Below, one piece after another: positions 1 through 64,000 of a stretch of 64,000 bases of DNA. The notes under the pieces are model-generated. The model was not told where the DNA came from. It searched no databases and was given only the letters and a program-made list of their open reading frames with translations. Every line of letters begins with the position of its first letter. Within the stretch, counting starts at the first letter, position 1. The DNA comes from a virus. A program made the position numbers and the translations under genes. The DNA lies in the IMG/VR virus record IMGVR_UViG_3300035670_011014, positions 1-64,000 of that record. The stretch is one strand, 5' to 3'.

Positions 1-288
1 GTATTTTTTTATTTTTCCAACAGGAAACCACCATTTTTCATGACAAGATAATACCACAACTTCCGCGTCAGGACGAGTTTCTATTTGGGTGAAATGGTAG
101 ATGAGTCTATCATCTTTTTCTATTTTAAGATTTTGTATCTTGTCAGATTTACATTTATCTAAGTGATAATCTTGGTTTCCATATAAAGTGCAATCAATTC
201 CATTGTCGTTCAAAAAGTTGGTTAGGGTTATAAAAGCAACCGTCGATCCACCTTTATCGGTATATCCTGAAATGATTTTTACTTTCAT
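1..288 (-). CDS. Glycosyltransferase, GT-B/GT4-like, N-terminal part (gene runs off the window)
   Basis: An open frame of 96 codons starts at the ATG at 288-286 and is still open at base 1, so only the N-terminus is present. The residues look like the first Rossmann half of a GT-B glycosyltransferase: a starting beta strand (MKVKIISGYTDKGGST), a helix (AFITLTNFLNDNGI) and later a strand ending in VVVLSCHEKWW. The start overlaps the stop of the upstream glycosyltransferase gene by four bases (ATGA), so the two are probably translated together. The substrate cannot be told from this part; capsid, tail or DNA glycosylation are all possible. The family assignment rests on fold-like pattern only. 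Confidence 0.6.
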   Translation of the reverse strand, partial: MKVKIISGYTDKGGSTVAFITLTNFLNDNGIDCTLYGNQDYHLDKCKSDKIQNLKIEKDDRLIYHFTQIETRPDAEVVVLSCHEKWWFPVGKIKKY

Positions 289-1736
289 TTTTGTTGGGTA
301 ATAAACGGGTGTAAATCTTTATTATTTTGAACCGATTGATTCAAATTTTTGAAATCCAACAATGTTCTTTCTAAGAAATAATCCGCCAAAAATCCATTTT
401 GAATAACCAAAGAATTTGTGTCCACAACGACTTTTTTCTTTTGGGACGATAACATCATCGCAAATTCATTAAAAAACAAACTGTGTTCATAGTTAATGTT
501 GAACCAATCTACCAATTTCAAACTAGCCGGTGTTGTACAAATAAAATTAACAAAATTACCAACGGGATTATTAACAATTCCGAAAGAATAATTATAAAAA
601 GAATTTTGATGATTAAGATGTAATCCCAAGTGGTTTTGCTTACTCAAAGTTATGTATAATGAAGTTGATAGCACACTATTCCTTTCATCGAAAGATAAGG
701 GGAATGCACATCCAAATTCTCGTTTACCCTGTCTGTAAATTTCAGAAAGATTATAGAATACGTCGTTAAGTATGTCTACTTCATCGGTTGATATGTATAC
801 CAACTCAGTACCCTCCAACATCTCATCTTGATATTTTAATATTGAAGAATTTTTTGGGAAGTCATTAAAAAATCCCTCCACAACCTCAACTCCTTGAATT
901 TGTTGCAATTCATCATAATTGTTATCGTTTGATATTACAACAATTTTTATCGAATCATGATTGAACGACTTAACCTTTTCAACGAAAAGTTTTGTTTTGT
1001 TGAACTCTGTTGATTGAAGTAATAGTACCGACGGAACTTTGAATTTGTTGATTTTTTCATTTACTATAATTTCAGGTTTCATGAAAATCGGAAGGTTTTC
1101 ATCGTACTTTTCTATAAAATATTCACGATTAGTTTCCCATTGATTGTTGGTTTGCCCAACTGATTTGTGTGTAATTCTCACGTCAAAAATCACTCCTATT
1201 TTCACATTTTTTAGATAATTGGATACACAAAAATCCAAATCATAAAAATGGAAACCTTCAATATCAGCCCCAAATTTTTCAGCAATTCTTTCCTTATGAA
1301 TTGCAATGAACACTCCATCGACAATAACCGTTTCAATAATCTCACCGACCCAATTTTTGCAATATTTCGATTCCCATCGTTTACCATCATTTTCATGGTT
1401 AACTATACCAACCATTTTAGAAGGATCCTCCCACCATTTTCCTGATGCGGGTAGATGTGTTGTTCCAGCAACACCTAAAATACCAAAATTCGATTCATCG
1501 AAATGTTTAATCAACTTTCTAGCCCAAGATTTGGTATCGAACATAATATCATCGTGACACAAAACAACAATCTCGTTCGAAGAGTCCTGAATTGCTTTGT
1601 TATAAATTTCAGTTAAAGAGTATTCACCATTATTCTCATAAGGTAATACCTCTATGTTTTTTAAACCTGAAGTATTTTTAATTTCTTGGACGAATTTTTC
1701 GTCAATTTTTCGTGTACTAAATGCTACTGTAATCAT
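285..1736 (-). CDS. Glycosyltransferase, family 2-like (GT-A), with a possible second GT-A-like domain
   Basis: A 483-residue protein. The first domain (about 1-225) looks like a GT-A nucleotide-sugar transferase: a strand-rich start, YNKAI at 45-49, a strand ending in the metal-binding-like LCHDD (59-63), GTTHLPASGKWW near 91-102 and FHFYDLDFC at 162-170, typical of GT2-like proteins that read a D-x-D after a short strand. The second half (about 230-483) repeats a Rossmann-like pattern, with a strand ending in YISTDEVD, so it may be a diverged second transferase domain. It lies between dUTPase and another glycosyltransferase, with a two-base gap upstream and an ATGA overlap downstream. The acceptor is unknown; virion protein or surface decoration is inferred. 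Confidence 0.65.
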   Translation of the reverse strand: MITVAFSTRKIDEKFVQEIKNTSGLKNIEVLPYENNGEYSLTEIYNKAIQDSSNEIVVLCHDDIMFDTKSWARKLIKHFDESNFGILGVAGTTHLPASGKWWEDPSKMVGIVNHENDGKRWESKYCKNWVGEIIETVIVDGVFIAIHKERIAEKFGADIEGFHFYDLDFCVSNYLKNVKIGVIFDVRITHKSVGQTNNQWETNREYFIEKYDENLPIFMKPEIIVNEKINKFKVPSVLLLQSTEFNKTKLFVEKVKSFNHDSIKIVVISNDNNYDELQQIQGVEVVEGFFNDFPKNSSILKYQDEMLEGTELVYISTDEVDILNDVFYNLSEIYRQGKREFGCAFPLSFDERNSVLSTSLYITLSKQNHLGLHLNHQNSFYNYSFGIVNNPVGNFVNFICTTPASLKLVDWFNINYEHSLFFNEFAMMLSSQKKKVVVDTNSLVIQNGFLADYFLERTLLDFKNLNQSVQNNKDLHPFITQQK

Positions 1737-1738
1737 AA

Positions 1739-2329
1739 TTAATTTCCTGTTGAGCCAAAACCATTTGAATTTCTATCTTTATTATTAAAACTTGCAACTT
1801 TTGTCAGACTGACTTTTGAACCTGGTAATACAGGACAAAGGACTGCTTGTGCTACTTTTTCACCTTTTTTAATTGTTTGTGAAATATTGTCCATGTTTAT
1901 GACAATAACTTTGATTTCACCAGTGTATCCCTCATCTACGGTTCCTGGTGTATTAAGAACTGTGAGTCCTTTATTGATTGCCAAACCACTTTTAGGACGA
2001 ACTTGGATTTCATAATTTTTGGGAATATTAAAATATATACCTGTCGGAACTAAGGCTCTACCAAACGGAGCTAGATAAATTTCCTCATTAGCTCTTAAAT
2101 CAAACCCCGAATCACTAGGGTAGTTGTATGATAAATCCTCGTTGTTAGAATCTTTTTTGTATTCGAGTATGACTTTCATATTTTCAAAATCTTGCATCAT
2201 ACTATTCAAAGCAGATTCGTCAATCCCTAAAGAAGACATTACATCTTCAGGTGTAGAATTTTCTGAAATACTTCTAAGTTTATTCAACAACTTAGCGGTT
2301 TCTTTTATATTTTTAATTTTTTCAAACAT
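1739..2329 (-). CDS. dut: dUTP diphosphatase (dUTPase) with N-terminal extension
   Basis: Hydrolyses dUTP to dUMP and PPi, keeping uracil out of phage DNA and feeding dTMP synthesis. All five trimeric dUTPase motifs are visible: DSGFDLRA (73-80), RPKSGLA (111-117), the substrate hairpin from TVLNTPGT to YTGEI (123-139), KKGEKVAQAVL (154-164) and the C-terminal glycine arm RNSNGFGSTG (186-195). The catalytic domain is the usual size, but about 70 residues precede it: a charged, probably helical segment that ordinary dUTPases lack. The gene sits between a 3'-5' exonuclease and a glycosyltransferase in a compact minus-strand operon. The function is secure; the role of the extension is not known. 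Confidence 0.93.
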   Translation of the reverse strand: MFEKIKNIKETAKLLNKLRSISENSTPEDVMSSLGIDESALNSMMQDFENMKVILEYKKDSNNEDLSYNYPSDSGFDLRANEEIYLAPFGRALVPTGIYFNIPKNYEIQVRPKSGLAINKGLTVLNTPGTVDEGYTGEIKVIVINMDNISQTIKKGEKVAQAVLCPVLPGSKVSLTKVASFNNKDRNSNGFGSTGN

Positions 2330-2330
2330 A

Positions 2331-3032
2331 TTATTCTAATGTATAAAATTTTTGTACTACGTTTATAAGAACTTCAACATCCTTTTCACAATATTCGGTA
2401 ATTTCTTTGAGTTGATTTTTGAACCAATAAGCCTCATGAACCTTATTTCCAACAACCTCCATATTCTTTGATGATTCAACTCCCATGCAGCTACACATTA
2501 ACTCAAGTGAGCCAATACTCGAAAAACTTCCGAACTGCCACAATTCTTTTGTATCCAATGCTTTTATTTCCCATGGTTTTGTATCGTGTGATGGGAGTAT
2601 CTCAGGTGGTTTAATTCCGTTGATAACCATTCTTTTAGCTAAGACGGGAATATCAAAACCTTTTGCATTATGTCCACAAAGATAAAAACCTAACTTCCCA
2701 ATTTTTTTCAAAAGGAAATTTAAATCTTTTAGAATTTGTTTTTCATCATCACCACTAAAACTTTGAATTTTAATCCCACCTGTTGGGTCTACGTACCCAA
2801 CGCTGACACAAACAATTTTCAAAAATTCCGCAACCAAGGCAGATTTATTGTAGAACATAACATCACAACCTTGTCCTTGATGTTCAGGGAATCTTTTTTC
2901 GAACCAATCCAAGTAGTGTTCGAATTGATATGCAAGGGACTGGTGATTTTCCTTGAAGGTTGTAAAGTCTTTCTCAACACCTACAGTTTCGATATCAATA
3001 AATAAAATTTTGGTGATAGGTATGTTTATCAT
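2331..3032 (-). CDS. 3'-5' exonuclease, DEDDy type (PolB-like exonuclease domain)
   Basis: A 233-residue stand-alone RNase H-fold exonuclease. The first motif is FIDIET with D13 and E15, the second is NAKGFDIPVL with N122 and D127, and the third is YCEKD with Y214 and D218; the Y-x3-D spacing marks the DEDDy subtype. These residues bind two metal ions that cleave from the 3' end of DNA or RNA. It resembles the exonuclease domain of family B polymerases without a polymerase part. The start overlaps the stop of the upstream glycosyltransferase gene by four bases (ATGA). A role in repair, proofreading or host DNA breakdown is possible; the substrate cannot be read from the sequence. Confidence 0.78.
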   Translation of the reverse strand: MINIPITKILFIDIETVGVEKDFTTFKENHQSLAYQFEHYLDWFEKRFPEHQGQGCDVMFYNKSALVAEFLKIVCVSVGYVDPTGGIKIQSFSGDDEKQILKDLNFLLKKIGKLGFYLCGHNAKGFDIPVLAKRMVINGIKPPEILPSHDTKPWEIKALDTKELWQFGSFSSIGSLELMCSCMGVESSKNMEVVGNKVHEAYWFKNQLKEITEYCEKDVEVLINVVQKFYTLE

Positions 3033-4243
3033 TTCAAAAGTGATTTATAAAGTTCAGCTCGGTTTTTTGTAACAACTCTCAAATCGTATGTATCTTTAAC
3101 AGTTTCGTACAACTTCTGTCCTAAGTCATATGCCATGTTTGGATTATCACTCAATAGTTTGATGTTCTTGTACCAATCGTTGTAGTTTTTGAACTCACTA
3201 ACTAATAGTGCGTTACCATCGGTAAACTTCTTGTTTACATATGCACTTTTCAAATCAACTGTATAAGGTCCGAAGTCTGATGCGATGATTGCCTTTTTAT
3301 AAAATCCTGCTTCGATTACTTTGAGTTGTGATTTCACTTTATTGAATATGTGGTTTTTAATTGGAGCCAAGGATACATCAAATTTTGAATAGTTTTTTGC
3401 GTAAGAGGTAACAGGACGAGTCCATACTCTCTGATAATATTCATCAGGAAAATTGACACTGTTGTCTTCTTTGAATTTCATAAGAAACTCTTTGTAATCT
3501 GCAGACATCATGGAGTGATTAGCCGTTACAATTTGTTCATATCGATACCATACAGTCTCCAAAGGTTTGATAGGGCGGCTTTTTTGTTCACCTGTCTGTG
3601 CGTTAATTTCTGTCATGGAACCTCTTGTGTCAAATCCACAAAGATATAGTTGTATTTTATCTTGATAAGGTTTAAGTCTTTCAAAGGTGTTACCAAACAA
3701 TTCTAAATCATGTAAGTGTGAGGAACCACCTAACCAACCAAATCTTAATTTGTCTGAAGGTATAGTTGGTTCTTTGAACTGACTTTCTTCAGGATTAATC
3801 GAGTTCGGTATGACAAATACGTTTTTGTTCAGTTTCGAGATTTCGTGGGCAAACAAAGAAGTTGTGGTTGTAACATACTTCGCAACCTTGATGTTGTTTT
3901 TAATTTTTTCAAAAAGATTGTTTTGGATAACCAACTGATGTGCGGGGTGTTCCCTCGTTGGTAACCAATAGTCGTCGATATCTAAAATTGTGATTATCCC
4001 TGCGTTATTGAGTTTTTGAATGACGGCATTGGACTTTTCGTAGTCGGGATTTAAAGTTCTGTGAAAATGAACAATCTGATATTTTTTCCAATAGTTCATA
4101 TCATCCATTTTCGGATCGTAGTCAATGTCCACGTGAAATTCATCAGGATATAAATTTTGTAAAAAAATGTGTGGTTCGACAGATCGAAATTTACCGACAC
4201 CTGTCCTGTCGGATGGAAGTACTAAGACATGAATTTTTTCCAT
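3029..4243 (-). CDS. Glycosyltransferase, GT-B fold (GT4-like)
   Basis: A 404-residue protein with two Rossmann-like halves. The N-terminal half contains YQIVHFHRTL and ITILDIDDYWLP, common in phage and bacterial GT-B enzymes that act on surface polymers. The C-terminal half has RFGWLGGSSHLHDLE and, at about 305-328, the nucleotide-sugar region KVIEAGFYKKAIIASDFG, where the conserved glutamate of GT4 proteins would fall. It is followed by an ATGA overlap with the exonuclease gene and preceded by a 49-base gap. Together with two further glycosyltransferases downstream it suggests that the phage glycosylates a virion component or modifies host glycans; the acceptor is not known. Confidence 0.75.
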   Translation of the reverse strand: MEKIHVLVLPSDRTGVGKFRSVEPHIFLQNLYPDEFHVDIDYDPKMDDMNYWKKYQIVHFHRTLNPDYEKSNAVIQKLNNAGIITILDIDDYWLPTREHPAHQLVIQNNLFEKIKNNIKVAKYVTTTTSLFAHEISKLNKNVFVIPNSINPEESQFKEPTIPSDKLRFGWLGGSSHLHDLELFGNTFERLKPYQDKIQLYLCGFDTRGSMTEINAQTGEQKSRPIKPLETVWYRYEQIVTANHSMMSADYKEFLMKFKEDNSVNFPDEYYQRVWTRPVTSYAKNYSKFDVSLAPIKNHIFNKVKSQLKVIEAGFYKKAIIASDFGPYTVDLKSAYVNKKFTDGNALLVSEFKNYNDWYKNIKLLSDNPNMAYDLGQKLYETVKDTYDLRVVTKNRAELYKSLLK

Positions 4244-4292
4244 TAAAGCGAATTTGTAAAATTATAACAAATTCAATGGAACAAAAAAAGAC

Positions 4293-4856
4293 TTATTGGA
4301 TTTTTTTGATAGAGGTTACCTTACCTTCAAAAATGTGTTTCCCAACTTTCAATTCTAATCTATCGTTAGTTTTAGTTGTTGATTCTGTGATGACACCTAA
4401 ACTCTTGAGTTCTTCCTTAATAACGTCTCTTACGGTATCTCTAACAGTGTCTCTAACCATGTTTCTTAATTCATTCATGTTGAAACTTGGTGATTCAGAA
4501 TTCTTAGGTGTTGATGTAGTCCGTTTGTTATCATTCATCAACCTTGAGGCTTTTTCCACTAAATCGTCCGATAACGTGGGTCCATTCAATGATGGTTGTA
4601 CAATTGGATTCTCTATCATTAATTTTTTGATTTCGTCGGGTAGTTTAGAATTCATCACACGACTGGAGTCATATGGTTGTGCCACATTCAAAGTTTGTTG
4701 TATGGAAGGTTGTTGTGGTTGTTCCATCATAGGTTGTGATTCCTCATAAGATGTTTGTGTGAACGACGACTCTCCAGCTGATTGTCCTCTTGGAATTCTG
4801 TCGTGGGCTTCCATGACTTTTTTTGCCATCACTAATTTTTGCATCAAATCACTCAT
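4293..4856 (-). CDS. Hypothetical protein with Gln/Pro-rich linker and coiled-coil segment
   Basis: Not recognised. The 187 residues divide into a short helical start (1-20), a low-complexity Ser/Gln/Pro-rich stretch (24-62), a helical part, then a strongly amphipathic repeat in which R-D-T-V recurs with a four-residue period (about 134-153), and a short basic C-terminus (LELKVGKHIFEGKVTSIKK) that looks like a small beta hairpin. This architecture, flexible linker plus coiled coil, is common in small phage structural or scaffold-associated proteins, but no function can be assigned. Four bases separate it from the upstream WYL-domain gene. Confidence 0.7.
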   Translation of the reverse strand: MSDLMQKLVMAKKVMEAHDRIPRGQSAGESSFTQTSYEESQPMMEQPQQPSIQQTLNVAQPYDSSRVMNSKLPDEIKKLMIENPIVQPSLNGPTLSDDLVEKASRLMNDNKRTTSTPKNSESPSFNMNELRNMVRDTVRDTVRDVIKEELKSLGVITESTTKTNDRLELKVGKHIFEGKVTSIKKIQ

Positions 4857-4860
4857 CTTA

Positions 4861-5241
4861 TTAAAATTTTGCGTTCAGTATTACTCGTGTCATACTTTTA
4901 TCACCATTTGGGTTATATCCAGGTCGTGGTGTATTAAATTTCTCTAACGTAGGTTTAAAAGTAAAGATTTTATCCACTCTGAATAATCTCCAACCAGGAA
5001 GGGGTTGTTCTCCTATACGAGCAGTATGTGAAGCACCTTCTTCGTCCCACGCCCTTAAAACAACATTTCCTCTTTTACTATACCCAACACAAACAGGTTC
5101 GATAGTTCGCAATCCTTTACCACCGGGTTCATCACCATCATAATAGATAGTAACAACGGTTTTTTGTTTAATTGCGTCTTGAATGTCTTTCAAAGATGCA
5201 ATTTCAGTTATCAAAGATTTTAAACTACCAACTAGTCTCAC
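4861..5241 (-). CDS. WYL-domain-like protein
   Basis: A 126-residue protein. After a short helical start (MRLVGSLKSLITEIASL) the region 17-100 matches the WYL pattern: IQDAIKQKTVVTIYYDGD, then RTIEPVCVGYSKRGNVVLRAW and finally GWRLFRVDKI. WYL domains are Sm-like beta barrels that bind nucleic acid or nucleotide ligands and usually sit in bacterial transcription regulators behind a helix-turn-helix; here the domain stands alone with no DNA-binding helix-turn-helix. It shares ATGA-type overlap with the upstream 99-residue gene. It may regulate a phage or host process, or be a virion-borne effector; either is inference. Confidence 0.68.
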   Translation of the reverse strand: MRLVGSLKSLITEIASLKDIQDAIKQKTVVTIYYDGDEPGGKGLRTIEPVCVGYSKRGNVVLRAWDEEGASHTARIGEQPLPGWRLFRVDKIFTFKPTLEKFNTPRPGYNPNGDKSMTRVILNAKF

Positions 5242-5537
5242 TGAGTTACGCTATAGTATGGTTTATCAGGATTATATTTGTTTACTACAATATCAGATTT
5301 TCTTTCGATCTGATCCGTCTTGGTACCGGCATTGTAATTGTAAATATCCAAATCTCCACCTGTACCTCTACCAATTTCATCCCCATTTGCAAGGGCTGCT
5401 GGATTTACAGGTGAGTATTCATTTGCATTGTCGGAAAAATCGTTTCTTGCGAATAACTTTCTTCTTTCTACGTCTGCAATTCTAGACATTTCGTTTTCTG
5501 GTTGTGAAAAGTCTAATGTGTCCGATTGTTGTGCCAT
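5238..5537 (-). CDS. Hypothetical protein, 99 aa, hydrophilic
   Basis: Not recognised. The protein is polar and rich in Asp, Asn and Arg, with no membrane segment, cysteine or nucleotide-binding motif. A glycine-rich stretch (NGDEIGRGTGGDLDI) lies in the middle, followed by a Tyr/Asn-rich C-terminus (YNPDKPYYSVTQ). It looks largely unstructured apart from a short helix near residues 15-32. Its start shares one base with the stop of the upstream gene (TAATG), and its stop overlaps the WYL gene start by four bases, so it is clearly a translated member of the operon. Confidence 0.68.
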   Translation of the reverse strand: MAQQSDTLDFSQPENEMSRIADVERRKLFARNDFSDNANEYSPVNPAALANGDEIGRGTGGDLDIYNYNAGTKTDQIERKSDIVVNKYNPDKPYYSVTQ

Positions 5538-6001
5538 TATAAAATTGTTTGCATTATTTGGTTTATTTTTTTGATGTTTTCTGTAACAGTGGTATCAAAT
5601 TTATTTATACCCTTTTCATGTCTATCATGTGGGTTTACGATGGAATTCTTTTTTTCATGATTCCGTATGAATTGATTACTCATTCCTGAATCGTGTTTAG
5701 TTTGTTTACCACTTTCCAAAGTATTTCTCCAATGATCGAGAACATGGTCACACCAACGATTCATTCTATCCCCTCCGTTTAGGATGAAAGGTGCGTCTTC
5801 TTTTTTTCCTGAATATGTGTCGAACCAATTTTTCATTCGCTTGAGTTGTTGGTAAGTCACAAATCCATTTTCTCTGAGTTCTTTATTTCTATTGTGCCCT
5901 TCAGTGTTAGAGTCACTTTTTAAGGCAGAAAAAGATTGCTCTAAATGTTTAATAAGAGTTTCGGGTAATTTTGCCTTCCTATTATATAGACTTTTATTCA
6001 C
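5537..6001 (-). CDS. Hypothetical protein, 154 aa
   Basis: Not recognised by function. A basic N-terminus (MNKSLYNRKAKLPETLIKHL) leads into a helical protein with a conserved-looking core: GFVTYQQLKRMKNWFDTYSG near 46-65 and FILNGGDRMNRWCDHVLDHWR near 72-92. The tail is rich in His, Lys and Asn. The tryptophan-rich core suggests a folded domain. The start overlaps the upstream gene by eight bases. The context of small genes with tight overlaps, ahead of glycosyltransferases, gives no strong clue to its role. Confidence 0.7.
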   Translation of the reverse strand: MNKSLYNRKAKLPETLIKHLEQSFSALKSDSNTEGHNRNKELRENGFVTYQQLKRMKNWFDTYSGKKEDAPFILNGGDRMNRWCDHVLDHWRNTLESGKQTKHDSGMSNQFIRNHEKKNSIVNPHDRHEKGINKFDTTVTENIKKINQIMQTIL

Positions 6002-6716
6002 CTCTCATCATTTTAAATAATTCATTCAAGGTGAACCCTTCTTTTTTTGCTAATTTCAAAACCGACTTAAAATTCCTTGTGAGTATTTCAGATGGTTTTC
6101 CAACTTTTTTTTGAATATCTTTTGTATCTGATTTGGACATAACCAAATCTTCTATGATTTTTTTCACTTCTTCTTCACTCAATTCTTTTTCAGTCAATCT
6201 TTGAGTAACAACAAAGTTTTTTTTGTTTTTAATGTCTTTGGGTGTTTTATCATCTAAACGAAGAGTTTTACCAAATCCTTCACATCTTTGAACTGCAGAG
6301 TCTTCATCTAAACCCATTTTGTTTATCAAAAATTTAACACACTCTTCGGCAGTCATATCTTTTGTTTCTTCATATCCGAAAGCATCACTCATGTCAACTT
6401 CTTTGATTTCGTTTTCATTGTAATACCTTCTGAACCCACGAGTCCATGGGTCTTGTGGGGTTCTTGCCATTGCTACTGTTTGATCCATAGTTTTTTTGGG
6501 TGTCATCCTCGGATCTAAAATTGGAATTTTGGAACTACTAAAAGTTCCATCATAATCTATCAACTCTTCAAGCTCTTTTTTCTTAGTAACTTTAAGGAAT
6601 GTCTTATGGGACTCGCATGGCATAAATTTTTCTTTATGCTTGTGAGTACCTTCACAACCAATTTCCTCGGCTTTTTTCTTAGCGTCTTTTTCAGAAGAGA
6701 AAAGAAATGATTTCAT
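5994..6716 (-). CDS. Hypothetical protein, 240 aa, with Cys/His-rich N-terminal segment
   Basis: Not recognised. It is the first gene of the minus-strand operon and is preceded by a candidate promoter at 6734-6742. Near the N-terminus a Cys/His pattern occurs: G-C-E-G-T-H-x-H followed by M-P-C-E-S-H (about residues 19-38), which could bind zinc. A central segment reads PQDPWTRGFRRYYNE. The C-terminal third is highly charged and helical (TEKELSEEEVKKIIEDL), with a final part that resembles a short helix-turn-helix (KPSEILTRNFKSVLKLAKKEGF). That might be DNA binding, but the match is weak. Confidence 0.7.
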   Translation of the reverse strand: MKSFLFSSEKDAKKKAEEIGCEGTHKHKEKFMPCESHKTFLKVTKKKELEELIDYDGTFSSSKIPILDPRMTPKKTMDQTVAMARTPQDPWTRGFRRYYNENEIKEVDMSDAFGYEETKDMTAEECVKFLINKMGLDEDSAVQRCEGFGKTLRLDDKTPKDIKNKKNFVVTQRLTEKELSEEEVKKIIEDLVMSKSDTKDIQKKVGKPSEILTRNFKSVLKLAKKEGFTLNELFKMMRGE

Positions 6717-6733
6717 GAATATAGATATTTTCC

Positions 6734-6742
6734 TATAAATAC
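6734..6742 (-). promoter_or_regulatory. Candidate phage promoter motif, minus-strand operon
   Basis: On the minus strand the sequence reads GTATTTATA, ending 17 bases before the ATG at 6716. It faces away from a matching plus-strand copy at 6753-6761, so the 60-base divergent gap carries one copy per direction. Confidence 0.5.
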
Positions 6743-6752
6743 GGCGAAGGTG

Positions 6753-6761
6753 GTATTTATC
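6753..6761 (+). promoter_or_regulatory. Candidate phage promoter motif upstream of adhesin gene
   Basis: GTATTTATC, 15 bases before the ATG at 6777, in the divergent gap with the minus-strand copy at 6734-6742. Confidence 0.5.
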
Positions 6762-6776
6762 TATAAAAACCCGTGA

Positions 6777-9700
6777 ATGGCGTCTCAGAATATAAATAAT
6801 TATTACTTCAATCGTTTCGATTTAAGAAATACATTTTACTCGTACAACGATATTTTCTTGGTTTCAGATGAAAAAGATTACGATACTGAGGTAGTTTTTT
6901 CTTCTGAAGTAATAGCCTACAACGATGGTGACAGGTTACCTATTTATTTAGATTTTAACTCTACAGGTTCATCGCAACAATTAGAAATTCAATATGGAGA
7001 TTTCAATACGGGTGACACTGTAGTATCACTGAATTACTACAATCCTTTGAATTTGGATTTGACTTGTTTGAGTGCATTCACAGGTACTTGTGACGTTGGG
7101 TTAGTAGCAACAGATAACGGATTATACACCAAAATGACGGGTGAAACTTTGTTTTACACCATGGGTATAAGAGACGATTATAAGTTCCACCCATATTACT
7201 ACGACAGAAGATTTAAAATGCATCCAATAACAGGATACACTGAAAGTCCTAACGTTCGTTTTTCAGGAAATACCGACAGAACCTTATACAATATTGTTTC
7301 AGTGACAGGAACGACTGAAGGGGTTTATCGTGAATTGTTTGGTGGTTTTTACCAAGGATTTTATAAACTATTTGGATATGATTATGAAGTTTTCCCCGAA
7401 CGAGTAAATAAAGGTTGGACTGTGGAGATGTTGTTGAAACCCAGAATCGCAGGGTTATATCCACCCGTTTCAGGTGAGACTACGTTGAATTCTGTCTACC
7501 CTAATAATTCCAACATATTTTTTTATTTTGGTACAAGGGCAGAAGACAAATATTATCATTATGCCTCGGGAACGCCTCAAACAGATTCGGGATACACAAG
7601 GGTAACTGAGCAATTGGGGTGTATAAAGACATGTGGATGTTCAGATACCGCAACGACAACTTCAGATTGTTATCAAGTTTATCCTCAATCTGCCTATACT
7701 GTAACACATTATGGTAGTTGTTGTGATTGTCCAACGGAAGAACCTGTACCACCAAAAGATGCTAAAATAGATGTTTTATCAAACGCATTAGCTTTAAGGT
7801 TTTCTGGCGATCCGTGTAATCCTGTTTTGGGAGTTCGTTATATAAAATACACAGGAGATTGTGTAACGACTGGTTTTTGTGAAACTAGTGGTTTGACTTA
7901 CAGTACTGGATACACAATTGATGAGGTATACTCAAGTAAAGGTATATATGATGATTGTGATTTTCCACCAGGTGAATGTGCAGATAGATGGGTGCAGATA
8001 GATGTCGTATTTGACAGATATATCACAATTGAAGGTTGTGATTTACTTAATTTTGGGGGATTGGGTGATTTACGTAAGATGACATATACGTCGTCTACAT
8101 TTAACGCATCCGTAAATTTAATAAGTCCTCCTCAGACACATCCTGGTGTTCCACATGAAAAAGAAATAGAAGTCATAGAATTTACACGTAGATGGGAAGA
8201 AGATTTGGATTATCGACTTGGAAGGTTAATGTTCTATGTCAATGGTTATCTTTTCATGATAATCGAAAACTTTGAGGAGATTATACCAAGAGAACTAAAC
8301 ACCTTAAAAGAAAAACAAGTCGGTGTACCATTTAATATATCTTGGGGTGGTGGATCTTTGGGATTGAGAGAAAGTTTGATTTTTTCCGGTTGTTCACAAT
8401 TGGAAGGTCCGTATATTCAGGATCCGGAATTAATGCCAAACCAAACATTGTCAGGGACAAGTCTTTCTGGTTTATCCACAGACATTTTAATTGAACCTAA
8501 TTTTGCGGGTACATTTGATGGTGCTATTTCACAGTTCAGAATGTATGTCGAACCTTTATCTGCACCACAAATTCAACATAATTTTAGACTACTAAAAAAT
8601 GATTTCAACTTATTTGATTTTTGGTGTCTCAATTGTACGGATGTAGTTGATCCTTGTGATTTCGAATTCCAATTTATTGAATCATCACCCACACCAACAT
8701 CCAGTGTTACACCAACAATCACTCCTACACAAACCGAAACTCCAACAAATACTCCTACACCTACAAACACCGAAACTCCGACTAACACTCCAACTGTTAC
8801 AAACACTCCTACACAAACCGAAACTCCAACAAATACTCCTACGCCTACAAATACTGAAACACCAACTAATACTCCAACACCCACTACCACAGAAACTCCA
8901 ACAAACACTCCAACACAAACTAACACAGAGACTCCGACGAATACTCCAACTCAAACACCTACACCTGCAAATACTGAAACTCCAACTCAAACACCAACAC
9001 CCACAAATACTGAAACTCCAACTCAAACACCAACACCTACAAATACTGAAACTCCAACTCAAACACCAACACCCACTACCACAGAAACTCCAACAAACAC
9101 TCCAACACAAACTAACACAGAGACTCCGACGAATACTCCAACTCAAACTCCTACACCAACAAATACTGAAACTCCAACTCAAACACCAACACCCACTACC
9201 ACAGAAACTCCAACAAACACTCCAACACAAACTAACACAGAGACTCCAACAAATACTCCTACACCAACAAATACTGAAACTCCAACAAATACTCCTACAC
9301 CTACAAATACACCAACACTAACTAATACACCAACTAATACAGAGACTCCGACTAATACCCCAACAAATACACACACACCAACCCAAACTCAAACACCTAC
9401 AAATACCATAACCCCCACTAATACTCTGACACAGACACCAACTCCGTCTTCTACTTTGAGTAATGAGGGGTACTTACTTCAGGAAAATTTTTCTATGATA
9501 CTTCAAGAAGGTGAGGAATCAAACGGAATTTTAATTGAACCAATTCAATCGAGTCCCACACCAACAAACACTTCAACTCCAACTCCAACACCAAGTGCAA
9601 CACCTTTACCAACAATTGAGTTATTCACAACTGTAGGTACAACTTCTTGGGTAGCTCCTGCAGGTGTAACCTCAGTCGAATATCTTGTTGTTGCAGGTGG

Positions 9701-10283
9701 AGGTGGTGGTGGAAATGGATATGATAATGCGGGTGGTGGAGGTGGTGGTGCTGGTATGGTACTCACAGGAACCCTATCTGTAACACCAGGAAACTCTTAC
9801 ACTGTAACTGTCGGTGATGGGGGTGTTGGAGGTGCAGATGCAAGAGCGAATAATGCAGGTTCACCAGGCGTAAATAGTGTATTTAGTTCCATTACATCTC
9901 TTGGTGGAGGGAATGGATTGGGCTCGAGAACTGGTGGTGTTGCAGGACTTGCACAGGTTGGTGATACAACATCACCAACTGGTGGTAGTGGTTCTGGTGG
10001 TGGTTTCGGAGGTAAAGGTGGTGGAGGTGCATCTGGTAATGGAAGTAACAACTCAGGTGCAACTGGTGGTGCTGGTGGTGCGGGTGTGAGTAATTCTATA
10101 ACAGGTTCTGCCGTCACTTACGGTGCGGGTGGTGCGGGTGCCAATGCAGGTACGCAAAATCCTGGAGTTAACGGAACATCAAACACAGGTAATGGTGGTA
10201 GAGCGGGAGGCGCAACATCAGTAAACTCAACGGGTGGTGGTAAAGGAGGTTCAGGTATTGTAGTATTGAAATACTTCATATAA
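6777..10283 (+). CDS. Large tail-fibre/adhesin-like protein: LamG-like head, Pro/Thr repeat linker, glycine-rich tip
   Basis: An 1168-residue extracellular or virion protein. Residues 1-630 are a beta-rich domain ending in a concanavalin A/LamG-like part ([14 protein letters not shown], then [20 protein letters not shown]), with a cysteine-rich insert around 285-320. Residues about 637-895 are an almost pure Pro/Thr/Asn/Glu repeat (units such as [15 protein letters not shown]), probably an extended, rigid or glycosylatable linker. A second short Pro/Thr stretch (924-945) precedes a glycine-rich C-terminal domain (951-1168) with runs of five to six glycines. Glycine-rich tips are known in T-even-like adhesins that bind receptors. 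A host-recognition role is inferred. It opens the plus-strand block and is followed by two genes of similar style. Confidence 0.75.
8690..9460 (+). repeat. Pro/Thr-coding low-complexity tandem repeat region, first adhesin gene
   Basis: Imperfect tandem units of about 18-36 bases (built from CCAACA, ACACCT, AATACTGAAACT and similar pieces), rich in A and C and poor in G on the plus strand. The repeats keep both antisense and shifted frames open, which creates spurious ORFs. Confidence 0.95.
9039..9247 (+). repeat. Exact direct repeat of about 89 bases inside the Pro/Thr region
   Basis: Bases 9039-9127 recur exactly at 9159-9247, a spacing of 120 bases (40 codons). A third, partial copy begins at 8880. 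Such identity at the DNA level suggests recent duplication, and recombination between copies would change the linker length in frame. Confidence 0.9.
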
Positions 10284-10287
10284 ACAA

Positions 10288-10296
10288 ATATTTATA
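10288..10296 (+). promoter_or_regulatory. Candidate phage promoter motif
   Basis: ATATTTATA in the 20-base gap before the gene at 10304; only seven bases separate the motif from the ATG, so a transcript starting here would be almost leaderless. Confidence 0.4.
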
Positions 10297-10303
10297 AAAT
10301 AAA

Positions 10304-10939
10304 ATGCCAAATTTACCCATATCCCAATTACCTGAGTTATTATCATCGGCAATAACAGCGAACGCTGAATTTGCAGTTGCACAAGGAGGTACAACTTACA
10401 GAGTAAAACAAGGTTCTCTGAATCCATATTCTCAAGTCTACGGACTTTTTTCTCAAACTGGTAACAGTGTTACGGTAAGTGGAACAACCATCGAAACTAC
10501 TATAATTGGTGAAGGTGTTGGAACCTTGAGCGTACCTGCCAATGCATTTTCTGTCGGAGACAGTTTTCAATTAACCATGGGGGGTGTTATGGATAACACC
10601 AATGACACAGTCATATTGAAACTAAAAAGTGGTTCTGTAATTTTAGGTCAAAGTTCAACATTCAATCCGGCGGCCGATGGTGATAATTGGTTTATGTCGG
10701 TGTATTTTACAGTCAGGAGTGTTGGTGGAGCCGGTACCGCGTCTCTATCGACACATGGAAATTTTCAAGTGGTTAAATCATCAAATGGGAGTGTTTTTGG
10801 GGAAGCCTTTCAAACCTTGAACAACACAACTTTTGACACTACAAGTACTAACACTTTAGATATTACAGTTCAGTTTAGTAGTAATGATCCCCTCAATTAC
10901 ATATACAGTGACTTATTTGTATTGAACAAAATTTTCTAA
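10304..10939 (+). CDS. Hypothetical virion-associated protein, beta-rich, 211 aa
   Basis: Not recognised precisely. The N-terminus (MPNLPISQLPELLSSAITANAEFAVAQGGTTYRV) is of the kind often seen at the start of phage fibre or head-fibre proteins, where a short Pro-Ile-Ser-Gln-Leu-Pro segment precedes a beta-structured body. The remainder alternates Thr, Ser, Val and Gly, suggesting a beta-sandwich of the tip or trimeric-fibre type (residues 45-211). No cysteine and no membrane segment are present. It sits between the two large adhesin genes and is probably a fibre accessory or a short fibre; this is inference from context. Confidence 0.65.
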   Translation: MPNLPISQLPELLSSAITANAEFAVAQGGTTYRVKQGSLNPYSQVYGLFSQTGNSVTVSGTTIETTIIGEGVGTLSVPANAFSVGDSFQLTMGGVMDNTNDTVILKLKSGSVILGQSSTFNPAADGDNWFMSVYFTVRSVGGAGTASLSTHGNFQVVKSSNGSVFGEAFQTLNNTTFDTTSTNTLDITVQFSSNDPLNYIYSDLFVLNKIF

Positions 10940-10942
10940 TTG

Positions 10943-13900
10943 ATGAACAATTACGGTGTAATATTAACAAGTGAAAACTTTTCGGGTAAAACCGCGTTAA
11001 TTACATTTGTTGAAGAGGGTACTGAGTTAGTAACCAATTTAGGTTATCAAGAAATACCTTATACCTATTTCCCTGATGACGGGACACCTCAAGGAGTTTA
11101 TTATTTGTTTTTGACAGGAACCGGGGAAACATGTATAATAAATGTAACAGAACCCAATCCTACTCCTACACCAACTAACACGGTAACACCAACAACCACA
11201 ACAAGTCCAACTCCAACCCCAACAGTAACACCAACAGCAACAAATCTTTCGGTTGAAATTATTTTGACTGGTGAATATTCGGAGGGTTCTATTAATGCCG
11301 CTTACATTGCAACATCAAACAATCCTTTGGATGTTGATTTGAAACTTTCGTTTACTGATAATTTGGGAACCACCACAGGCTCTTCAATTACAATAAATGG
11401 AGAAGTAACAATTTTACAAGGACAAAATACAGGATATAGTTATTACACTATTGGTACTGATTATAGCGTTTTGAATGATACTAACACGTTTTCGTCCATA
11501 ACATCCGATATTACGGGTAGTTCAATTTATACGTTTTTTGTTCGAACTGATTCGGAATTTAACGTCACCCCAACACCTACACAGACACCTACTCAGACAC
11601 AAACCCCAACTAATACTGAAACACCAACCAATACTCCAACACCCACAAATACTGAAACTCAAACCCAAACACCCACACCAACTAATACTGAAACCCCAAC
11701 CAATACTCCAACACCCACAAACACTGAAACTCCAACGCCTACAAATACTGAAACCCCAACCAATACTCCAACACCCACAAATACTGAAACTCCAACTCAA
11801 ACTCCAACACCCACAAATACTGAAACTCCAACCAATACACCAACGCCTACAAATACTGAAACTCCAACGAATACCCCAACACAGACTGAAACCTCGACAA
11901 ATACTCCAACACCAACAAATACTCAAACACCAACAAAAACACCCACACCTACCATAACACCAACATCTACAACACCTTCGGAGTCAAGAATTGTTTATTG
12001 GGATTTTTCAAACCCTATTTCATATTCAGGAACAACAACTGTATTTGATTTAGAAAATAATAGTAATGGTACTATTATGAATTCCCCTTTAAGTGGTAGT
12101 ACGGGATGTGGTTCTTACGTAGATTTCAATGGTAGTTCACAGTATATCTATAGCAACACCAATTTAAGTCCATTATTTTCTGGTGTTTCCCCAAACAAGT
12201 CTGAAGTGACTTCAATATTTATGTGGATTTATCCTAAAGGTGATGGGGTTATACTTTCTGAAGTCGGCGCTGCAAATTCATTGCTTGGATGGCACACATC
12301 AATAATTGAAATGGTTTCAGGAACCTTTAAGTTTGGTTTTTGGAATGGAACCGCAAATAGTGTTGTTACCTCATCTATACCAACACCATTTAATAATTGG
12401 TATTATGTTGGTATGACGTATAACGGTTCAACTTTAACCGCATATATTGATGGGGTAAGTGCTGGTAATATAACCTTCAATAGATTGGCTCCTTACAATA
12501 GCGGATCGGGACTATTTTATTTACTAGCCCATCAAGATACAACAAATATGGGTGACGGAGGATTTGGTGATTACAGGGTTGGTAGTTTCGAAATTTACAC
12601 AACATCTCTTAATTCGACACAAATAAATAACAACTATACAAGTTCTTCGGTAAATTATATTTGTCCACCCCCCACTCCTACACAAACACCTACACAAACC
12701 TCAACCCCAACAGTAACTCCAACTAATACACCTACCCAAACCTCAACCAATACACCGACACCTACCAATACTGAAACACCAACAAATACACCAACCCCAT
12801 CGTCAACACCAAGTTTGGTTACATCCGGATTGATTATACAACTTGATGCATATGAGAACTCAAGTTATCCTGGAACAGGTACAACAGTTTATGATATAAC
12901 AGGGGGGTATAATCACACATTAATCGGTGCAACTTACACAGTTCTTAACGGTATAAAATGTTTTGATTGTACGACAGGGAATAATAGAGTTAATTACAAC
13001 GCAACAGGACCTACATTACCAACATCAGGTTATACATACATTACTTGGGCAAAATTAGAACCTGGTAATCCATCATCATTTAGAACATTACTTTATACTA
13101 ACTCACCTAAATATACACCAATAACAATCCCTAACGGAACAAATACATTAGGATATTGGGATAGTGCGTTTAGAAGTTCAGGGTATGATTTATCAGGTGA
13201 AACAAGTGTTTGGGTTCAATATGCGGTAGTAGGGACAAACTCGTCTCAAACATTCTACATAAATGGTTCACAGGTGGGAAGTACAATCAATGAGGGTGCT
13301 GGTGGAACTACACATTGGGGATGGGGTAATAATGATATTGTTCCTCAGCCTTGGGGACATGTTGCCAACATGTATTTCTACAATAGACAATTGTCGCTTT
13401 CTGAAATCACACAACAATATAATTTCTTGGCACCAAGATTTGTTGAACCAACACCCACCCCTACATCAACATCAACACCTACGGTTACTCCAACAAATAC
13501 AATAACACCAACTAATACTATTACACCTACACCATCACCCACACCTAATATTGTAACATCAAACCTACAACTACAATTATTACCAAGTAGTTATGTTGGT
13601 TCAGGAACTGTTTGGGATACAACGGTTGGGACTACTGATGCAACATTATCAGGAAGTCCAACTTATGATGTGTTAAGTGGATTTACATTCAATGGAACAT
13701 CATCGTATGGTAGAATCCCAAGTGTTAATGATGTTACAAACTTTACAAATACTCAACAATATACTATTGAGATTTGGTTTAATCCGGCTAATGGGCAACC
13801 AAACGCAGGTGAAGCGGAACTGTTAGAAAAATGGAATCTAAATAACGAATCAAGATATCCTTACACAATTAGATTTAATGAAGGCGCAAGTAGCATGGTT

Positions 13901-14239
13901 GTTGCCGCCTATGATGGAAGTAATTTTCCTTCGGTTAGTATAGCCGGATTCCCTGTGAATACTTGGAGACAATTAGTTGCTGTCTTTGATTTTGGCGTTG
14001 GTAAAACACTTACAGTTTATAGAAATGGTGTTTCCGCGGGAAGTGCAAGTTTAGTAGGAGTTGGACAGGTAAGTAACACGAGCCCTGTAGGTATTGCGGG
14101 TAGAGTTGCATCAGGAACGGGAGCATTACAAGTTCCGTTTAAGGGGACTGTAGGAATCATAAGAATGTATAATACATCATTGACGGCATCACAAGTGTTA
14201 CAAAACTTTGATGCTGATAAATCAATGTTCGGATTATAA
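10943..14239 (+). CDS. Large adhesin-like protein with three LamG/concanavalin-like domains and Pro/Thr linkers
   Basis: About 1098 residues. I place the start at the ATG at 10943; a TTG one codon earlier (10940) is also in frame. A short N-terminal domain (1-75) is followed by Pro/Thr stretch 1, an Ig- or Calx-beta-like domain (about 105-210), a long Pro/Thr repeat (212-345), LamG-like domain 1 (349-565), a short Pro/Thr linker, LamG-like domain 2 (628-830), a linker and LamG-like domain 3 (870-1098). Each LamG unit shows the pattern of a buried tryptophan, an xWYxVGxTxxG- or TWRQLVAVF-like strand, then a YxNGxxxG turn. Such domains bind glycans. It resembles a modular host-binding fibre paralogous to the gene at 6777. 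Confidence 0.75.
11566..11978 (+). repeat. Pro/Thr-coding low-complexity tandem repeat region, second adhesin gene
   Basis: The same type of A/C-rich repeat as at 8690-9460, with many shared units (for example AATACTGAAACTCCAAC), so the two genes carry long stretches of near-identical DNA in direct orientation. Confidence 0.93.
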
Positions 14240-14245
14240 ACTAAT

Positions 14246-14254
14246 ATATTTATA
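14246..14254 (+). promoter_or_regulatory. Candidate phage promoter motif
   Basis: ATATTTATA, 13 bases before the ATG at 14268, in the 28-base gap after the second adhesin gene. Confidence 0.45.
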
Positions 14255-14267
14255 AAATAAAACATAC

Positions 14268-14675
14268 ATGGAATTTTTTATCAGAAAAAACGCAACCCTA
14301 CCAATATTAAAAATGCAAGTGGTTCAAGACGGGCGTAATGATTACAATTCGTTTATGGAGTCATTAGTGAATGCGAATATAAGATTTTCCATGAAAACTG
14401 AAGATACGGGTATCTTGAAAATTGCATCCAAACAAGCCTTTATTGTTGAAAAAACTCAAGATAACCCTGACGCCCCTGTCGAGTACTACATTTATTATAA
14501 GTGGAGTGGAAATGACACCAAAAAGACGGGACGTTACATTGGAGAATTTTCAATAACAAACACAGATGGGGAACTTATAGCACCCATTAGAGAAACCTTA
14601 TATATCAATATTACAGACTCATTTGTGACAGGTGGTGCAGGTTCAAGTTCCAACCCATCAGGTGGATGTTGTTGA
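14268..14675 (+). CDS. Small virion-associated protein, possible Ig-like/baseplate-type fold, 135 aa
   Basis: Not recognised with certainty. The body is beta-rich with a pattern of short strands (IRKNATLPILKMQVV, FSMKTEDTGILKIAS, YYIYYKWSG, GRYIGEFSITNTDGEL, RETLYINITDSF). The alternation and a TGRY-IGEF segment resemble small immunoglobulin-like baseplate or fibre-attachment domains such as the N-terminus of BppU-type proteins. The C-terminal tail is Gly/Ser-rich and ends in Cys-Cys. It closes the fibre cluster, which favours a role in connecting or capping fibres, but that is inference. Confidence 0.62.
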   Translation: MEFFIRKNATLPILKMQVVQDGRNDYNSFMESLVNANIRFSMKTEDTGILKIASKQAFIVEKTQDNPDAPVEYYIYYKWSGNDTKKTGRYIGEFSITNTDGELIAPIRETLYINITDSFVTGGAGSSSNPSGGCC

Positions 14676-14706
14676 TTTGACAAAACAACCTAAGATTTAT
14701 ATTATT

Positions 14707-14715
14707 GTATTTATA
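14707..14715 (+). promoter_or_regulatory. Candidate phage promoter motif upstream of DNA polymerase
   Basis: GTATTTATA with a 59-base untranslated leader before the polymerase ATG at 14775; the leader contains a hairpin. Confidence 0.45.
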
Positions 14716-14727
14716 AAAGAAGGGTAA

Positions 14728-14744
14728 TCTCAAATTCCTTGAGA
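14728..14744 (+). promoter_or_regulatory. Leader hairpin upstream of DNA polymerase, possible translational operator
   Basis: TCTCAA (14728-14733) pairs with TTGAGA (14739-14744) around a five-base loop, ATTCC. It lies 30 bases before the polymerase ATG. In T4, gp43 represses its own translation by binding a leader hairpin; whether this short stem does the same is unknown. Confidence 0.3.
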
Positions 14745-14774
14745 GTATAATATCCCACTTTAAAAAATACAAAT

Positions 14775-17597
14775 ATGGTATCACAAGAAGAAATTGAAGA
14801 GTTCCTTTTGGGGTTAGATCCCGAACCTTATATCGTAGCATTAGAGTACGATTACGCGACAGATAAAATATTCAAAATCATCCAACATCCCGAACAAGGT
14901 AAAATTGTCAAGGTAGATAGTTTTATACCTTTTGCTTGGGTAGGAGACTTACACAATCGAAATTTCTATCAAGGTTCCAAAGAGCTTCAAAAGAAAGCCA
15001 TGAGTGAACATGGTATTGTCATAGATAAGTTGAATACTATGGGGGATCCACGTTTGGAACTCGGACTTAGGTTCTTGGTAAAAACTACAAAAACATATCA
15101 AAATTTGATAAACTTTTTCAAAAACGGTGGAGTAGAACCATGGGGACGAGATAATTCAGACGTTATTTCAATATTACCACCAGTGGAACAATACCTTGTT
15201 CAAAAACAGAAAAGACTATTCAAAGGATTTGAAGAATACGAAGAAGTTCATAGATTAGTATTCGACATCGAAACCACGGGTCTTGATGCAAATAAGGACT
15301 CCATTTTTTTGATTGGAATCAAAGACAATCGTGGTTATTTAAAGATTTTATCCGCACAAAATAAAGAAGAAGAAAAGGAAATTATAATTGAATTTTTCAA
15401 AATTGTTGATGAAATCCGTCCGACACTTATCGGTGGATATAACTCAGCGTTCTTCGATTTTCCTTTTATTATTACTCGAGCCCGATTGTTGGGTGTTGAT
15501 TTGAAAAAGGTGGCAAAAACTCTCAACCCTGCCCAAAGTATCAAACAAAAAGAGGGTATTCTTAAACTTGCCAATGAAATGGAACCCTATACCCAAACTC
15601 AGATGTGGGGATATAACGTTATTGATATTGCACATGCGGTTCGACGAGCACAGGCAATTAACTCAGATATCAAAAGTTGGGGATTGAAATATATTACACA
15701 ATTTATCGGGGCAGAAAAACCAAATCGTGTGTATGTCCAAGGTGATAAAATCGGTAAGATTTATTTCGACAACAAAGATTATTATATAAATCCTGAATCA
15801 GGAAAGTATAAAGAAGTTGGAGAACCTGGTACTGAAAATCTAATGACACGTTTTCCAGGTAAATACGAAAACATCACAGGAAAAAAAATCATCGAAAGTT
15901 ATTTGGACGATGACTTGTATGAAACGATGGTTGTAGACGGTGAATTTAACCAAGCGAACTTCTTGTTGGCGAAATTGGTACCCACCACTTACGAGAGACT
16001 ATCAACGATGGGTACTGCAACTCTGTGGAAAATGATTATGCAGTCTTGGAGTTATAAACACGGTTTGGCTATTCCTGTGAAAAATCCGAAACGTAGTTTT
16101 ACTGGAGGACTATCCCGACTTCTTCAGGTTGGATACTCAAGAGATGTACTCAAGTTAGACTACTCTTCACTATATCCATCAATTCAGTTAGTCCATGACG
16201 TATTCCCAAAATGTGATGTAACTGGTGCGATGAAAAGTATGTTGAAATATTTTAGGGATACTCGTATTAGATATAAAAAGTTGTCTGAGCAATACGCTAA
16301 AACAGACCCTAAGTTGTCATCACAGTACGGACGTAAGCAACTACCCATTAAAATCTTCATCAACGCATTCTTTGGTTCGTTGTCTGCCCCTCACGTGTTT
16401 CCTTGGGGTGATATGGATATGGGTGAACAGATTACATGTACAGGTAGACAATATTTGAGACAAATGATTATGTGGTTCATGAAGCGTGGATACGAACCGC
16501 TCGTAATGGATACCGATGGTGTTAACTTTGCAACTCCACCTGAAAGATTGGATTATAAATACATCGGTAAAGGACTAAATGGACTTGTCGTTGAAGGTAA
16601 AGAATATGTCGGAGCAGAGGCAGACGTTGCAGAATACAACGATTTGTTCATGAGAAACGAAATGGGTTTGGATATTGATGGAGTATGGCCGGCAACAATC
16701 AATGTGGCACGTAAAAACTATGCACTTTTGACCGATAAAGGAAAAGTAAAACTTACGGGTAACACCATTAAATCAAAAAAACTACAAACATATATGGCGG
16801 AGTTTCTTGATGTGGGACTTCGGATGTTGTTAGATGGTAAGGGTTCTGAGTTTTTAGATTATTATTATGATTACTTGTCGATGTTGTTTAACAAACAAAT
16901 CCCTTTGAGTAAAATCGCAAACAAAGCAAGGGTAAAACAATCTTTGGAAGATTATAAAGTACACGTTACAAAAACCACAAAATCAGGTTCCCTTATGTCC
17001 CGGCAAGCGCATATGGAATTGGTACTTAATGCAGGTGTAAATGTCGGACTTGGTGATACGATTTATTATGTGAACAACGGTACCCGTAAATCTCACGGTG
17101 ATGTCCAAAAAAAGGGAAACAATATCACTTTGAATTGTTACATAATTGACGAAAAAGAAATCAATAAAAATCCTGATACGTTGGGTGATTACAACGTACC
17201 AAGGTATATTGCCGCATTCAATAAAAGAATTGAACCTCTATTGGTTGTATTCAATCCTGAAATTCGTGAAAGTATTCTCATAGAAGACCCAAAAGACCGT
17301 CCTATATTCACAAAATCTCAAGCAGAACTTGTTCGTGGTTTTCCTAGAAGGATTGGTGATCAAGATACGTTAGAGGAGGTAATGACGCTGTCTGATGGTG
17401 AAATTGCATTTTGGAGACACGTTGGAATCGATCCTTATTATATGTACTTAGAAGGCACCAAAGAGTTGGTTGAAGAATTTTGGGTTAATAAAAACACTGA
17501 AATTATGTATGGTGATTACAAAGTTAATACTTTAATACCAAAGGATGAACTTTACGAAACCAATGAAAATGGGGATTATCTAATATATGCCTTTTAG
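14775..17597 (+). CDS. 43: DNA polymerase, family B (T4 gp43-like), with 3'-5' proofreading exonuclease
   Basis: The replicative polymerase, 940 residues against about 898 in T4. The proofreading domain shows Exo I FDIET (D164, E166), Exo II YNSAFFD (D228) and Exo III Y-x3-D (Y376, D380). The polymerase domain shows motif A LDYSSLYPSI (D462), motif B KIFINAFFGS (K526 region to G534) and motif C VMDTDGVNF (D579, D581). Motif C reads DTDG where most family members have DTDS; the two catalytic aspartates are kept. The gene is separated from the other replication genes by about 30 kb and stands next to fibre genes, with its own leader. It converges with the minus-strand gene ending at 17594, overlapping by four bases. 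Confidence in function is very high. Confidence 0.97.
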   Translation: MVSQEEIEEFLLGLDPEPYIVALEYDYATDKIFKIIQHPEQGKIVKVDSFIPFAWVGDLHNRNFYQGSKELQKKAMSEHGIVIDKLNTMGDPRLELGLRFLVKTTKTYQNLINFFKNGGVEPWGRDNSDVISILPPVEQYLVQKQKRLFKGFEEYEEVHRLVFDIETTGLDANKDSIFLIGIKDNRGYLKILSAQNKEEEKEIIIEFFKIVDEIRPTLIGGYNSAFFDFPFIITRARLLGVDLKKVAKTLNPAQSIKQKEGILKLANEMEPYTQTQMWGYNVIDIAHAVRRAQAINSDIKSWGLKYITQFIGAEKPNRVYVQGDKIGKIYFDNKDYYINPESGKYKEVGEPGTENLMTRFPGKYENITGKKIIESYLDDDLYETMVVDGEFNQANFLLAKLVPTTYERLSTMGTATLWKMIMQSWSYKHGLAIPVKNPKRSFTGGLSRLLQVGYSRDVLKLDYSSLYPSIQLVHDVFPKCDVTGAMKSMLKYFRDTRIRYKKLSEQYAKTDPKLSSQYGRKQLPIKIFINAFFGSLSAPHVFPWGDMDMGEQITCTGRQYLRQMIMWFMKRGYEPLVMDTDGVNFATPPERLDYKYIGKGLNGLVVEGKEYVGAEADVAEYNDLFMRNEMGLDIDGVWPATINVARKNYALLTDKGKVKLTGNTIKSKKLQTYMAEFLDVGLRMLLDGKGSEFLDYYYDYLSMLFNKQIPLSKIANKARVKQSLEDYKVHVTKTTKSGSLMSRQAHMELVLNAGVNVGLGDTIYYVNNGTRKSHGDVQKKGNNITLNCYIIDEKEINKNPDTLGDYNVPRYIAAFNKRIEPLLVVFNPEIRESILIEDPKDRPIFTKSQAELVRGFPRRIGDQDTLEEVMTLSDGEIAFWRHVGIDPYYMYLEGTKELVEEFWVNKNTEIMYGDYKVNTLIPKDELYETNENGDYLIYAF

Positions 17598-17929
17598 GAA
17601 TTCTTCAATCCATCAGAGGACATAATATACCAATTACCCCCTATGAATCTGAGTTCAACACAAGCACCCTTGCTTGTTACAATTTCATCGTATTCTTCGT
17701 CGATAAGCCCATTAGTAGTTTTAATGGTTACATCGGTGACGGCTTTTATTGTAACGTGATCTGTGGTGTTACTATCTAAGAAAACAGTACAATGACCGAC
17801 ATTGCGAACAACAATTGCACTTTCACCTTTGGTGGTGTATTGTGGTTCGTTTATAACAACTAACTCCGATGTTACAATAGTGACGCCGTTTATAATTTTT
17901 TGACTTGGGATGCTTCTAACAATTGCCAT
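17594..17929 (-). CDS. Hypothetical small beta-rich protein, 111 aa, probably virion-associated
   Basis: Not recognised by family. The sequence is almost entirely predicted beta strands separated by turns (KIINGVTIVTSELVVI, SAIVVRNVGHCTVFLD, DHVTIKAVTDVTIKT), with the C-terminal segment VELRFIGGNWYIMSSDG, a type of ending common in small phage decoration or fibre proteins. No signal peptide. It is the last gene of the minus-strand block, six bases after the putative neck protein, and overlaps the 3' end of the polymerase gene by four bases. A decoration or connector role is inferred from its fold and neighbours. Confidence 0.62.
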   Translation of the reverse strand: MAIVRSIPSQKIINGVTIVTSELVVINEPQYTTKGESAIVVRNVGHCTVFLDSNTTDHVTIKAVTDVTIKTTNGLIDEEYDEIVTSKGACVELRFIGGNWYIMSSDGLKNS

Positions 17930-17935
17930 AAAATA

Positions 17936-19048
17936 TTATATAACATCAAATGGATTTGGTAAAGCACGATATTGTAGTAATTTGTTTAGACTTTCCGCTT
18001 GGTTTGCCTTTACCTCCATCATCTTGTCGGGACGTAGTCTTTCGAGTCTCCCCATTAGTTCTTCCATTAACTTAGATTTTTCATCCTTAGCTTCTGTCAA
18101 CAACGAATCATATTCTAAAGTTAATTCTGAATCAGGGGTTTTAAGATTTCCCCCATATTTTCCTCTAACCCTACCAAGTGTTTCTTTAACGTAGGCGATA
18201 AACCACTTACGAACCCAAGCCTTTGCGGGTTGGTTTAGTTGTTGCCAACTTAGAACCTCTACAGGAATATCGGATGGTAAACGAACAACATCAGGGTTTT
18301 TGGCTAAACAATCATCCCTATCGTATGTGTCATAATACCAATACCAAACTCTACCTCCGTGGAAAGACTGACTACCAAAATCAAATCTTCCTCCTGGTAC
18401 GTTCATTAAGTGAATTGCTTTTTTACCCTCGGGTAATGCTGTGACTCTGTAAGTTAAGTCTGCGCCAACAATTCTTCTTTTTATATTGATGTCTGACATT
18501 CTAAGTAGTACATCAAAGGCTGGTGTGATGAAATAACTTCCCATTGAACCCATTTGTGAAAATCCCGCACCACCACCAAGTCCGATGCCACCGAATCCTC
18601 CGAATCCACCCATGAAAGGGTCGAAGTATGCTGCGTCCAATTCGGCACGTGAAAACCACAATAGTTCATTCAATTCCCTACCCGCTGGTATTTCATAGAT
18701 TTGGGTGTTGGCACTCAAATCAAAATAATCTTTTTTCAACACGTAATCACCACCCGCCTGTAGTCCTACTATTTTGGAGTATGCGTAAGTGTATTGAGTT
18801 TCCCAATCCAAACTTCTCGTTAGAAAAGCTTTCGTTACGGATTGTTCATCTAAGTCCAAGCCATATAGTGATGTCCATTGAGATTCAATCAACCAATCGT
18901 ATACATACTGACTATAATCTTCAATGGATAACTCCAATAAAGAATCCATCATTTCATCTTCAACTTCGACACCCCTAAGAGGTGCTCCAAGTAAGTGACG
19001 AACTTTAGTATAAAGTTTTGTTCTTTCGGGTCCTACAATGATTGACAT
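17936..19048 (-). CDS. Putative neck / head-tail connector protein
   Basis: A 370-residue protein. The N-terminus (LYTKVRHLLGAP, then VEDEMMDSLLELSIEDYSQYVYDWL) and the C-terminus (KAWVRKWFIAYVKETLGRVRGKYG and a run of charged helix, ELTLEYDSLLTEAKDEKSKLMEEL) are helical and resemble phage neck or adaptor proteins that sit under the portal and complete the head before tail joining. The middle holds a glycine-rich loop (GGFGGFGGIGLGGGAG, about 147-162) and beta strands, including WYWYYDTYDRDD. The gene stands downstream of the SOD fusion and has a candidate promoter at 19058-19070. The neck assignment rests on pattern resemblance and context, not on a clear T4 gp13/gp14 match. Confidence 0.55.
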   Translation of the reverse strand: MSIIVGPERTKLYTKVRHLLGAPLRGVEVEDEMMDSLLELSIEDYSQYVYDWLIESQWTSLYGLDLDEQSVTKAFLTRSLDWETQYTYAYSKIVGLQAGGDYVLKKDYFDLSANTQIYEIPAGRELNELLWFSRAELDAAYFDPFMGGFGGFGGIGLGGGAGFSQMGSMGSYFITPAFDVLLRMSDINIKRRIVGADLTYRVTALPEGKKAIHLMNVPGGRFDFGSQSFHGGRVWYWYYDTYDRDDCLAKNPDVVRLPSDIPVEVLSWQQLNQPAKAWVRKWFIAYVKETLGRVRGKYGGNLKTPDSELTLEYDSLLTEAKDEKSKLMEELMGRLERLRPDKMMEVKANQAESLNKLLQYRALPNPFDVI

Positions 19049-19057
19049 GAACTTTTT

Positions 19058-19070
19058 TATAAATAAATAT
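19058..19070 (-). promoter_or_regulatory. Candidate phage promoter motif, neck gene
   Basis: On the minus strand ATATTTATTTATA, ending nine bases before the ATG at 19048; two overlapping copies of the TATTTAT core. Confidence 0.45.
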
Positions 19071-19081
19071 CAAACGATGAT

Positions 19082-20641
19082 TTATTTATTCAACCAATTT
19101 TCTTTAGGTATGTTATACTTACCATCTACAATTGAAACGTTTTCGTTTTTGAAAATGTAAGTGTCCCCTTTGGTTGATATAAAAACTAAGTATTTGATAA
19201 TAGAAGGTTGGTAGTTCTTAACTTGTCCTGTGTCGGATAAAACATACATATCCTCGGTTTCTTCCATAGAACCGAATGGTTTTATCTGTGCATATTCTTT
19301 ATTACCATCTTCGTATTGTATAACAGCATCTTTTCCTGCCAATGCATCGGTAGTTACTCCCAAACCTCCTTCTTTTGTCACTTTAGCGTTTTGGAAATAA
19401 CTTTTCATACTCTGTACTGCCCTGTCTTCTTGTTTGTCTCCATATTCATCATTTTTAGCGAGTGAACTCATAATTTTTTGGAACGTTCTTGAATTGGGTG
19501 AAAATATTCTATAGGCGAATTGATTCAAGTAACTACTCAACTTACTCATTTCTTCTATTTGTTTTTCGGGTGTTTGTCCCAAAAAACTTAGAGGATTTTG
19601 TCCATATTTTTTCAACACTTCATTAATATCCGTCACCAGTGTACAAAAATTTGTGTAATTTGTATTGAGTTTGTTGATTACACTTCTTCCTTTTTTCTCG
19701 TAGTCATAAACCCCTGAAAGTGTATTGGGCGCGTATTCGTTCCGTTGAAACCAATATTCATTAAAAACTTCTTCCAAAACACTATCGATTGTTTTACGAT
19801 ACATTTCTTTTATTTCTGGATTTCGATTAAAAATATCTTTGTAGTTTTTTATTTGAGTATTGTTACAACCTTTAATCTCACCAGCCTCACTTATAATTTG
19901 TCTTATAGTTTTCGATTCCTCAAGTTTGTTATTTGTCTTCAAGTTGTACAAATCATTCACAAAATCCCAATTTACAACACTCCAAAAGTTTTTGATGTAG
20001 TCATCTTTTTTGTTTCTGTACTTTAAGTAGTATGCGTGTTCCCACAAATCTAAACCCAACAAAGGGTATCCTCCGTTTTGGTAGGTATTCATTAGCGGAT
20101 TATCCTGATTACTTGTAGTAACAATCCTGAGATTACCTCTTTTTCCAATAATCAACCATACCCACCCAGAACCAAATTTACTTTGAGCTTCTTCTTCGAA
20201 TTTCTTTTTAAAATTATCTAAAGTTTGAAAATCTTTTTTTATTGCCGCTAAGATTTCTCCACCTGCTCGTTGTGGACGAGGGGACAACATTTTCCAAAAC
20301 ATCGCATGGTTAAATGCACCTCCCGCATTGTTTTTTATTAGTTTAGGGAACTTGGAAATACCTTTTACAATTTCTTCAAGTTCCATATCACCACCTTGTC
20401 TATTTTTCAGTGCTTTATTTAATTTGTCCAAGTAACCTTTGTAATGTTTATTGTAGTGAATATTCATTGTTTCGGGATCGATGAAACGTCTCAAGGCTGA
20501 ATAAGAGTATGGTAATTTTTCAATACCTATTTCTTTCATTTCTGATAAAATTTGTTGAGGAATTTTGTTTTCGAAAAGACTTTCTTGTGTGATTTCCTCT
20601 TCGAGTTCTGAAATTCTTTTTTTTATTTTCTTAAATGACAT
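19082..20641 (-). CDS. Mn-type superoxide dismutase fused to a nuclease-like (PD-(D/E)xK) C-terminal domain
   Basis: A 519-residue fusion. Residues about 42-232 are a complete Fe/Mn superoxide dismutase, which converts superoxide to O2 and H2O2. Metal ligands are H62 (in IHYNKHYKGY), H112 (NHAMFW), D198 and H202 (LDLWEHAYY); the second-shell tyrosine is Y70, and Q179 in SNQDNPL together with glycine in NNAGG marks the Mn rather than Fe type. A helical linker region (about 240-395) follows. The last 120 residues carry an acidic helix, then D438 and Q452-x-K454 spaced as in PD-(D/E)xK-type nuclease folds with a Q-x-K variant. The N-terminus is a charged helix. The gene lies between a SNF2 helicase and a neck gene. 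The SOD call is strong; the C-terminal nuclease-like call is tentative. Confidence 0.85.
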   Translation of the reverse strand: MSFKKIKKRISELEEEITQESLFENKIPQQILSEMKEIGIEKLPYSYSALRRFIDPETMNIHYNKHYKGYLDKLNKALKNRQGGDMELEEIVKGISKFPKLIKNNAGGAFNHAMFWKMLSPRPQRAGGEILAAIKKDFQTLDNFKKKFEEEAQSKFGSGWVWLIIGKRGNLRIVTTSNQDNPLMNTYQNGGYPLLGLDLWEHAYYLKYRNKKDDYIKNFWSVVNWDFVNDLYNLKTNNKLEESKTIRQIISEAGEIKGCNNTQIKNYKDIFNRNPEIKEMYRKTIDSVLEEVFNEYWFQRNEYAPNTLSGVYDYEKKGRSVINKLNTNYTNFCTLVTDINEVLKKYGQNPLSFLGQTPEKQIEEMSKLSSYLNQFAYRIFSPNSRTFQKIMSSLAKNDEYGDKQEDRAVQSMKSYFQNAKVTKEGGLGVTTDALAGKDAVIQYEDGNKEYAQIKPFGSMEETEDMYVLSDTGQVKNYQPSIIKYLVFISTKGDTYIFKNENVSIVDGKYNIPKENWLNK

Positions 20642-20655
20642 CTATTTTGTTTTAC

Positions 20656-20664
20656 TATAAATAA
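20656..20664 (-). promoter_or_regulatory. Candidate phage promoter motif, SOD fusion gene
   Basis: TTATTTATA on the minus strand, 14 bases before the ATG at 20641 in the 41-base gap after the helicase gene. Confidence 0.45.
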
Positions 20665-20682
20665 TTTGTCACAGCAAAAAAG

Positions 20683-22446
20683 TTATTTTTTTCTTTGATT
20701 AATCATATTCAGGATTTCTTCTACAATATCACCCTTACCTTCATTGTCACCCATTACGGTTTCGAATACGTTTTTCTTGGATTTTAAAATGTCATATATA
20801 ATACCCTCAATTGTGTTTTCAAAAATCGGGTAGTACACCAAAACATTATTTTTTTGTCCGTATCGGTATGCTCTGTCCTCTGCTTGTGAATGATCGGATG
20901 GAACAAAAGATAAATCGTTCATTATTACCACTTCACCCGCAGTTAATGTAATACCAACTCCCGCCGCTTTTATGTTACCAACAAAAACTTTGACATTATC
21001 GTCTTCTTGAAATTTGTCTACCGAATATTGTCTTTCAGGTTTTCCCATTGATCCATCTAATTTGACTGCTTGTTTGCCAAAATGTTCTGCAATTTGATTT
21101 AGAGAATCTGTGAAGTTTGTAAAAATTATTACTTTTTTTCCTTGTTCTATAATGTTCTCCGCAAGTTCGCAAGTGTTTTTTACTTTAGATGATGCGATTT
21201 CTTGTCTGACTTTCATAAGTTTCGAAAACTGTAAAGTCAAAGAATTTGATTCTTCTTGTTTGTCGAACCAATCATAATATTCCCCCATCAACTCTTCATA
21301 GTTTTGGGATTTTAATCTAAGGTAGACAGGTGTTATGATTTTTTCAGGTAAATCCAATATGTCTTGTTTCAATCTCCTTAACACGTGTGTTTTGGTTCTG
21401 TCTCTTAATTCTTCTAAGTTAGAAGCTCCTGTGACATTCCAAATTCTTTTTTTACCTACCTTGAACTGATATCCCTCACAATATCTTCTGACGTACCCCA
21501 TCCAATTTGCGGCTACAGGTGAATCAACTAAATCAAGTAAATTGAAATAATTAATCGGACGAGATGTCATCGGAGTTCCTGTAAGTAACCAAAGTTTCCC
21601 CAACTTTTTGGTTATATCATTGATTAGCTTGGTTCGTTGGGCTTGTTTGTTTTGTATATAGTGAGCCTCATCAACAACAACAAGTTCAAAACCCGATTTA
21701 AGTATTATAGAATTATTTTTGTCTTTTTCATCGTGGAAATTTTTTATGATGTCGTAATTCATAATAACAAAATCTGAATCTTCCCATTTTTTTCCTTCAA
21801 TGATGGAAACACTTCTATCCGTATAATTTTCAATCTCTCGTTGCCAATTTATCTTCAAGGATGCAGGACAGATAATCAAAATCTTTTTTGCACCTGTTTC
21901 AAGAGCTGCAATAATAGTGGATGTTGTTTTACCCAATCCCATGTCATCTGCTAATATGTATTTGTCATTTCCTACCAACTTTTCTATTGCCTCTTTTTGA
22001 TGTGATAGAGGGGGACGATGTGAATACTTGGAGTAGTCAATTTCTACTTGACGTTCCTTGTTAATAATAATGGCAGACTTAGGCATCCAAAAATCCGACA
22101 TCGTATCCCCACTCAGTATCTTCCCATAGATATGGTATGACTTTTCTTGCTCACATAGTAGCTTTTCAATATAAATCTCTTTGGGTTCTTTTGTCAACAA
22201 TTTGTCTTCCATAATTTTCCTTGAAAAATACGGATCGAGTTGAACCCACTTTTTTGCTACTTTTGGTACTGTTTGGTGATGGTTTAAAATATAATCTGCT
22301 TGTGAGCGTGTTAGTTTGAAACCTCTTTGGTTTTCTGATTTTTTCTTTATAGACAATATATAGTTATTGAACCCTTGATACGATTCAAGGATTCTCATTG
22401 CCTTAACTTCAGGAATGTTTACCGATATTTCTGAATTTTCTTCCAT
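20683..22446 (-). CDS. SNF2-family DNA helicase/ATPase
   Basis: A 587-residue superfamily 2 ATPase. Motif I is ADDMGLGKTT (166-175), motif II is VVDEAH (257-262), motif III LLTGTPMTSRP (287-297), and motif VI lies in AEDRAYRYGQ near the C-terminus; motif V-like GVGITLTAG is also present. The glutamine-rich motif VI ending RxGQ is typical of SNF2/Rad54-type remodelling translocases rather than UvsW. In phages such proteins are thought to help recombination-dependent replication, displace bound proteins or assist repair. It is the first gene of the minus-strand block and is divergent from the gene at 22491 across a 44-base gap. Confidence 0.9.
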   Translation of the reverse strand: MEENSEISVNIPEVKAMRILESYQGFNNYILSIKKKSENQRGFKLTRSQADYILNHHQTVPKVAKKWVQLDPYFSRKIMEDKLLTKEPKEIYIEKLLCEQEKSYHIYGKILSGDTMSDFWMPKSAIIINKERQVEIDYSKYSHRPPLSHQKEAIEKLVGNDKYILADDMGLGKTTSTIIAALETGAKKILIICPASLKINWQREIENYTDRSVSIIEGKKWEDSDFVIMNYDIIKNFHDEKDKNNSIILKSGFELVVVDEAHYIQNKQAQRTKLINDITKKLGKLWLLTGTPMTSRPINYFNLLDLVDSPVAANWMGYVRRYCEGYQFKVGKKRIWNVTGASNLEELRDRTKTHVLRRLKQDILDLPEKIITPVYLRLKSQNYEELMGEYYDWFDKQEESNSLTLQFSKLMKVRQEIASSKVKNTCELAENIIEQGKKVIIFTNFTDSLNQIAEHFGKQAVKLDGSMGKPERQYSVDKFQEDDNVKVFVGNIKAAGVGITLTAGEVVIMNDLSFVPSDHSQAEDRAYRYGQKNNVLVYYPIFENTIEGIIYDILKSKKNVFETVMGDNEGKGDIVEEILNMINQRKK

Positions 22447-22478
22447 TCACAATATTTTATAATATAATCAAAAACCAA

Positions 22479-22487
22479 CTATTTATC
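22479..22487 (+). promoter_or_regulatory. Candidate phage promoter-like motif in divergent gap
   Basis: CTATTTATC only three bases from the ATG at 22491. The spacing is too short for an ordinary promoter, so it may be a chance copy or serve a leaderless transcript. Confidence 0.25.
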
Positions 22488-22490
22488 AAT

Positions 22491-23006
22491 ATGAGTCAGA
22501 AAAAGGTACCAATTACAAGGTTAGCTAAGTTTTTTGGACAAGAAGATTTCGCTTTGGACATCTCGATGGGTGAAGAATGGTTACACGGTGATATGAATTT
22601 CACATTGGTATTGTATCGTGTGGATGCTCAAAACACAAAGACAGATGATGTTTATGGTGAAGTGGTTTCTGACGGCATTAAGTTTTTTCCCCCTGTAGAA
22701 TTCAAGGGTTACGTAAAAATAGAAGCACCTACAAATGATAAAATAGGTAACTCAGGTGTTGAGTATGAGTTTCCTGGAAATCTTTCGGTGTCTGTCTACA
22801 AAAAACATTTGGATGAGTTGAATATTGACATAGCCTACGGTGACTACATCGGTTACTATGAAAGTGAAAGTAGAGTCAGATACTACATGGTAGTTGATGA
22901 CGGGCGTGTCACTTCTGACAATAAACACACATATGGTGGTTACAAACCTTTTTACAGGACAATTTTAGCCACTTATGTACCTGAAAGTGAATTTAGAGCA
23001 TTATAA
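22491..23006 (+). CDS. Putative tail/neck completion protein, 171 aa
   Basis: Not firmly recognised. The protein is mixed alpha/beta, with a central strand-rich part (GDYIGYYESESRVRYYMVVDDGR) and an end reading KPFYRTILATYVPESEF. It is the first of the plus-strand tail genes and its stop overlaps the next start by one base (TAATG), directly before the sheath-stabiliser-like gene and the sheath gene. In T4 the corresponding stretch holds neck and tail-completion genes (13, 14, 15), so a completion or connector role is the best guess from context. No enzyme motif is seen. Confidence 0.55.
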   Translation: MSQKKVPITRLAKFFGQEDFALDISMGEEWLHGDMNFTLVLYRVDAQNTKTDDVYGEVVSDGIKFFPPVEFKGYVKIEAPTNDKIGNSGVEYEFPGNLSVSVYKKHLDELNIDIAYGDYIGYYESESRVRYYMVVDDGRVTSDNKHTYGGYKPFYRTILATYVPESEFRAL

Positions 23007-24046
23007 TGGCACTACCAAAAAAACTTGTAAAAAAGATTGACTTGATACCTCAGAAAACGGGCGTAGCAAGGAGGGAGCAAATGCTTGAATATATCAAAGA
23101 ACATGGGACATATCTCCCTAAAAGTCTTCTACACGCCGAATTGGATAGGGGAATGTTGGATTTCGTCAAGGAGGATTTGAAAACGGTAGTCGATGGTAAA
23201 GTAATTCCTGCTATCGATATTATTATAACGCTTCAGAATTGGAGTTTGTTTACAGAAACTTGGAAGTTTCAGGATTTAGATAAAAATGCAACCCCTCCTT
23301 TTATAACCACTGTTCGTCAACCTGAAGTAAAACCTGGTACAAATCCATCAGTAAAATATAACATTCCCGATAGAAGGGAGTTTTTCTATGCCAGAGTCCC
23401 AACATGGGATGGTACCCGTAAAGGTTTGGACATATATAAAATTCCTCAGCCCGTTCCCGTTGACATTACATATAATGTGAAAATTATGTGTAAGAGAATG
23501 AGAGAACTCAACCAATTCAATAAAATTGTTTTACAAAAATTTGCGTCTCGTCAGGCTTATCGAGTCATCAATGGACACTATGTACCAATTATTCTAAACA
23601 ATATTTCTGACGAAAGTGTTATGGAAATGGACAAACAAAAATATTACTTACAAAACTATGAGTTTGTAATGTTAGGATTTTTAGTTGATGAAGAAGAGTT
23701 TGAAGTAACTCCTGGTATTACACGTTCATTTTTGATGATAGAATCTCAGAATCGTACACGCTCGCGTAGAGTTAAAAAGTTACCTACATCACCCAAAAAC
23801 TTTCCGTTGGCGTATGGAGTGAATTCTTCCGATACGGAGGTAACCGTTTCGATGCCTTACACCGTGGACTTTACTGTCGACACCAATGTCAATGTAGATA
23901 GCTACTCTGTTTATATAAACGGTGATTACATTGGAGATGATGTTGCGGTAATCCAACTAACAACAAATGATATTCTAAAAATTGAATTCACCAAAGTGAA
24001 TGCGGGGCAAGTCGCCTCTATTTCAGGTTCTGCAACCCTTCAGTAA
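23006..24046 (+). CDS. Putative tail sheath stabiliser/completion protein (T4 gp15-like)
   Basis: A 346-residue protein. The central pattern (VPVDITYNVKIMCKRMRELNQFNKIVLQKFASRQ is its core, seen at about 150-185) followed by QKYYLQNYEFVMLGFLVDEEEF resembles T4 gp15, where a conserved P-x-x-I-x-Y strand and an aromatic F-x-V-x-G strand form the hexameric ring that caps the tail. The first 90 residues are helical and basic. The last 90 residues (after about 260) look like an added Ig-like domain (TVSMPYTVDFTVDTNVNVD). It precedes the sheath gene, as gp15 does in T4-like tails. The call rests on pattern and position, with moderate confidence. Confidence 0.55.
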   Translation: MALPKKLVKKIDLIPQKTGVARREQMLEYIKEHGTYLPKSLLHAELDRGMLDFVKEDLKTVVDGKVIPAIDIIITLQNWSLFTETWKFQDLDKNATPPFITTVRQPEVKPGTNPSVKYNIPDRREFFYARVPTWDGTRKGLDIYKIPQPVPVDITYNVKIMCKRMRELNQFNKIVLQKFASRQAYRVINGHYVPIILNNISDESVMEMDKQKYYLQNYEFVMLGFLVDEEEFEVTPGITRSFLMIESQNRTRSRRVKKLPTSPKNFPLAYGVNSSDTEVTVSMPYTVDFTVDTNVNVDSYSVYINGDYIGDDVAVIQLTTNDILKIEFTKVNAGQVASISGSATLQ

Positions 24047-24192
24047 GATTCACCATAAATATCTTTTTTTGGTTGACATCGTTCTTCAATCATAGTCTCC
24101 ACAAACTTATACATTTTTAAACCATTATCTTCACAATGTTTTTTCAACATATTGTGGTGTTTCTCTGATATTTTTAAATTCTTTATTTTCAT
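24040..24192 (-). CDS. Small ribbon-helix-helix-like protein, 50 aa
   Basis: A 50-codon gene in an otherwise empty 280-base gap, on the strand opposite to the tail genes. Its protein begins with a strand (MKIKNLKIS) followed by two helices (EKHHNMLKKHCEDNG and YKFVETMIEERCQ), the layout of CopG/Arc-type ribbon-helix-helix repressors, which bind DNA as dimers. The stop overlaps the end of the gp15-like gene by seven bases. A minus-strand copy of the promoter-like motif (24245-24253) lies 52 bases upstream. It may regulate tail genes or host functions. The fold call is from pattern only. Confidence 0.55.
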   Translation of the reverse strand: MKIKNLKISEKHHNMLKKHCEDNGLKMYKFVETMIEERCQPKKDIYGESY

Positions 24193-24244
24193 TATTGGTG
24201 TCAAAAATAAGGTAGAAAAAAGGCAGACTTTTTTCCCACCAATA

Positions 24245-24253
24245 AATAAATAT
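24245..24253 (-). promoter_or_regulatory. Candidate phage promoter motif for the small minus-strand gene
   Basis: ATATTTATT on the minus strand, 52 bases before the ATG at 24192. Confidence 0.35.
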
Positions 24254-24287
24254 CCTTTTTACGTAAAGTTTTTTTGAAATTAATTGG

Positions 24288-24296
24288 ATATTTATG
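24288..24296 (+). promoter_or_regulatory. Candidate phage promoter motif, tail sheath gene
   Basis: ATATTTATG, 30 bases before the sheath ATG at 24327, followed by an A/T-rich leader with no Shine-Dalgarno sequence. Confidence 0.45.
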
Positions 24297-24326
24297 ATTA
24301 AATAAAATTTTTCATTAAAAATAATA

Positions 24327-27300
24327 ATGGCAACATCAAATAAAATTTTTGTATCCCCTGGTGTCTATACTTCGGAAAGAGACTTGAGTTTCGTGGCTCA
24401 AAGTGTGGGGGTAACTACTTTAGGTATTGTAGGTGAAACTATCACAGGTCCGGCTTTCGAACCTATTTTCATCACTAACTTCGATGAGTTCCAAGCGTAC
24501 TTCGGTCCAACTTCACCCGAGAAATTCGTTGGTACTCAAATCCCTAAATATGAAGCGGCTTACATTGCAAAGTCTTATTTGCAACAATCCAATCAACTTT
24601 TTGTAACCCGTGTACTGGGACTTTCGGGATATGACGCAGGTCCCTCTTGGACTATATCAACAATTGCTAATTTGAACTCTACTACAGTTTTTCCTTCGGG
24701 TGGAACTGGAAGTTATGTTTGGACAGCAGCATTTACAGGGACAAGTGCGTCGACAAGCTCGATTGAAATTTTAAATGACGGTGCCACTACTTTTGGTTTA
24801 CCTTCAGATATCAACAACATCTATACTTTACCTTACACTCAAAACACAGGTGCAGAGACAACACTAAGTGCAAACATGAACACACAATTGTTTGCAATAT
24901 TAAACAATAACTCCTTACAAACAAGTTCGGTATATGTTTATGGTGCGGTTCCTCAGGTTAACTTCAATGACTTAAATTCGAGTTTTAGTTTAACAAACGT
25001 ATTCAACGTTCAAAGTATGGATTTCGCCGCCATTACGAAAAATTCTTACTTGAATGATGCTTGGTACTACGCGTTATTCACAACAACTCCAGTTCTTAAC
25101 GGATATTCTGGTTTCTCTTATTATGCTAAAGTTTCCGCTCTTAACTATAATTCAGGTTCAGACTCATTCTCAGGTACAGTATCAGGTATGGTTTATAACT
25201 ACTCAGGAACATCTTGGACAGAGTATGACAATATGGTTGTAGGGACTTTGAGATCTAGGGGTTTAAGTACTTACACATCTTCCAATGCAGGTCCACTGTA
25301 CCAACTAACGGGAGTTACTCAACTTCAAATCGATTCTTCAGGTACTTACTCAGCAATGACTGAAGATCCATACGCAACTTTCGCAATTTCAGGTAACACA
25401 ATCGAAGGTGATACGTTTAGTTTTGAGACATCATTCAATGATGGTTCTACAAATTACATTTCGAAAGTATTTGGTACAACTAATTTCGGTAAAGATAGAA
25501 CGGAGGTTCCTGTATTTTTAGAGGAAAGATTCCAAAACTTGTTAAACTGGTCATACGCGAAAGGTTATATTCGTGGTTTGAATACCACCTTTACAAGTCT
25601 TCCGTCGGCTAGAGAGGACAACGGTACAAATACTTCTATTGGTTGGTACTTGGAGGAATATCAAACTCCGGCAACCCCATACTTAGTTTCAGAATTACGC
25701 GGTAATACCGTTTATAGATTGTTTAGATTTATTACGGTTTCTGATGGTAACTCAGCGAACAGAGAAGTGAAGGTTTCGATTGCAAATATTTCGTTCGCTA
25801 ACAACACCTTTGATGTTGGTGTCCGTGATTTCTTTGACACAGATGAGAATCCTGTATTCTTAGAAAGATATACTAACTGTTCGATGGATCCTACTCAGAA
25901 CAATTTCATCGCTAAGAAGATTGGTACTTCAGATGGAGAATATGAGTTGAGAAGTAGATTTGTAATGGTAGAAATGAATGCTGATGCACCAGTCGACGCA
26001 CTACCTTGTGGTTTTGAAGGATACACTTTCCGTGAGTACGGAGGTAGTGGTTCGGATATACAACCACCTTTCGCAATCTACAAAACGAAATATAATACCC
26101 CAGGTGAAGTGATTTTCACACCACCATTTAGTCTTTCATCAGGTGCAGATAACTTGACAAGAAGTTCAGGTGACAAAGTTAGAAAGACATACTTAGGTTT
26201 TTCTTCTCAGATAGGTATTGACGCTAACTTCTTTGATTACAAAGGAAAACAAAACCCAAGTAATTTAGGTTTGGCTACCAATTCAACTGAGTGGAACTAT
26301 ATGACAAAAGGATTCCACATGGATTCAGGGGCTACTATTGTGGCAATCTCAGGTGGTTTTGTGACTTCAGGACAGTCAGCTTTCGAATGTGGTATTACTT
26401 CATTCCAGTCTGAACCAACTAACCCCGCTAACCCTTACTACACACTAGCGGCTCGTAAGTTCACTATTATACCAAAAGGAGGTTTTGATGGATGGGATAT
26501 CTATAGAGAGTACCGTACTAATGGTGATATCTACTCTTTAGGTAATACAGGTTATCTTTACGGAGCGTCTGATGAAAACCCTAATTACCCACTTTCTACA
26601 GGTTGGGGGGCTTTCAAACAAATCACTAAAGGTGATGATACTGAGTTAGCGAATACTGACTATTACGCATATCTTTTGGGACAGGAAACTTTCGCAAATC
26701 CTGAAGCTGTTAACATTAACGTATTTGTAACACCAGGTATTGACTATGTGAACAACAGTAATCTTGTTGAAAATGCAATTGATTTGGTTGAAACTGACAG
26801 AGCAGACTCTATCTATATCTGTACAACTCCTGACACGAACATGTTCTTAAACTATTCTGACAGCTCAACGTTGATTTTCCCTCAAGAGGCTGTTGATAAT
26901 TTAGAAGAAACAGGTATTGATTCAAACTATACCGCAACTTACTACCCTTGGATTCTTACAAGAGATACTGTAAATAACACTCAAATCTATTTACCTGTGA
27001 CTGGTGAAGTAACAAGGAACTTAGCGTTAACCGACAACATCGCATTCCCTTGGTTTGCTGCCGCTGGTTACACAAGAGGTTTGGTTCAAGCGGTTAAAGC
27101 TCGTAAGAAATTGACTCAAGAGGATAGAGATACTTTGTATCAAGGTAGGATCAATCCTATCGCAACCTTCTCTGATGTTGGTACAGTAATTTGGGGTAAT
27201 AAAACTCTACAAATCAGAGAGTCGGCTCTTGACAGAATTAACGTTAGAAGACTTCTTCTACAGGCTCGTAAACTTATTTCGGCGGTAGCGGTTAGATTGT

Positions 27301-27542
27301 TGTTTGAACAAAACGACGACAAGGTTAGACAACAATTCTTGGATTCTGTCAACCCTATATTGGATTCTATCAGAAGAGACAGGGGTCTGTATGACTTCAG
27401 AGTGACAGTAAGTTCTTCGCCAGAAGACTTGGATAGAAATACACTGACAGGTAAAATTTACCTTAAACCTACGAGAGCTCTTGAATTTATTGATATTGAA
27501 TTCTTGATTACTCCAACAGGTGCATCATTTGAAAATATCTAA
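24327..27542 (+). CDS. 18: Tail sheath protein (T4 gp18-like)
   Basis: The contractile sheath subunit, 1071 residues compared with about 659 in T4. The N-terminus (SPGVYTSERDLSF, then VGVTTLGIVGETITGPAF) and the C-terminal domain (AFPWFAAAGYTRGLVQAV, GRINPIATFSDVGTVIWGNKTL, RRLLLQARKLISAVAVRLLFE) are the conserved parts that form the sheath mesh and the inner surface. The extra length lies in the middle (about 110-800), a Ser/Thr/Gly-rich beta region that probably forms surface-exposed insertion domains. A strong terminator follows at 27552. The gene stands upstream of the tube gene, with two small genes between. Confidence 0.93.
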   Translation: MATSNKIFVSPGVYTSERDLSFVAQSVGVTTLGIVGETITGPAFEPIFITNFDEFQAYFGPTSPEKFVGTQIPKYEAAYIAKSYLQQSNQLFVTRVLGLSGYDAGPSWTISTIANLNSTTVFPSGGTGSYVWTAAFTGTSASTSSIEILNDGATTFGLPSDINNIYTLPYTQNTGAETTLSANMNTQLFAILNNNSLQTSSVYVYGAVPQVNFNDLNSSFSLTNVFNVQSMDFAAITKNSYLNDAWYYALFTTTPVLNGYSGFSYYAKVSALNYNSGSDSFSGTVSGMVYNYSGTSWTEYDNMVVGTLRSRGLSTYTSSNAGPLYQLTGVTQLQIDSSGTYSAMTEDPYATFAISGNTIEGDTFSFETSFNDGSTNYISKVFGTTNFGKDRTEVPVFLEERFQNLLNWSYAKGYIRGLNTTFTSLPSAREDNGTNTSIGWYLEEYQTPATPYLVSELRGNTVYRLFRFITVSDGNSANREVKVSIANISFANNTFDVGVRDFFDTDENPVFLERYTNCSMDPTQNNFIAKKIGTSDGEYELRSRFVMVEMNADAPVDALPCGFEGYTFREYGGSGSDIQPPFAIYKTKYNTPGEVIFTPPFSLSSGADNLTRSSGDKVRKTYLGFSSQIGIDANFFDYKGKQNPSNLGLATNSTEWNYMTKGFHMDSGATIVAISGGFVTSGQSAFECGITSFQSEPTNPANPYYTLAARKFTIIPKGGFDGWDIYREYRTNGDIYSLGNTGYLYGASDENPNYPLSTGWGAFKQITKGDDTELANTDYYAYLLGQETFANPEAVNINVFVTPGIDYVNNSNLVENAIDLVETDRADSIYICTTPDTNMFLNYSDSSTLIFPQEAVDNLEETGIDSNYTATYYPWILTRDTVNNTQIYLPVTGEVTRNLALTDNIAFPWFAAAGYTRGLVQAVKARKKLTQEDRDTLYQGRINPIATFSDVGTVIWGNKTLQIRESALDRINVRRLLLQARKLISAVAVRLLFEQNDDKVRQQFLDSVNPILDSIRRDRGLYDFRVTVSSSPEDLDRNTLTGKIYLKPTRALEFIDIEFLITPTGASFENI

Positions 27543-27551
27543 TAAACTTAT

Positions 27552-27577
27552 GGGGTGAGGGAAACCTCACCCCTTTA
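27552..27577 (+). terminator. Intrinsic terminator after tail sheath gene
   Basis: A perfect nine-base-pair stem (GGGGTGAGG with CCTCACCCC) capped by a GAAA tetraloop and followed by TTTA. It should separate the sheath transcript from the next two genes. Confidence 0.9.
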
Positions 27578-27588
27578 ATATAAAAATT

Positions 27589-27732
27589 ATGGAATTTAAA
27601 AAGAAAATTTTGAGAGAGAGTTTGGCAATGAAAGAAAATGGTGTAAATACGTTTTCTGAAAAACCACAAAGTATTGTTATGAGCGAGTCTCAATTAGAAA
27701 GACTTATAGAAAATATTCAAAACAAAAAATGA
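27589..27732 (+). CDS. Small hypothetical protein, 47 aa
   Basis: Forty-seven codons from the ATG at 27589; the stop overlaps the next start by four bases (ATGA), which argues for real translation. The peptide is charged and helical (MEFKKKILRESLAMKENG) and ends in MSESQLERLIENIQNKK, a short amphipathic helix. The start KKILRE resembles the first residues of the following protein (KKILREYVK). It may be a small structural or accessory peptide, or carry a packaging signal. No function is assigned. Confidence 0.6.
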   Translation: MEFKKKILRESLAMKENGVNTFSEKPQSIVMSESQLERLIENIQNKK

Positions 27733-28583
27733 TAGTAAAAAAAATTTTACGTGAATACGTAAAAACAAAGAAACTAGTTAATGAAGGTATTTCTGTCGAG
27801 GGTACACCCGATATGAAATACTATGCCTTTGATTGGGACGATAACATCGTTACAATGCCAACCCAAATAATTGTTTCCGACGAGAATGCAGAAGAAGTTG
27901 GAATTTCAACCGAAGATTTTGCTAAGTATCGTGAGATGATTGGGAAGACTCCTTTTGATTATAAGGGACGAAAAATTGTAGGATACGCTTCCGATCCTTA
28001 CCGTAACTTCACAAAGATGGGTGACAAACAATTTTTAGTGGATGCAATGATTGCAGAACCTGGACCTTCGTGGGATGACTTCGTGGAATGTATCAATGGT
28101 GGTTCTATATTTGCAATTATCACCGCACGAGGACACAATCCAAAGATACTCAAAGACGCTGTGTTTGCATTTATTGTAACCAACCACAATGGTATTAATC
28201 AAGATGAGTGTGTGTCCAACCTGAAACGATTCCGTAAACTTGCAGGAGATACCATGAAATCTGAAAAACAAATAATAAATGATTATCTGAATATGTGTCA
28301 ATTCTCACCCGTCACATATGGTGAGGGTAGTGCGTCAAACCCTGAAGAAGGAAAAATCAAAGCTTTAAGAAAATTTATTACTGACGTAAAAAATATGGCA
28401 GAAGAAATCGGTAAAAAGGCTTATTTCAAAAATGATGTTAGTAATAGATTTGTACCGGAAATAGGATTTTCAGATGATGATCCAAGAAATATAGAAAAAA
28501 TAAAGCAATTTATAGATTCTGAATATGAAGATAAACCAGTTAGAACTTATTTAACTAAAGGCGGAGAAAAAAAAGAAGTATAA
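27729..28583 (+). CDS. HAD-like hydrolase (putative phosphatase)
   Basis: A 284-residue protein with HAD-superfamily features: motif I FDWDDN (D35, D37), with an aspartate nucleophile and acid, motif II in the strand ending IITARG (T132), and an acidic motif IV, FSDDDPRN (D249-D251), with a lysine-bearing helix (EEGKIKALRKF) between. Such enzymes remove phosphate from nucleotides, polynucleotide ends or proteins; the substrate is not evident. An N-terminal helix (MIVKKILREYVKTKKLVNEG) precedes the domain. The gene lies oddly between sheath and tube genes. A virion-linked role is possible. Confidence 0.65.
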   Translation: MIVKKILREYVKTKKLVNEGISVEGTPDMKYYAFDWDDNIVTMPTQIIVSDENAEEVGISTEDFAKYREMIGKTPFDYKGRKIVGYASDPYRNFTKMGDKQFLVDAMIAEPGPSWDDFVECINGGSIFAIITARGHNPKILKDAVFAFIVTNHNGINQDECVSNLKRFRKLAGDTMKSEKQIINDYLNMCQFSPVTYGEGSASNPEEGKIKALRKFITDVKNMAEEIGKKAYFKNDVSNRFVPEIGFSDDDPRNIEKIKQFIDSEYEDKPVRTYLTKGGEKKEV

Positions 28584-28642
28584 ACTACATGCAATGATTA
28601 GGTTTTACTGAATTAAAAGTAAAGTAAAAAAAATTTTAACGT

Positions 28643-28651
28643 GTATTTATA
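28643..28651 (+). promoter_or_regulatory. Candidate phage promoter motif, tail tube gene
   Basis: GTATTTATA, 37 bases before the tube ATG at 28689. The rest of the 105-base gap is A/T-rich with nothing else recognisable. Confidence 0.5.
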
Positions 28652-28688
28652 TTAAAAATAAAACAAGAAAAACAAAAACAAGTAAACC

Positions 28689-29177
28689 ATGGCAGACTTA
28701 TTAATGAAAATGCCTTTTCAGTATGAACCAAAAAGAAAGAATAGATTTATTCTAACTTTTCCGTCATCGTTGGGCATCAACTCTTGGTATGTAGAATCTA
28801 CAAGCCGTCCTAACTGGAGTAATACTCCTGTTGAAATTCCTTTCTTGAATACATCAACATACGTGGCTGGTAGATTCGTTTGGAACACAATTAACGTAAC
28901 ATTCAGAGATCCAATCGGTCCATCAGCAGCTCAAGCTTTGATGGAGTGGGTGAGATTACACGCTGAATCAGTAACCGGAAGAATGGGTTACGCTGCGGGT
29001 TACAAGAAAGATATCGACTTAGAACTTTTAGATCCTACAGGTGTTGCGGTAGAAAAATGGATTTTACAGGGAACCTTCTTAACGGACGTGAACTTCGATA
29101 GTTTGGGTTATAGTGACGACGCACTTGCAACAATCACAGCGACTCTTCGTCCTGATAGATGTATTTTGGTTTACTAA
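28689..29177 (+). CDS. 19: Tail tube protein (T4 gp19-like)
   Basis: A 162-residue subunit of the inner tube, matching T4 gp19 in length (about 163). Its pattern is typical of the tube family: an N-terminal strand-rich start (YEPKRKNRFILTFPS), a conserved loop (STSRPNWSNTPVEIPFLNTSTYVAGR), the F-V-W-N-T-I-N-V-T-F-R-D strand and a C-terminal end (WILQGTFLTDVNFDSLGYSDDALATITATLRPD). These proteins stack as hexameric rings around the tape measure. A strong terminator follows at 29210, so the gene is probably on its own abundant transcript with the motif at 28643 as its start. Confidence 0.92.
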   Translation: MADLLMKMPFQYEPKRKNRFILTFPSSLGINSWYVESTSRPNWSNTPVEIPFLNTSTYVAGRFVWNTINVTFRDPIGPSAAQALMEWVRLHAESVTGRMGYAAGYKKDIDLELLDPTGVAVEKWILQGTFLTDVNFDSLGYSDDALATITATLRPDRCILVY

Positions 29178-29209
29178 TAATTTACAAAAATTTTCTTGAC
29201 TTTATATTT

Positions 29210-29238
29210 AACCATAGGGGAAACTCTATGGTTTTTTT
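29210..29238 (+). terminator. Intrinsic terminator after tail tube gene
   Basis: AACCATAG pairs with CTATGGTT across an eight-base loop, followed by a run of T. It ends a few bases before the start of the gp26-like gene at 29242. Confidence 0.85.
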
Positions 29239-29241
29239 ATT

Positions 29242-29994
29242 ATGGAAAATACAACACACTACGGACAAATGGATTTTAACTTACCACATGATGTGGTACC
29301 ACTTCCCTCGAAGGGAATTTTTTACAAAAACAAAAAACAAGCACTCAAGATTGGTTACTTGACGGCTCAAGACGAAAACATTTTACTATCATCAACAATA
29401 CGTACACAAGGTGTGGTAAAGACACTGTTGAAAAACAAAATATACGAACCTGATATGATGGTTGACGAATTGTTGGAATGTGACATTCAGGCTATACTGA
29501 TTTTCCTGAGAAACACTTCATTCGGTTCTGACTATATTTTCAAACTTAAAGACCCTCAAACTGGCAGAGAATTTGAAAAAACTATCCTTCTTGAAGAATT
29601 GAATATCATACCTCCTAAGTATCAACCAAACCCTGAAGGATTGTTCGAGTTTATTACCCCAAGAGCAGGACACAAGGTATTGATGAGACTTATGAACATG
29701 TCGGACTTAGAAACTTTAGATAAGTTAAGTGAAGGATACCCTGAAGGGATGACAGTACCAATTGTTACAAAAAGACTCGAAATGCAAATAGTCGAAATGG
29801 ATGGATCAAGGGACAAAGAAAAAATTTCCATGCAGATACAAAACATGCCAATTGTGGACTCAAAGTATTTAAGAGCCGAAGTACAACTGTGTGAACCTAA
29901 ATTGGATCTCAAAAGGATCGTTACAGCCCCGTCAGGAGAAAAGGTAGATGTGAACATCGCCTTCGGGGCTGAATTTTTTCGTCCTTTCTTCTGA
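29242..29994 (+). CDS. 26: Baseplate hub protein (T4 gp26-like)
   Basis: A 250-residue protein resembling the T4 baseplate protein family that includes gp26. The family signature is visible near the N-terminus: VVPLPSKGIFYKNKKQ, then LKIGYLTAQDENILLSS, followed by helices bearing the conserved L-L-x-x-K-I and C-D-I-Q-A-I-L pattern. In T4 this subunit helps to assemble the hub on which the tube and tape measure start. The last codons overlap an alternative open frame that continues into the small gene at 30011. Length is a little more than T4 gp26 (about 208). Confidence 0.75.
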   Translation: MENTTHYGQMDFNLPHDVVPLPSKGIFYKNKKQALKIGYLTAQDENILLSSTIRTQGVVKTLLKNKIYEPDMMVDELLECDIQAILIFLRNTSFGSDYIFKLKDPQTGREFEKTILLEELNIIPPKYQPNPEGLFEFITPRAGHKVLMRLMNMSDLETLDKLSEGYPEGMTVPIVTKRLEMQIVEMDGSRDKEKISMQIQNMPIVDSKYLRAEVQLCEPKLDLKRIVTAPSGEKVDVNIAFGAEFFRPFF

Positions 29995-30010
29995 TTATAA
30001 GAAAAATTTG

Positions 30011-30136
30011 ATGGACGAATTTTACTATTTGTCCAAGTATGTACATCTGTCTTATCAAGATTTATTAAAATTACCAACATTTGAGAGAAAATACTTCATC
30101 AATAAATTGATTGAAGATATGACACCAAAAGATTAA
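30011..30136 (+). CDS. Small tail-assembly chaperone-like peptide, 41 aa
   Basis: Forty-one codons starting at the ATG at 30011. The peptide (FYYLSKYVHLSYQDLLKLP, then TFERKYFINKLIEDM) has the layout of short helical proteins encoded after hub or chaperone genes in myoviruses, in which a Tyr/Leu-rich helix is followed by a P-T-F-E-R-x-x-F-I-x-x-L helix. The same frame is open upstream to 29954, overlapping the gp26-like gene, which raises the possibility of a frameshift product instead of an independent start. It sits 16 bases after the gp26-like stop. Function is inferred from position. Confidence 0.6.
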   Translation: MDEFYYLSKYVHLSYQDLLKLPTFERKYFINKLIEDMTPKD

Positions 30137-30141
30137 TTTAG

Positions 30142-30150
30142 GTATTTATA
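30142..30150 (+). promoter_or_regulatory. Candidate phage promoter-like motif
   Basis: GTATTTATA only four bases from the ATG at 30155. The sequence is a perfect match to other copies, yet the spacing is unusually short. Confidence 0.35.
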
Positions 30151-30154
30151 GTCT

Positions 30155-31282
30155 ATGAAAGATGTGTTACTCGAAGTACTAGGCGTGCCACCCAACATTT
30201 TAGACTCCGCCCGCAAACTATATAATGAATTTGCGAAATTCGTTTTTAACGAAGTTAAGCACACAAATGACTCGGAAACTTATAATTTTGTGATTAAATC
30301 GGACTCTGATATGAAAGTAGGAGAATATGACATAGACAGGGTAAACATCGAATTACAAATTATTCCTTTGGAAGTGGTTAATGAAATTGATTTTATTTCA
30401 ATGGGTATTAATTCACGATCGAAAAAACCAACAGAAAAGAAACCCTACAGGGGAAAGATTATAACGGACGTAACAAATCCAAGGATTAGCGTTAAAATTG
30501 TTACACCTGAAATATGGGATATTCAGGATTTGTATAATTACATTCGTAAGGATAAAATTAAACTAACATCTTCATTTTCCCACGAACTTAAACACCTATA
30601 TGACGACAAAAAGAAAAAATGGGAATACCTTAAGCCAAGAACAAGGTACATAGCCGCTCAGTCAGTTCCCCGTTTTCGTATCAACCCATTAGACGAATTT
30701 GCCCATATTATTTACTACACTCATGTAGTGGAGAATTTAGTCAGGACTACTGAAGTATTGTCTCAATTAGAAGATAACAAAGTTCCCAAAAGAGAATTTT
30801 TAAATTTCCTCTTGGACAACAAAACCTATCAAGATTTGAAACAATACAGAAATTTTTCGACTGAAAAACTTAAGGAAGATATAAAAGAAAATTACATTGA
30901 AAGGGTTAAGGAAATTTTAGACAAAGTTGATATTGATTATTCACAAATGTCAGAAAATGAAATGGTAAATGAAATACTGACGCTTTGGTATGTAAATTTT
31001 GTCAACACAGATATAGAAGCATTCTCTGATGCGATGAGTTCGAATTTCATAGAAAGAATTATGGGTTTCAGTGGAAACAAAGAGAAAGTTTTATTACAAC
31101 ACATAAGTGATGTGTCTAAGTTTCAAAATCGTCCTTTAGATTTTTACAAGTTTGAAGAAAACAAAATTAAAAGAGTCACTGGTGAAATGTTGAAGAAAAT
31201 CCATAAACTGTATAGTCTACTTCCCGATAACGAAAACAACGATATTAGTAAGTTACACCAAAAAATTACATCCAAAAAATAA
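30155..31282 (+). CDS. Putative zinc metalloprotease-like protein (HExxH motif)
   Basis: A 375-residue protein of unknown family. The helix SSFSHELKHLYDD contains H143-E-L-K-H147, a match to the HExxH zinc-binding and catalytic motif of metalloproteases (zincins). A plausible third ligand could come from the segment DEFAHIIYYTH about 45 residues later. The first 130 residues are mixed alpha/beta, the last 150 are helical and charged. It lies between the hub peptide and the tape measure gene, with a gap of seven bases to the latter, so a role in tail assembly, such as cleaving the tape measure, or in host entry is possible. The HExxH motif can occur by chance; activity is not proven. Confidence 0.6.
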   Translation: MKDVLLEVLGVPPNILDSARKLYNEFAKFVFNEVKHTNDSETYNFVIKSDSDMKVGEYDIDRVNIELQIIPLEVVNEIDFISMGINSRSKKPTEKKPYRGKIITDVTNPRISVKIVTPEIWDIQDLYNYIRKDKIKLTSSFSHELKHLYDDKKKKWEYLKPRTRYIAAQSVPRFRINPLDEFAHIIYYTHVVENLVRTTEVLSQLEDNKVPKREFLNFLLDNKTYQDLKQYRNFSTEKLKEDIKENYIERVKEILDKVDIDYSQMSENEMVNEILTLWYVNFVNTDIEAFSDAMSSNFIERIMGFSGNKEKVLLQHISDVSKFQNRPLDFYKFEENKIKRVTGEMLKKIHKLYSLLPDNENNDISKLHQKITSKK

Positions 31283-31289
31283 TTAAAAA

Positions 31290-33161
31290 ATGTTTCAAAC
31301 ACAAGACAACAGTCAAACCACGGGTGGAGATTTAGGAGCAACAGCGAAGGGTGTCTTAGGTACTTACAAGGACATTCAGGATGCAATTAAAGAATATGGT
31401 ACAACCTTAGGTGACAATGTAATCAAACAATTCGAAGATATCCAAGGAAAGGCGGCAACGTTAAATAAAACATTACTTAATGGTATTTCGGGTTACGATA
31501 GAGGTATTTCACAAGTTTTGACAAAAACTTTGAACAAAACACTTCAAATCGGAGGAACTATTCAAGATGCAACTGATGCGTACTCCACAATTAATACAGA
31601 GTTAGGGAAGAGTGTAATCCTCAACGAGGATATTTTAACCAAAACAATTGAGTTTTCTAAAGCAACTGGTTTATCCGTTGCGGAATCGGCAAAGTTGGTT
31701 GCTAATTTTATGGATTTAGGTTTGAGTATTGCTCAGTCTCAAAAAGAATCTGAAAAATTACGACAGACGGCAGCAAAATTTGGTATAAATGCTGGACAAT
31801 TCATAAAAACGATAGGTGAAAATATCAAAACCGCAGCGGCTTATGGATTTAGAAACGGTATCGATGGATTAAGTAAAATGGTGGCTCGTTCTCAAGCGTT
31901 ACGAGTTGAATTCAAAGGAATTACAGGATTAGCGGACAGACTATTCGATCCGGAAAAGGCGATTGAGTTAGCGGCAAATATGCAAGTTTTAGGAGGTGCC
32001 GTTGGTGACTTAGCCGATCCATTCAAACTGATGTACATGGCGGAGAATGATGTGGAGGGGTTACAGGAGGCAATCGGACAAGCTGCGGCTGCATCAGTAA
32101 CATTCAATGAACAAACAGGGGATTTCAAACTGACAGGTACAGAAATGAGGAGGTTAAGGGCTCAAGCAGATGCGTTGGGTATGGATTATAATGATTTGGT
32201 AGATAAGTCTATTAAGTATAGACGAGAGTCGGAAATTTTATCAAGATTACAACCTCTACAAGGATTTTCAAACTTAAGTAAAGAACAACAACAAGTTATT
32301 GCATCTTTAGCCGAGATAGGACCCGGAGGAAAAGTCGACTTACGTCTACCGGGATTCGAACAGGGTGTGACGAATTTTGCTGCTTTATTTCAGAAAGGTA
32401 CTGATGAACAAATTGCTTTGGCTGAGTTTCAAGCCTCACAACAAAAAAGTGACAGAGATATCGCACAAGAGCAACTTGCAATATCAACAAAAAATGAAAT
32501 TAACGTTAGAACAATACGAGATGCTGTTGTTATAATGGCAGCAGAAGGGAGGGGTAGTAAGGTAGGAGATTTCTTAACCAAAATAGAAGATTATACAAAG
32601 CAAATTGGTGAGTTCGTAGATGATAATTACGAAAAAGTTGCGAAAATTGGAAGTTCACTTTCCAACGCAGCACTAAATGCTGCTAAAGTAGGCGCTGAAG
32701 GTGCTATTGCAGCATCGGAACAAGCGGTTCGCACTGCAACTGCCATCCAAGGAGGTGACGTTTACTTACCAAAAAATATGGAAAAGGCTGTGGTAAGTCC
32801 AGCAGGGACTTTTTCCTTGAGGGAAGATGATGAATTAATTGCCGGAACTAATCTTGGATTGAACGAACTCGGATATCAAAATGATCCTTTCCAATTGTTA
32901 TCGAAGCAATTAGAAGTCCAAACCAATGAAATAAAAAACGCATCAGTATCCCCACTTTTGCTAGACTCGACTAAAAACATACAAGTTCAAATGGACAACT
33001 TGAATATACAACATAGTGTTAACGGCTCAATTGCTATCACTGGATTACCTACGACAAGTAGAATTTCTAGAGACTTGTTTGAAGACTCAGACTTTATAGT
33101 TGCTTTGAAAAACAAAATTCAACAAGAATTAGAGGATTCTTTGAAAAAACAATTAGTTTAA
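31290..33161 (+). CDS. Tape measure protein
   Basis: A 623-residue protein rich in Ala, Gln and Lys, mainly helical, with coiled-coil-like segments and no cysteine. It starts right after the hub cluster and before the baseplate genes, the usual place of the tape measure. The middle (about 105-200) carries hydrophobic helices (LSVAESAKLVANFMDLGLSIAQS) and the C-terminal half includes NAALNAAKVGAEGAIAASEQAV, while the end (LEDSLKKQL) is basic and amphipathic. At about 1.5 angstrom per residue the tail tube would be near 93 nm, close to T4 (gp29, about 590 residues). The assignment is from length, composition and position. Confidence 0.7.
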   Translation: MFQTQDNSQTTGGDLGATAKGVLGTYKDIQDAIKEYGTTLGDNVIKQFEDIQGKAATLNKTLLNGISGYDRGISQVLTKTLNKTLQIGGTIQDATDAYSTINTELGKSVILNEDILTKTIEFSKATGLSVAESAKLVANFMDLGLSIAQSQKESEKLRQTAAKFGINAGQFIKTIGENIKTAAAYGFRNGIDGLSKMVARSQALRVEFKGITGLADRLFDPEKAIELAANMQVLGGAVGDLADPFKLMYMAENDVEGLQEAIGQAAAASVTFNEQTGDFKLTGTEMRRLRAQADALGMDYNDLVDKSIKYRRESEILSRLQPLQGFSNLSKEQQQVIASLAEIGPGGKVDLRLPGFEQGVTNFAALFQKGTDEQIALAEFQASQQKSDRDIAQEQLAISTKNEINVRTIRDAVVIMAAEGRGSKVGDFLTKIEDYTKQIGEFVDDNYEKVAKIGSSLSNAALNAAKVGAEGAIAASEQAVRTATAIQGGDVYLPKNMEKAVVSPAGTFSLREDDELIAGTNLGLNELGYQNDPFQLLSKQLEVQTNEIKNASVSPLLLDSTKNIQVQMDNLNIQHSVNGSIAITGLPTTSRISRDLFEDSDFIVALKNKIQQELEDSLKKQLV

Positions 33162-33177
33162 AAAATAACACATAAAT

Positions 33178-33186
33178 CTATTTATC
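33178..33186 (+). promoter_or_regulatory. Candidate phage promoter motif, baseplate gene cluster
   Basis: CTATTTATC, 15 bases before the ATG at 33202, followed by AAAGGAAATAG, one of the few places where an AGGA Shine-Dalgarno-like run is seen. Confidence 0.45.
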
Positions 33187-33201
33187 AATAAAAGGAAATA
33201 G

Positions 33202-36200
33202 ATGCCAAGTCCATTATCGTTTGCCGCGACACAAAACTTCAGAAACGACTTACTTGTAAGGAACTTAACTCCTTACACAGTTCCGGGTTCTTTTTCCCCC
33301 ATTAATACGAATCAGGGGACATCGTCTATTATTCTTAATACATCATCAGTAATTGACTCTCCTTCAGTAGAAATAATAGGAGATGCTCAAGAGAGGGATT
33401 TATACAAACTTAACAAATATGGACCAGGTTTAACAAATAACGGTTATGGTGATACCGTTATAATTAATCAGAATAATCTGTTAGCTTCGAATCTAGGTCC
33501 GTATCGTTCATACAGTAGTCAACCAAACAGGACAAGTGATCAGTCACAGACAGATGCTTTCTTACAAAACGTGTACGGACCTGAGGGAGGATATGGAGAT
33601 TTAATTGACATCGTTGATATACAAAGAACCATTGGTACAAGAGAGGCTTACTACAAGTTTGTGGCTTCTCATTATAATCCTGCTCAAATTTTACTACAAC
33701 AAGATCCTACAGGGACTAATGGATTACTTTCACAAGACTCTGCTTTGGCACAAATAGGTGCACAAACACTTAGAAACGAATTCATAAATCGAGTTGCTCA
33801 AGAGACGTATCAACAAACGTTAGGAAGGGCAAATGCGTTTGATAATAGCGCGGATGCTTTCGACTTACTCGGTATTGCGGTTGGAGCGAGGACTATTATA
33901 GAACCTGATTGGCATATCAGTGTACCTGATACTTTAATCGGAAAAGGTTTAGATTTTATATCAAGAGTAACAGGTGTATATGCACCTTACTCATGGATAC
34001 CGGGCGATTATTTCAGATTGGAACCCAAAGTTAGTGGTTTGAATCAAGCCATCAACAATATTGCATCTGTATTTGGCGCGACAAAAAAATTACTTCCTGA
34101 AAAGAAAACAGGTTCTGATATTTTCTTAGCCAATACAGGTGGAGGACAAAAAAGTAGACTATTTAAAAACATAAGTTATAGTAAGTTCCGTCCTGACTAT
34201 AAAACTAATTTCATAAATGAACTTAATTTATTAGCACCTCTTGGAAACTATTACATAGGTTCGAGAGCTAATGACTTGAGTAACATTCTATACCCACAAG
34301 ACGAGTTACCAAAAGACGAATACGGAAATAACATTCAAATGGCGGTTAGGGATTACACAGAAATGGGTAAACTCTATGAAGGACCCGAAAAAGATTTCCA
34401 ATTCGGATTGAACACCAGTGCGGCTATAGATGGTTTCGGTGTACAAGGTGGATTCACATGGGTGTCCCCCAAGTTCAAAGGTAATGCCGGTTTCAAAGTT
34501 GGAAAAGGAGCTGAGGTTTATGGACAAGATACTGACTTCGATGGGATTTCAGCACAGTACAACAGGACGGAATCTACAAACTATGATTTCACAAGAGGTT
34601 CAATCTTGGACGATACCCAAAGAATTATTGAGGCAGTTCCAAACAATGGTGGAAGACTATACCATGTGGGTAATGCAATCGATCAAGTTTCAAAAGTATT
34701 CAACGATGGATACAAAGAAATGACAAAGGGTTCAAGAGTAATTAAGTATGTAGATGAAAATGGTGCAATTCGTGGTGAAGAATATTGTAGAGTTTTTACC
34801 AAAGATACTCCATACTATACCTTTAATGATTTACAGAAGACAGATGGTAACATCCGTAAATTTACAAACTCTGTTTTAGATTCTACCTTCAATTTGAACA
34901 TTGCCCCAAACTCGAGAGAGGGTGGACAAGATTCTTCCAACCTAATCGGAGGAGAAAACGGTAATGCAAAAAAATATATGTTCTCTATCGAAAATTTGGC
35001 GTGGAGAACTTCTAACAAACCAGGATTTACTGTAAATGATTTACCAATAAGTGAAAGAGGTCCAAATGGTGGAAGAGTTATGTGGTTCCCACCATATGAC
35101 ATTTCATTCGATGAAACTAACACGGCTCGATGGGATGAGAATGTGTTTTTAGGTAGACCTGAGCCAATATACACATACAATAGTACCAAAAGAAGTGGAA
35201 GTTTGAGTTGGAAAATTGTTGTTGATCACCCTTCGATATTGAACGTGATCGTGAATAAGATTCTCACTAAACCGCAGTCACAACAAGAATTAAATGCGAT
35301 AGTTGAATCTTTCATGGCGGGTTGCCTGAAGTATGATATATATGAATTAGCCCAAAGATTCCCAAGTTTTTCGAGAAAAGAGTTGGAAGAAATTCTTTCA
35401 GAGACTAAAAACTTAAATGATGTGGCTCCCGAGTTCCAAAACAGTCAGACGGGTGCGGATGGTAACGCCTCACAAAATAACGCTGCAAGTGGATTCAATC
35501 CGATACTACAAAATTTTCAAAACTTATCTTTTTACTTTGACGAAAATGTTCCCAATGGAGGTGCTGGTGTAAATACAACTTCAGAGTCTTTCGATACCGC
35601 CTTTAGTTCATACAAGTCTGAAAAAGGTTCCTACGAAGCTGCGAACGGAACAGGTTCGACACAAATAGGAGATTTCTTTACTACAAACATTTCAGATCAA
35701 AAATTCAATTCATATGTGAGTGAATTTTTACCAAAACTCTATGAAGATTTAGAACAAAATGTTACAGTAACATTAACATTATTGGGACAAACAGATAATA
35801 GTGCGTCTCCTGAAGCTAATATGTCTATCAGTAAACGTAGAATAGAAGCGGTAAAAAACTTCATTTTAAATTACAGTTTTGGTGACAACAAGAAAATTTC
35901 AAAATATGCCGATAGGTTAAGATTTGAAGACAATCCAATTGGTGCAACAAGCACAAACGAAAGTGGGGTTGGGTGTGATACGACAACATCTGGACAATAC
36001 AATATTTCAAGTGTAGGTTGTAGAAGAGTTGTTATTACTAAAATAAATGAATCTCCTAACCCTTCGAATCCACAACAAGAGGAACAAGAAGCTCAGAACA
36101 GTCCAAGAACACAAACAAGACAGTCTAACGCAGAAGGAACTACAAATAGTACTAGTGTACAACAAACAACCAATCCGAATTACACAAACTTGGCTAAGAA

Positions 36201-37965
36201 AATATTGAAAAGACTTTTGAACGAGTCAGACTATTTTCAAGTCATGAAGTCTGAAAACCCAATGGTGTATGATTCACTAAAAGATAAATTGAAATTTTTT
36301 CAACCAGCTTTTCACTCAATGACACCTGAGGGATTAAATAGTAGACTAACTTTTTTGAATCAATGTGTAAGACCTGGTGATACAATACCAACGATAGGAC
36401 CTAATGGGCAACTAATACAAAACGATGCTATAAATACATCGTTTGGTGCGCCACCTGTTTGTGTATTAAGAATAGGTGATTTCTATCATTCAAAGATTGT
36501 AATTGGTTCTATTTCATTCAGATATGATCCTTTAGTTTTCGATATTAATCCTGAGGGAATTGGTGTACAACCTATGATTGCAGATGTACAGATCAACTTT
36601 GATTTCATCGGCGGACAAGGATTGGCAGCTCCGATTCAAAAGTTACAAAACGCTCTTTCGTTTAATTACTACGCTAACACTGAAATGTATGATGATAGGG
36701 CTGAAGTTACAGAAGACACAAGTGTGTTTGACAAACAAGTATATGATTCACTTGTATCTCAAGGATTAATCGGACCTCCGACAACTCAATCGTCGAATGA
36801 TGCCGGTGTCACTATTGGTGATATTAAAACCACAAGAACAAGCGAAACAGGACAAACGGGTACTATTTCATACAAGCAACGTATGGATGATTTAGTTGAT
36901 TTAACAAAGAAATACACAGACTCTGTGGTTAATAAATTGGAATCTATTAATGGTTCTTATAACTATGGAGTCTTGATGATATCAACCTCAGAAAGAAATT
37001 ATCAAAATGGAAAGATAATGCAATTTGGAGGGAATTCCTTTGACACGAATTTGTATGGTAAATCAGATAAGATTCAATCAAAATTGGATGATATATTTCG
37101 TGATGCAATATCTGATGTAGATAACGACACATCACCTTTGATTAAGTTTGTTAAACCTAAAAATTTAACAGAAAGTGGTAAGAAACAGTTCAAAGAACAG
37201 ATGAAGTCAAAAATTGCGGCTAAAAAGAATAATTTTTTGACAGAAATATCAACCGCAACAAATGAAATAACAAAATCACAGTTGGATTTGATAAATCTGA
37301 TGTCCAAACTTGATTTTGTTGCCTACGATACTTCACTTTCACCTGCGAGTTTATTTGACGGATATGTTAAGGACAACAAACCAAATATATACGCATTGAC
37401 AGGTACCACTGGAGTAACACAACCCGCAACACAATCAACGACAGATTTGGAACTCAAAGAAGACTACTTGACAGTAGGAACTGATTTGAAAGATTTTTAT
37501 GATAATTTGGGGACAAGTGGTATTATCCAAACCGGTAGTTTTGCAATTTCAAGTTTGAATACGTTTAGTACCGACATTAGCACCGATGCTGACAAAAGAT
37601 TTTACATGATTTTTTCGAATGAAATATTGTCGAACACTCAAGAGTTTATTACTTCAGTTTTGGGTAATTTGTCACAGTTTAACACATGGACTGATGAGGT
37701 AACCGCCGGTACAAATGAACTGAAAAATTACTACCAAGTTTCGAAAGATGCGAGTAATCAAATATTCGAGGAATTTAGGACTAATTACTATGAACCGAAT
37801 TGGGGGACATATCTACCATACCCCTTGGGTAAAACCCGTGACTTTGATTATGGAACCGTTGGTAGTCCAACAAATGTAGTAAAAACTAGATTTACTAACA
37901 TCTATAAAACAACTAACTTGAATAATGACAAGACTAGTTTCTTGGGTAAAAAAGTCTTTAACTAA
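33202..37965 (+). CDS. Large baseplate protein with embedded OmpA-like domain
   Basis: A 1587-residue structural protein. The middle (about 580-720) contains GRPEPIYTYNSTKRSGSL followed by a DHPS motif, a pattern seen in baseplate tube-initiator proteins. Residues about 826-952 look like an OmpA/MotB-type peptidoglycan-binding fold: VTLTLLGQTDN, SPEANMSISKRRIEAVKNF and SVGCRRVVI, the standard G-x-T-D and R-x-x-A-V arrangement. A later part (about 1040-1160) has FGAPPVCVLRIGDFYHSKI and a DINPEGIGVQPM turn typical of baseplate proteins beside the tube. It stands between tape measure and gp53-like genes. Probably a central baseplate component that also contacts the cell wall. Confidence 0.68.
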   Translation: MPSPLSFAATQNFRNDLLVRNLTPYTVPGSFSPINTNQGTSSIILNTSSVIDSPSVEIIGDAQERDLYKLNKYGPGLTNNGYGDTVIINQNNLLASNLGPYRSYSSQPNRTSDQSQTDAFLQNVYGPEGGYGDLIDIVDIQRTIGTREAYYKFVASHYNPAQILLQQDPTGTNGLLSQDSALAQIGAQTLRNEFINRVAQETYQQTLGRANAFDNSADAFDLLGIAVGARTIIEPDWHISVPDTLIGKGLDFISRVTGVYAPYSWIPGDYFRLEPKVSGLNQAINNIASVFGATKKLLPEKKTGSDIFLANTGGGQKSRLFKNISYSKFRPDYKTNFINELNLLAPLGNYYIGSRANDLSNILYPQDELPKDEYGNNIQMAVRDYTEMGKLYEGPEKDFQFGLNTSAAIDGFGVQGGFTWVSPKFKGNAGFKVGKGAEVYGQDTDFDGISAQYNRTESTNYDFTRGSILDDTQRIIEAVPNNGGRLYHVGNAIDQVSKVFNDGYKEMTKGSRVIKYVDENGAIRGEEYCRVFTKDTPYYTFNDLQKTDGNIRKFTNSVLDSTFNLNIAPNSREGGQDSSNLIGGENGNAKKYMFSIENLAWRTSNKPGFTVNDLPISERGPNGGRVMWFPPYDISFDETNTARWDENVFLGRPEPIYTYNSTKRSGSLSWKIVVDHPSILNVIVNKILTKPQSQQELNAIVESFMAGCLKYDIYELAQRFPSFSRKELEEILSETKNLNDVAPEFQNSQTGADGNASQNNAASGFNPILQNFQNLSFYFDENVPNGGAGVNTTSESFDTAFSSYKSEKGSYEAANGTGSTQIGDFFTTNISDQKFNSYVSEFLPKLYEDLEQNVTVTLTLLGQTDNSASPEANMSISKRRIEAVKNFILNYSFGDNKKISKYADRLRFEDNPIGATSTNESGVGCDTTTSGQYNISSVGCRRVVITKINESPNPSNPQQEEQEAQNSPRTQTRQSNAEGTTNSTSVQQTTNPNYTNLAKKILKRLLNESDYFQVMKSENPMVYDSLKDKLKFFQPAFHSMTPEGLNSRLTFLNQCVRPGDTIPTIGPNGQLIQNDAINTSFGAPPVCVLRIGDFYHSKIVIGSISFRYDPLVFDINPEGIGVQPMIADVQINFDFIGGQGLAAPIQKLQNALSFNYYANTEMYDDRAEVTEDTSVFDKQVYDSLVSQGLIGPPTTQSSNDAGVTIGDIKTTRTSETGQTGTISYKQRMDDLVDLTKKYTDSVVNKLESINGSYNYGVLMISTSERNYQNGKIMQFGGNSFDTNLYGKSDKIQSKLDDIFRDAISDVDNDTSPLIKFVKPKNLTESGKKQFKEQMKSKIAAKKNNFLTEISTATNEITKSQLDLINLMSKLDFVAYDTSLSPASLFDGYVKDNKPNIYALTGTTGVTQPATQSTTDLELKEDYLTVGTDLKDFYDNLGTSGIIQTGSFAISSLNTFSTDISTDADKRFYMIFSNEILSNTQEFITSVLGNLSQFNTWTDEVTAGTNELKNYYQVSKDASNQIFEEFRTNYYEPNWGTYLPYPLGKTRDFDYGTVGSPTNVVKTRFTNIYKTTNLNNDKTSFLGKKVFN

Positions 37966-38282
37966 TGGCGTACTTTAATAGATATCAATATTTTCTTGTC
38001 AACGGGGAACAAACAGTAGTTCCGTATGTGACTTTACCTGCAAAAACAACAGACAAACGAACAGTATACAGAACAGGTAAATCAAGGTTAGACAAATTAA
38101 GTCAAGACTTTTATGGTTCACCATATTTTGGATGGTTAATAATGGTTGCAAATCCCGAATTTGGAACAGAAGAATGGGACATTCCAGATGGTTCATTAGT
38201 GGTAATTCCATTCCCCCTCATTTCCTCTCTTCAAGACTATAAAGCGGCGGTAGATAATCATTTCTTATATTATGGCAGATAA
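37965..38282 (+). CDS. 53: Baseplate wedge protein, gp53/LysM-like
   Basis: A 105-residue protein. Its core, YRTGKSRLDKLSQDFYGSP and YFGWLIMVANPEFG followed by IPDGSLVVIPFPL, is the LysM-like fold seen in T4 gp53 and related tail proteins, here without the extra domain of T4 gp53 (about 196 residues). In T4 it joins wedges in the baseplate. The start overlaps the stop of the preceding gene (TAATG) and the end overlaps the next gene by eleven bases, so these three genes are translated together. Confidence 0.72.
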   Translation: MAYFNRYQYFLVNGEQTVVPYVTLPAKTTDKRTVYRTGKSRLDKLSQDFYGSPYFGWLIMVANPEFGTEEWDIPDGSLVVIPFPLISSLQDYKAAVDNHFLYYGR

Positions 38283-41200
38283 CATTTTCGGTAGAAAGTT
38301 CTATGCTGAAGAAAAAATTGCGGTAGAAACTGACTACAATAACATACTCCTTATCGATCCCAATAAGATTGTAACTCCTGATGGTAAATTTGAAGAAAGA
38401 AATGTTCAACAGGAGAACTTAGTAATGTATGCCAATTTAGAAGCAAAATTTTTGCCACGAACTAAATTGGCTAATGGTGTCACTCTCGAGGAGTCTATAT
38501 ATAATGTTCCGATTGCGAACATGAATATAAATTTTTTAAATCCAGGACAAAAGGGGTTTCTTGACAGTTCATGGGCTGACTACATTACGGGTGAAAATTC
38601 ACTCAAACAACAAGGGCAGAATCAGATTAAAACTAACACAAGAATTGATTCGAATAATCAACAAGTAATTAACAGGACTGTTGTCAATCAAAACGATAAT
38701 CAAACCCTTGGAATCAAAAGTATCAAAATTAGAAATACTACTGCTCAGGTTCCCCAAGTAGATATCGAACTTGTAGACGTACAAGGACGCACATTATTCG
38801 AACAGGGTGAAAACTCGATTTACTCTGCTTTTTTTCAATTACCATACCCAATTTTTACATTGACAATCAAGGGATATTATGGTAAAGCGGTACAATATCA
38901 ATTAAATTTATTATCCTTCAACACAAGATTCGATCCGAATGACGGAAGTTACAAAGTTAGTCTGAAATTTATAGGAAGAACGACACAACTTTTGTATGAT
39001 ATTAATTTATCACAATTGGTGACATTACCTAAAATGTTCCCGATTACTGTCAATTCTGAAACCGAAATTACTGAGCCGAGTGAGAGTAAAACAACAACGG
39101 TATCAAATACCCAAACTACACGAGGTATGCAAAAGTTGTTTGAAGTTTATGATTTGTACGAATCAAAAAATTTAATACCTGAAAATTTCCCAAGGTTGAC
39201 AATTGAGGAAATGATTTCACGATATGAGAATTTCCAAAACATCATAGTTAAACAGTACGGTGAACAAGATATGAGTGTCTTGAATGATATTGTTGAGTAT
39301 GAAAAACAAATTCAAACATATAAAAATCAAATAGTTGGGGTTGGTAATCAGTCATGGTTTGGTAAATACATGGATGGATTTAATTTTTACGTCAGCAAAG
39401 ACGGACAAACAAGATATTACAAATTCAAACAAGAGATAACCGAAGATCAAAAAAACACCGCGAGATCTGAACTCAAAGACTTATACATTTCACAAAACAA
39501 TAAGAAGTTAGCTGAAAACAAAACTTTCGGAAACGATGGTAATTTCACAATTGACGGAGAAAGAATAGTCACTGAAGTGATAAATGATATTGATTACAAA
39601 GATTTTTACAAAACTTTTGACAAAGACAATATTGATTGGGAAAAAACATACCAACAACGTTTCAGAGTATCGGGTTCTACAACCCAAATAATTGCTTTTA
39701 AATTAACTGAGGAGGCTAACATACTTTTACTAACAAATAAGTTAGATGAAAACGGTGAACCTGTAGAAACTGAACCACAGTTTTTTATTTTCGGAGACAC
39801 GGCAATTCCCGGTAGTTATACCCTAAACAGTTTTTATTTCAAAATTAATAAAATACTACAGGATTTTTTACCAAAAAAACAAAAGGTAGAATTACTAATG
39901 TCTGAAAGATTGGCAAAAAAAATATCTTCAGATCAAGGATTAGGGTTTTATCCTTCAGTTCGTAATGTGGTTGCTATTATAGTCGCCAGTGCCGATGCGT
40001 TTTTATCGTTAATGGATGATATACACCGAAACGCGTGGAACCAAAGACAAAATCCTGTAAGGTTGAATTCAATCATCAACTCCAACACAAGCGGAATCGG
40101 AACAGACACAAAACAAAGTTTACAGACAAACACTCAAGGACTGGATTTTGTTTATCCGTGGCCTCAGTATTTCGAACTCGAAAGAGATTCACAAGGAAAC
40201 GAATTCTATGTTGAAAAATACCCTGGTGACGTGGACAGTATATCCTCAACCCAGGGTTATCTATCGGATGTGTGGCCTGAAATAGAATTTACAGAAGAAT
40301 TTATCAGAGCCTCACAACGCACAACAGTAGCTAAAACAGACAATGATTATGGCAATCCTGCTATTAGTGCTACGTTTGTACCTGTAACGTCTTTGGAGTT
40401 CCCACTGAATCAGACACCATACAAGACTTCGGCTATTGTCAATAATTTATATGAAATTTTTGAAAGAAGTTATCTAATTGCCTACTACAACAATATTAAT
40501 TTCGGAACTGAAGACAAGTTTGAAATTTTCAAATCATTTGCAGATTTAGAAACATTGAATATTCTAAATAATTTGGACAACTTTGATACCAAACAATTAC
40601 TCAAAAATTATAAATTTACCTCACAAAATTTCTTGGAAGTTTTGCGACAATTTAGTAATGAAGGTACTGGTATAAGTTATCAACAATATGAAAGGGACAT
40701 TTTCACCACACCTTATATACAAGAGTTTGTGGAAAACCCGAATCAAATCTACAATTCACAAACGGTAGATTCAAAATCTATAATAGTACCTGACAACGAA
40801 GAAAGTGTTAAAAAAATATCAGAACTTCTTTCTTCGTCTTTCAGTAAGAACTTTAAGTTTGACAGTAAATATCCATTCACTAACACAACTTGGGTAAAAA
40901 ATAACCTACAAGGATTATCGACAATTGGAAGTGCGGTTGATACGAATAACACAACACGGACACTCAAGTTTAATGCAAGAAAAAAATTGATTGCAAATTT
41001 TGAAAGTGATCCTACAGTGGTACCCTCTATGTTAACTTATAATTCATGGTTGAAATTGGATAAGTGTGCCATCTTTACCAACAACGTGACAACCCGAGAA
41101 CAAGTGACAACATATTACGATTTAGTTGAAGGTAATTTTTCGGTACCAAAAGCAGACGACTATGGGTTACAAGTTACTGTTGGACAGTATACATTTACAG

Positions 41201-44200
41201 CTGCAACTACACAAGTGAGTGAAAAATTCACATCAATGTTGAATACTCCATTCTTTGTAAACTCGATAAGTGATGCGAGTGACAAACTTAGAAATTCAAC
41301 ACAATACCCTTGGGTTAGCTCTGCGTACTTGTTTTTGAACTCTTTACCAATCTCGGGTTTAAGAGAAAAATACAAAACCTTCGAAAACAATTTAGCAACC
41401 GAGCTCGATTACATCTATGCTACGTTGAATAAGTTTTCTTCAATTCACTCTCTACCCTATCCTTTTGTTTTGAAATACGGTTCACTTTGGCACCGATACA
41501 AAACTTGGAAGGAAACAGGGGTTGATGTTGTAAGTGGAATATCCCAAACTGTTGATTATGCTGAGCTGTATGATCCCGTTACCAGTGCAAAGACAAAAAC
41601 ATATGAAATTCCATGGTCGGGTGGTACAGGTATAACCACGACTCAAATTGTCATGGAATTGAACCAGGCGCCTACAACGGGACAAACCTATTCAATCATG
41701 GACTTGGGAGTGTATCCAAAGTTTATTGAAGACTTTTATTATTCTTTGTCTCAATCTTCTATACTGACAGGTTACACGAATCAAGACTTTTTAGCTGCAA
41801 ATCAAAACGGTTTGATATTTGCTAAAAATTCAAATTCAGTTATCAGAAAACTGCAAGGATATTCTCAAACCAACACAGGGAGAACTCTAACAGTAAACAA
41901 TTGGTATCAATATGTTGAATTAGAAAATAACAATGACTTTGGTTCAATCCAAGAGACATCTACAGGATCGACAGGAAGTTATTTGTTAATTCCATCTTCG
42001 GGGGGTATACCAATTAATGAAACCCTTTACGAGTGTTTTGAACAAGGTACAGGTTTGCAAATTTTAGAAGTAACAGGTAATACTTCAGTATATAATGGTA
42101 GTATTCGTAGCTATTGGGGAGCTCCGAACTTTGGTTATTTGAATATGTCGGGGAGTCCTTTACCACAACCCGATATGTACTTCAAAAATATTACACAGAG
42201 CAAATATCAAAATTCCTTCAATTTTAATTCTAAAGGAGAGTATGATTATCTCGAGGATATATTTGGAGTTTTTCCAAAAGATGTTTTGGATATTTTTGAA
42301 AGTAAGTTTTTAGATTTTAGTAAAGCTCAACAGAATGTAACATCAAGTTTGAATGTTGAGAACGGATATTTTGAAGTTGATAATAATTCTGATTTGGTAG
42401 AGCAACAATTAAAATATCAAAACTTCGGATTACTACTTAAAGAATTGTTCTTGGTTGAGACTGGTGATTTACCAGAAGATCAGAATCAAAGAGCGGCAGT
42501 CCTTGCAGATGCTCAACAGAAAAAGATTACTTCCATAATTGATGGATTTTTAAATTTTAGGGTATTGTTGAAATTGGGTAACCCGAGTTTATACAACAGG
42601 AGAATTTGGAACTCATTCAGGTTGACAGAAAAACCAACAGACCCGTATCTGTTTGGAAGTTATTTACCCGGTAGTCTTCCCTCTTCAGATGGTACAACCA
42701 CATTAGTACAAAGTCAGACTCAGTATCCTGAAGAATGGGAAAAGTTATATACTACCGTGGGATTCTCCACAATACCCGAATTACAATACAAAAATACGGG
42801 TAGTTATATAACCGATTTTTTTATTGATAACAACATATCTTTTTCTGTTGGTAACATAGAAAACTGCGCAGGATTGATAAAAATCTATGCAAGTCGAAAG
42901 TTAGAAGAAACCAGTCCAACCTCAGCTTTCAGTACAGAATTCCAACAGGAATTCGGAACATATCTTTCGGGAACTACAGAGTTTCAAAATAACATTTTGA
43001 ATCAAATTTTTACTTCACTAAATAAAAAGTTACCAACTATTAATATACAAACCCAAGTTGAGCCACCAACTCTTGATGGTAAAGCTACACAACAGCAACT
43101 TTATTATACATTCAAAACTTTGAATGATAGATGGATAGCTGGTGGAGATTTTCAAACGAAGACAATTTTCGAAGACTTCTTGTTTATGGATAGAGCTAAC
43201 CGTGATATCGGAGATAAGATAGTCGTTGATTTGGAAGACGTAAAAAATATTGTGGCAAATCCAAACAATGGTGAGAGTGGATTATTAACTTTGATAAACA
43301 CGCTTATCAAGGAAGCGGGTATGTATTTTATGGCACTCCCATCTTACGTAAATTTTTACGGAATACAAGAAGTCGGCAGTAAAAATAGTCCAATCAACTA
43401 TGACATTGCGAGTTCGGCTTTTGGTACTTATTTAGATGTTGATTATCAAGATTCTCGCCCAAAGTTTTTATGTTATTATGTCGGGAAACCATCGGAACAT
43501 TTGGAAATGAATCAAAACGTCGATTACAGATTCCGTGGTGACGGTAGTGATTTAGGTAACCCCACAAAAAACACACTATCAGAAAATCAACAAAACAAAA
43601 CAGATTGGGGAAAAAGTAATAAAGTTGTGGGATTTGCGGTTGATTTTGGAACACGAAATCAAAACATGTTCAAATCGGTTTCTTTAGACCAAAGCCAATA
43701 TAGAAACACCTCAGAAAGTTTTTCTATACTTTCAGGTTTGGCTCAAGTGGCATCAGGACAGAAGGCGGCTCAACAATCAACATCATTGTTCAACTTATAT
43801 AGAACAAGAAGTTATACTTGTGGTGTTAGTTCGATGGGTAACGTAATGATTCAACCTACGATGTATTTCAACCTTAGACACGTACCAATGTTCGAAGGTG
43901 CATATTTGATTACTGACGTGACACATGACATAACTGCTGGTGGTTCGTTCGATACATCATTCAACGGTACACGTATACCTTTATTTGCACTACCTGACAT
44001 TGATAAGTTAGTCACAAGCGTTAACAAAAACTTACTGAGTACTTACCGTGAAAAATTAAAACAAATCGATAATCAAAAACAAGAAGAAGAAAGACAAAGA
44101 CAACAAGCAGAGTCTGAAAAACTTAGAGAACAAGAACGTCAAAAAGAGGAAGAATTGGGTGGGCAACATAGTTGGAATACCCAACGAAGTACTTTGGGTG

Positions 44201-44820
44201 TTGGATGTAACGTCGCTTCAAAATATAGTGGGTTAAGTGGAACCACTTTCAACACGGAAACTGTAAGTATTGGAACAATCATTTCAGAAATAAAGGCATT
44301 AATACCTACAAGTGAGGCGTCATATCAGAACAAAAGACTTATGGCGTTTTGTGTCATTGCACAAGAACAAGGTGGTTATAACAACGGAAATCTACAACAG
44401 TTCAGAATTCCAAACAAGAACGTTGCGGGTGTATACATAGATGGTTCATGGGGATCGATACAAAGAGATGATTTGAATGGGTTCATTTGTTTGAACATTA
44501 CAACATCAAGTGGGCAGGTATCACGACCATTAGCGTCTTTCAAAGAATTGAACAAGTCAATATCCATAGTTGTTTCCAAATTCAAAAACAAAGTACCATC
44601 TGGTAATCCAACAACACCTCCAGGACAAAAAATTCTTGCGACAAATATTATAAGAAACTGGATGACTTCTTGGTATAGATTATCTGATAATTGGGAAACG
44701 TTCAAGAATCAGAAGGATATTGAACCACCATACGATACTTACGGAACTAAGGCGGATAGATTCCAAACAAAGTTTGAAAACTTAATTAAGGTAGCCAAAA
44801 ATTACGGACTATTGGATTAA
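38272..44820 (+). CDS. Giant baseplate hub protein with C-terminal lysozyme-like domain
   Basis: A 2182-residue virion protein, one of the largest in the window. The N-terminal part (about 145-245) has a hub-like beta pattern (FFQLPYPIFTLTIKGYYGKA). Around 1848-1915 the sequence LRHVPMFEGAYLITDVTH and the glycine loops resemble the end of hub proteins of the gp27/GPD type. A charged coiled coil (about 1926-1965) leads to a C-terminal domain (about 1997-2182) that looks like a lysozyme or murein hydrolase: MAFCVIAQEQGGYNNGN, with E2032 in a position typical for a catalytic glutamate. A hub fused to a wall-degrading domain matches the role of T4 gp5/gp27. The start overlaps the gp53-like gene. 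Confidence 0.7.
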   Translation: MADNIFGRKFYAEEKIAVETDYNNILLIDPNKIVTPDGKFEERNVQQENLVMYANLEAKFLPRTKLANGVTLEESIYNVPIANMNINFLNPGQKGFLDSSWADYITGENSLKQQGQNQIKTNTRIDSNNQQVINRTVVNQNDNQTLGIKSIKIRNTTAQVPQVDIELVDVQGRTLFEQGENSIYSAFFQLPYPIFTLTIKGYYGKAVQYQLNLLSFNTRFDPNDGSYKVSLKFIGRTTQLLYDINLSQLVTLPKMFPITVNSETEITEPSESKTTTVSNTQTTRGMQKLFEVYDLYESKNLIPENFPRLTIEEMISRYENFQNIIVKQYGEQDMSVLNDIVEYEKQIQTYKNQIVGVGNQSWFGKYMDGFNFYVSKDGQTRYYKFKQEITEDQKNTARSELKDLYISQNNKKLAENKTFGNDGNFTIDGERIVTEVINDIDYKDFYKTFDKDNIDWEKTYQQRFRVSGSTTQIIAFKLTEEANILLLTNKLDENGEPVETEPQFFIFGDTAIPGSYTLNSFYFKINKILQDFLPKKQKVELLMSERLAKKISSDQGLGFYPSVRNVVAIIVASADAFLSLMDDIHRNAWNQRQNPVRLNSIINSNTSGIGTDTKQSLQTNTQGLDFVYPWPQYFELERDSQGNEFYVEKYPGDVDSISSTQGYLSDVWPEIEFTEEFIRASQRTTVAKTDNDYGNPAISATFVPVTSLEFPLNQTPYKTSAIVNNLYEIFERSYLIAYYNNINFGTEDKFEIFKSFADLETLNILNNLDNFDTKQLLKNYKFTSQNFLEVLRQFSNEGTGISYQQYERDIFTTPYIQEFVENPNQIYNSQTVDSKSIIVPDNEESVKKISELLSSSFSKNFKFDSKYPFTNTTWVKNNLQGLSTIGSAVDTNNTTRTLKFNARKKLIANFESDPTVVPSMLTYNSWLKLDKCAIFTNNVTTREQVTTYYDLVEGNFSVPKADDYGLQVTVGQYTFTAATTQVSEKFTSMLNTPFFVNSISDASDKLRNSTQYPWVSSAYLFLNSLPISGLREKYKTFENNLATELDYIYATLNKFSSIHSLPYPFVLKYGSLWHRYKTWKETGVDVVSGISQTVDYAELYDPVTSAKTKTYEIPWSGGTGITTTQIVMELNQAPTTGQTYSIMDLGVYPKFIEDFYYSLSQSSILTGYTNQDFLAANQNGLIFAKNSNSVIRKLQGYSQTNTGRTLTVNNWYQYVELENNNDFGSIQETSTGSTGSYLLIPSSGGIPINETLYECFEQGTGLQILEVTGNTSVYNGSIRSYWGAPNFGYLNMSGSPLPQPDMYFKNITQSKYQNSFNFNSKGEYDYLEDIFGVFPKDVLDIFESKFLDFSKAQQNVTSSLNVENGYFEVDNNSDLVEQQLKYQNFGLLLKELFLVETGDLPEDQNQRAAVLADAQQKKITSIIDGFLNFRVLLKLGNPSLYNRRIWNSFRLTEKPTDPYLFGSYLPGSLPSSDGTTTLVQSQTQYPEEWEKLYTTVGFSTIPELQYKNTGSYITDFFIDNNISFSVGNIENCAGLIKIYASRKLEETSPTSAFSTEFQQEFGTYLSGTTEFQNNILNQIFTSLNKKLPTINIQTQVEPPTLDGKATQQQLYYTFKTLNDRWIAGGDFQTKTIFEDFLFMDRANRDIGDKIVVDLEDVKNIVANPNNGESGLLTLINTLIKEAGMYFMALPSYVNFYGIQEVGSKNSPINYDIASSAFGTYLDVDYQDSRPKFLCYYVGKPSEHLEMNQNVDYRFRGDGSDLGNPTKNTLSENQQNKTDWGKSNKVVGFAVDFGTRNQNMFKSVSLDQSQYRNTSESFSILSGLAQVASGQKAAQQSTSLFNLYRTRSYTCGVSSMGNVMIQPTMYFNLRHVPMFEGAYLITDVTHDITAGGSFDTSFNGTRIPLFALPDIDKLVTSVNKNLLSTYREKLKQIDNQKQEEERQRQQAESEKLREQERQKEEELGGQHSWNTQRSTLGVGCNVASKYSGLSGTTFNTETVSIGTIISEIKALIPTSEASYQNKRLMAFCVIAQEQGGYNNGNLQQFRIPNKNVAGVYIDGSWGSIQRDDLNGFICLNITTSSGQVSRPLASFKELNKSISIVVSKFKNKVPSGNPTTPPGQKILATNIIRNWMTSWYRLSDNWETFKNQKDIEPPYDTYGTKADRFQTKFENLIKVAKNYGLLD

Positions 44821-44825
44821 GGGAA

Positions 44826-44834
44826 ATATTTATA
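44826..44834 (+). promoter_or_regulatory. Candidate phage promoter motif
   Basis: ATATTTATA, 11 bases before the ATG at 44846, in the 25-base gap after the giant hub gene. Confidence 0.45.
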
Positions 44835-44845
44835 AATAAAAAGAT

Positions 44846-45088
44846 ATGGCAAACTTTGTATTCAAAAAATCTAACAACGAAGTAGTCTTCATAAATGGAG
44901 ATGAAAGTTTTGTAAACTTAGGGGATGGAACTTTCACCTTGTCAAATGCTCAACCGGAATGGGAAATAACACCATGGGATGAAACTGTATTTGAGGGTGT
45001 AAGTGCGGAAATTGAAATTCCCCAAGATTTAGTTCTAGGTAGCGCAACCTTAACACAAGTTAATGGGGAATGGGTTTTGAGTGTTTAA
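44846..45088 (+). CDS. Hypothetical small protein, 80 aa, beta-rich
   Basis: Not recognised. Eighty residues of alternating strands and acidic turns (FVFKKSNNEVVFINGDES, TPWDETVFEGVSAEIEIPQD, LGSATLTQVNGEWVLSV) with no cysteine, suggesting a small beta sandwich, perhaps a structural accessory of the baseplate or capsid surface. It has its own promoter-like motif and is followed by two further small genes. No function is assigned. Confidence 0.65.
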   Translation: MANFVFKKSNNEVVFINGDESFVNLGDGTFTLSNAQPEWEITPWDETVFEGVSAEIEIPQDLVLGSATLTQVNGEWVLSV

Positions 45089-45112
45089 TTCCGTAAAAAG
45101 ACTTCTTAGAAT

Positions 45113-45121
45113 ATATTTATA
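45113..45121 (+). promoter_or_regulatory. Candidate phage promoter motif
   Basis: ATATTTATA, 12 bases before the ATG at 45134. Confidence 0.45.
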
Positions 45122-45133
45122 ATAAAAAAACTT

Positions 45134-45361
45134 ATGTCAAACATAAAAAAATTACTCGACGACTATCTACAAAAGGACTCGAGAATAGTAGAAAAAGAAA
45201 GTGGAAATGGTTACAAAGAAGTTTGTGACTTGGACACAGGTGATTGTTACACTGTCAGAATGAAAGATGGTTTGATAGAAAGAGTCGACAATACGATGAA
45301 ACTAAACAGAACGTTGAAAGTTGAAACACCACACGGAGTTAAAACTCTTTTGAACGGTTAA
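45134..45361 (+). CDS. Hypothetical small protein, 75 aa
   Basis: Not recognised. A short helical start (MSNIKKLLDDYLQKDSR) is followed by a beta-hairpin-like body: NGYKEVCDLDTGDCYTVRM contains two cysteines flanking a D-L-D-T-G-D turn, and the end reads VETPHGVKTLLNG. The peptide is charged throughout with no membrane segment. It is twelve bases from the next gene and probably cotranscribed with it. The role is unknown; a small virion or regulatory protein are both possible. Confidence 0.62.
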   Translation: MSNIKKLLDDYLQKDSRIVEKESGNGYKEVCDLDTGDCYTVRMKDGLIERVDNTMKLNRTLKVETPHGVKTLLNG

Positions 45362-45373
45362 AAAAAATACAAA

Positions 45374-45997
45374 ATGGGAGTAGAGAAAAAAATATTGGAA
45401 GAATTGAATAGATACAATCAAATCAATTCATACATCACCGAACAAGCTGATCCTTTAGCAGATTTAGCTGGTGGTGCGGACGAAACACCAGCAACTAATG
45501 ATTTGCCGGACGCTGGAGCTGAAGAGGTTGCAGAACCTGTTGATGTTGCCAGTGATCCTGAAGTCGAAGTAATTGGTGATGAAGGTGGTACCGAAACTGA
45601 AAGTGAAACTGAAGAGTTGGATATCACTGATTTGGTAAACAAACAAAATGAAGTAGCAACTAAACAAGATGAATACATGAGTAACTTGTTTGGTAAACTG
45701 GAGGACTTAACAAATAAGTTGGGGGAAATGGACAAGATTTTCGATAAGATTAATTCTTTGGAGCAGAAGATTGAAAAATATAGAGAAAAAACTCCCGAAG
45801 AAAGATTACATTTGAGAAGTTTGGATTCATATCCTTATAATCAAAAACTCACAGACTTTTTTGTTGACAAACAACCCGAGATGGAAAAGTCAGGTAAACA
45901 TGAGTATGTTTTAACGGCAGATGAAGTGAAAAACTTTTCGGACAACTCAATAAGAGATACTTTCGGACCTATCCCTAAAAATAACCCAAGTTTCTAA
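45374..45997 (+). CDS. Acidic coiled-coil protein, 207 aa, probably virion or scaffold-associated
   Basis: Not recognised by family. The N-terminal helix (MGVEKKILEELNRYNQINSYITEQA) is followed by a very acidic, Ala/Glu/Asp-rich disordered stretch (about 25-85), then a clear coiled coil (ITDLVNKQNEVATKQDEYM and on to KINSLEQKIEKYREK, about 88-140) and a compact C-terminus (LHLRSLDSYPYNQKLTDFF). Such an architecture occurs in prohead core and scaffold proteins and in proteins packaged inside T4-like heads. A strong terminator follows. The call is from structure of the sequence only. Confidence 0.65.
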   Translation: MGVEKKILEELNRYNQINSYITEQADPLADLAGGADETPATNDLPDAGAEEVAEPVDVASDPEVEVIGDEGGTETESETEELDITDLVNKQNEVATKQDEYMSNLFGKLEDLTNKLGEMDKIFDKINSLEQKIEKYREKTPEERLHLRSLDSYPYNQKLTDFFVDKQPEMEKSGKHEYVLTADEVKNFSDNSIRDTFGPIPKNNPSF

Positions 45998-46000
45998 AAT

Positions 46001-46029
46001 AACCCCCTACTAAGGGGGTTTATTTTTTT
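46001..46029 (+). terminator. Intrinsic terminator before the replication block
   Basis: An eight-base-pair stem (AACCCCCT with AGGGGGTT) with the four-base loop ACTA, followed by TATTTTTTT. It separates the tail block from the ssDNA-binding gene. The remaining 86 bases to 46116 are A/T-rich with no recognised element. Confidence 0.92.
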
Positions 46030-46115
46030 ACACAAGTTTGATTTTATTTATTTTTTTCCTATCATTTATCAACAGAGTAATCGAGTATTAACAAGAACAA
46101 TTAAAAACCAAAATT

Positions 46116-46970
46116 ATGTCAAATTCAGTTTTAGACGCGGTTCTTTCACAGTATGAAAAGAACACGTCAGGTTCCTCAAACGGGGGTAACCGTATGTCTC
46201 AAGAAGAGAGAATGAAAAGATACTTCACAACTATCTTGGATAAAAATCAGAAGTCGGCTTCACGTCGGATTCGAATCCTACCAACCACAGACGGTAGTTC
46301 ACCATTCAAAGAAGTATGGTATCATGAAGTACAGGTGAATGGACAATGGCAAAAGTTTTACGATCCAGGAAAAAATGATAACGAACGATCACCTTTGAGT
46401 GAAGTTTATGAGACTCTTATGTCAACAGGAAAAGATTCTGATAAAGAATTGGCTCGACAGTACAAGTCACGTAAATTCTATATTGTAAAAGTTGTTGATA
46501 GAGATAACGAACAAGACGGACCAAAGTTTTGGAGATTCAAAGACAATTACAAGCAAGAAGGTATCTTGGATAAAATTATTCCAATTTGGAAACAAAAGGG
46601 TGATATCACGGATGCCGAGAACGGACGTGATTTGATTATCGAACTGTCAAAAAGCAAAACACCCGCAGGTAAAGAATATACCGTTGTACAAACAATTATG
46701 TATGACGATCCGAGTTCACTTCATAACGATGTTTCCACCAAAAAAGAATGGTTAGAAGACGAGCTGACTTGGGCTGATGTGTATTCAAAAAAACCTGTAG
46801 AATATCTTGAGGCAATCGCACGTGGTGAAACACCATTGTGGGATTCTGAATTGAAAAAGTATGTTTATGGTGATGATGCGGTTCTATCTCTTGGTGGTGG
46901 AAGAAAGGAAGAAACTCCTGTATCCGATCCACAAGCGAACGCAGAACCTGATGAGGATCTACCATTCTAA
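46116..46970 (+). CDS. 32: Single-stranded DNA-binding protein (T4 gp32-like)
   Basis: A 284-residue protein, close in length to T4 gp32 (about 301). It coats single-stranded DNA and coordinates replication and recombination enzymes. Recognised parts are a basic N-terminus, a core with RRIRILPTTDGSSPFKEVWYHE and DPGKNDNERSPLSEV typical of the gp32 binding cleft, and an acidic C-terminal tail ending in DEDLPF, the usual protein-interaction tip of SSBs. The whole sequence has no cysteine, so the zinc module of T4 gp32 (one His, three Cys) is absent. It is followed by a strong terminator, fitting an abundant single-gene transcript, and then by uvsX. Confidence 0.85.
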   Translation: MSNSVLDAVLSQYEKNTSGSSNGGNRMSQEERMKRYFTTILDKNQKSASRRIRILPTTDGSSPFKEVWYHEVQVNGQWQKFYDPGKNDNERSPLSEVYETLMSTGKDSDKELARQYKSRKFYIVKVVDRDNEQDGPKFWRFKDNYKQEGILDKIIPIWKQKGDITDAENGRDLIIELSKSKTPAGKEYTVVQTIMYDDPSSLHNDVSTKKEWLEDELTWADVYSKKPVEYLEAIARGETPLWDSELKKYVYGDDAVLSLGGGRKEETPVSDPQANAEPDEDLPF

Positions 46971-46977
46971 TTCACCT

Positions 46978-47019
46978 GAGCATGGGTACTTCAATAACTG
47001 AGTATCCATGCTCATTTTT
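46978..47019 (+). terminator. Intrinsic terminator after ssDNA-binding gene
   Basis: A 13-base-pair stem with one G-T pair (GAGCATGGGTACT with AGTATCCATGCTC), a ten-base loop and a following ATTTTTA. It should strongly limit read-through into uvsX. Confidence 0.9.
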
Positions 47020-47042
47020 AGTTAATATTATACACAAAGAAA

Positions 47043-47264
47043 ATGAAAATAAGAAAATTAATGTACGATTCTCTCATCAAAAAGTATGAGAGTGAAATTG
47101 CAGAGTCAGAAGCCACATTGATGGTTTATATGGAAAATCCTGTTGGGATTGGTGAACATCCACAACATTTGGAAGAAATGGATAAGTTTGTTGAGAAATT
47201 AGCAAACGCCCAAGACAAATTAGAAACACTTAAAGAATTCTACAAATACAACTATGGCAATTAA
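47043..47264 (+). CDS. Hypothetical protein, 73 aa, helical
   Basis: Not recognised. Two helices (LMYDSLIKKYESEIAESEATLMVYM and LEEMDKFVEKLANAQDKLETL) with a short P-V-G-I-G-E-H-P turn between them, a layout typical of small coiled-coil partners of replication proteins. It lies between SSB and uvsX, where T4 has no counterpart, and its end overlaps the start of uvsX by eleven bases. By position it could be a UvsY-like mediator or a regulator, but the sequence does not support a specific call. Confidence 0.6.
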   Translation: MKIRKLMYDSLIKKYESEIAESEATLMVYMENPVGIGEHPQHLEEMDKFVEKLANAQDKLETLKEFYKYNYGN

Positions 47265-48264
47265 GAAGAAAGAATTTGGTGATATTAAAAAGAAGTTTTC
47301 AACTTCCGCCAAGTACAAACCACAACGGTTTTTTGATTGTGGACCTGAGTTTTTGGAGGCTGTTGGTTTGCCAGGTCCAGGTATTGGACACATTAATATG
47401 TTTTTAGGACATAGTGACACAGGTAAAACAACGGCTCTAATCAAGTCGGCTGTTAGTGCACAAAAACAAGGAATCCTTCCTGTTTTCATTATTACAGAAC
47501 AAAAATGGAGTTTCGAACATGCGCAACTAATGGGTTTTGAGTGTGATGAGGTTGTAGATGAAGAAACAGGAGAAATCGATTGGGACGGATTTTTTATATT
47601 CAACAACAACTTCAGTTACATCGAGCAAATCACGGATTACATCAACTCTTTGTTGGACGCTCAAGAAAAAGGTGAACTTGAATATGATTTGTTATTCCTT
47701 TGGGATTCTATAGGTTCAATTCCTTCCAAAATGACATACGAAGGTAAGGGTGGCAAACAACACAATGCCGCAACTCTATCTGACAAAATCGGTATGGGTA
47801 TTAACCAACGTATTTCAGGTTCAAGAAAGGCAGACTCCAAGTATGAAAATACTTTGGTTATCGTGAATCAACCATGGGTTGAACTTCCTGATAATCCTTT
47901 CGGACAACCCAAAATTAAAGCTAAAGGTGGTGAATCTGTTTGGCTTAACTCGTCCTTGGTATTCCTATTCGGAAATCAGAAAGGGGCTGGAACTACAAAA
48001 ATTACAGCAACTAAAGACAAACGTACTGTCAAGTTTGCTACTCGTACTAAAATCTCAGTTATGAAAAATCACATCAATGGTTTAGGATACGAGGACGGAA
48101 AAATAATTGTGACACCCCATGGGTTTTTGGCGGGTAAGGAAGCGTCAGAAGAGAAAGCATCTATCGAAGCTTATAAAAAAGAACACTCTGATTATTGGAA
48201 ACAAATAATCGGTGTTGAAGGAGATTTTGATTTGGTTGAGGAGAAAGAAGTAGGAGAACTATAA
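47254..48264 (+). CDS. uvsX: UvsX/RecA-like recombinase
   Basis: An ATP-dependent strand-exchange protein for recombination-dependent replication and repair, 336 residues compared with about 391 in T4. Walker A is GHSDTGKTT (52-60) and Walker B is YDLLFLWDSIGS (144-153); between them, EQKWSFEHA and ETGEIDWDG follow the UvsX pattern. A later NQPWVELPDNPFGQP and KAKGGESVWLNSS correspond to the DNA-binding loop region. The C-terminal tail (VEEKEVGEL) is acidic. It belongs to a replication operon with FEN nuclease and helicase following within a few bases. Confidence 0.93.
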   Translation: MAIKKKEFGDIKKKFSTSAKYKPQRFFDCGPEFLEAVGLPGPGIGHINMFLGHSDTGKTTALIKSAVSAQKQGILPVFIITEQKWSFEHAQLMGFECDEVVDEETGEIDWDGFFIFNNNFSYIEQITDYINSLLDAQEKGELEYDLLFLWDSIGSIPSKMTYEGKGGKQHNAATLSDKIGMGINQRISGSRKADSKYENTLVIVNQPWVELPDNPFGQPKIKAKGGESVWLNSSLVFLFGNQKGAGTTKITATKDKRTVKFATRTKISVMKNHINGLGYEDGKIIVTPHGFLAGKEASEEKASIEAYKKEHSDYWKQIIGVEGDFDLVEEKEVGEL

Positions 48265-48274
48265 AAATTAAATT

Positions 48275-49279
48275 GTGACTACTACACTTCTCGTTGACGG
48301 AGACAACTTGTTTAAAATTGGATTTCACGGTGTTCGTGAACTCTACAATGAATCCAAACATATTGGAGGATTGTTCCATTTTATTAATACCTTACGCAAA
48401 CACATTTTGGAAAATGAGTTTGATAAGGTGATTGTATTTTGGGACGGTAAGAACAATTCCCAAAGACGAAAAGACATATTTCCTGAATACAAACAAAATC
48501 GTAAACAGACACTTAACGAATATCAAAAAGAATCGTTTGACTGGCAACGTCAAAGGGTTAAGTTGTACCTCGAAGAGCTATTCATAAGACAAATTATGAT
48601 AGATGGTTGTGAGAGTGATGACTTGATTGCCTACTACTGTCACATCTCTGAAGATGAATTCAAAACCATTTTTTCATCAGACAAAGACTTAACGCAATTG
48701 ATTTCGGAACAAGTGTCTGTTTATTCTCCAATCAAAAGACAACTATATAAAAACGGGGATAAAATTGACATCGATGACTTGGAAATTCCTCACGAAAACA
48801 TAGTAGTTTATAAAACTATTATGGGGGATAAATCCGATAACATTGATGGGATACATTTCCTCGGAGCTAAGACTTTAGTTAAATTTTTTCCTGAAATTTT
48901 GTCAGAAAAAATAGACATAAATTTTGTGAAAGAAAAAACGAAAGAATTGGCAAAAAATATCACATCAACCGCAGTTACAAATTTGTTAGAAGGAAAAACC
49001 AAGAGAGGGGTAATTGGTGATTTTTTTTGGGAACGTAATGTAAAGTTGGTGGATTTATCTGTACCTTTGCTCTCGGATGAAAATAAGTCTGAGGTTAATG
49101 ATTACTATCGTGAGGATTTGGATCCTGAGGGGCGTGGGTATAAGAATTTAATTCGTCTAATGATTGAAGATGGTATTTTCAAATACCTTCCCAAACAAGA
49201 CGAACAATGGGTAGAGTTTGTGAACCCTTTTATGAAACTCACAAGAAAAGAAAAAAGAAGATTTATTAAAAACCAATAA
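48275..49279 (+). CDS. rnh: RNase H / 5'-3' FEN-type exonuclease (T4 rnh-like)
   Basis: Removes RNA primers and 5' flaps on the lagging strand. The protein (334 residues, T4 about 305) has the FEN metal-binding set: D8 and D10 in LLVDGDN, D57 in FWDGKN, E113, D115 and D116 in GCESDD, D136 and D138 in SSDKD, followed by the helix-hairpin-helix-like GDKSDNIDGIHFLGAKT (184-200) that grips duplex DNA. The start is a GTG at 48275, the first start codon in frame; it lies ten bases after the uvsX stop. All catalytic acidic residues are kept, so the enzyme should be active. Confidence 0.92.
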   Translation: MTTTLLVDGDNLFKIGFHGVRELYNESKHIGGLFHFINTLRKHILENEFDKVIVFWDGKNNSQRRKDIFPEYKQNRKQTLNEYQKESFDWQRQRVKLYLEELFIRQIMIDGCESDDLIAYYCHISEDEFKTIFSSDKDLTQLISEQVSVYSPIKRQLYKNGDKIDIDDLEIPHENIVVYKTIMGDKSDNIDGIHFLGAKTLVKFFPEILSEKIDINFVKEKTKELAKNITSTAVTNLLEGKTKRGVIGDFFWERNVKLVDLSVPLLSDENKSEVNDYYREDLDPEGRGYKNLIRLMIEDGIFKYLPKQDEQWVEFVNPFMKLTRKEKRRFIKNQ

Positions 49280-49282
49280 AAA

Positions 49283-49735
49283 ATGGATAAAAACCTAGAT
49301 TTAACCAAAATGGAGTTCTTGTTAACTCTCAATGACAATTTTGTAGTACAACGTTATTACAATGTCAAAAACTACAATGAAAGGGCATATAAGAGTGTCG
49401 ACTTCTACGAATTGTTAAAATCAATTAGTGAGGTAATTCAATCTGATTTGAAAATGAAATCAACCATTTATATGATGGATAATTTCGAACAGATTTACCT
49501 CGATCCGACAGTTCTTGACACTTCGAATACCGACGAAGCTGAGTGGTTTAATATCTATATTAAGGTGGGAGATAAGACAATTTGTCATAGAGCGTTCGAC
49601 GCTAAATTATACCCTCCGAAGGTGAGATATACTGTGGATGTACGTCCACACCTAAAAAACATTTTGAAATATTTGACTGACATTTTTTCAGATGAAAATT
49701 TATCTTACGAATACATGGATTATACCCTGAACTAA
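49283..49735 (+). CDS. Hypothetical protein, 150 aa
   Basis: Not recognised. Mixed alpha/beta: FLLTLNDNFVVQRYYNVKNYN, a helix with VDFYELLKSISEVIQ, then strands in TIYMMDNFEQIYLDP and a C-terminal part with VRYTVDVRPHLKNILKYLTD. No cysteine pair, nucleotide-binding or helix-turn-helix motif is apparent. The gene is four bases after the RNase H gene and 40 bases before the helicase gene, so a helper of replication is possible by context. The predicted fold is compact and not a coiled coil. Confidence 0.62.
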   Translation: MDKNLDLTKMEFLLTLNDNFVVQRYYNVKNYNERAYKSVDFYELLKSISEVIQSDLKMKSTIYMMDNFEQIYLDPTVLDTSNTDEAEWFNIYIKVGDKTICHRAFDAKLYPPKVRYTVDVRPHLKNILKYLTDIFSDENLSYEYMDYTLN

Positions 49736-49737
49736 GT

Positions 49738-49746
49738 GTATTTATA
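49738..49746 (+). promoter_or_regulatory. Candidate phage promoter motif, replicative helicase
   Basis: GTATTTATA, 29 bases before the helicase ATG at 49776. Confidence 0.45.
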
Positions 49747-49775
49747 TTTCACACAGACAACTAAATTTATAAAAA

Positions 49776-51161
49776 ATGGCTAACGATAAGAACTTTGGAT
49801 ACCTCGGAAATACTTTTCAAATACAACTACTTAATCAAATTATATTAGATAAAAATTTCGCCCGTTCTATCGTTGAAGTTATCGATCCAAAGTACTTTGA
49901 CAATCAATATTTCAAAATCGTTATGCAAATGATTAAGGAATATTTTGTCAAGTTTGAACATTCACCCTCCTTCAATACTTTAGAGCAGCTTGCGAAAAGT
50001 GAAATTTCTAATGACATGTCTCGTAAGATGGTTATGGATATGATTGAAGAGATAAAAACATCTTCAATCGAAGGTGCTGAGTTTGTTCAAACAAAATCCT
50101 TGAAATTCTGTAAACAACAAGAACTACAGAAAGTAATGTCAAAGGCTCAAAAAATAATCGACAAAGGTGATTTTGAATCTTATGATGATATTGAGGAAAT
50201 GGTGAGAGAAGCTTTACAAATTGGTGAAGTCGATCAAGGTACAGGAACAGTATTTTCGAATTTGGATGAGGTGTTGATGGACGATTTCCGACATCCAATA
50301 CCAATGGGTATACCTGGTATTGATAACCTCATGAAAGGTGGACTTGCAAAAGGTGAAATTGGTGTAATACTTGCACCCACAGGTGTTGGTAAAACAACAG
50401 TTCTTACCAAAATTGCGAACAACGCATTCAACTTGGGATATAACGTACTCCAAATTTTTTTCGAAGATAATCCAAAAATTATTCAGAGAAAACATTTCAC
50501 TCTTTGGACAAAAATCAAACCCGATGATTTATCATCACGAAGGGAAGATGTAATGGCTAAAGTCGCAGAAATCAAAGAAAATACTACTAACAGTCTTACT
50601 TTGAAAAAACTACCATCTGATACTGTTACAATCAGTCAATTGAAAAATCAAATACGAAAAATAATTGCTGAGGGAACCAAAATCGATGTAATCGTTTTAG
50701 ATTATATTGATTGTGTATTACCAAGTGGTGCAGGTGGGGGTAAAGACTCCGACGAATGGAAAGCTGAAGGTTCTGTAATGAGACATTTCGAGGCTATGTG
50801 TCATGAATTGGATATCGCAGGATGGACAGCAACTCAAGGAAACCGTTCATCCATCTCAAGTGAAGTTGTAACAACAGACCAGATGGGTGGGTCGATCAAA
50901 AAAGCGCAAGTAGGACACGTTATTATATCAATAGCTAAATCTTTACAACAAAAAGAAATGAACTTGGCAACAATTGCCATTACAAAATCCCGAGTTGGAA
51001 AAGATGGTATAGTGTTTGAAAACTGCAAGTTTGATAATGAATACTTGGAAATAGATACAGAGTCTAGTGTAACCTTCCTTGGACTTGAAGAGCAAAAGGA
51101 AGAAAGAAATCGCAACAGAATTCGTGAACTCATGGAAAAAAGACAACCCCAAAGAGTTTGA
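49776..51161 (+). CDS. 41: Replicative DNA helicase (DnaB family, T4 gp41-like)
   Basis: A hexameric 5'-3' helicase that unwinds the fork, 461 residues compared with about 475 in T4. The first 150 residues are the helical N-terminal domain that interacts with primase. The RecA-like domain shows Walker A APTGVGKTT (200-208), Walker B IDVIVLDYID (303-312), the segment GWTATQGNRSS (349-359) and the DNA-contacting region GGSIKKAQVGHVIISI. It is followed by nrdB, with the helicase stop in a TTTGA context that overlaps a possible TTG start of the next gene. No separate primase is seen in the window. Confidence 0.93.
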   Translation: MANDKNFGYLGNTFQIQLLNQIILDKNFARSIVEVIDPKYFDNQYFKIVMQMIKEYFVKFEHSPSFNTLEQLAKSEISNDMSRKMVMDMIEEIKTSSIEGAEFVQTKSLKFCKQQELQKVMSKAQKIIDKGDFESYDDIEEMVREALQIGEVDQGTGTVFSNLDEVLMDDFRHPIPMGIPGIDNLMKGGLAKGEIGVILAPTGVGKTTVLTKIANNAFNLGYNVLQIFFEDNPKIIQRKHFTLWTKIKPDDLSSRREDVMAKVAEIKENTTNSLTLKKLPSDTVTISQLKNQIRKIIAEGTKIDVIVLDYIDCVLPSGAGGGKDSDEWKAEGSVMRHFEAMCHELDIAGWTATQGNRSSISSEVVTTDQMGGSIKKAQVGHVIISIAKSLQQKEMNLATIAITKSRVGKDGIVFENCKFDNEYLEIDTESSVTFLGLEEQKEERNRNRIRELMEKRQPQRV

Positions 51162-51193
51162 ATTCAATAAAAACCCCAAAACAAAATTTAGAT

Positions 51194-52474
51194 ATGGAAA
51201 ACAACATAAGTATGTCACTTAAAGAAACTCGTTTCGTAATAAAAAGAAGCGGTGACAAAGTTTTATTCGAACCTGAAAAAATCAAAAGAGCTGTAATGAA
51301 AGCTATGCAAAGCGTCGGACATGTAGACGAAGAAATGGCTGAAAAAATTGCACGTTTAACTAAAAAGAGTCTTTTCAGAGAAGATAAACTACATATACCA
51401 CACGTGGATGAAATTCATGACATGGTGGAGAATAAACTTATGGATAATGGATTGAATGACGTGGCAAAGGAGTATATAATTTACCGTTCTAAAAGTAGAC
51501 CTAATATTTTTGCAAAAAGGGTTAATTTGAAACCCTATGAATATCCTGAACTAGTTGAATACGTAGATGCTATCAGGCATTCATATTGGGTTCACACGGA
51601 GTTTAATTTTACTTCGGACATTCAAGACTTCAAAGTTCACCTATCTGATAAAGAACGTACGGCAGTTGAAAGAGCAATGTTGGCGATTTCACAAATAGAA
51701 ATTGCGGTTAAAACTTTTTGGGGAGACATTTACAAAAAAATGCCAAAACCAGAAATTGGTAGCGTTGGTGCTACTTTTGCTGAATCTGAAGTTAGACACG
51801 CAGATGCATATTCCAATTTGATTCAAGTTTTAGGTTTGAACGAACAATTCGAAAATCTTATGGAAGTACCTGCAATTCGTAGAAGAATCAAATATCTTGA
51901 AAAATCCATATCTAATTCAAGAAGTATTGAAAATCAGGATTACTTTGAGTCTATTATTTTGTTCTCAATGTTTGTAGAAAATGTTTCTTTGTTTTCTCAA
52001 TTCCTCATTATCCTATCATTTAATAAACACAAAAATTTATTGAAAGGTATGAGTAACGCGGTAGAGGCGACTTCAAAAGAAGAAAACATTCATGCTGAGT
52101 TCGGTTTTGATTTGGTTAATTTAATTAAAAAAGAAAACCCAACTTGGTGGACACCTGAATTGATTGAGGACATCAAAGACACTACAATAGAGGCTTACGA
52201 AGCTGAACAAGAAATTGTGAATTGGATTTTTGAAAAAGGTGACATGGACTTTTTATCAAAGGCACAAACTTTAGAATTCATTAAACATAGATTTAACTTG
52301 TCGCTTAATTCCATCGGAATTGACAATGTATTTGAGGTTAATCAAGTATTATTGGAAACTACAGAATGGTTTGATGATGAAATTCTTACAACAAAACATA
52401 CGGACTTCTTTTATAAGAGAAGTATCAATTACAGCAAAAAACAAAAATCGATCACGTTGAACGATTTATTTTAA
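51194..52474 (+). CDS. nrdB: Class I ribonucleotide reductase beta subunit with N-terminal ATP-cone (NrdB)
   Basis: The radical-generating subunit for dNTP synthesis. I prefer the ATG at 51194; a TTG at 51158 would add twelve residues. From that ATG, residues about 13-100 form an ATP-cone (FVIKRSGDKVLFEPEKIKRAV and onward), the allosteric on-off switch normally found on NrdA. The diiron/dimanganese core shows E169 as the first ligand, E199-x-x-H202, the radical tyrosine Y206, E262 and E297-x-x-H300 (ENIH). The first ligand appears as Glu instead of the common Asp. Beta subunits with an ATP-cone are known in Flavobacteriia. It precedes nrdA by 24 bases. Confidence 0.92.
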   Translation: MENNISMSLKETRFVIKRSGDKVLFEPEKIKRAVMKAMQSVGHVDEEMAEKIARLTKKSLFREDKLHIPHVDEIHDMVENKLMDNGLNDVAKEYIIYRSKSRPNIFAKRVNLKPYEYPELVEYVDAIRHSYWVHTEFNFTSDIQDFKVHLSDKERTAVERAMLAISQIEIAVKTFWGDIYKKMPKPEIGSVGATFAESEVRHADAYSNLIQVLGLNEQFENLMEVPAIRRRIKYLEKSISNSRSIENQDYFESIILFSMFVENVSLFSQFLIILSFNKHKNLLKGMSNAVEATSKEENIHAEFGFDLVNLIKKENPTWWTPELIEDIKDTTIEAYEAEQEIVNWIFEKGDMDFLSKAQTLEFIKHRFNLSLNSIGIDNVFEVNQVLLETTEWFDDEILTTKHTDFFYKRSINYSKKQKSITLNDLF

Positions 52475-52498
52475 GAACAAAAAAAATTATAATATTAT

Positions 52499-54205
52499 AT
52501 GAACAATAGAGAACCATTTGATTGGATTAATGAAGAATCAATTACCTTCCTCCGTAGAGGATATTTGAGTGAGGGTGAAGAACCTTTAGAGAGAGTTAAA
52601 ATTATTGCTAACCACGCTGAGAAGTTGTTGGGGATGCCGGGTTTCGCAGAAAAGTTCTACGATTACATGAGTAAAGGTTGGTATTCTCTTTCTTCACCTG
52701 TATGGGCTAACTTTGGCAAAAAAAGGGGACTTCCTGTTAGTTGTTTTGGTTCGAACGTTGGAGACAACATTGAATCAATTTTGTACACTCAAGCTGAGGT
52801 AGGTGAAATGAGTAAAATGGGTGGAGGAACATCTGGATACTTCGGTAATATCAGAGGTAGAGGAGCTCCTATTACAGACAACGGACACGCTCCAGGTTCC
52901 GTACACTTCATGAACTTGTTCCAAAGTGTGGTTGATAACATATCACAGGGATCTACTCGTAGAGGAAGATTTTCACCATATCTACCTGCGGAACATCCTG
53001 ACATCATGGAATTCTTGAAAATAGGTACGGAAGGTTTCCCTATTCAAGATTTGACTCACGCAGTAACTGTTACTGACAAATTCATGGAAGAAATGATTGC
53101 TGGTGACAAAGAAAAAAGAGCGGTGTGGGCTCAAGTAATTCAAAGACGTGGTGAGATAGGATATCCTTATATTATGTTTTCCGATACTATGAATAACAAA
53201 GCACCTGAGGTATACAAAGAAAAAAACATGAAAATTTACAACTCGAATCTTTGTTCTGAAATTGCACTTCACAACTCAGAGGACGAATCTTTTGTTTGTG
53301 TTTTATCATCGATGAACCTACTTCATTATGATGAATGGAAAGACACCGACGCGGTAGAAGTCATGGTTTATTTTTTGGATGCGGTTGTAACAGAATTTAT
53401 CGAAAAAATAGATGAGTTAAGAAACAATGCAACCGTGGAAGGACAAAGAGCGTTTTTCTATCTCGAAAGAGCGTACAATTTTGCAAAAAGACAAAGAGCA
53501 CTTGGTTTGGGTGTTTTAGGATGGCATTCTCTACTACAAGCAAAGAACCTTCCATTTGATACTCGTGAAACTGCAAGACTAAATGTTGAGGTTTTCAAAA
53601 ACATAAAAGAAAAGTCTTACAAAGCATCTGAGGAATTGGCAAAAATATTCGGAGAACCCGAGACTCTTGTTGGTTATGGTAGAAGAAATGTAACCCTAAA
53701 TGCGATCGCACCTACTACTTCATCTGCTTTTATTTTGGGGCAAGTCTCTCAATCAATCGAACCTATATGGTCCAATTGTTACGTAAAGGACGTTGCTAAG
53801 TTGAAAGTTACCATTAAAAACCCTGTTCTCAAAAATTTACTGGCGGAACTTAAAAAGGACAATAAGGCGACTTGGGACAGTATTAAAAAACATGATGGAT
53901 CAGTTCAACACTTAGAATTTTTGACTGACGAACAGAAAGACGTTTTCAGAACTTTTGCTGAAATTAACCAATCCTCTATTATCAACCAAGCGGCTGTACG
54001 TCAAGACTACATCGATCAGTCACAGTCCCTGAATTTGATGATATCTCCTGATATGCCAACAAAAGATGTTAACAAGTTATTGATTGACGCTTGGCAGTTG
54101 GGTGTCAAAACATTGTACTATCAACACTCGATGAATTCTGCTCAAGCTTTCGCAAGAAAGAAACTTAATCTGAATGACTTACAGTGTGTGGCTTGTGAAG
54201 GATAA
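52499..54205 (+). CDS. nrdA: Class I ribonucleotide reductase alpha subunit without ATP-cone (NrdA)
   Basis: Reduces ribonucleotides to deoxyribonucleotides. At 568 residues it is shorter than T4 or E. coli NrdA (about 750-760), because the N-terminal ATP-cone is absent. The catalytic residues remain: C82 (VSCFGS), N250, C252 and E254 in SNLCSEI, C267 in FVCVLSS, the radical-transfer pair in TLYYQHS and the C-terminal redox pair C563-x-x-C566. The conserved PTTSSAFILGQVSQSIEP region is also clear. With nrdB carrying the cone, regulation has moved to the other subunit. A terminator follows. Confidence 0.93.
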   Translation: MNNREPFDWINEESITFLRRGYLSEGEEPLERVKIIANHAEKLLGMPGFAEKFYDYMSKGWYSLSSPVWANFGKKRGLPVSCFGSNVGDNIESILYTQAEVGEMSKMGGGTSGYFGNIRGRGAPITDNGHAPGSVHFMNLFQSVVDNISQGSTRRGRFSPYLPAEHPDIMEFLKIGTEGFPIQDLTHAVTVTDKFMEEMIAGDKEKRAVWAQVIQRRGEIGYPYIMFSDTMNNKAPEVYKEKNMKIYNSNLCSEIALHNSEDESFVCVLSSMNLLHYDEWKDTDAVEVMVYFLDAVVTEFIEKIDELRNNATVEGQRAFFYLERAYNFAKRQRALGLGVLGWHSLLQAKNLPFDTRETARLNVEVFKNIKEKSYKASEELAKIFGEPETLVGYGRRNVTLNAIAPTTSSAFILGQVSQSIEPIWSNCYVKDVAKLKVTIKNPVLKNLLAELKKDNKATWDSIKKHDGSVQHLEFLTDEQKDVFRTFAEINQSSIINQAAVRQDYIDQSQSLNLMISPDMPTKDVNKLLIDAWQLGVKTLYYQHSMNSAQAFARKKLNLNDLQCVACEG

Positions 54206-54227
54206 AACGAATCTTCATTTCATTAAT

Positions 54228-54254
54228 AAACCCATCTAACCGATGGGTTTTTTT
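54228..54254 (+). terminator. Intrinsic terminator after nrdA
   Basis: A nine-base-pair stem (AAACCCATC with GATGGGTTT), a five-base loop, and then TTTTA. It closes the replication block before the baseplate wedge genes. Confidence 0.9.
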
Positions 54255-54278
54255 ATTTCTAAAAAAAATATCAGGAAT

Positions 54279-54287
54279 ATATTTATG
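54279..54287 (+). promoter_or_regulatory. Candidate phage promoter-like motif before wedge genes
   Basis: ATATTTATG four bases from the gp25-like ATG at 54292, just after the terminator; the short spacing is hard to reconcile with a normal leader. Confidence 0.35.
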
Positions 54288-54291
54288 GGAT

Positions 54292-54759
54292 ATGGCTAAC
54301 GGCAAAACATACGGTATCAATTTCCCTTTTCAGGACAGTCTTCAAGGAAAGTATCTTTCCTTATCAGAGGATGCAAATCGTGAAATAAGAAGTAATTTAA
54401 TACATCTAATTTTAACAAGAAAAGGTTCAAGATATTACTTACCTGATTTCGGTACAAGAATATTTGAATTTATTTTTGAACCTATGGATTCACCAACATT
54501 CGAATCAATCAAATCGGACATTAAAGATAATGTGGAAAAATATATTCCTAATCTTATCATTAATGAAATAACTATCAATCCGTACGTCGAGGAAGAAGGG
54601 CAAACAACCGTAACGCAACTAAACACGGACTTTTTGGACACAGGAGTTTTGAGTGTACCGGGAAGAGGGGTTGAAGAATACACCGCAAAATTGAGAATCG
54701 ATTTTACTATCACTTCCGACACCTTCGAGACAAGAGATTTTGTTATAATCAATATTTAA
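54292..54759 (+). CDS. 25: Baseplate wedge protein (T4 gp25-like)
   Basis: A 155-residue gpW/gp25-family protein, somewhat longer than T4 gp25 (about 132). The family core is present: INFPFQD, then LSEDANREIRSNLIHLILTRKGSRYYLPDFGTRIFEFIF shown in parts, with the conserved E-I-R-x-x-L and the R-x-x-x-P-D-F-G-T sequence that contacts the sheath, followed by VEKYIPNLIINEI. In contractile injection systems this subunit forms the first platform on which the sheath polymerises. It is followed after six bases by a gp6-like gene. Confidence 0.9.
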   Translation: MANGKTYGINFPFQDSLQGKYLSLSEDANREIRSNLIHLILTRKGSRYYLPDFGTRIFEFIFEPMDSPTFESIKSDIKDNVEKYIPNLIINEITINPYVEEEGQTTVTQLNTDFLDTGVLSVPGRGVEEYTAKLRIDFTITSDTFETRDFVIINI

Positions 54760-54765
54760 TAGGAA

Positions 54766-56604
54766 ATGGCAGAAAGAAGAATTTCATACACAGACAGAGA
54801 CTTTGCCTCTTTAAGGCAGGACTTGATTGATTATACTCAGCAATATTATCCTGACTTAATCGACAATTTTAATGATGCTGCTTTATTTTCAGTATTCTTA
54901 GACTTAAATGCGGCGATAGGAGACAATTTGAATTTCCAAATTGATAGAAGTATCCAAGAAACTGTACTTCAGTATGCACAACAAAGATCCTCAGTATACA
55001 ACATTGCACGAACCTACGGACTGAAAATACCAGGAAACCGTCCTTCTGTAGCTTTAGTGGATTTTTCAATAACAGTACCTGCGAATGGAGACTCCGAAAA
55101 CGTAGAGTACTGTGGAATACTAAGGGCAGGTGCTCAAGTTCAAGGTGGTGGACAAGTATTTGAAACTGTATATGATGTTGATTTTAGTTCACAATACAAC
55201 AACGAAGGATTTGTGAATGCCAAGAAAATCCCAAATTTTGATGCCAACAACAACCTTATAAATTACACGATTGTAAAAAGAGAAGTTGTTGTTAATGGTT
55301 TCACCAAAGTATTCAAAAAAGTTATAACACAAAACGATGTTCGTCCATTTTTTGAAATATTTTTACCTGAAAAAAATGTACTTGGAATTACATCCGTAAT
55401 TCAAAAGGATGGAACATCATTTCAAAACGTACCATCTGCGTCCGAATTCATAACATCAACTAATAGATGGTATGAAGTGGACGCGCTAGCCGAAGATAGG
55501 GTTTTTGTGGAAGATCCAACAAAACCATCAGACAATCCTGGAATTAAGGTTGGTAGATATATTCAAACCGAAAATAGATTCATTTCTGAATTTACACCCG
55601 AGGGTTATCTGAAAATGACATTTGGTAATGCAACAGTTACTGCTGACGATCAACTAGCACAATTCTCAAGAACAGGTGTTCCACTGAACATTGCTAACTA
55701 CCAAAACAACATTGGATTAGGAAAAACAGTTCAACCAAATACTACATTGTTCATTCAATATAGGGTTGGTGGTGGATTATCGAGTAACATAGGTGTGAAT
55801 GCAATTACTCAATTGGGTACTTACGATTTACAAATAACAGGTCCGAATCCTACGATTAATTCTGCCGTGGTAAATTCTCTGAGTGTCACTAACGTGACTG
55901 CTGCAATAGGTGGTGCTAACCAACCAACAATAAATGAGGCTAGAAACATGGTGGCGTTTAACTTCGCAGCTCAGAAAAGAGCGGTAACCATCAATGACTA
56001 CAATTCTTTATTAACGACCATGCCTGGTAAGTTTGGAGCACCTGCAAAGGTTGGAATTGTTGAAAACAACAACAAAATCGAAATACAATTACTTTCATAC
56101 GATGCTGCTGGTAAACTAACATCCAATGTACCTAACGTTTTGAAAACAAATGTTGCGAATTATCTGTCAAATTACAGGATGATTAATGATTATGTTGTAA
56201 TCAACACCGCTGAAGTGATAGACTTGAAGTTTGATGTTTCTGTGATATTGGATTCTGCACAAAACAGAGGTGAAGTAATATCCAACGTGATAAACGTCAT
56301 TTCGAATTATATGAGCCCACTCTTCAGACAACTTGGACAAAACGTAAATGTTTCTGAAATCAGGAGAGAAATACAGAATGTCGGTGGGGTAAACACAGTA
56401 TCAACAATTGATATATTCAATTTAGTAGGGGGACAGTATTCGTCTAATGAAACTTCACAAAGATATTCTGACGACACCACACGTCAAATATTATTGATTG
56501 ATGAAACAATTTTTGCACAACCAAATCAAGTATATCAAGTTAGGATACCATCAAAAGATATACAAGTAAGGGTAAAAACCCTAACAAGTACGAGTTTCTC
56601 GTAA
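54766..56604 (+). CDS. 6: Baseplate wedge protein (T4 gp6 / baseplate J-like)
   Basis: A 612-residue protein comparable with T4 gp6 (about 660). The N-terminal part (YTDRDFASLRQDLIDYTQQYYPD, then NDAALFSVFLDLNAAIGDNLNF) and the central region typical of baseplate J proteins (VGGGLSSNIGVNAITQLG and NEARNMVAFNFAAQKRAVTINDYNSLLTTMPGKFG in sections) match the wedge fold; the end contains RREIQNVGGVNTVSTIDI. It dimerises in the inner wedge ring and changes conformation on contraction. An AGGAAATGG start context gives a weak Shine-Dalgarno-like site, rare in this window. Confidence 0.88.
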   Translation: MAERRISYTDRDFASLRQDLIDYTQQYYPDLIDNFNDAALFSVFLDLNAAIGDNLNFQIDRSIQETVLQYAQQRSSVYNIARTYGLKIPGNRPSVALVDFSITVPANGDSENVEYCGILRAGAQVQGGGQVFETVYDVDFSSQYNNEGFVNAKKIPNFDANNNLINYTIVKREVVVNGFTKVFKKVITQNDVRPFFEIFLPEKNVLGITSVIQKDGTSFQNVPSASEFITSTNRWYEVDALAEDRVFVEDPTKPSDNPGIKVGRYIQTENRFISEFTPEGYLKMTFGNATVTADDQLAQFSRTGVPLNIANYQNNIGLGKTVQPNTTLFIQYRVGGGLSSNIGVNAITQLGTYDLQITGPNPTINSAVVNSLSVTNVTAAIGGANQPTINEARNMVAFNFAAQKRAVTINDYNSLLTTMPGKFGAPAKVGIVENNNKIEIQLLSYDAAGKLTSNVPNVLKTNVANYLSNYRMINDYVVINTAEVIDLKFDVSVILDSAQNRGEVISNVINVISNYMSPLFRQLGQNVNVSEIRREIQNVGGVNTVSTIDIFNLVGGQYSSNETSQRYSDDTTRQILLIDETIFAQPNQVYQVRIPSKDIQVRVKTLTSTSFS

Positions 56605-56648
56605 TCTCCATAACCCTTAAGTAATTACTTTTGAAATTGGATGAATAA

Positions 56649-56657
56649 CTATTTATC
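56649..56657 (+). promoter_or_regulatory. Candidate phage promoter motif, giant wedge gene
   Basis: CTATTTATC, 14 bases before the ATG at 56672, in the 67-base gap after the gp6-like gene. Confidence 0.45.
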
Positions 56658-56671
56658 TTAAAAGATACTTC

Positions 56672-59600
56672 ATGCCCAAATCTTATAGAATACGTACCGA
56701 ACCAGGAGTCGACAAACAAATCAGAGTCAATATTGAACAAGACTTTGATTTTTTAGAGATTTTGTCATTAAAAATAAGACAAGATGAATTGTACTCAGAC
56801 TTCTGTGCTAATTATGGTGTTGTAGTTGGTAGAGTAATTGCTAACGGGGGGTATGGAGTTCCGAATGCTCGGGTATCAATATTTGTTCCTATCGATGAAT
56901 TGGATATAAATGATCCTGTTATTAACACATTGTATCCATACCGAACTTTAGATGACATAAATGAAGATGGATATAGATACAATTTATTACCCTACACACC
57001 ATCATATAATGGACACGTACCCACTGGAACATTTCCAACCAGAGAAGATGTTTTAACTGACAAGGCAGTTTTGCAAATTTATGAAAAATATTATAGGTTT
57101 GTTGTAAGAACAAACGATAGCGGTGATTTTATGATTGTTGGTGTTCCACTCGGAGTTCAAACAATCACAATGGATTTAGACTTATCAGACATTGGATGTT
57201 TTTCATTACGCCCGACTGACTTAGTTAGACAAGGTAGAGGTGTACAATCACAATTCGACGGAAATAGATTTAGAGCTTCCAATGACTTAGCTTCTTTACC
57301 TCAAATTGTTACGGCAACTTCACAAATAGATGTTGCTTCTTTTTGGGGACAGGAAGATTTATGTAATATTGGTATCACAAGGAATGATTTTGATTTAAGA
57401 TCTTTGGGTATTGAAATCCAACCGACAGCAGTGTTCATGGGTTCAATCATGACAAGTAATCAACAACTTAAAAAGTCTTGCAAACCCAAAACAGAAATGG
57501 GGGATTTATGTGGGATGAGTACGGGTCCGGGGCAGATTCTTGCAATCAGACAGACAATATTCCAGGATAGTAGTGGAGATCCGGTTCTTGAAGAATACAA
57601 ACTCGAAAATGGGGGTAAGGTTATCGATGAAAATGGTGCTTGGGTAGTAGATGTTCCTATGAACTTAGATTATGTTGTCACAAATGAATTTGGGGAACAA
57701 GTTTTTTCTAACGATCCTTCAGTCGGAATCCCAACATCTGCCAAATACAGATTTAAAGTAAAATGGCAAGATGAAGATGGGATGAAGGAAGCTCCCGTGT
57801 CTACAATTCCGTTACCTTCCGTATTCACAACACCTACAGGAGAATTAAAACGAGCTAACTTCCTTGTCCCAAATATCAGAGAATACGGATGGACATCAAC
57901 ATCAACGGATCCTGCAAGTTTATCTCCAAGCTCACAATATTACAAAGAGTTAAAAAAATCTTATGCCTTTTCCCTTGATTGGGCTGACTATGTAGACAAA
58001 CAAGCCGCTATAAATTGTGAAGACTTTTTCTACAAATTTAAATACAACAAGGTTTATACAGTTTCACAATTAATCGACGAATATAGAAACGGAACAGGAA
58101 GAGGTAGGTTTATTGGAATCAAAGAAATTATCGACAGAACTTGTGAGACTGAAGTTAATAGATTTCCAACAAATGACGGTGTAAGAAATTTTGACACCTT
58201 TTATTTCATATTTAACTTCTTACTCAGTCTTTTGACTGTCCCGTTTTTCGTAATAATAATCCTGTATCACGTTTTAAGTTTCTTATGGGAATGGGTTAGA
58301 ATACCATTATTATTGGCTTTAAGTGCAGTATTCACCGCTGCGGGAGTTTCGAGTTTAGTTCAAGCGGTAGCCGCGTTCAGTGCACTCTCAATCGGTGCTG
58401 GTATAGGTTTCATCATTCAGTCAGTTTTATGGTTTGGTATGACGGCGTTGATTTTAGTATTTTGGAATCGACTTCAAAAAATTGAGTTCTATGCAATACC
58501 ATTGCCAAATATAACTTATCCTGACTGTCAAATGTGTGAATGTGAGGCTAAATTATGTTGTGGAGATGAAGACTTGGAAACATTTAATGAAAACACTAGT
58601 TTCTTAGCAAATACAAACCAACCTGCCTTTTTCTCAGGACTGTTGGCGATCGAAGATGATGAAACAGACACAAGATGGATGGGTAAGTTTGCAAGTGGAT
58701 TCCAAATATCCATGGCGGGTAATAACATCAACTGGGATGAAACGGGTGTTGACCCGGCATCCAACTATGCAAAAGCCCCTTTCATAAGTAATACAGATAA
58801 TCCACAATCGAAATGGGACATTTGGTCTTACGACTTACCCTTAGCCGAGAGAATGAACCTATTCAACTTGAAATCTAAGTTCCACAGGGACGGTGATAAT
58901 GGTTCAGGTAATGCATATAATCAAATACAAGTAAAAATACGTCCAGGACTCAACCCAACACCTTATTTTGATAATGTTTTGGTTATGTTGGCGGATCCGG
59001 GAACATTACTTAAAATGCAACCCGCTCAATTGATTAGTTTTTCTAATCCGAGAAATTCGCAAGACCCCAACATAACAGGACACACAAATGTTGTTGACTC
59101 AAGTGGATTCACCATAACAAATGGATTTAATACGTTCTCAACGACAGGTACGTCGTCATTGAATACAAGTATTCAAATAACACATATGAGCCCAACTACC
59201 CTCCTTCCTGTTACACAAACTTACGTGGGGATTACGGGTTCATCGACTGTGAGAGAATATCAATATCCTGCGGATATCGAGTACTTTCAATTAGTCACAG
59301 GACACACTTTGGGAGATTACATTGCCTTGTGTGGACAGACACCTGCCAGTATTTCAGGTTCTACTTATCCGGCATTGGGAACAGGTACCTTACTTAGAAG
59401 ATATATTTTTGGATTTCAAAGAATTGAAAAAAACAATTCAAGTACCGATTTACCCAATGAGTACCCTGATGATTCAGGAAACAACAAATTTGCCCTAAAC
59501 GCGCCTAACATTATGTTGAACCCTGATTATCTGACACATGAGGTATTGTTTATGGTAAGAGGTGTTGATCCACATTGTGATAAACAAATTGTTCAATATG

Positions 59601-61714
59601 ATTTATCTAAACTTTATGGATCGACAACCTTCGGAAGTAGGATAGTACAAGGTGATTATTATTTAAATAACCCAACTACTCCTTACAACTCTACAACTGA
59701 TTGGAGAATTCCGAGACACGATTCACTTAGTAACAATGCATCTACATCCATAAATCGTCGTATATTTTTCCCATATTTTAATTTTACTCCCGATGCTCCT
59801 GGAACAACATGGGGATTGTTCACAGGTTGGACTACACAAAACCACTTGAACTATTCGTCTTATGATTCCACTAACGTTAGTCGTATTGGTAACGGTAATT
59901 TCCTGTCTTCGTACTCAACTCCATCTACAATAACCTTGAATTCTGTTCCTGCAACCTTAACAACCTATAGTAATACTGACTATAAAAGGATGATTAACAT
60001 CGGTAATGCTGCAGAGGGTTTTGAAAACGGGTATTATAGGGGTGAGGTACTTGAAGGTGGTAGCTACATGGTACCAAAGGATAGGGATGAGTGGGGATTT
60101 TTCTCACCTGTTTACTATCAACAGTCTCCAAATCACACTATTAGTTTTACGAATACAACCTACTTGGTAATGAGAACTGATAGATTACCAACTTCGGACA
60201 TACATCAAGCCAGATTCAGTCTTCACCAAAATGGTGGATTCCAAGGTTATATTTTAGGAAGTGATGTGACACTCACTTCGGGATACAACGTTGGTTCCGA
60301 TCCTTTCAGTGATGGTGCGGATGATTTTGCAGATGATAATGGAGGTGCGGGTACTACTGTTCTGAATACGTTTAGTTGTGGTGGTATGGTTCCACTCGAT
60401 TGTTATTCTGGTAATGGACTAAACTTCTCTGTGAAACCATCAACTGACGATTGTTATTATGTTGGGGATACCCAATTAACTAAATTGGATAACGGGTGTT
60501 ACTATCTTGTTCAAAAAAGATTTGCCTTCGCAACAGACTTTCAAATATTTGCAGAGTGGAAGGCTAGATTCCGTTTGAATTATGCGTTGTGTAGGAACGT
60601 AGTGTCACTTACTTTTGTTAACAACTGGGTGAATGGTAGTTTGTACATGTACACCTTCCAAAATGATAAAATATATAATCAGAGTCCTACTGCAACAACA
60701 TACAATACACGTCCTGAATATGTTTATTGTGACGATTTGATTTTCTATCAAGACGATACTAATTCATTTTTCTACAGAAGTTCTCCTTACAATTCAGGGG
60801 GTACTGGAAACTTCATAGGTAGAAATGCACCAAACTACGCGGTTAATGGTGGAAATGTTTTGAACTTAGGACAACCAACTACAATTATGGATTTAGGTCC
60901 AAGAGATGAGTTTACCAAAGAAATTTGTTTTTCACCCGACTTCCAAGGGTTTGTTGTAGACAAAATCGCTTCGACTTCATATAACGATACTTCCGATTTA
61001 TTACAAACATATCTAATCAGTAGAATTGTAAATGCCAAGTTTTGGGATCAAGTTTTACAACGAGGAGATGCATCAATTGCTCAACTGTTTTCTCGTCCCA
61101 AAAACAAATTGGATGGTGACATAGTTCAATTGAATTCGATAAATTCAGAATTTGGTGTAACCCCATACTTGGGTTCAAACTATGGTGATTCACAAATTGC
61201 TTTCCTATCAGGTACTACTGGACCCGTTGTCGGCGTATTCTTCTCAGCTAATACCATATCAAGAGATTTAATTACACCTGGACGTACAACTTTCATTGAC
61301 ACAACAACTCAATATAAAACCGATAACTATGGTATTGTCTCACAAGAAATACCATATTTCGAGTGGGAAATTAAAACAACATCTCCCACCCCATACATTT
61401 TCGGAACTGAATTGAATGATTGGAAAACAAATACCATATTGTCGGCAAAGTATCAATCTTTCGATAGAAGACTCAATGGTTACTACTTCGAAAGTTCACA
61501 GACGGCACCAACTACCCAAAGACCTGGATTTATTTACAATTCTTCACCTTCTTACAGTGGACCTACTCTAACAGGATTCACCAGTAATCCTAATTTCCCC
61601 GCAGGTGCACAAAAAAATGTTTTAGTTGGTGCTCCTTTCCATTTTTATTTTGGACTTAAAAAAGGTAAATCGGCAATGAACAAGTATGTTGAAAGATATA
61701 TATTTAGTGAGTAA
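56672..61714 (+). CDS. Giant baseplate wedge-type protein with transmembrane segments
   Basis: A 1680-residue protein. Residues about 45-190 include a carboxypeptidase-regulatory or CnaB-like beta domain (GVVVGRVIANGGYGVPNARV and later RTNDSGDFMIVGVPLG). Residues about 507-598 are strongly hydrophobic and should form three membrane-spanning helices (FIFNFLLSLLTVPFFVIII is the first). A cysteine-rich stretch, CQMCECEAKLCC, follows (about 618-630). The rest is a beta-rich, Ser/Thr/Asn-rich body with scattered cysteines. Position after gp25- and gp6-like genes makes it the counterpart of the next T4 wedge genes (gp7 or gp10), although sequence similarity to those was not evident. The membrane module is unusual for a baseplate protein. 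Confidence 0.65.
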   Translation: MPKSYRIRTEPGVDKQIRVNIEQDFDFLEILSLKIRQDELYSDFCANYGVVVGRVIANGGYGVPNARVSIFVPIDELDINDPVINTLYPYRTLDDINEDGYRYNLLPYTPSYNGHVPTGTFPTREDVLTDKAVLQIYEKYYRFVVRTNDSGDFMIVGVPLGVQTITMDLDLSDIGCFSLRPTDLVRQGRGVQSQFDGNRFRASNDLASLPQIVTATSQIDVASFWGQEDLCNIGITRNDFDLRSLGIEIQPTAVFMGSIMTSNQQLKKSCKPKTEMGDLCGMSTGPGQILAIRQTIFQDSSGDPVLEEYKLENGGKVIDENGAWVVDVPMNLDYVVTNEFGEQVFSNDPSVGIPTSAKYRFKVKWQDEDGMKEAPVSTIPLPSVFTTPTGELKRANFLVPNIREYGWTSTSTDPASLSPSSQYYKELKKSYAFSLDWADYVDKQAAINCEDFFYKFKYNKVYTVSQLIDEYRNGTGRGRFIGIKEIIDRTCETEVNRFPTNDGVRNFDTFYFIFNFLLSLLTVPFFVIIILYHVLSFLWEWVRIPLLLALSAVFTAAGVSSLVQAVAAFSALSIGAGIGFIIQSVLWFGMTALILVFWNRLQKIEFYAIPLPNITYPDCQMCECEAKLCCGDEDLETFNENTSFLANTNQPAFFSGLLAIEDDETDTRWMGKFASGFQISMAGNNINWDETGVDPASNYAKAPFISNTDNPQSKWDIWSYDLPLAERMNLFNLKSKFHRDGDNGSGNAYNQIQVKIRPGLNPTPYFDNVLVMLADPGTLLKMQPAQLISFSNPRNSQDPNITGHTNVVDSSGFTITNGFNTFSTTGTSSLNTSIQITHMSPTTLLPVTQTYVGITGSSTVREYQYPADIEYFQLVTGHTLGDYIALCGQTPASISGSTYPALGTGTLLRRYIFGFQRIEKNNSSTDLPNEYPDDSGNNKFALNAPNIMLNPDYLTHEVLFMVRGVDPHCDKQIVQYDLSKLYGSTTFGSRIVQGDYYLNNPTTPYNSTTDWRIPRHDSLSNNASTSINRRIFFPYFNFTPDAPGTTWGLFTGWTTQNHLNYSSYDSTNVSRIGNGNFLSSYSTPSTITLNSVPATLTTYSNTDYKRMINIGNAAEGFENGYYRGEVLEGGSYMVPKDRDEWGFFSPVYYQQSPNHTISFTNTTYLVMRTDRLPTSDIHQARFSLHQNGGFQGYILGSDVTLTSGYNVGSDPFSDGADDFADDNGGAGTTVLNTFSCGGMVPLDCYSGNGLNFSVKPSTDDCYYVGDTQLTKLDNGCYYLVQKRFAFATDFQIFAEWKARFRLNYALCRNVVSLTFVNNWVNGSLYMYTFQNDKIYNQSPTATTYNTRPEYVYCDDLIFYQDDTNSFFYRSSPYNSGGTGNFIGRNAPNYAVNGGNVLNLGQPTTIMDLGPRDEFTKEICFSPDFQGFVVDKIASTSYNDTSDLLQTYLISRIVNAKFWDQVLQRGDASIAQLFSRPKNKLDGDIVQLNSINSEFGVTPYLGSNYGDSQIAFLSGTTGPVVGVFFSANTISRDLITPGRTTFIDTTTQYKTDNYGIVSQEIPYFEWEIKTTSPTPYIFGTELNDWKTNTILSAKYQSFDRRLNGYYFESSQTAPTTQRPGFIYNSSPSYSGPTLTGFTSNPNFPAGAQKNVLVGAPFHFYFGLKKGKSAMNKYVERYIFSE

Positions 61715-61716
61715 TC

Positions 61717-63450
61717 ATGAGTAACGATCCGTCAACATATACAATAGTAAGAGGAAGAGATAGATACGCAGGTGCTCCTGATATTGACTCTTACGTTAAC
61801 CTCGATATGGAAGGTGAACAGAGGGAGTTTTTGGATGCTGATAGGAGTGTTCTGTTGAATTTAGAGGAACGATTTGATACAGAAAGACAGGCATCAAATA
61901 TCTTCAGAGTCGCTGGAAAAATCACAAATCTCTATGATAATTCTATTTCGGGTAAGTCACTCAATTATACTCAATTTACCAACTTTCTTTATTACATCGA
62001 TCCCACTACATCCGCTTCAATGACGACACCTGTATGGAGTGGTTTTCCGCAATATTATGAATTCGAATTTTTGAGAGATCAAGGTATTCCGAACCATATA
62101 AACTTTGTCAACAAGAGCGCATCGACTTACAATTGGATGGTGTATTTGTCGTATGCTAGTGGAAGTAGTGAAAACCATGCAATGCAATACACTGATGAGA
62201 AGCGTTCACAAACAGTTTCATTTGTGTCAGGAGACGGTGTACCGTATGTCATACAACAAAGGACGTATAACGGGGTGCCTTTGATAACTTTTTACTGTGG
62301 TGTGAATCATAATTTGGAGGTGGGACAGTGGGTAGAAACTTCGGTTAGTTATAACAACAACAATTTATTTCAAGTCTATCAATTAGGTGATGATACCTAC
62401 GGAAGTCAGACAGGGGTATTTTCCATATATAATGTTGGATATACAGGTACCACTTTTGCTAACGATGCTAAAGGTACTTTTAAAAGAATCGTTGAAATAT
62501 CCAATTCTGCTGAAACTAAGTCACAATATTATATCAGAAAAAATGCACTACTGACAAGTATTTTAGATTTGGATTTAACACAACTTGGATTCGAAACCAA
62601 CGCGTTCCCAACAATCAAGCAGTTGGAATATTCTGCACTTACTCCAAATCAAACCCAAAGGGTGTCTATTAAAGACGGTTCATTATCTTTTGGTTTTTCA
62701 TTTGATAAAGACATTGATATAACAAACATTATCGATAATTTGGGTAGACCTGTTACTGACTTGTATGTTTCAATAGTTGAAAGAGGATACATGGGTTGGT
62801 TTAATAAACCTTACAACAACACAGTTGGTACACCAGCATTACAAGTCGGATGGGGTTTCAATTTCTTGGAGAATTCAATAGACCCTTATTGGGACAGTGT
62901 AACAAATCCCTCTGATGATATCCCGACAGCTTCCTATACTCATCCCGACGAAACTACTTTGTTGAACAAAACATTTTATTACAACGAATTTTTACAAGAG
63001 GGTGATATTCTCAAGGGTGACTTTTGTGAGTACAATCAATATGACTTACAGGAGTATGTATTGAGTCCGATTTACCACAAATACACCTTCAACTCTAACT
63101 ACTATCAGACGGCGTCTGTGGTTGGAACAAACCAAAAGGGATATTACTATCAAGTTCATTATCCCGTTCCTGTTAGAGCGTATTCTCCGTATATCGAAAC
63201 TGCGGCGAAACAAGAAGTTATAAATGTACCAAACTATGCTACTTTTTACGATAGTGTAAAATTATGGAGATGGAGGGACATTTATCCCTACGGTTACGTT
63301 GACGCGGAAAATATTGGATTGGACTATCCATATCTAAACAACGCTCACTATCCTTTCATTGACTTGTTGTTCTTACAAACACCCGATAGAAGAAATATTA
63401 ACCAACAGACTGAAGTCATAATTCAACCAATAACTGACGATTGTGAATAA
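61717..63450 (+). CDS. Putative baseplate/tail structural protein, 577 aa
   Basis: Not recognised by family. The protein is rich in Tyr, Asn and Thr, with many strands and turns, as in large phage baseplate and fibre-connector proteins. It starts with TYTIVRGRDRYAGAPDIDSYV and ends with PDRRNINQQTEVIIQPITDDCE. No signal peptide or enzyme motif. It begins two bases after the giant wedge gene and its last eight bases overlap the start of the following open gene, so it is part of the wedge operon. T4 has gp8 in a similar place; that equivalence is only positional. Confidence 0.62.
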   Translation: MSNDPSTYTIVRGRDRYAGAPDIDSYVNLDMEGEQREFLDADRSVLLNLEERFDTERQASNIFRVAGKITNLYDNSISGKSLNYTQFTNFLYYIDPTTSASMTTPVWSGFPQYYEFEFLRDQGIPNHINFVNKSASTYNWMVYLSYASGSSENHAMQYTDEKRSQTVSFVSGDGVPYVIQQRTYNGVPLITFYCGVNHNLEVGQWVETSVSYNNNNLFQVYQLGDDTYGSQTGVFSIYNVGYTGTTFANDAKGTFKRIVEISNSAETKSQYYIRKNALLTSILDLDLTQLGFETNAFPTIKQLEYSALTPNQTQRVSIKDGSLSFGFSFDKDIDITNIIDNLGRPVTDLYVSIVERGYMGWFNKPYNNTVGTPALQVGWGFNFLENSIDPYWDSVTNPSDDIPTASYTHPDETTLLNKTFYYNEFLQEGDILKGDFCEYNQYDLQEYVLSPIYHKYTFNSNYYQTASVVGTNQKGYYYQVHYPVPVRAYSPYIETAAKQEVINVPNYATFYDSVKLWRWRDIYPYGYVDAENIGLDYPYLNNAHYPFIDLLFLQTPDRRNINQQTEVIIQPITDDCE

Positions 63451-64000
63451 GATTAAAATTGTGCAAACCAACAGGGAAAAAGAATTGGTTATTCCCGTCA
63501 GTACTACCTTTGACTTTTTGGGACAAGAGGATGCGATAACGCAGTACGAGAGTGATATTGTTGATGAAATTATTAACCCAATAGATGACTTTGAAGTTAC
63601 AAGATTTTCACACAAGACTTATAGTTCAACTGCGACTTCATGTAATTACGAGTTTTACTTTTTCAATGGTGATGTTACTTCACCGCAAGTTAACGTAACT
63701 GCAACTACAAATGCCAATAATTGGGTTATTGATTATACAGGTGCAACTTTTACTGATAATGAACTGTATTATTTTGCAGATTCATTTAAAAGGAGTTTCT
63801 TTAAATTAGATTTTTACGATTCGGTTTCTGCCGACACCCAACAATTATATTTCACGGTTATAATTCCAACATATGAGGGTGAAACCAAAACAGGTTTCAT
63901 TGGAGTTAGTCCTTCGTTTACTCAGGTTGATGTAAAAAAACCGAAATTCATTTTAGACTTTTTAGGTGATAAGGAGGGGTTCTTTTTCTATTGGTTGAAA
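63443..64000 (+). CDS. Putative structural protein, N-terminal part (gene runs off the window)
   Basis: An open frame of 186 codons from a GTG at 63443 to the end of the window without a stop. The GTG overlaps the preceding gene by eight bases; the alternative GTG at 63461 would shorten the protein by six residues. The visible part is beta-rich with acidic turns (NKIKIVQTNREKELVIPVS, FLGQEDAITQYESDIVDEI, YEFYFFNGDVTSPQVNV) and resembles repeated beta-sandwich domains of baseplate or fibre proteins. No enzyme motif. It continues the wedge operon. Confidence 0.6.
   Translation, partial: MNKIKIVQTNREKELVIPVSTTFDFLGQEDAITQYESDIVDEIINPIDDFEVTRFSHKTYSSTATSCNYEFYFFNGDVTSPQVNVTATTNANNWVIDYTGATFTDNELYYFADSFKRSFFKLDFYDSVSADTQQLYFTVIIPTYEGETKTGFIGVSPSFTQVDVKKPKFILDFLGDKEGFFFYWLK

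Follow-up and report, generated by a model that had tools for sequence, protein, structure and literature searches.

Phage T4 packages enzymes in its head, among them Alt and the anti-restriction internal protein IPI. The T4 internal proteins and Alt carry short targeting leaders, are cleaved by the prohead protease gp21, whose cleavage motif is L/I-X-E (PMC9026906), and are ejected (PMC9026906, PMC3012670). A foreign nuclease can likewise be carried and delivered by T4 via the internal-protein route. To our knowledge, no antioxidant enzyme is known from a phage head, and no prohead-cleaved precursor is known to yield two enzymes. Superoxide dismutases (SODs) of freshwater phages have been reported as oxidative-stress genes acting for the host (PMC6802176), and no description of an SOD-nuclease fusion, or of SOD packaging, was found in the open-access literature. 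Here we analyse a gene from a large group of uncultured, T4-like phages from water which, by our estimate at slightly better than an even chance, encodes a late head-cargo precursor (leader, SOD and nuclease) that would be cut by the prohead protease and carried in the virion.

The window, meaning the whole 64,000-nucleotide stretch of DNA that was analysed, carries this gene between an SNF2-type helicase gene and a neck (head-tail adaptor Ad2) gene, all on one strand (Table 1). The open reading frame was found at the coordinates given by the first-pass annotation, on the minus strand, and the 'neck operon' in which it had been placed holds with a qualification: the gene shares its strand with the adjoining neck gene, but each of the two has a separate TATTTAT element upstream. 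The head-gene cluster is absent from the window contig (a 64.8 kb virus record), so the gp21 and gp23 evidence given below was drawn from relatives. The neck protein matched nothing in isolated phages, which leaves no cultured phage to serve as a model; the cultured phages nearest by gp23 were Microcystis phage Mel-JY01 and the Flavobacterium phages 'immuto', a kinship that is weak as host evidence. Elsewhere in the window, positions 6777-14239 encode two large fibre-like proteins with long repeats.

Table 1. Features of the SOD-nuclease locus, with positions counted from the first letter of the window.
Feature	Position	Strand	Evidence or remarks
SOD-nuclease precursor gene, 519 aa, ATG start	19082..20641	minus	ORF, Pfam, full-length homologues
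N-terminal leader helix, residues 1-34, putative capsid-targeting propeptide	20540..20641	minus	Alignment; kept in most standalone nuclease orthologues; low pLDDT at 19-45
(L/I)xE site 1, L-S-E34, candidate prohead-protease site	20540..20548	minus	E34 column 47/59
Mn-type Fe/Mn SOD domain, residues 41-230	19952..20521	minus	Pfam, PDB matches, ligands invariant 59/59
(L/I)xE site 2, L-E-E242, candidate	19916..19924	minus	53/59; context conservation 0.43
(L/I)xE site 3, I-S-E252, candidate	19886..19894	minus	57/59; context conservation 0.55; also in most standalone nucleases; low pLDDT at 240-254
Helical domain of nuclease module, residues 259-384	19490..19867	minus	AlphaFold2 model; no Pfam family
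PD-(D/E)xK nuclease-type domain, residues 385-519 (E405, D432, D438, Q452, K454)	19085..19489	minus	Invariant residues; Foldseek to I-Ssp6803I, Hjc
TATTTATA late-promoter-like element (putative), 22 nt upstream of the SOD-nuclease start codon	20656..20663	minus	
Neck protein, head-tail adaptor Ad2-like, conserved downstream neighbour	17936..19048	minus	PHROG 211, E 4e-9; synteny
Neck gene's own TATTTATA element	19058-19065		
SNF2/UvsW-type DNA helicase, conserved upstream neighbour, without TATTTAT element	20683..22446	minus	Family matches, synteny

The SOD domain matched Pfam Sod_Fe_N (PF00081, E 4.7e-21) and Sod_Fe_C (PF02777, E 6.7e-40) far past the cut-offs, with both families near full length (5-82 of 82 and 3-101 of 102 positions) and together covering residues 41-230. 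PDB matches to the same region were Mn and Mn/Fe SODs aligned end to end, the best being 5n56 (E 8e-58), as had been anticipated from the letters of the gene. The four metal ligands listed by the first-pass annotation (H62, H112, D198 and H202), together with the gateway tyrosine Y70 and the Mn-type glutamine Q179, are present and invariant in 59/59 non-redundant homologues. By sequence, this domain is a complete Mn-type SOD, for which activity and Mn binding are predicted.

The C-terminal half matched no Pfam or PHROG family. An AlphaFold2 model of residues 236-519, built with 30 aligned sequences (mean pLDDT 87, pTM 0.77), folds into two domains, the first helical and the second mixed alpha/beta. 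Searched with Foldseek against the PDB, the model matched the PD-(D/E)xK homing endonuclease I-Ssp6803I best (E 9.8e-4, probability 1.00) and the archaeal Holliday-junction resolvase Hjc with a probability of up to 0.99, the TM-scores of the module being moderate (0.44-0.51 by target length, over ~115-130 aligned columns). In the model, E405 lies in a long helix, D438 just ahead of a strand and Q452-x-K454 on the next strand, as the PD-(D/E)xK fold predicts. The nuclease-type fold suspected at first reading was thus recovered by AlphaFold2 and Foldseek, and the residues D438 and K454, on which that suspicion leaned, are invariant in 59/59 homologues, as are G401, E405, G428, D432, G436, Q452 and P455. 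Pairs of close relatives gave dN/dS values of ~0.03-0.06 for the nuclease and ~0.02-0.04 for the SOD; given these low values and the invariant residues in both, the two halves are kept by selection.

Compared with PDB sequence profiles, the module gave chance-level matches only, and no sequence-profile similarity to the Hjc or I-Ssp6803I families was detected in PDB sequences or Pfam. Since sequence profiles link it to no named family, membership of either is not claimed; as modelled, the module is a PD-(D/E)xK-fold protein with an intact motif rather than an Hjc or I-Ssp6803I family member, and DNA cleavage is predicted. A scan of bacterial and archaeal genomes returned no relative of the module, and the nuclease could thus be traced neither to a cellular origin nor to a host. 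The top PDB match could also be taken to mean that the nuclease is a homing endonuclease, or another selfish element, that captured an SOD domain. We regard this as extremely improbable and rejected the homing endonuclease reading because the locus is fixed: what was largely seen is a conserved single locus without mobility, with no intron or intein context in the phages examined and with strong purifying selection. Among BFVD models, that of A0A8D9CCA0 (1113 aa, uncultured marine phage) includes the same nuclease module (TM 0.76, 21% identity), possibly with other fused cargo; this protein was not recovered from the contigs.

Upstream elements hint at the expression class of the gene. In the window, 14 of the 41 genes have TATTTAT no more than 60 nt upstream (0.6 expected); nearly all of these are virion genes, and the spacing of TATTTAT(A) from these is 11-45 nt; the TATTTATA-type 8-mer occurs 16 times on both window strands together, compared with 6.1 expected. 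Among relatives, 110 of the 118 distinct regions upstream of the SOD-nuclease gene contain TATTTAT (93%), as do 101 of 104 for the neck gene (97%) and 86 of 87 for the sheath gene (99%), set against 7/117 (6%) for polB, 4/126 (3%) for the helicase and a background of 2.4%. Most relatives have the element ahead of gp20, gp21 and gp22 as well; gp23 has no TATTTAT within 60 nt upstream in these phages. TATTTAT(A) is the T4 late promoter core in reverse complement and is read here as a putative late-promoter-like element.

Phage-encoded Fe/Mn SODs had been described as rare at first pass, which holds for phage isolates but not for the present uncultured group, in which the gene is common and carried by related phages: one IMG/VR scan returned 183 relatives (80 kept), most of them matched across nearly the whole query. 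The fusion gene was absent from every cultured phage in the searched collection, from which many high SOD matches, in small or unannotated records resembling host DNA, were left out. In the first two locus sets, for which some contigs were fetched twice, 161 ORFs contained the nuclease module and 160 of them an SOD as well; the single exception is a split gene. In L146, SOD and nuclease lie in two overlapping ORFs (3317-3967 and 3948-4880), either because the gene is naturally split or through an error in sequencing.

Divergent members of the family, used as queries, brought up standalone nuclease modules of ~280-320 aa on phage contigs of up to 318 kb, where they occupy the same locus, between the helicase and neck genes. 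When an SOD was sought in 13 records, none was found in the 12 with a standalone nuclease, and the one match came from an SOD-fusion record. In most standalone forms the leader helix is retained and leads into an (L/I)xE motif at the E252 position, and L250 and L251 keep the first site too, as INEMKKIEIEKL, running directly into KSIISEG. The alignment of L251 with the SOD-containing L007 has a clean in-frame gap of ~609 bp that corresponds to removal of the SOD, and this gap is seen in contigs of several samples. A midpoint-rooted tree built on the nuclease module places the SOD-less forms at two separate points within the SOD-containing ones, a pattern for which two SOD losses would be the simplest reading. 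Some short-leader standalone nucleases (L274, L279 and L281-L283) have lost the LxE site, and cleavage is therefore not essential in these forms. On these comparisons the nuclease is the constant part of the protein, and the SOD a removable cassette.

This pattern bears on the possibility of an auxiliary metabolic gene, whose SOD would keep an oxidatively stressed host alive and whose nuclease would be incidental. Such a role has been proposed for freshwater phage SOD genes (PMC6802176), and other phage SODs are free-standing genes, yet the late-class element, the fixed position between helicase and neck genes, the near-constant fusion to a conserved nuclease and the twofold loss of the SOD with the nuclease kept all run counter to it, and we consider it quite improbable.

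A head-cargo precursor is the reading that best accounts for a leader, protease-type sites flanking the SOD and a late-type upstream element occurring together. The full-length model is poorly defined precisely at residues 19-45 and 240-254. Of 57 full leaders, 56 have an [LI]xE motif in the 16 aa directly preceding the SOD (shuffled linkers, mean 21.6, maximum 33) and an (L/I)xE motif follows the SOD in 59/59 sequences (mean 26.1, maximum 36), where the linker shuffles leave kinship among the sequences uncorrected and where LxE, as a short motif, is frequent by chance in charged linkers. As a control, other proteins of these phages were compared: the conserved LxE motifs of polB, the neck protein, the helicase and the sheath protein lie in contexts with a conservation of 0.74-0.93, and one small neighbour protein has a conserved LxE with a context of 0.58, whereas the contexts of sites 242 and 252 are poorly conserved (0.43 and 0.55).

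The protease itself, of the gp21 family (PF03420), was found in 6 relatives whose contigs extend to the head genes. Five gp23 homologues from relatives have QASHLINEA near residue 60 in common, placing their (L/I)xE motif near the cleavage position of T4 gp23, from which a propeptide of 65 residues is removed (PMC9026906). Of the attributes of packaged internal proteins, an N-terminal leader ending in (L/I)xE is present here as a motif alone, and a gp21-type protease with a processed-type gp23 is present in relatives. Other candidate head proteins of 293-1064 aa lie beside gp23 in L264, L265 and L266; these start MS(E/K)YILSEDLAVWFG and have an LSE motif at residues 6-8. In the window, a 207-aa protein encoded at 45374-45997 on the plus strand starts MGVEKKILEELNRYNQINSYITEQADP and has a leader with an I-T-E site; it is possibly a scaffold or packaged protein.

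In the proposed sequence of events, the leader helix would direct the precursor to the forming prohead, and a T4-type prohead protease (gp21 family) would cleave after the (L/I)xE motifs that flank the SOD. Cleavage would release the Mn-SOD and the PD-(D/E)xK nuclease, both remaining in the capsid beside the DNA, and the freed enzymes would probably enter the host together with it. The SOD could remove superoxide within the particle or on entry, with packaged DNA in sunlit water, metal cofactors and the entry phase as candidates for what it protects, and the nuclease may act on host or branched DNA. Packaging, cleavage and ejection, like the enzyme activities and substrates, are steps that we infer. 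Weighing against this reading are a leader longer than those of the T4 internal proteins, the short-leader standalone forms that have lost LxE, the chance frequency of so short a motif and the lack of TATTTAT ahead of gp23.

Several of the same observations could be accommodated by a two-domain enzyme that stays uncut, is produced late in infection and is left out of the particle. Its nuclease would process branched phage DNA ahead of packaging, trimming or resolving it in the manner of T4 endonuclease VII and perhaps with the adjoining UvsW-like helicase, and its SOD would guard that DNA or the metal centre. The nuclease fold is near that of the Holliday-junction resolvase Hjc, the helicase neighbour is conserved, the nuclease is the constant part, and a late-type element suits action at packaging time equally well; left unexplained are the conserved (L/I)xE motifs on either side of the SOD, in variable low-confidence linkers, and the retention of leader and LxE in most SOD-less orthologues. 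We hold such an enzyme to be rather unlikely and return to the head-cargo precursor, under which the gene product, instead of acting as a single bifunctional enzyme, is probably a precursor that can be cleaved into two separate ones. The guess of the first-pass annotation that the protein protects the virion or is ejected gains support from the late-type promoter-like elements and the flanking prohead-protease motifs, as read from sequence.

On balance, we see it as an even call whether the heads of a widespread T4-like lineage contain an active Mn-SOD together with a nuclease, both from one precursor cut by the prohead protease, with the antioxidant as a removable cargo cassette between protease sites. 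If this were true, superoxide would endanger these phages on entry or earlier, and they would meet it with a prepaid enzyme, while published phage SODs taken as auxiliary metabolic genes would need rereading. The natural SOD-less orthologues let the role of the SOD be tested by comparison, and the rule of a leader plus (L/I)xE offers a route to listing cargo proteins in uncultured T4-like phages.

Compared with E. coli SodA and the S. aureus Mn/Fe SOD 5n56, the phage domain is alike in its Pfam domains, four ligands, tyrosine gateway, Mn-type glutamine and whole-domain conservation, but shares one ORF with a leader ahead of it and a nuclease module behind it. The nuclease module resembles I-Ssp6803I and archaeal Hjc in its predicted fold and in the order of a helix acidic residue, D and then Q-x-K, and differs from them in lacking a sequence-profile match, in its extra N-terminal helical domain and in its phage late locus. 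The free-standing Fe/Mn SODs of PA5oct-like Pseudomonas jumbo phages and of Vibrio phage 2.275.O are likewise phage-encoded, but are ~180-190 aa long, ~25-28% identical, without a nuclease and in another gene context. Evidently of the same fusion family is A0A6J5L953 (BFVD; 501 aa), a 'superoxide dismutase' of an uncultured Caudovirales phage, whose model matches across the nuclease module (TM 0.82, 33% identity); its name covers the SOD only and leaves the nuclease half unnamed. With T4 IPI-III and Alt, to which no sequence relation is claimed, the precursor shares a leader ending in (L/I)xE, a late-type upstream element and, in relatives, a gp21-family protease. Its leader runs to ~34 aa, as against 10-19 residues in the capsid-targeting sequences of the T4 internal proteins, its virion location is putative, and its candidate sites flank a middle domain, such that each precursor would yield two enzymes.
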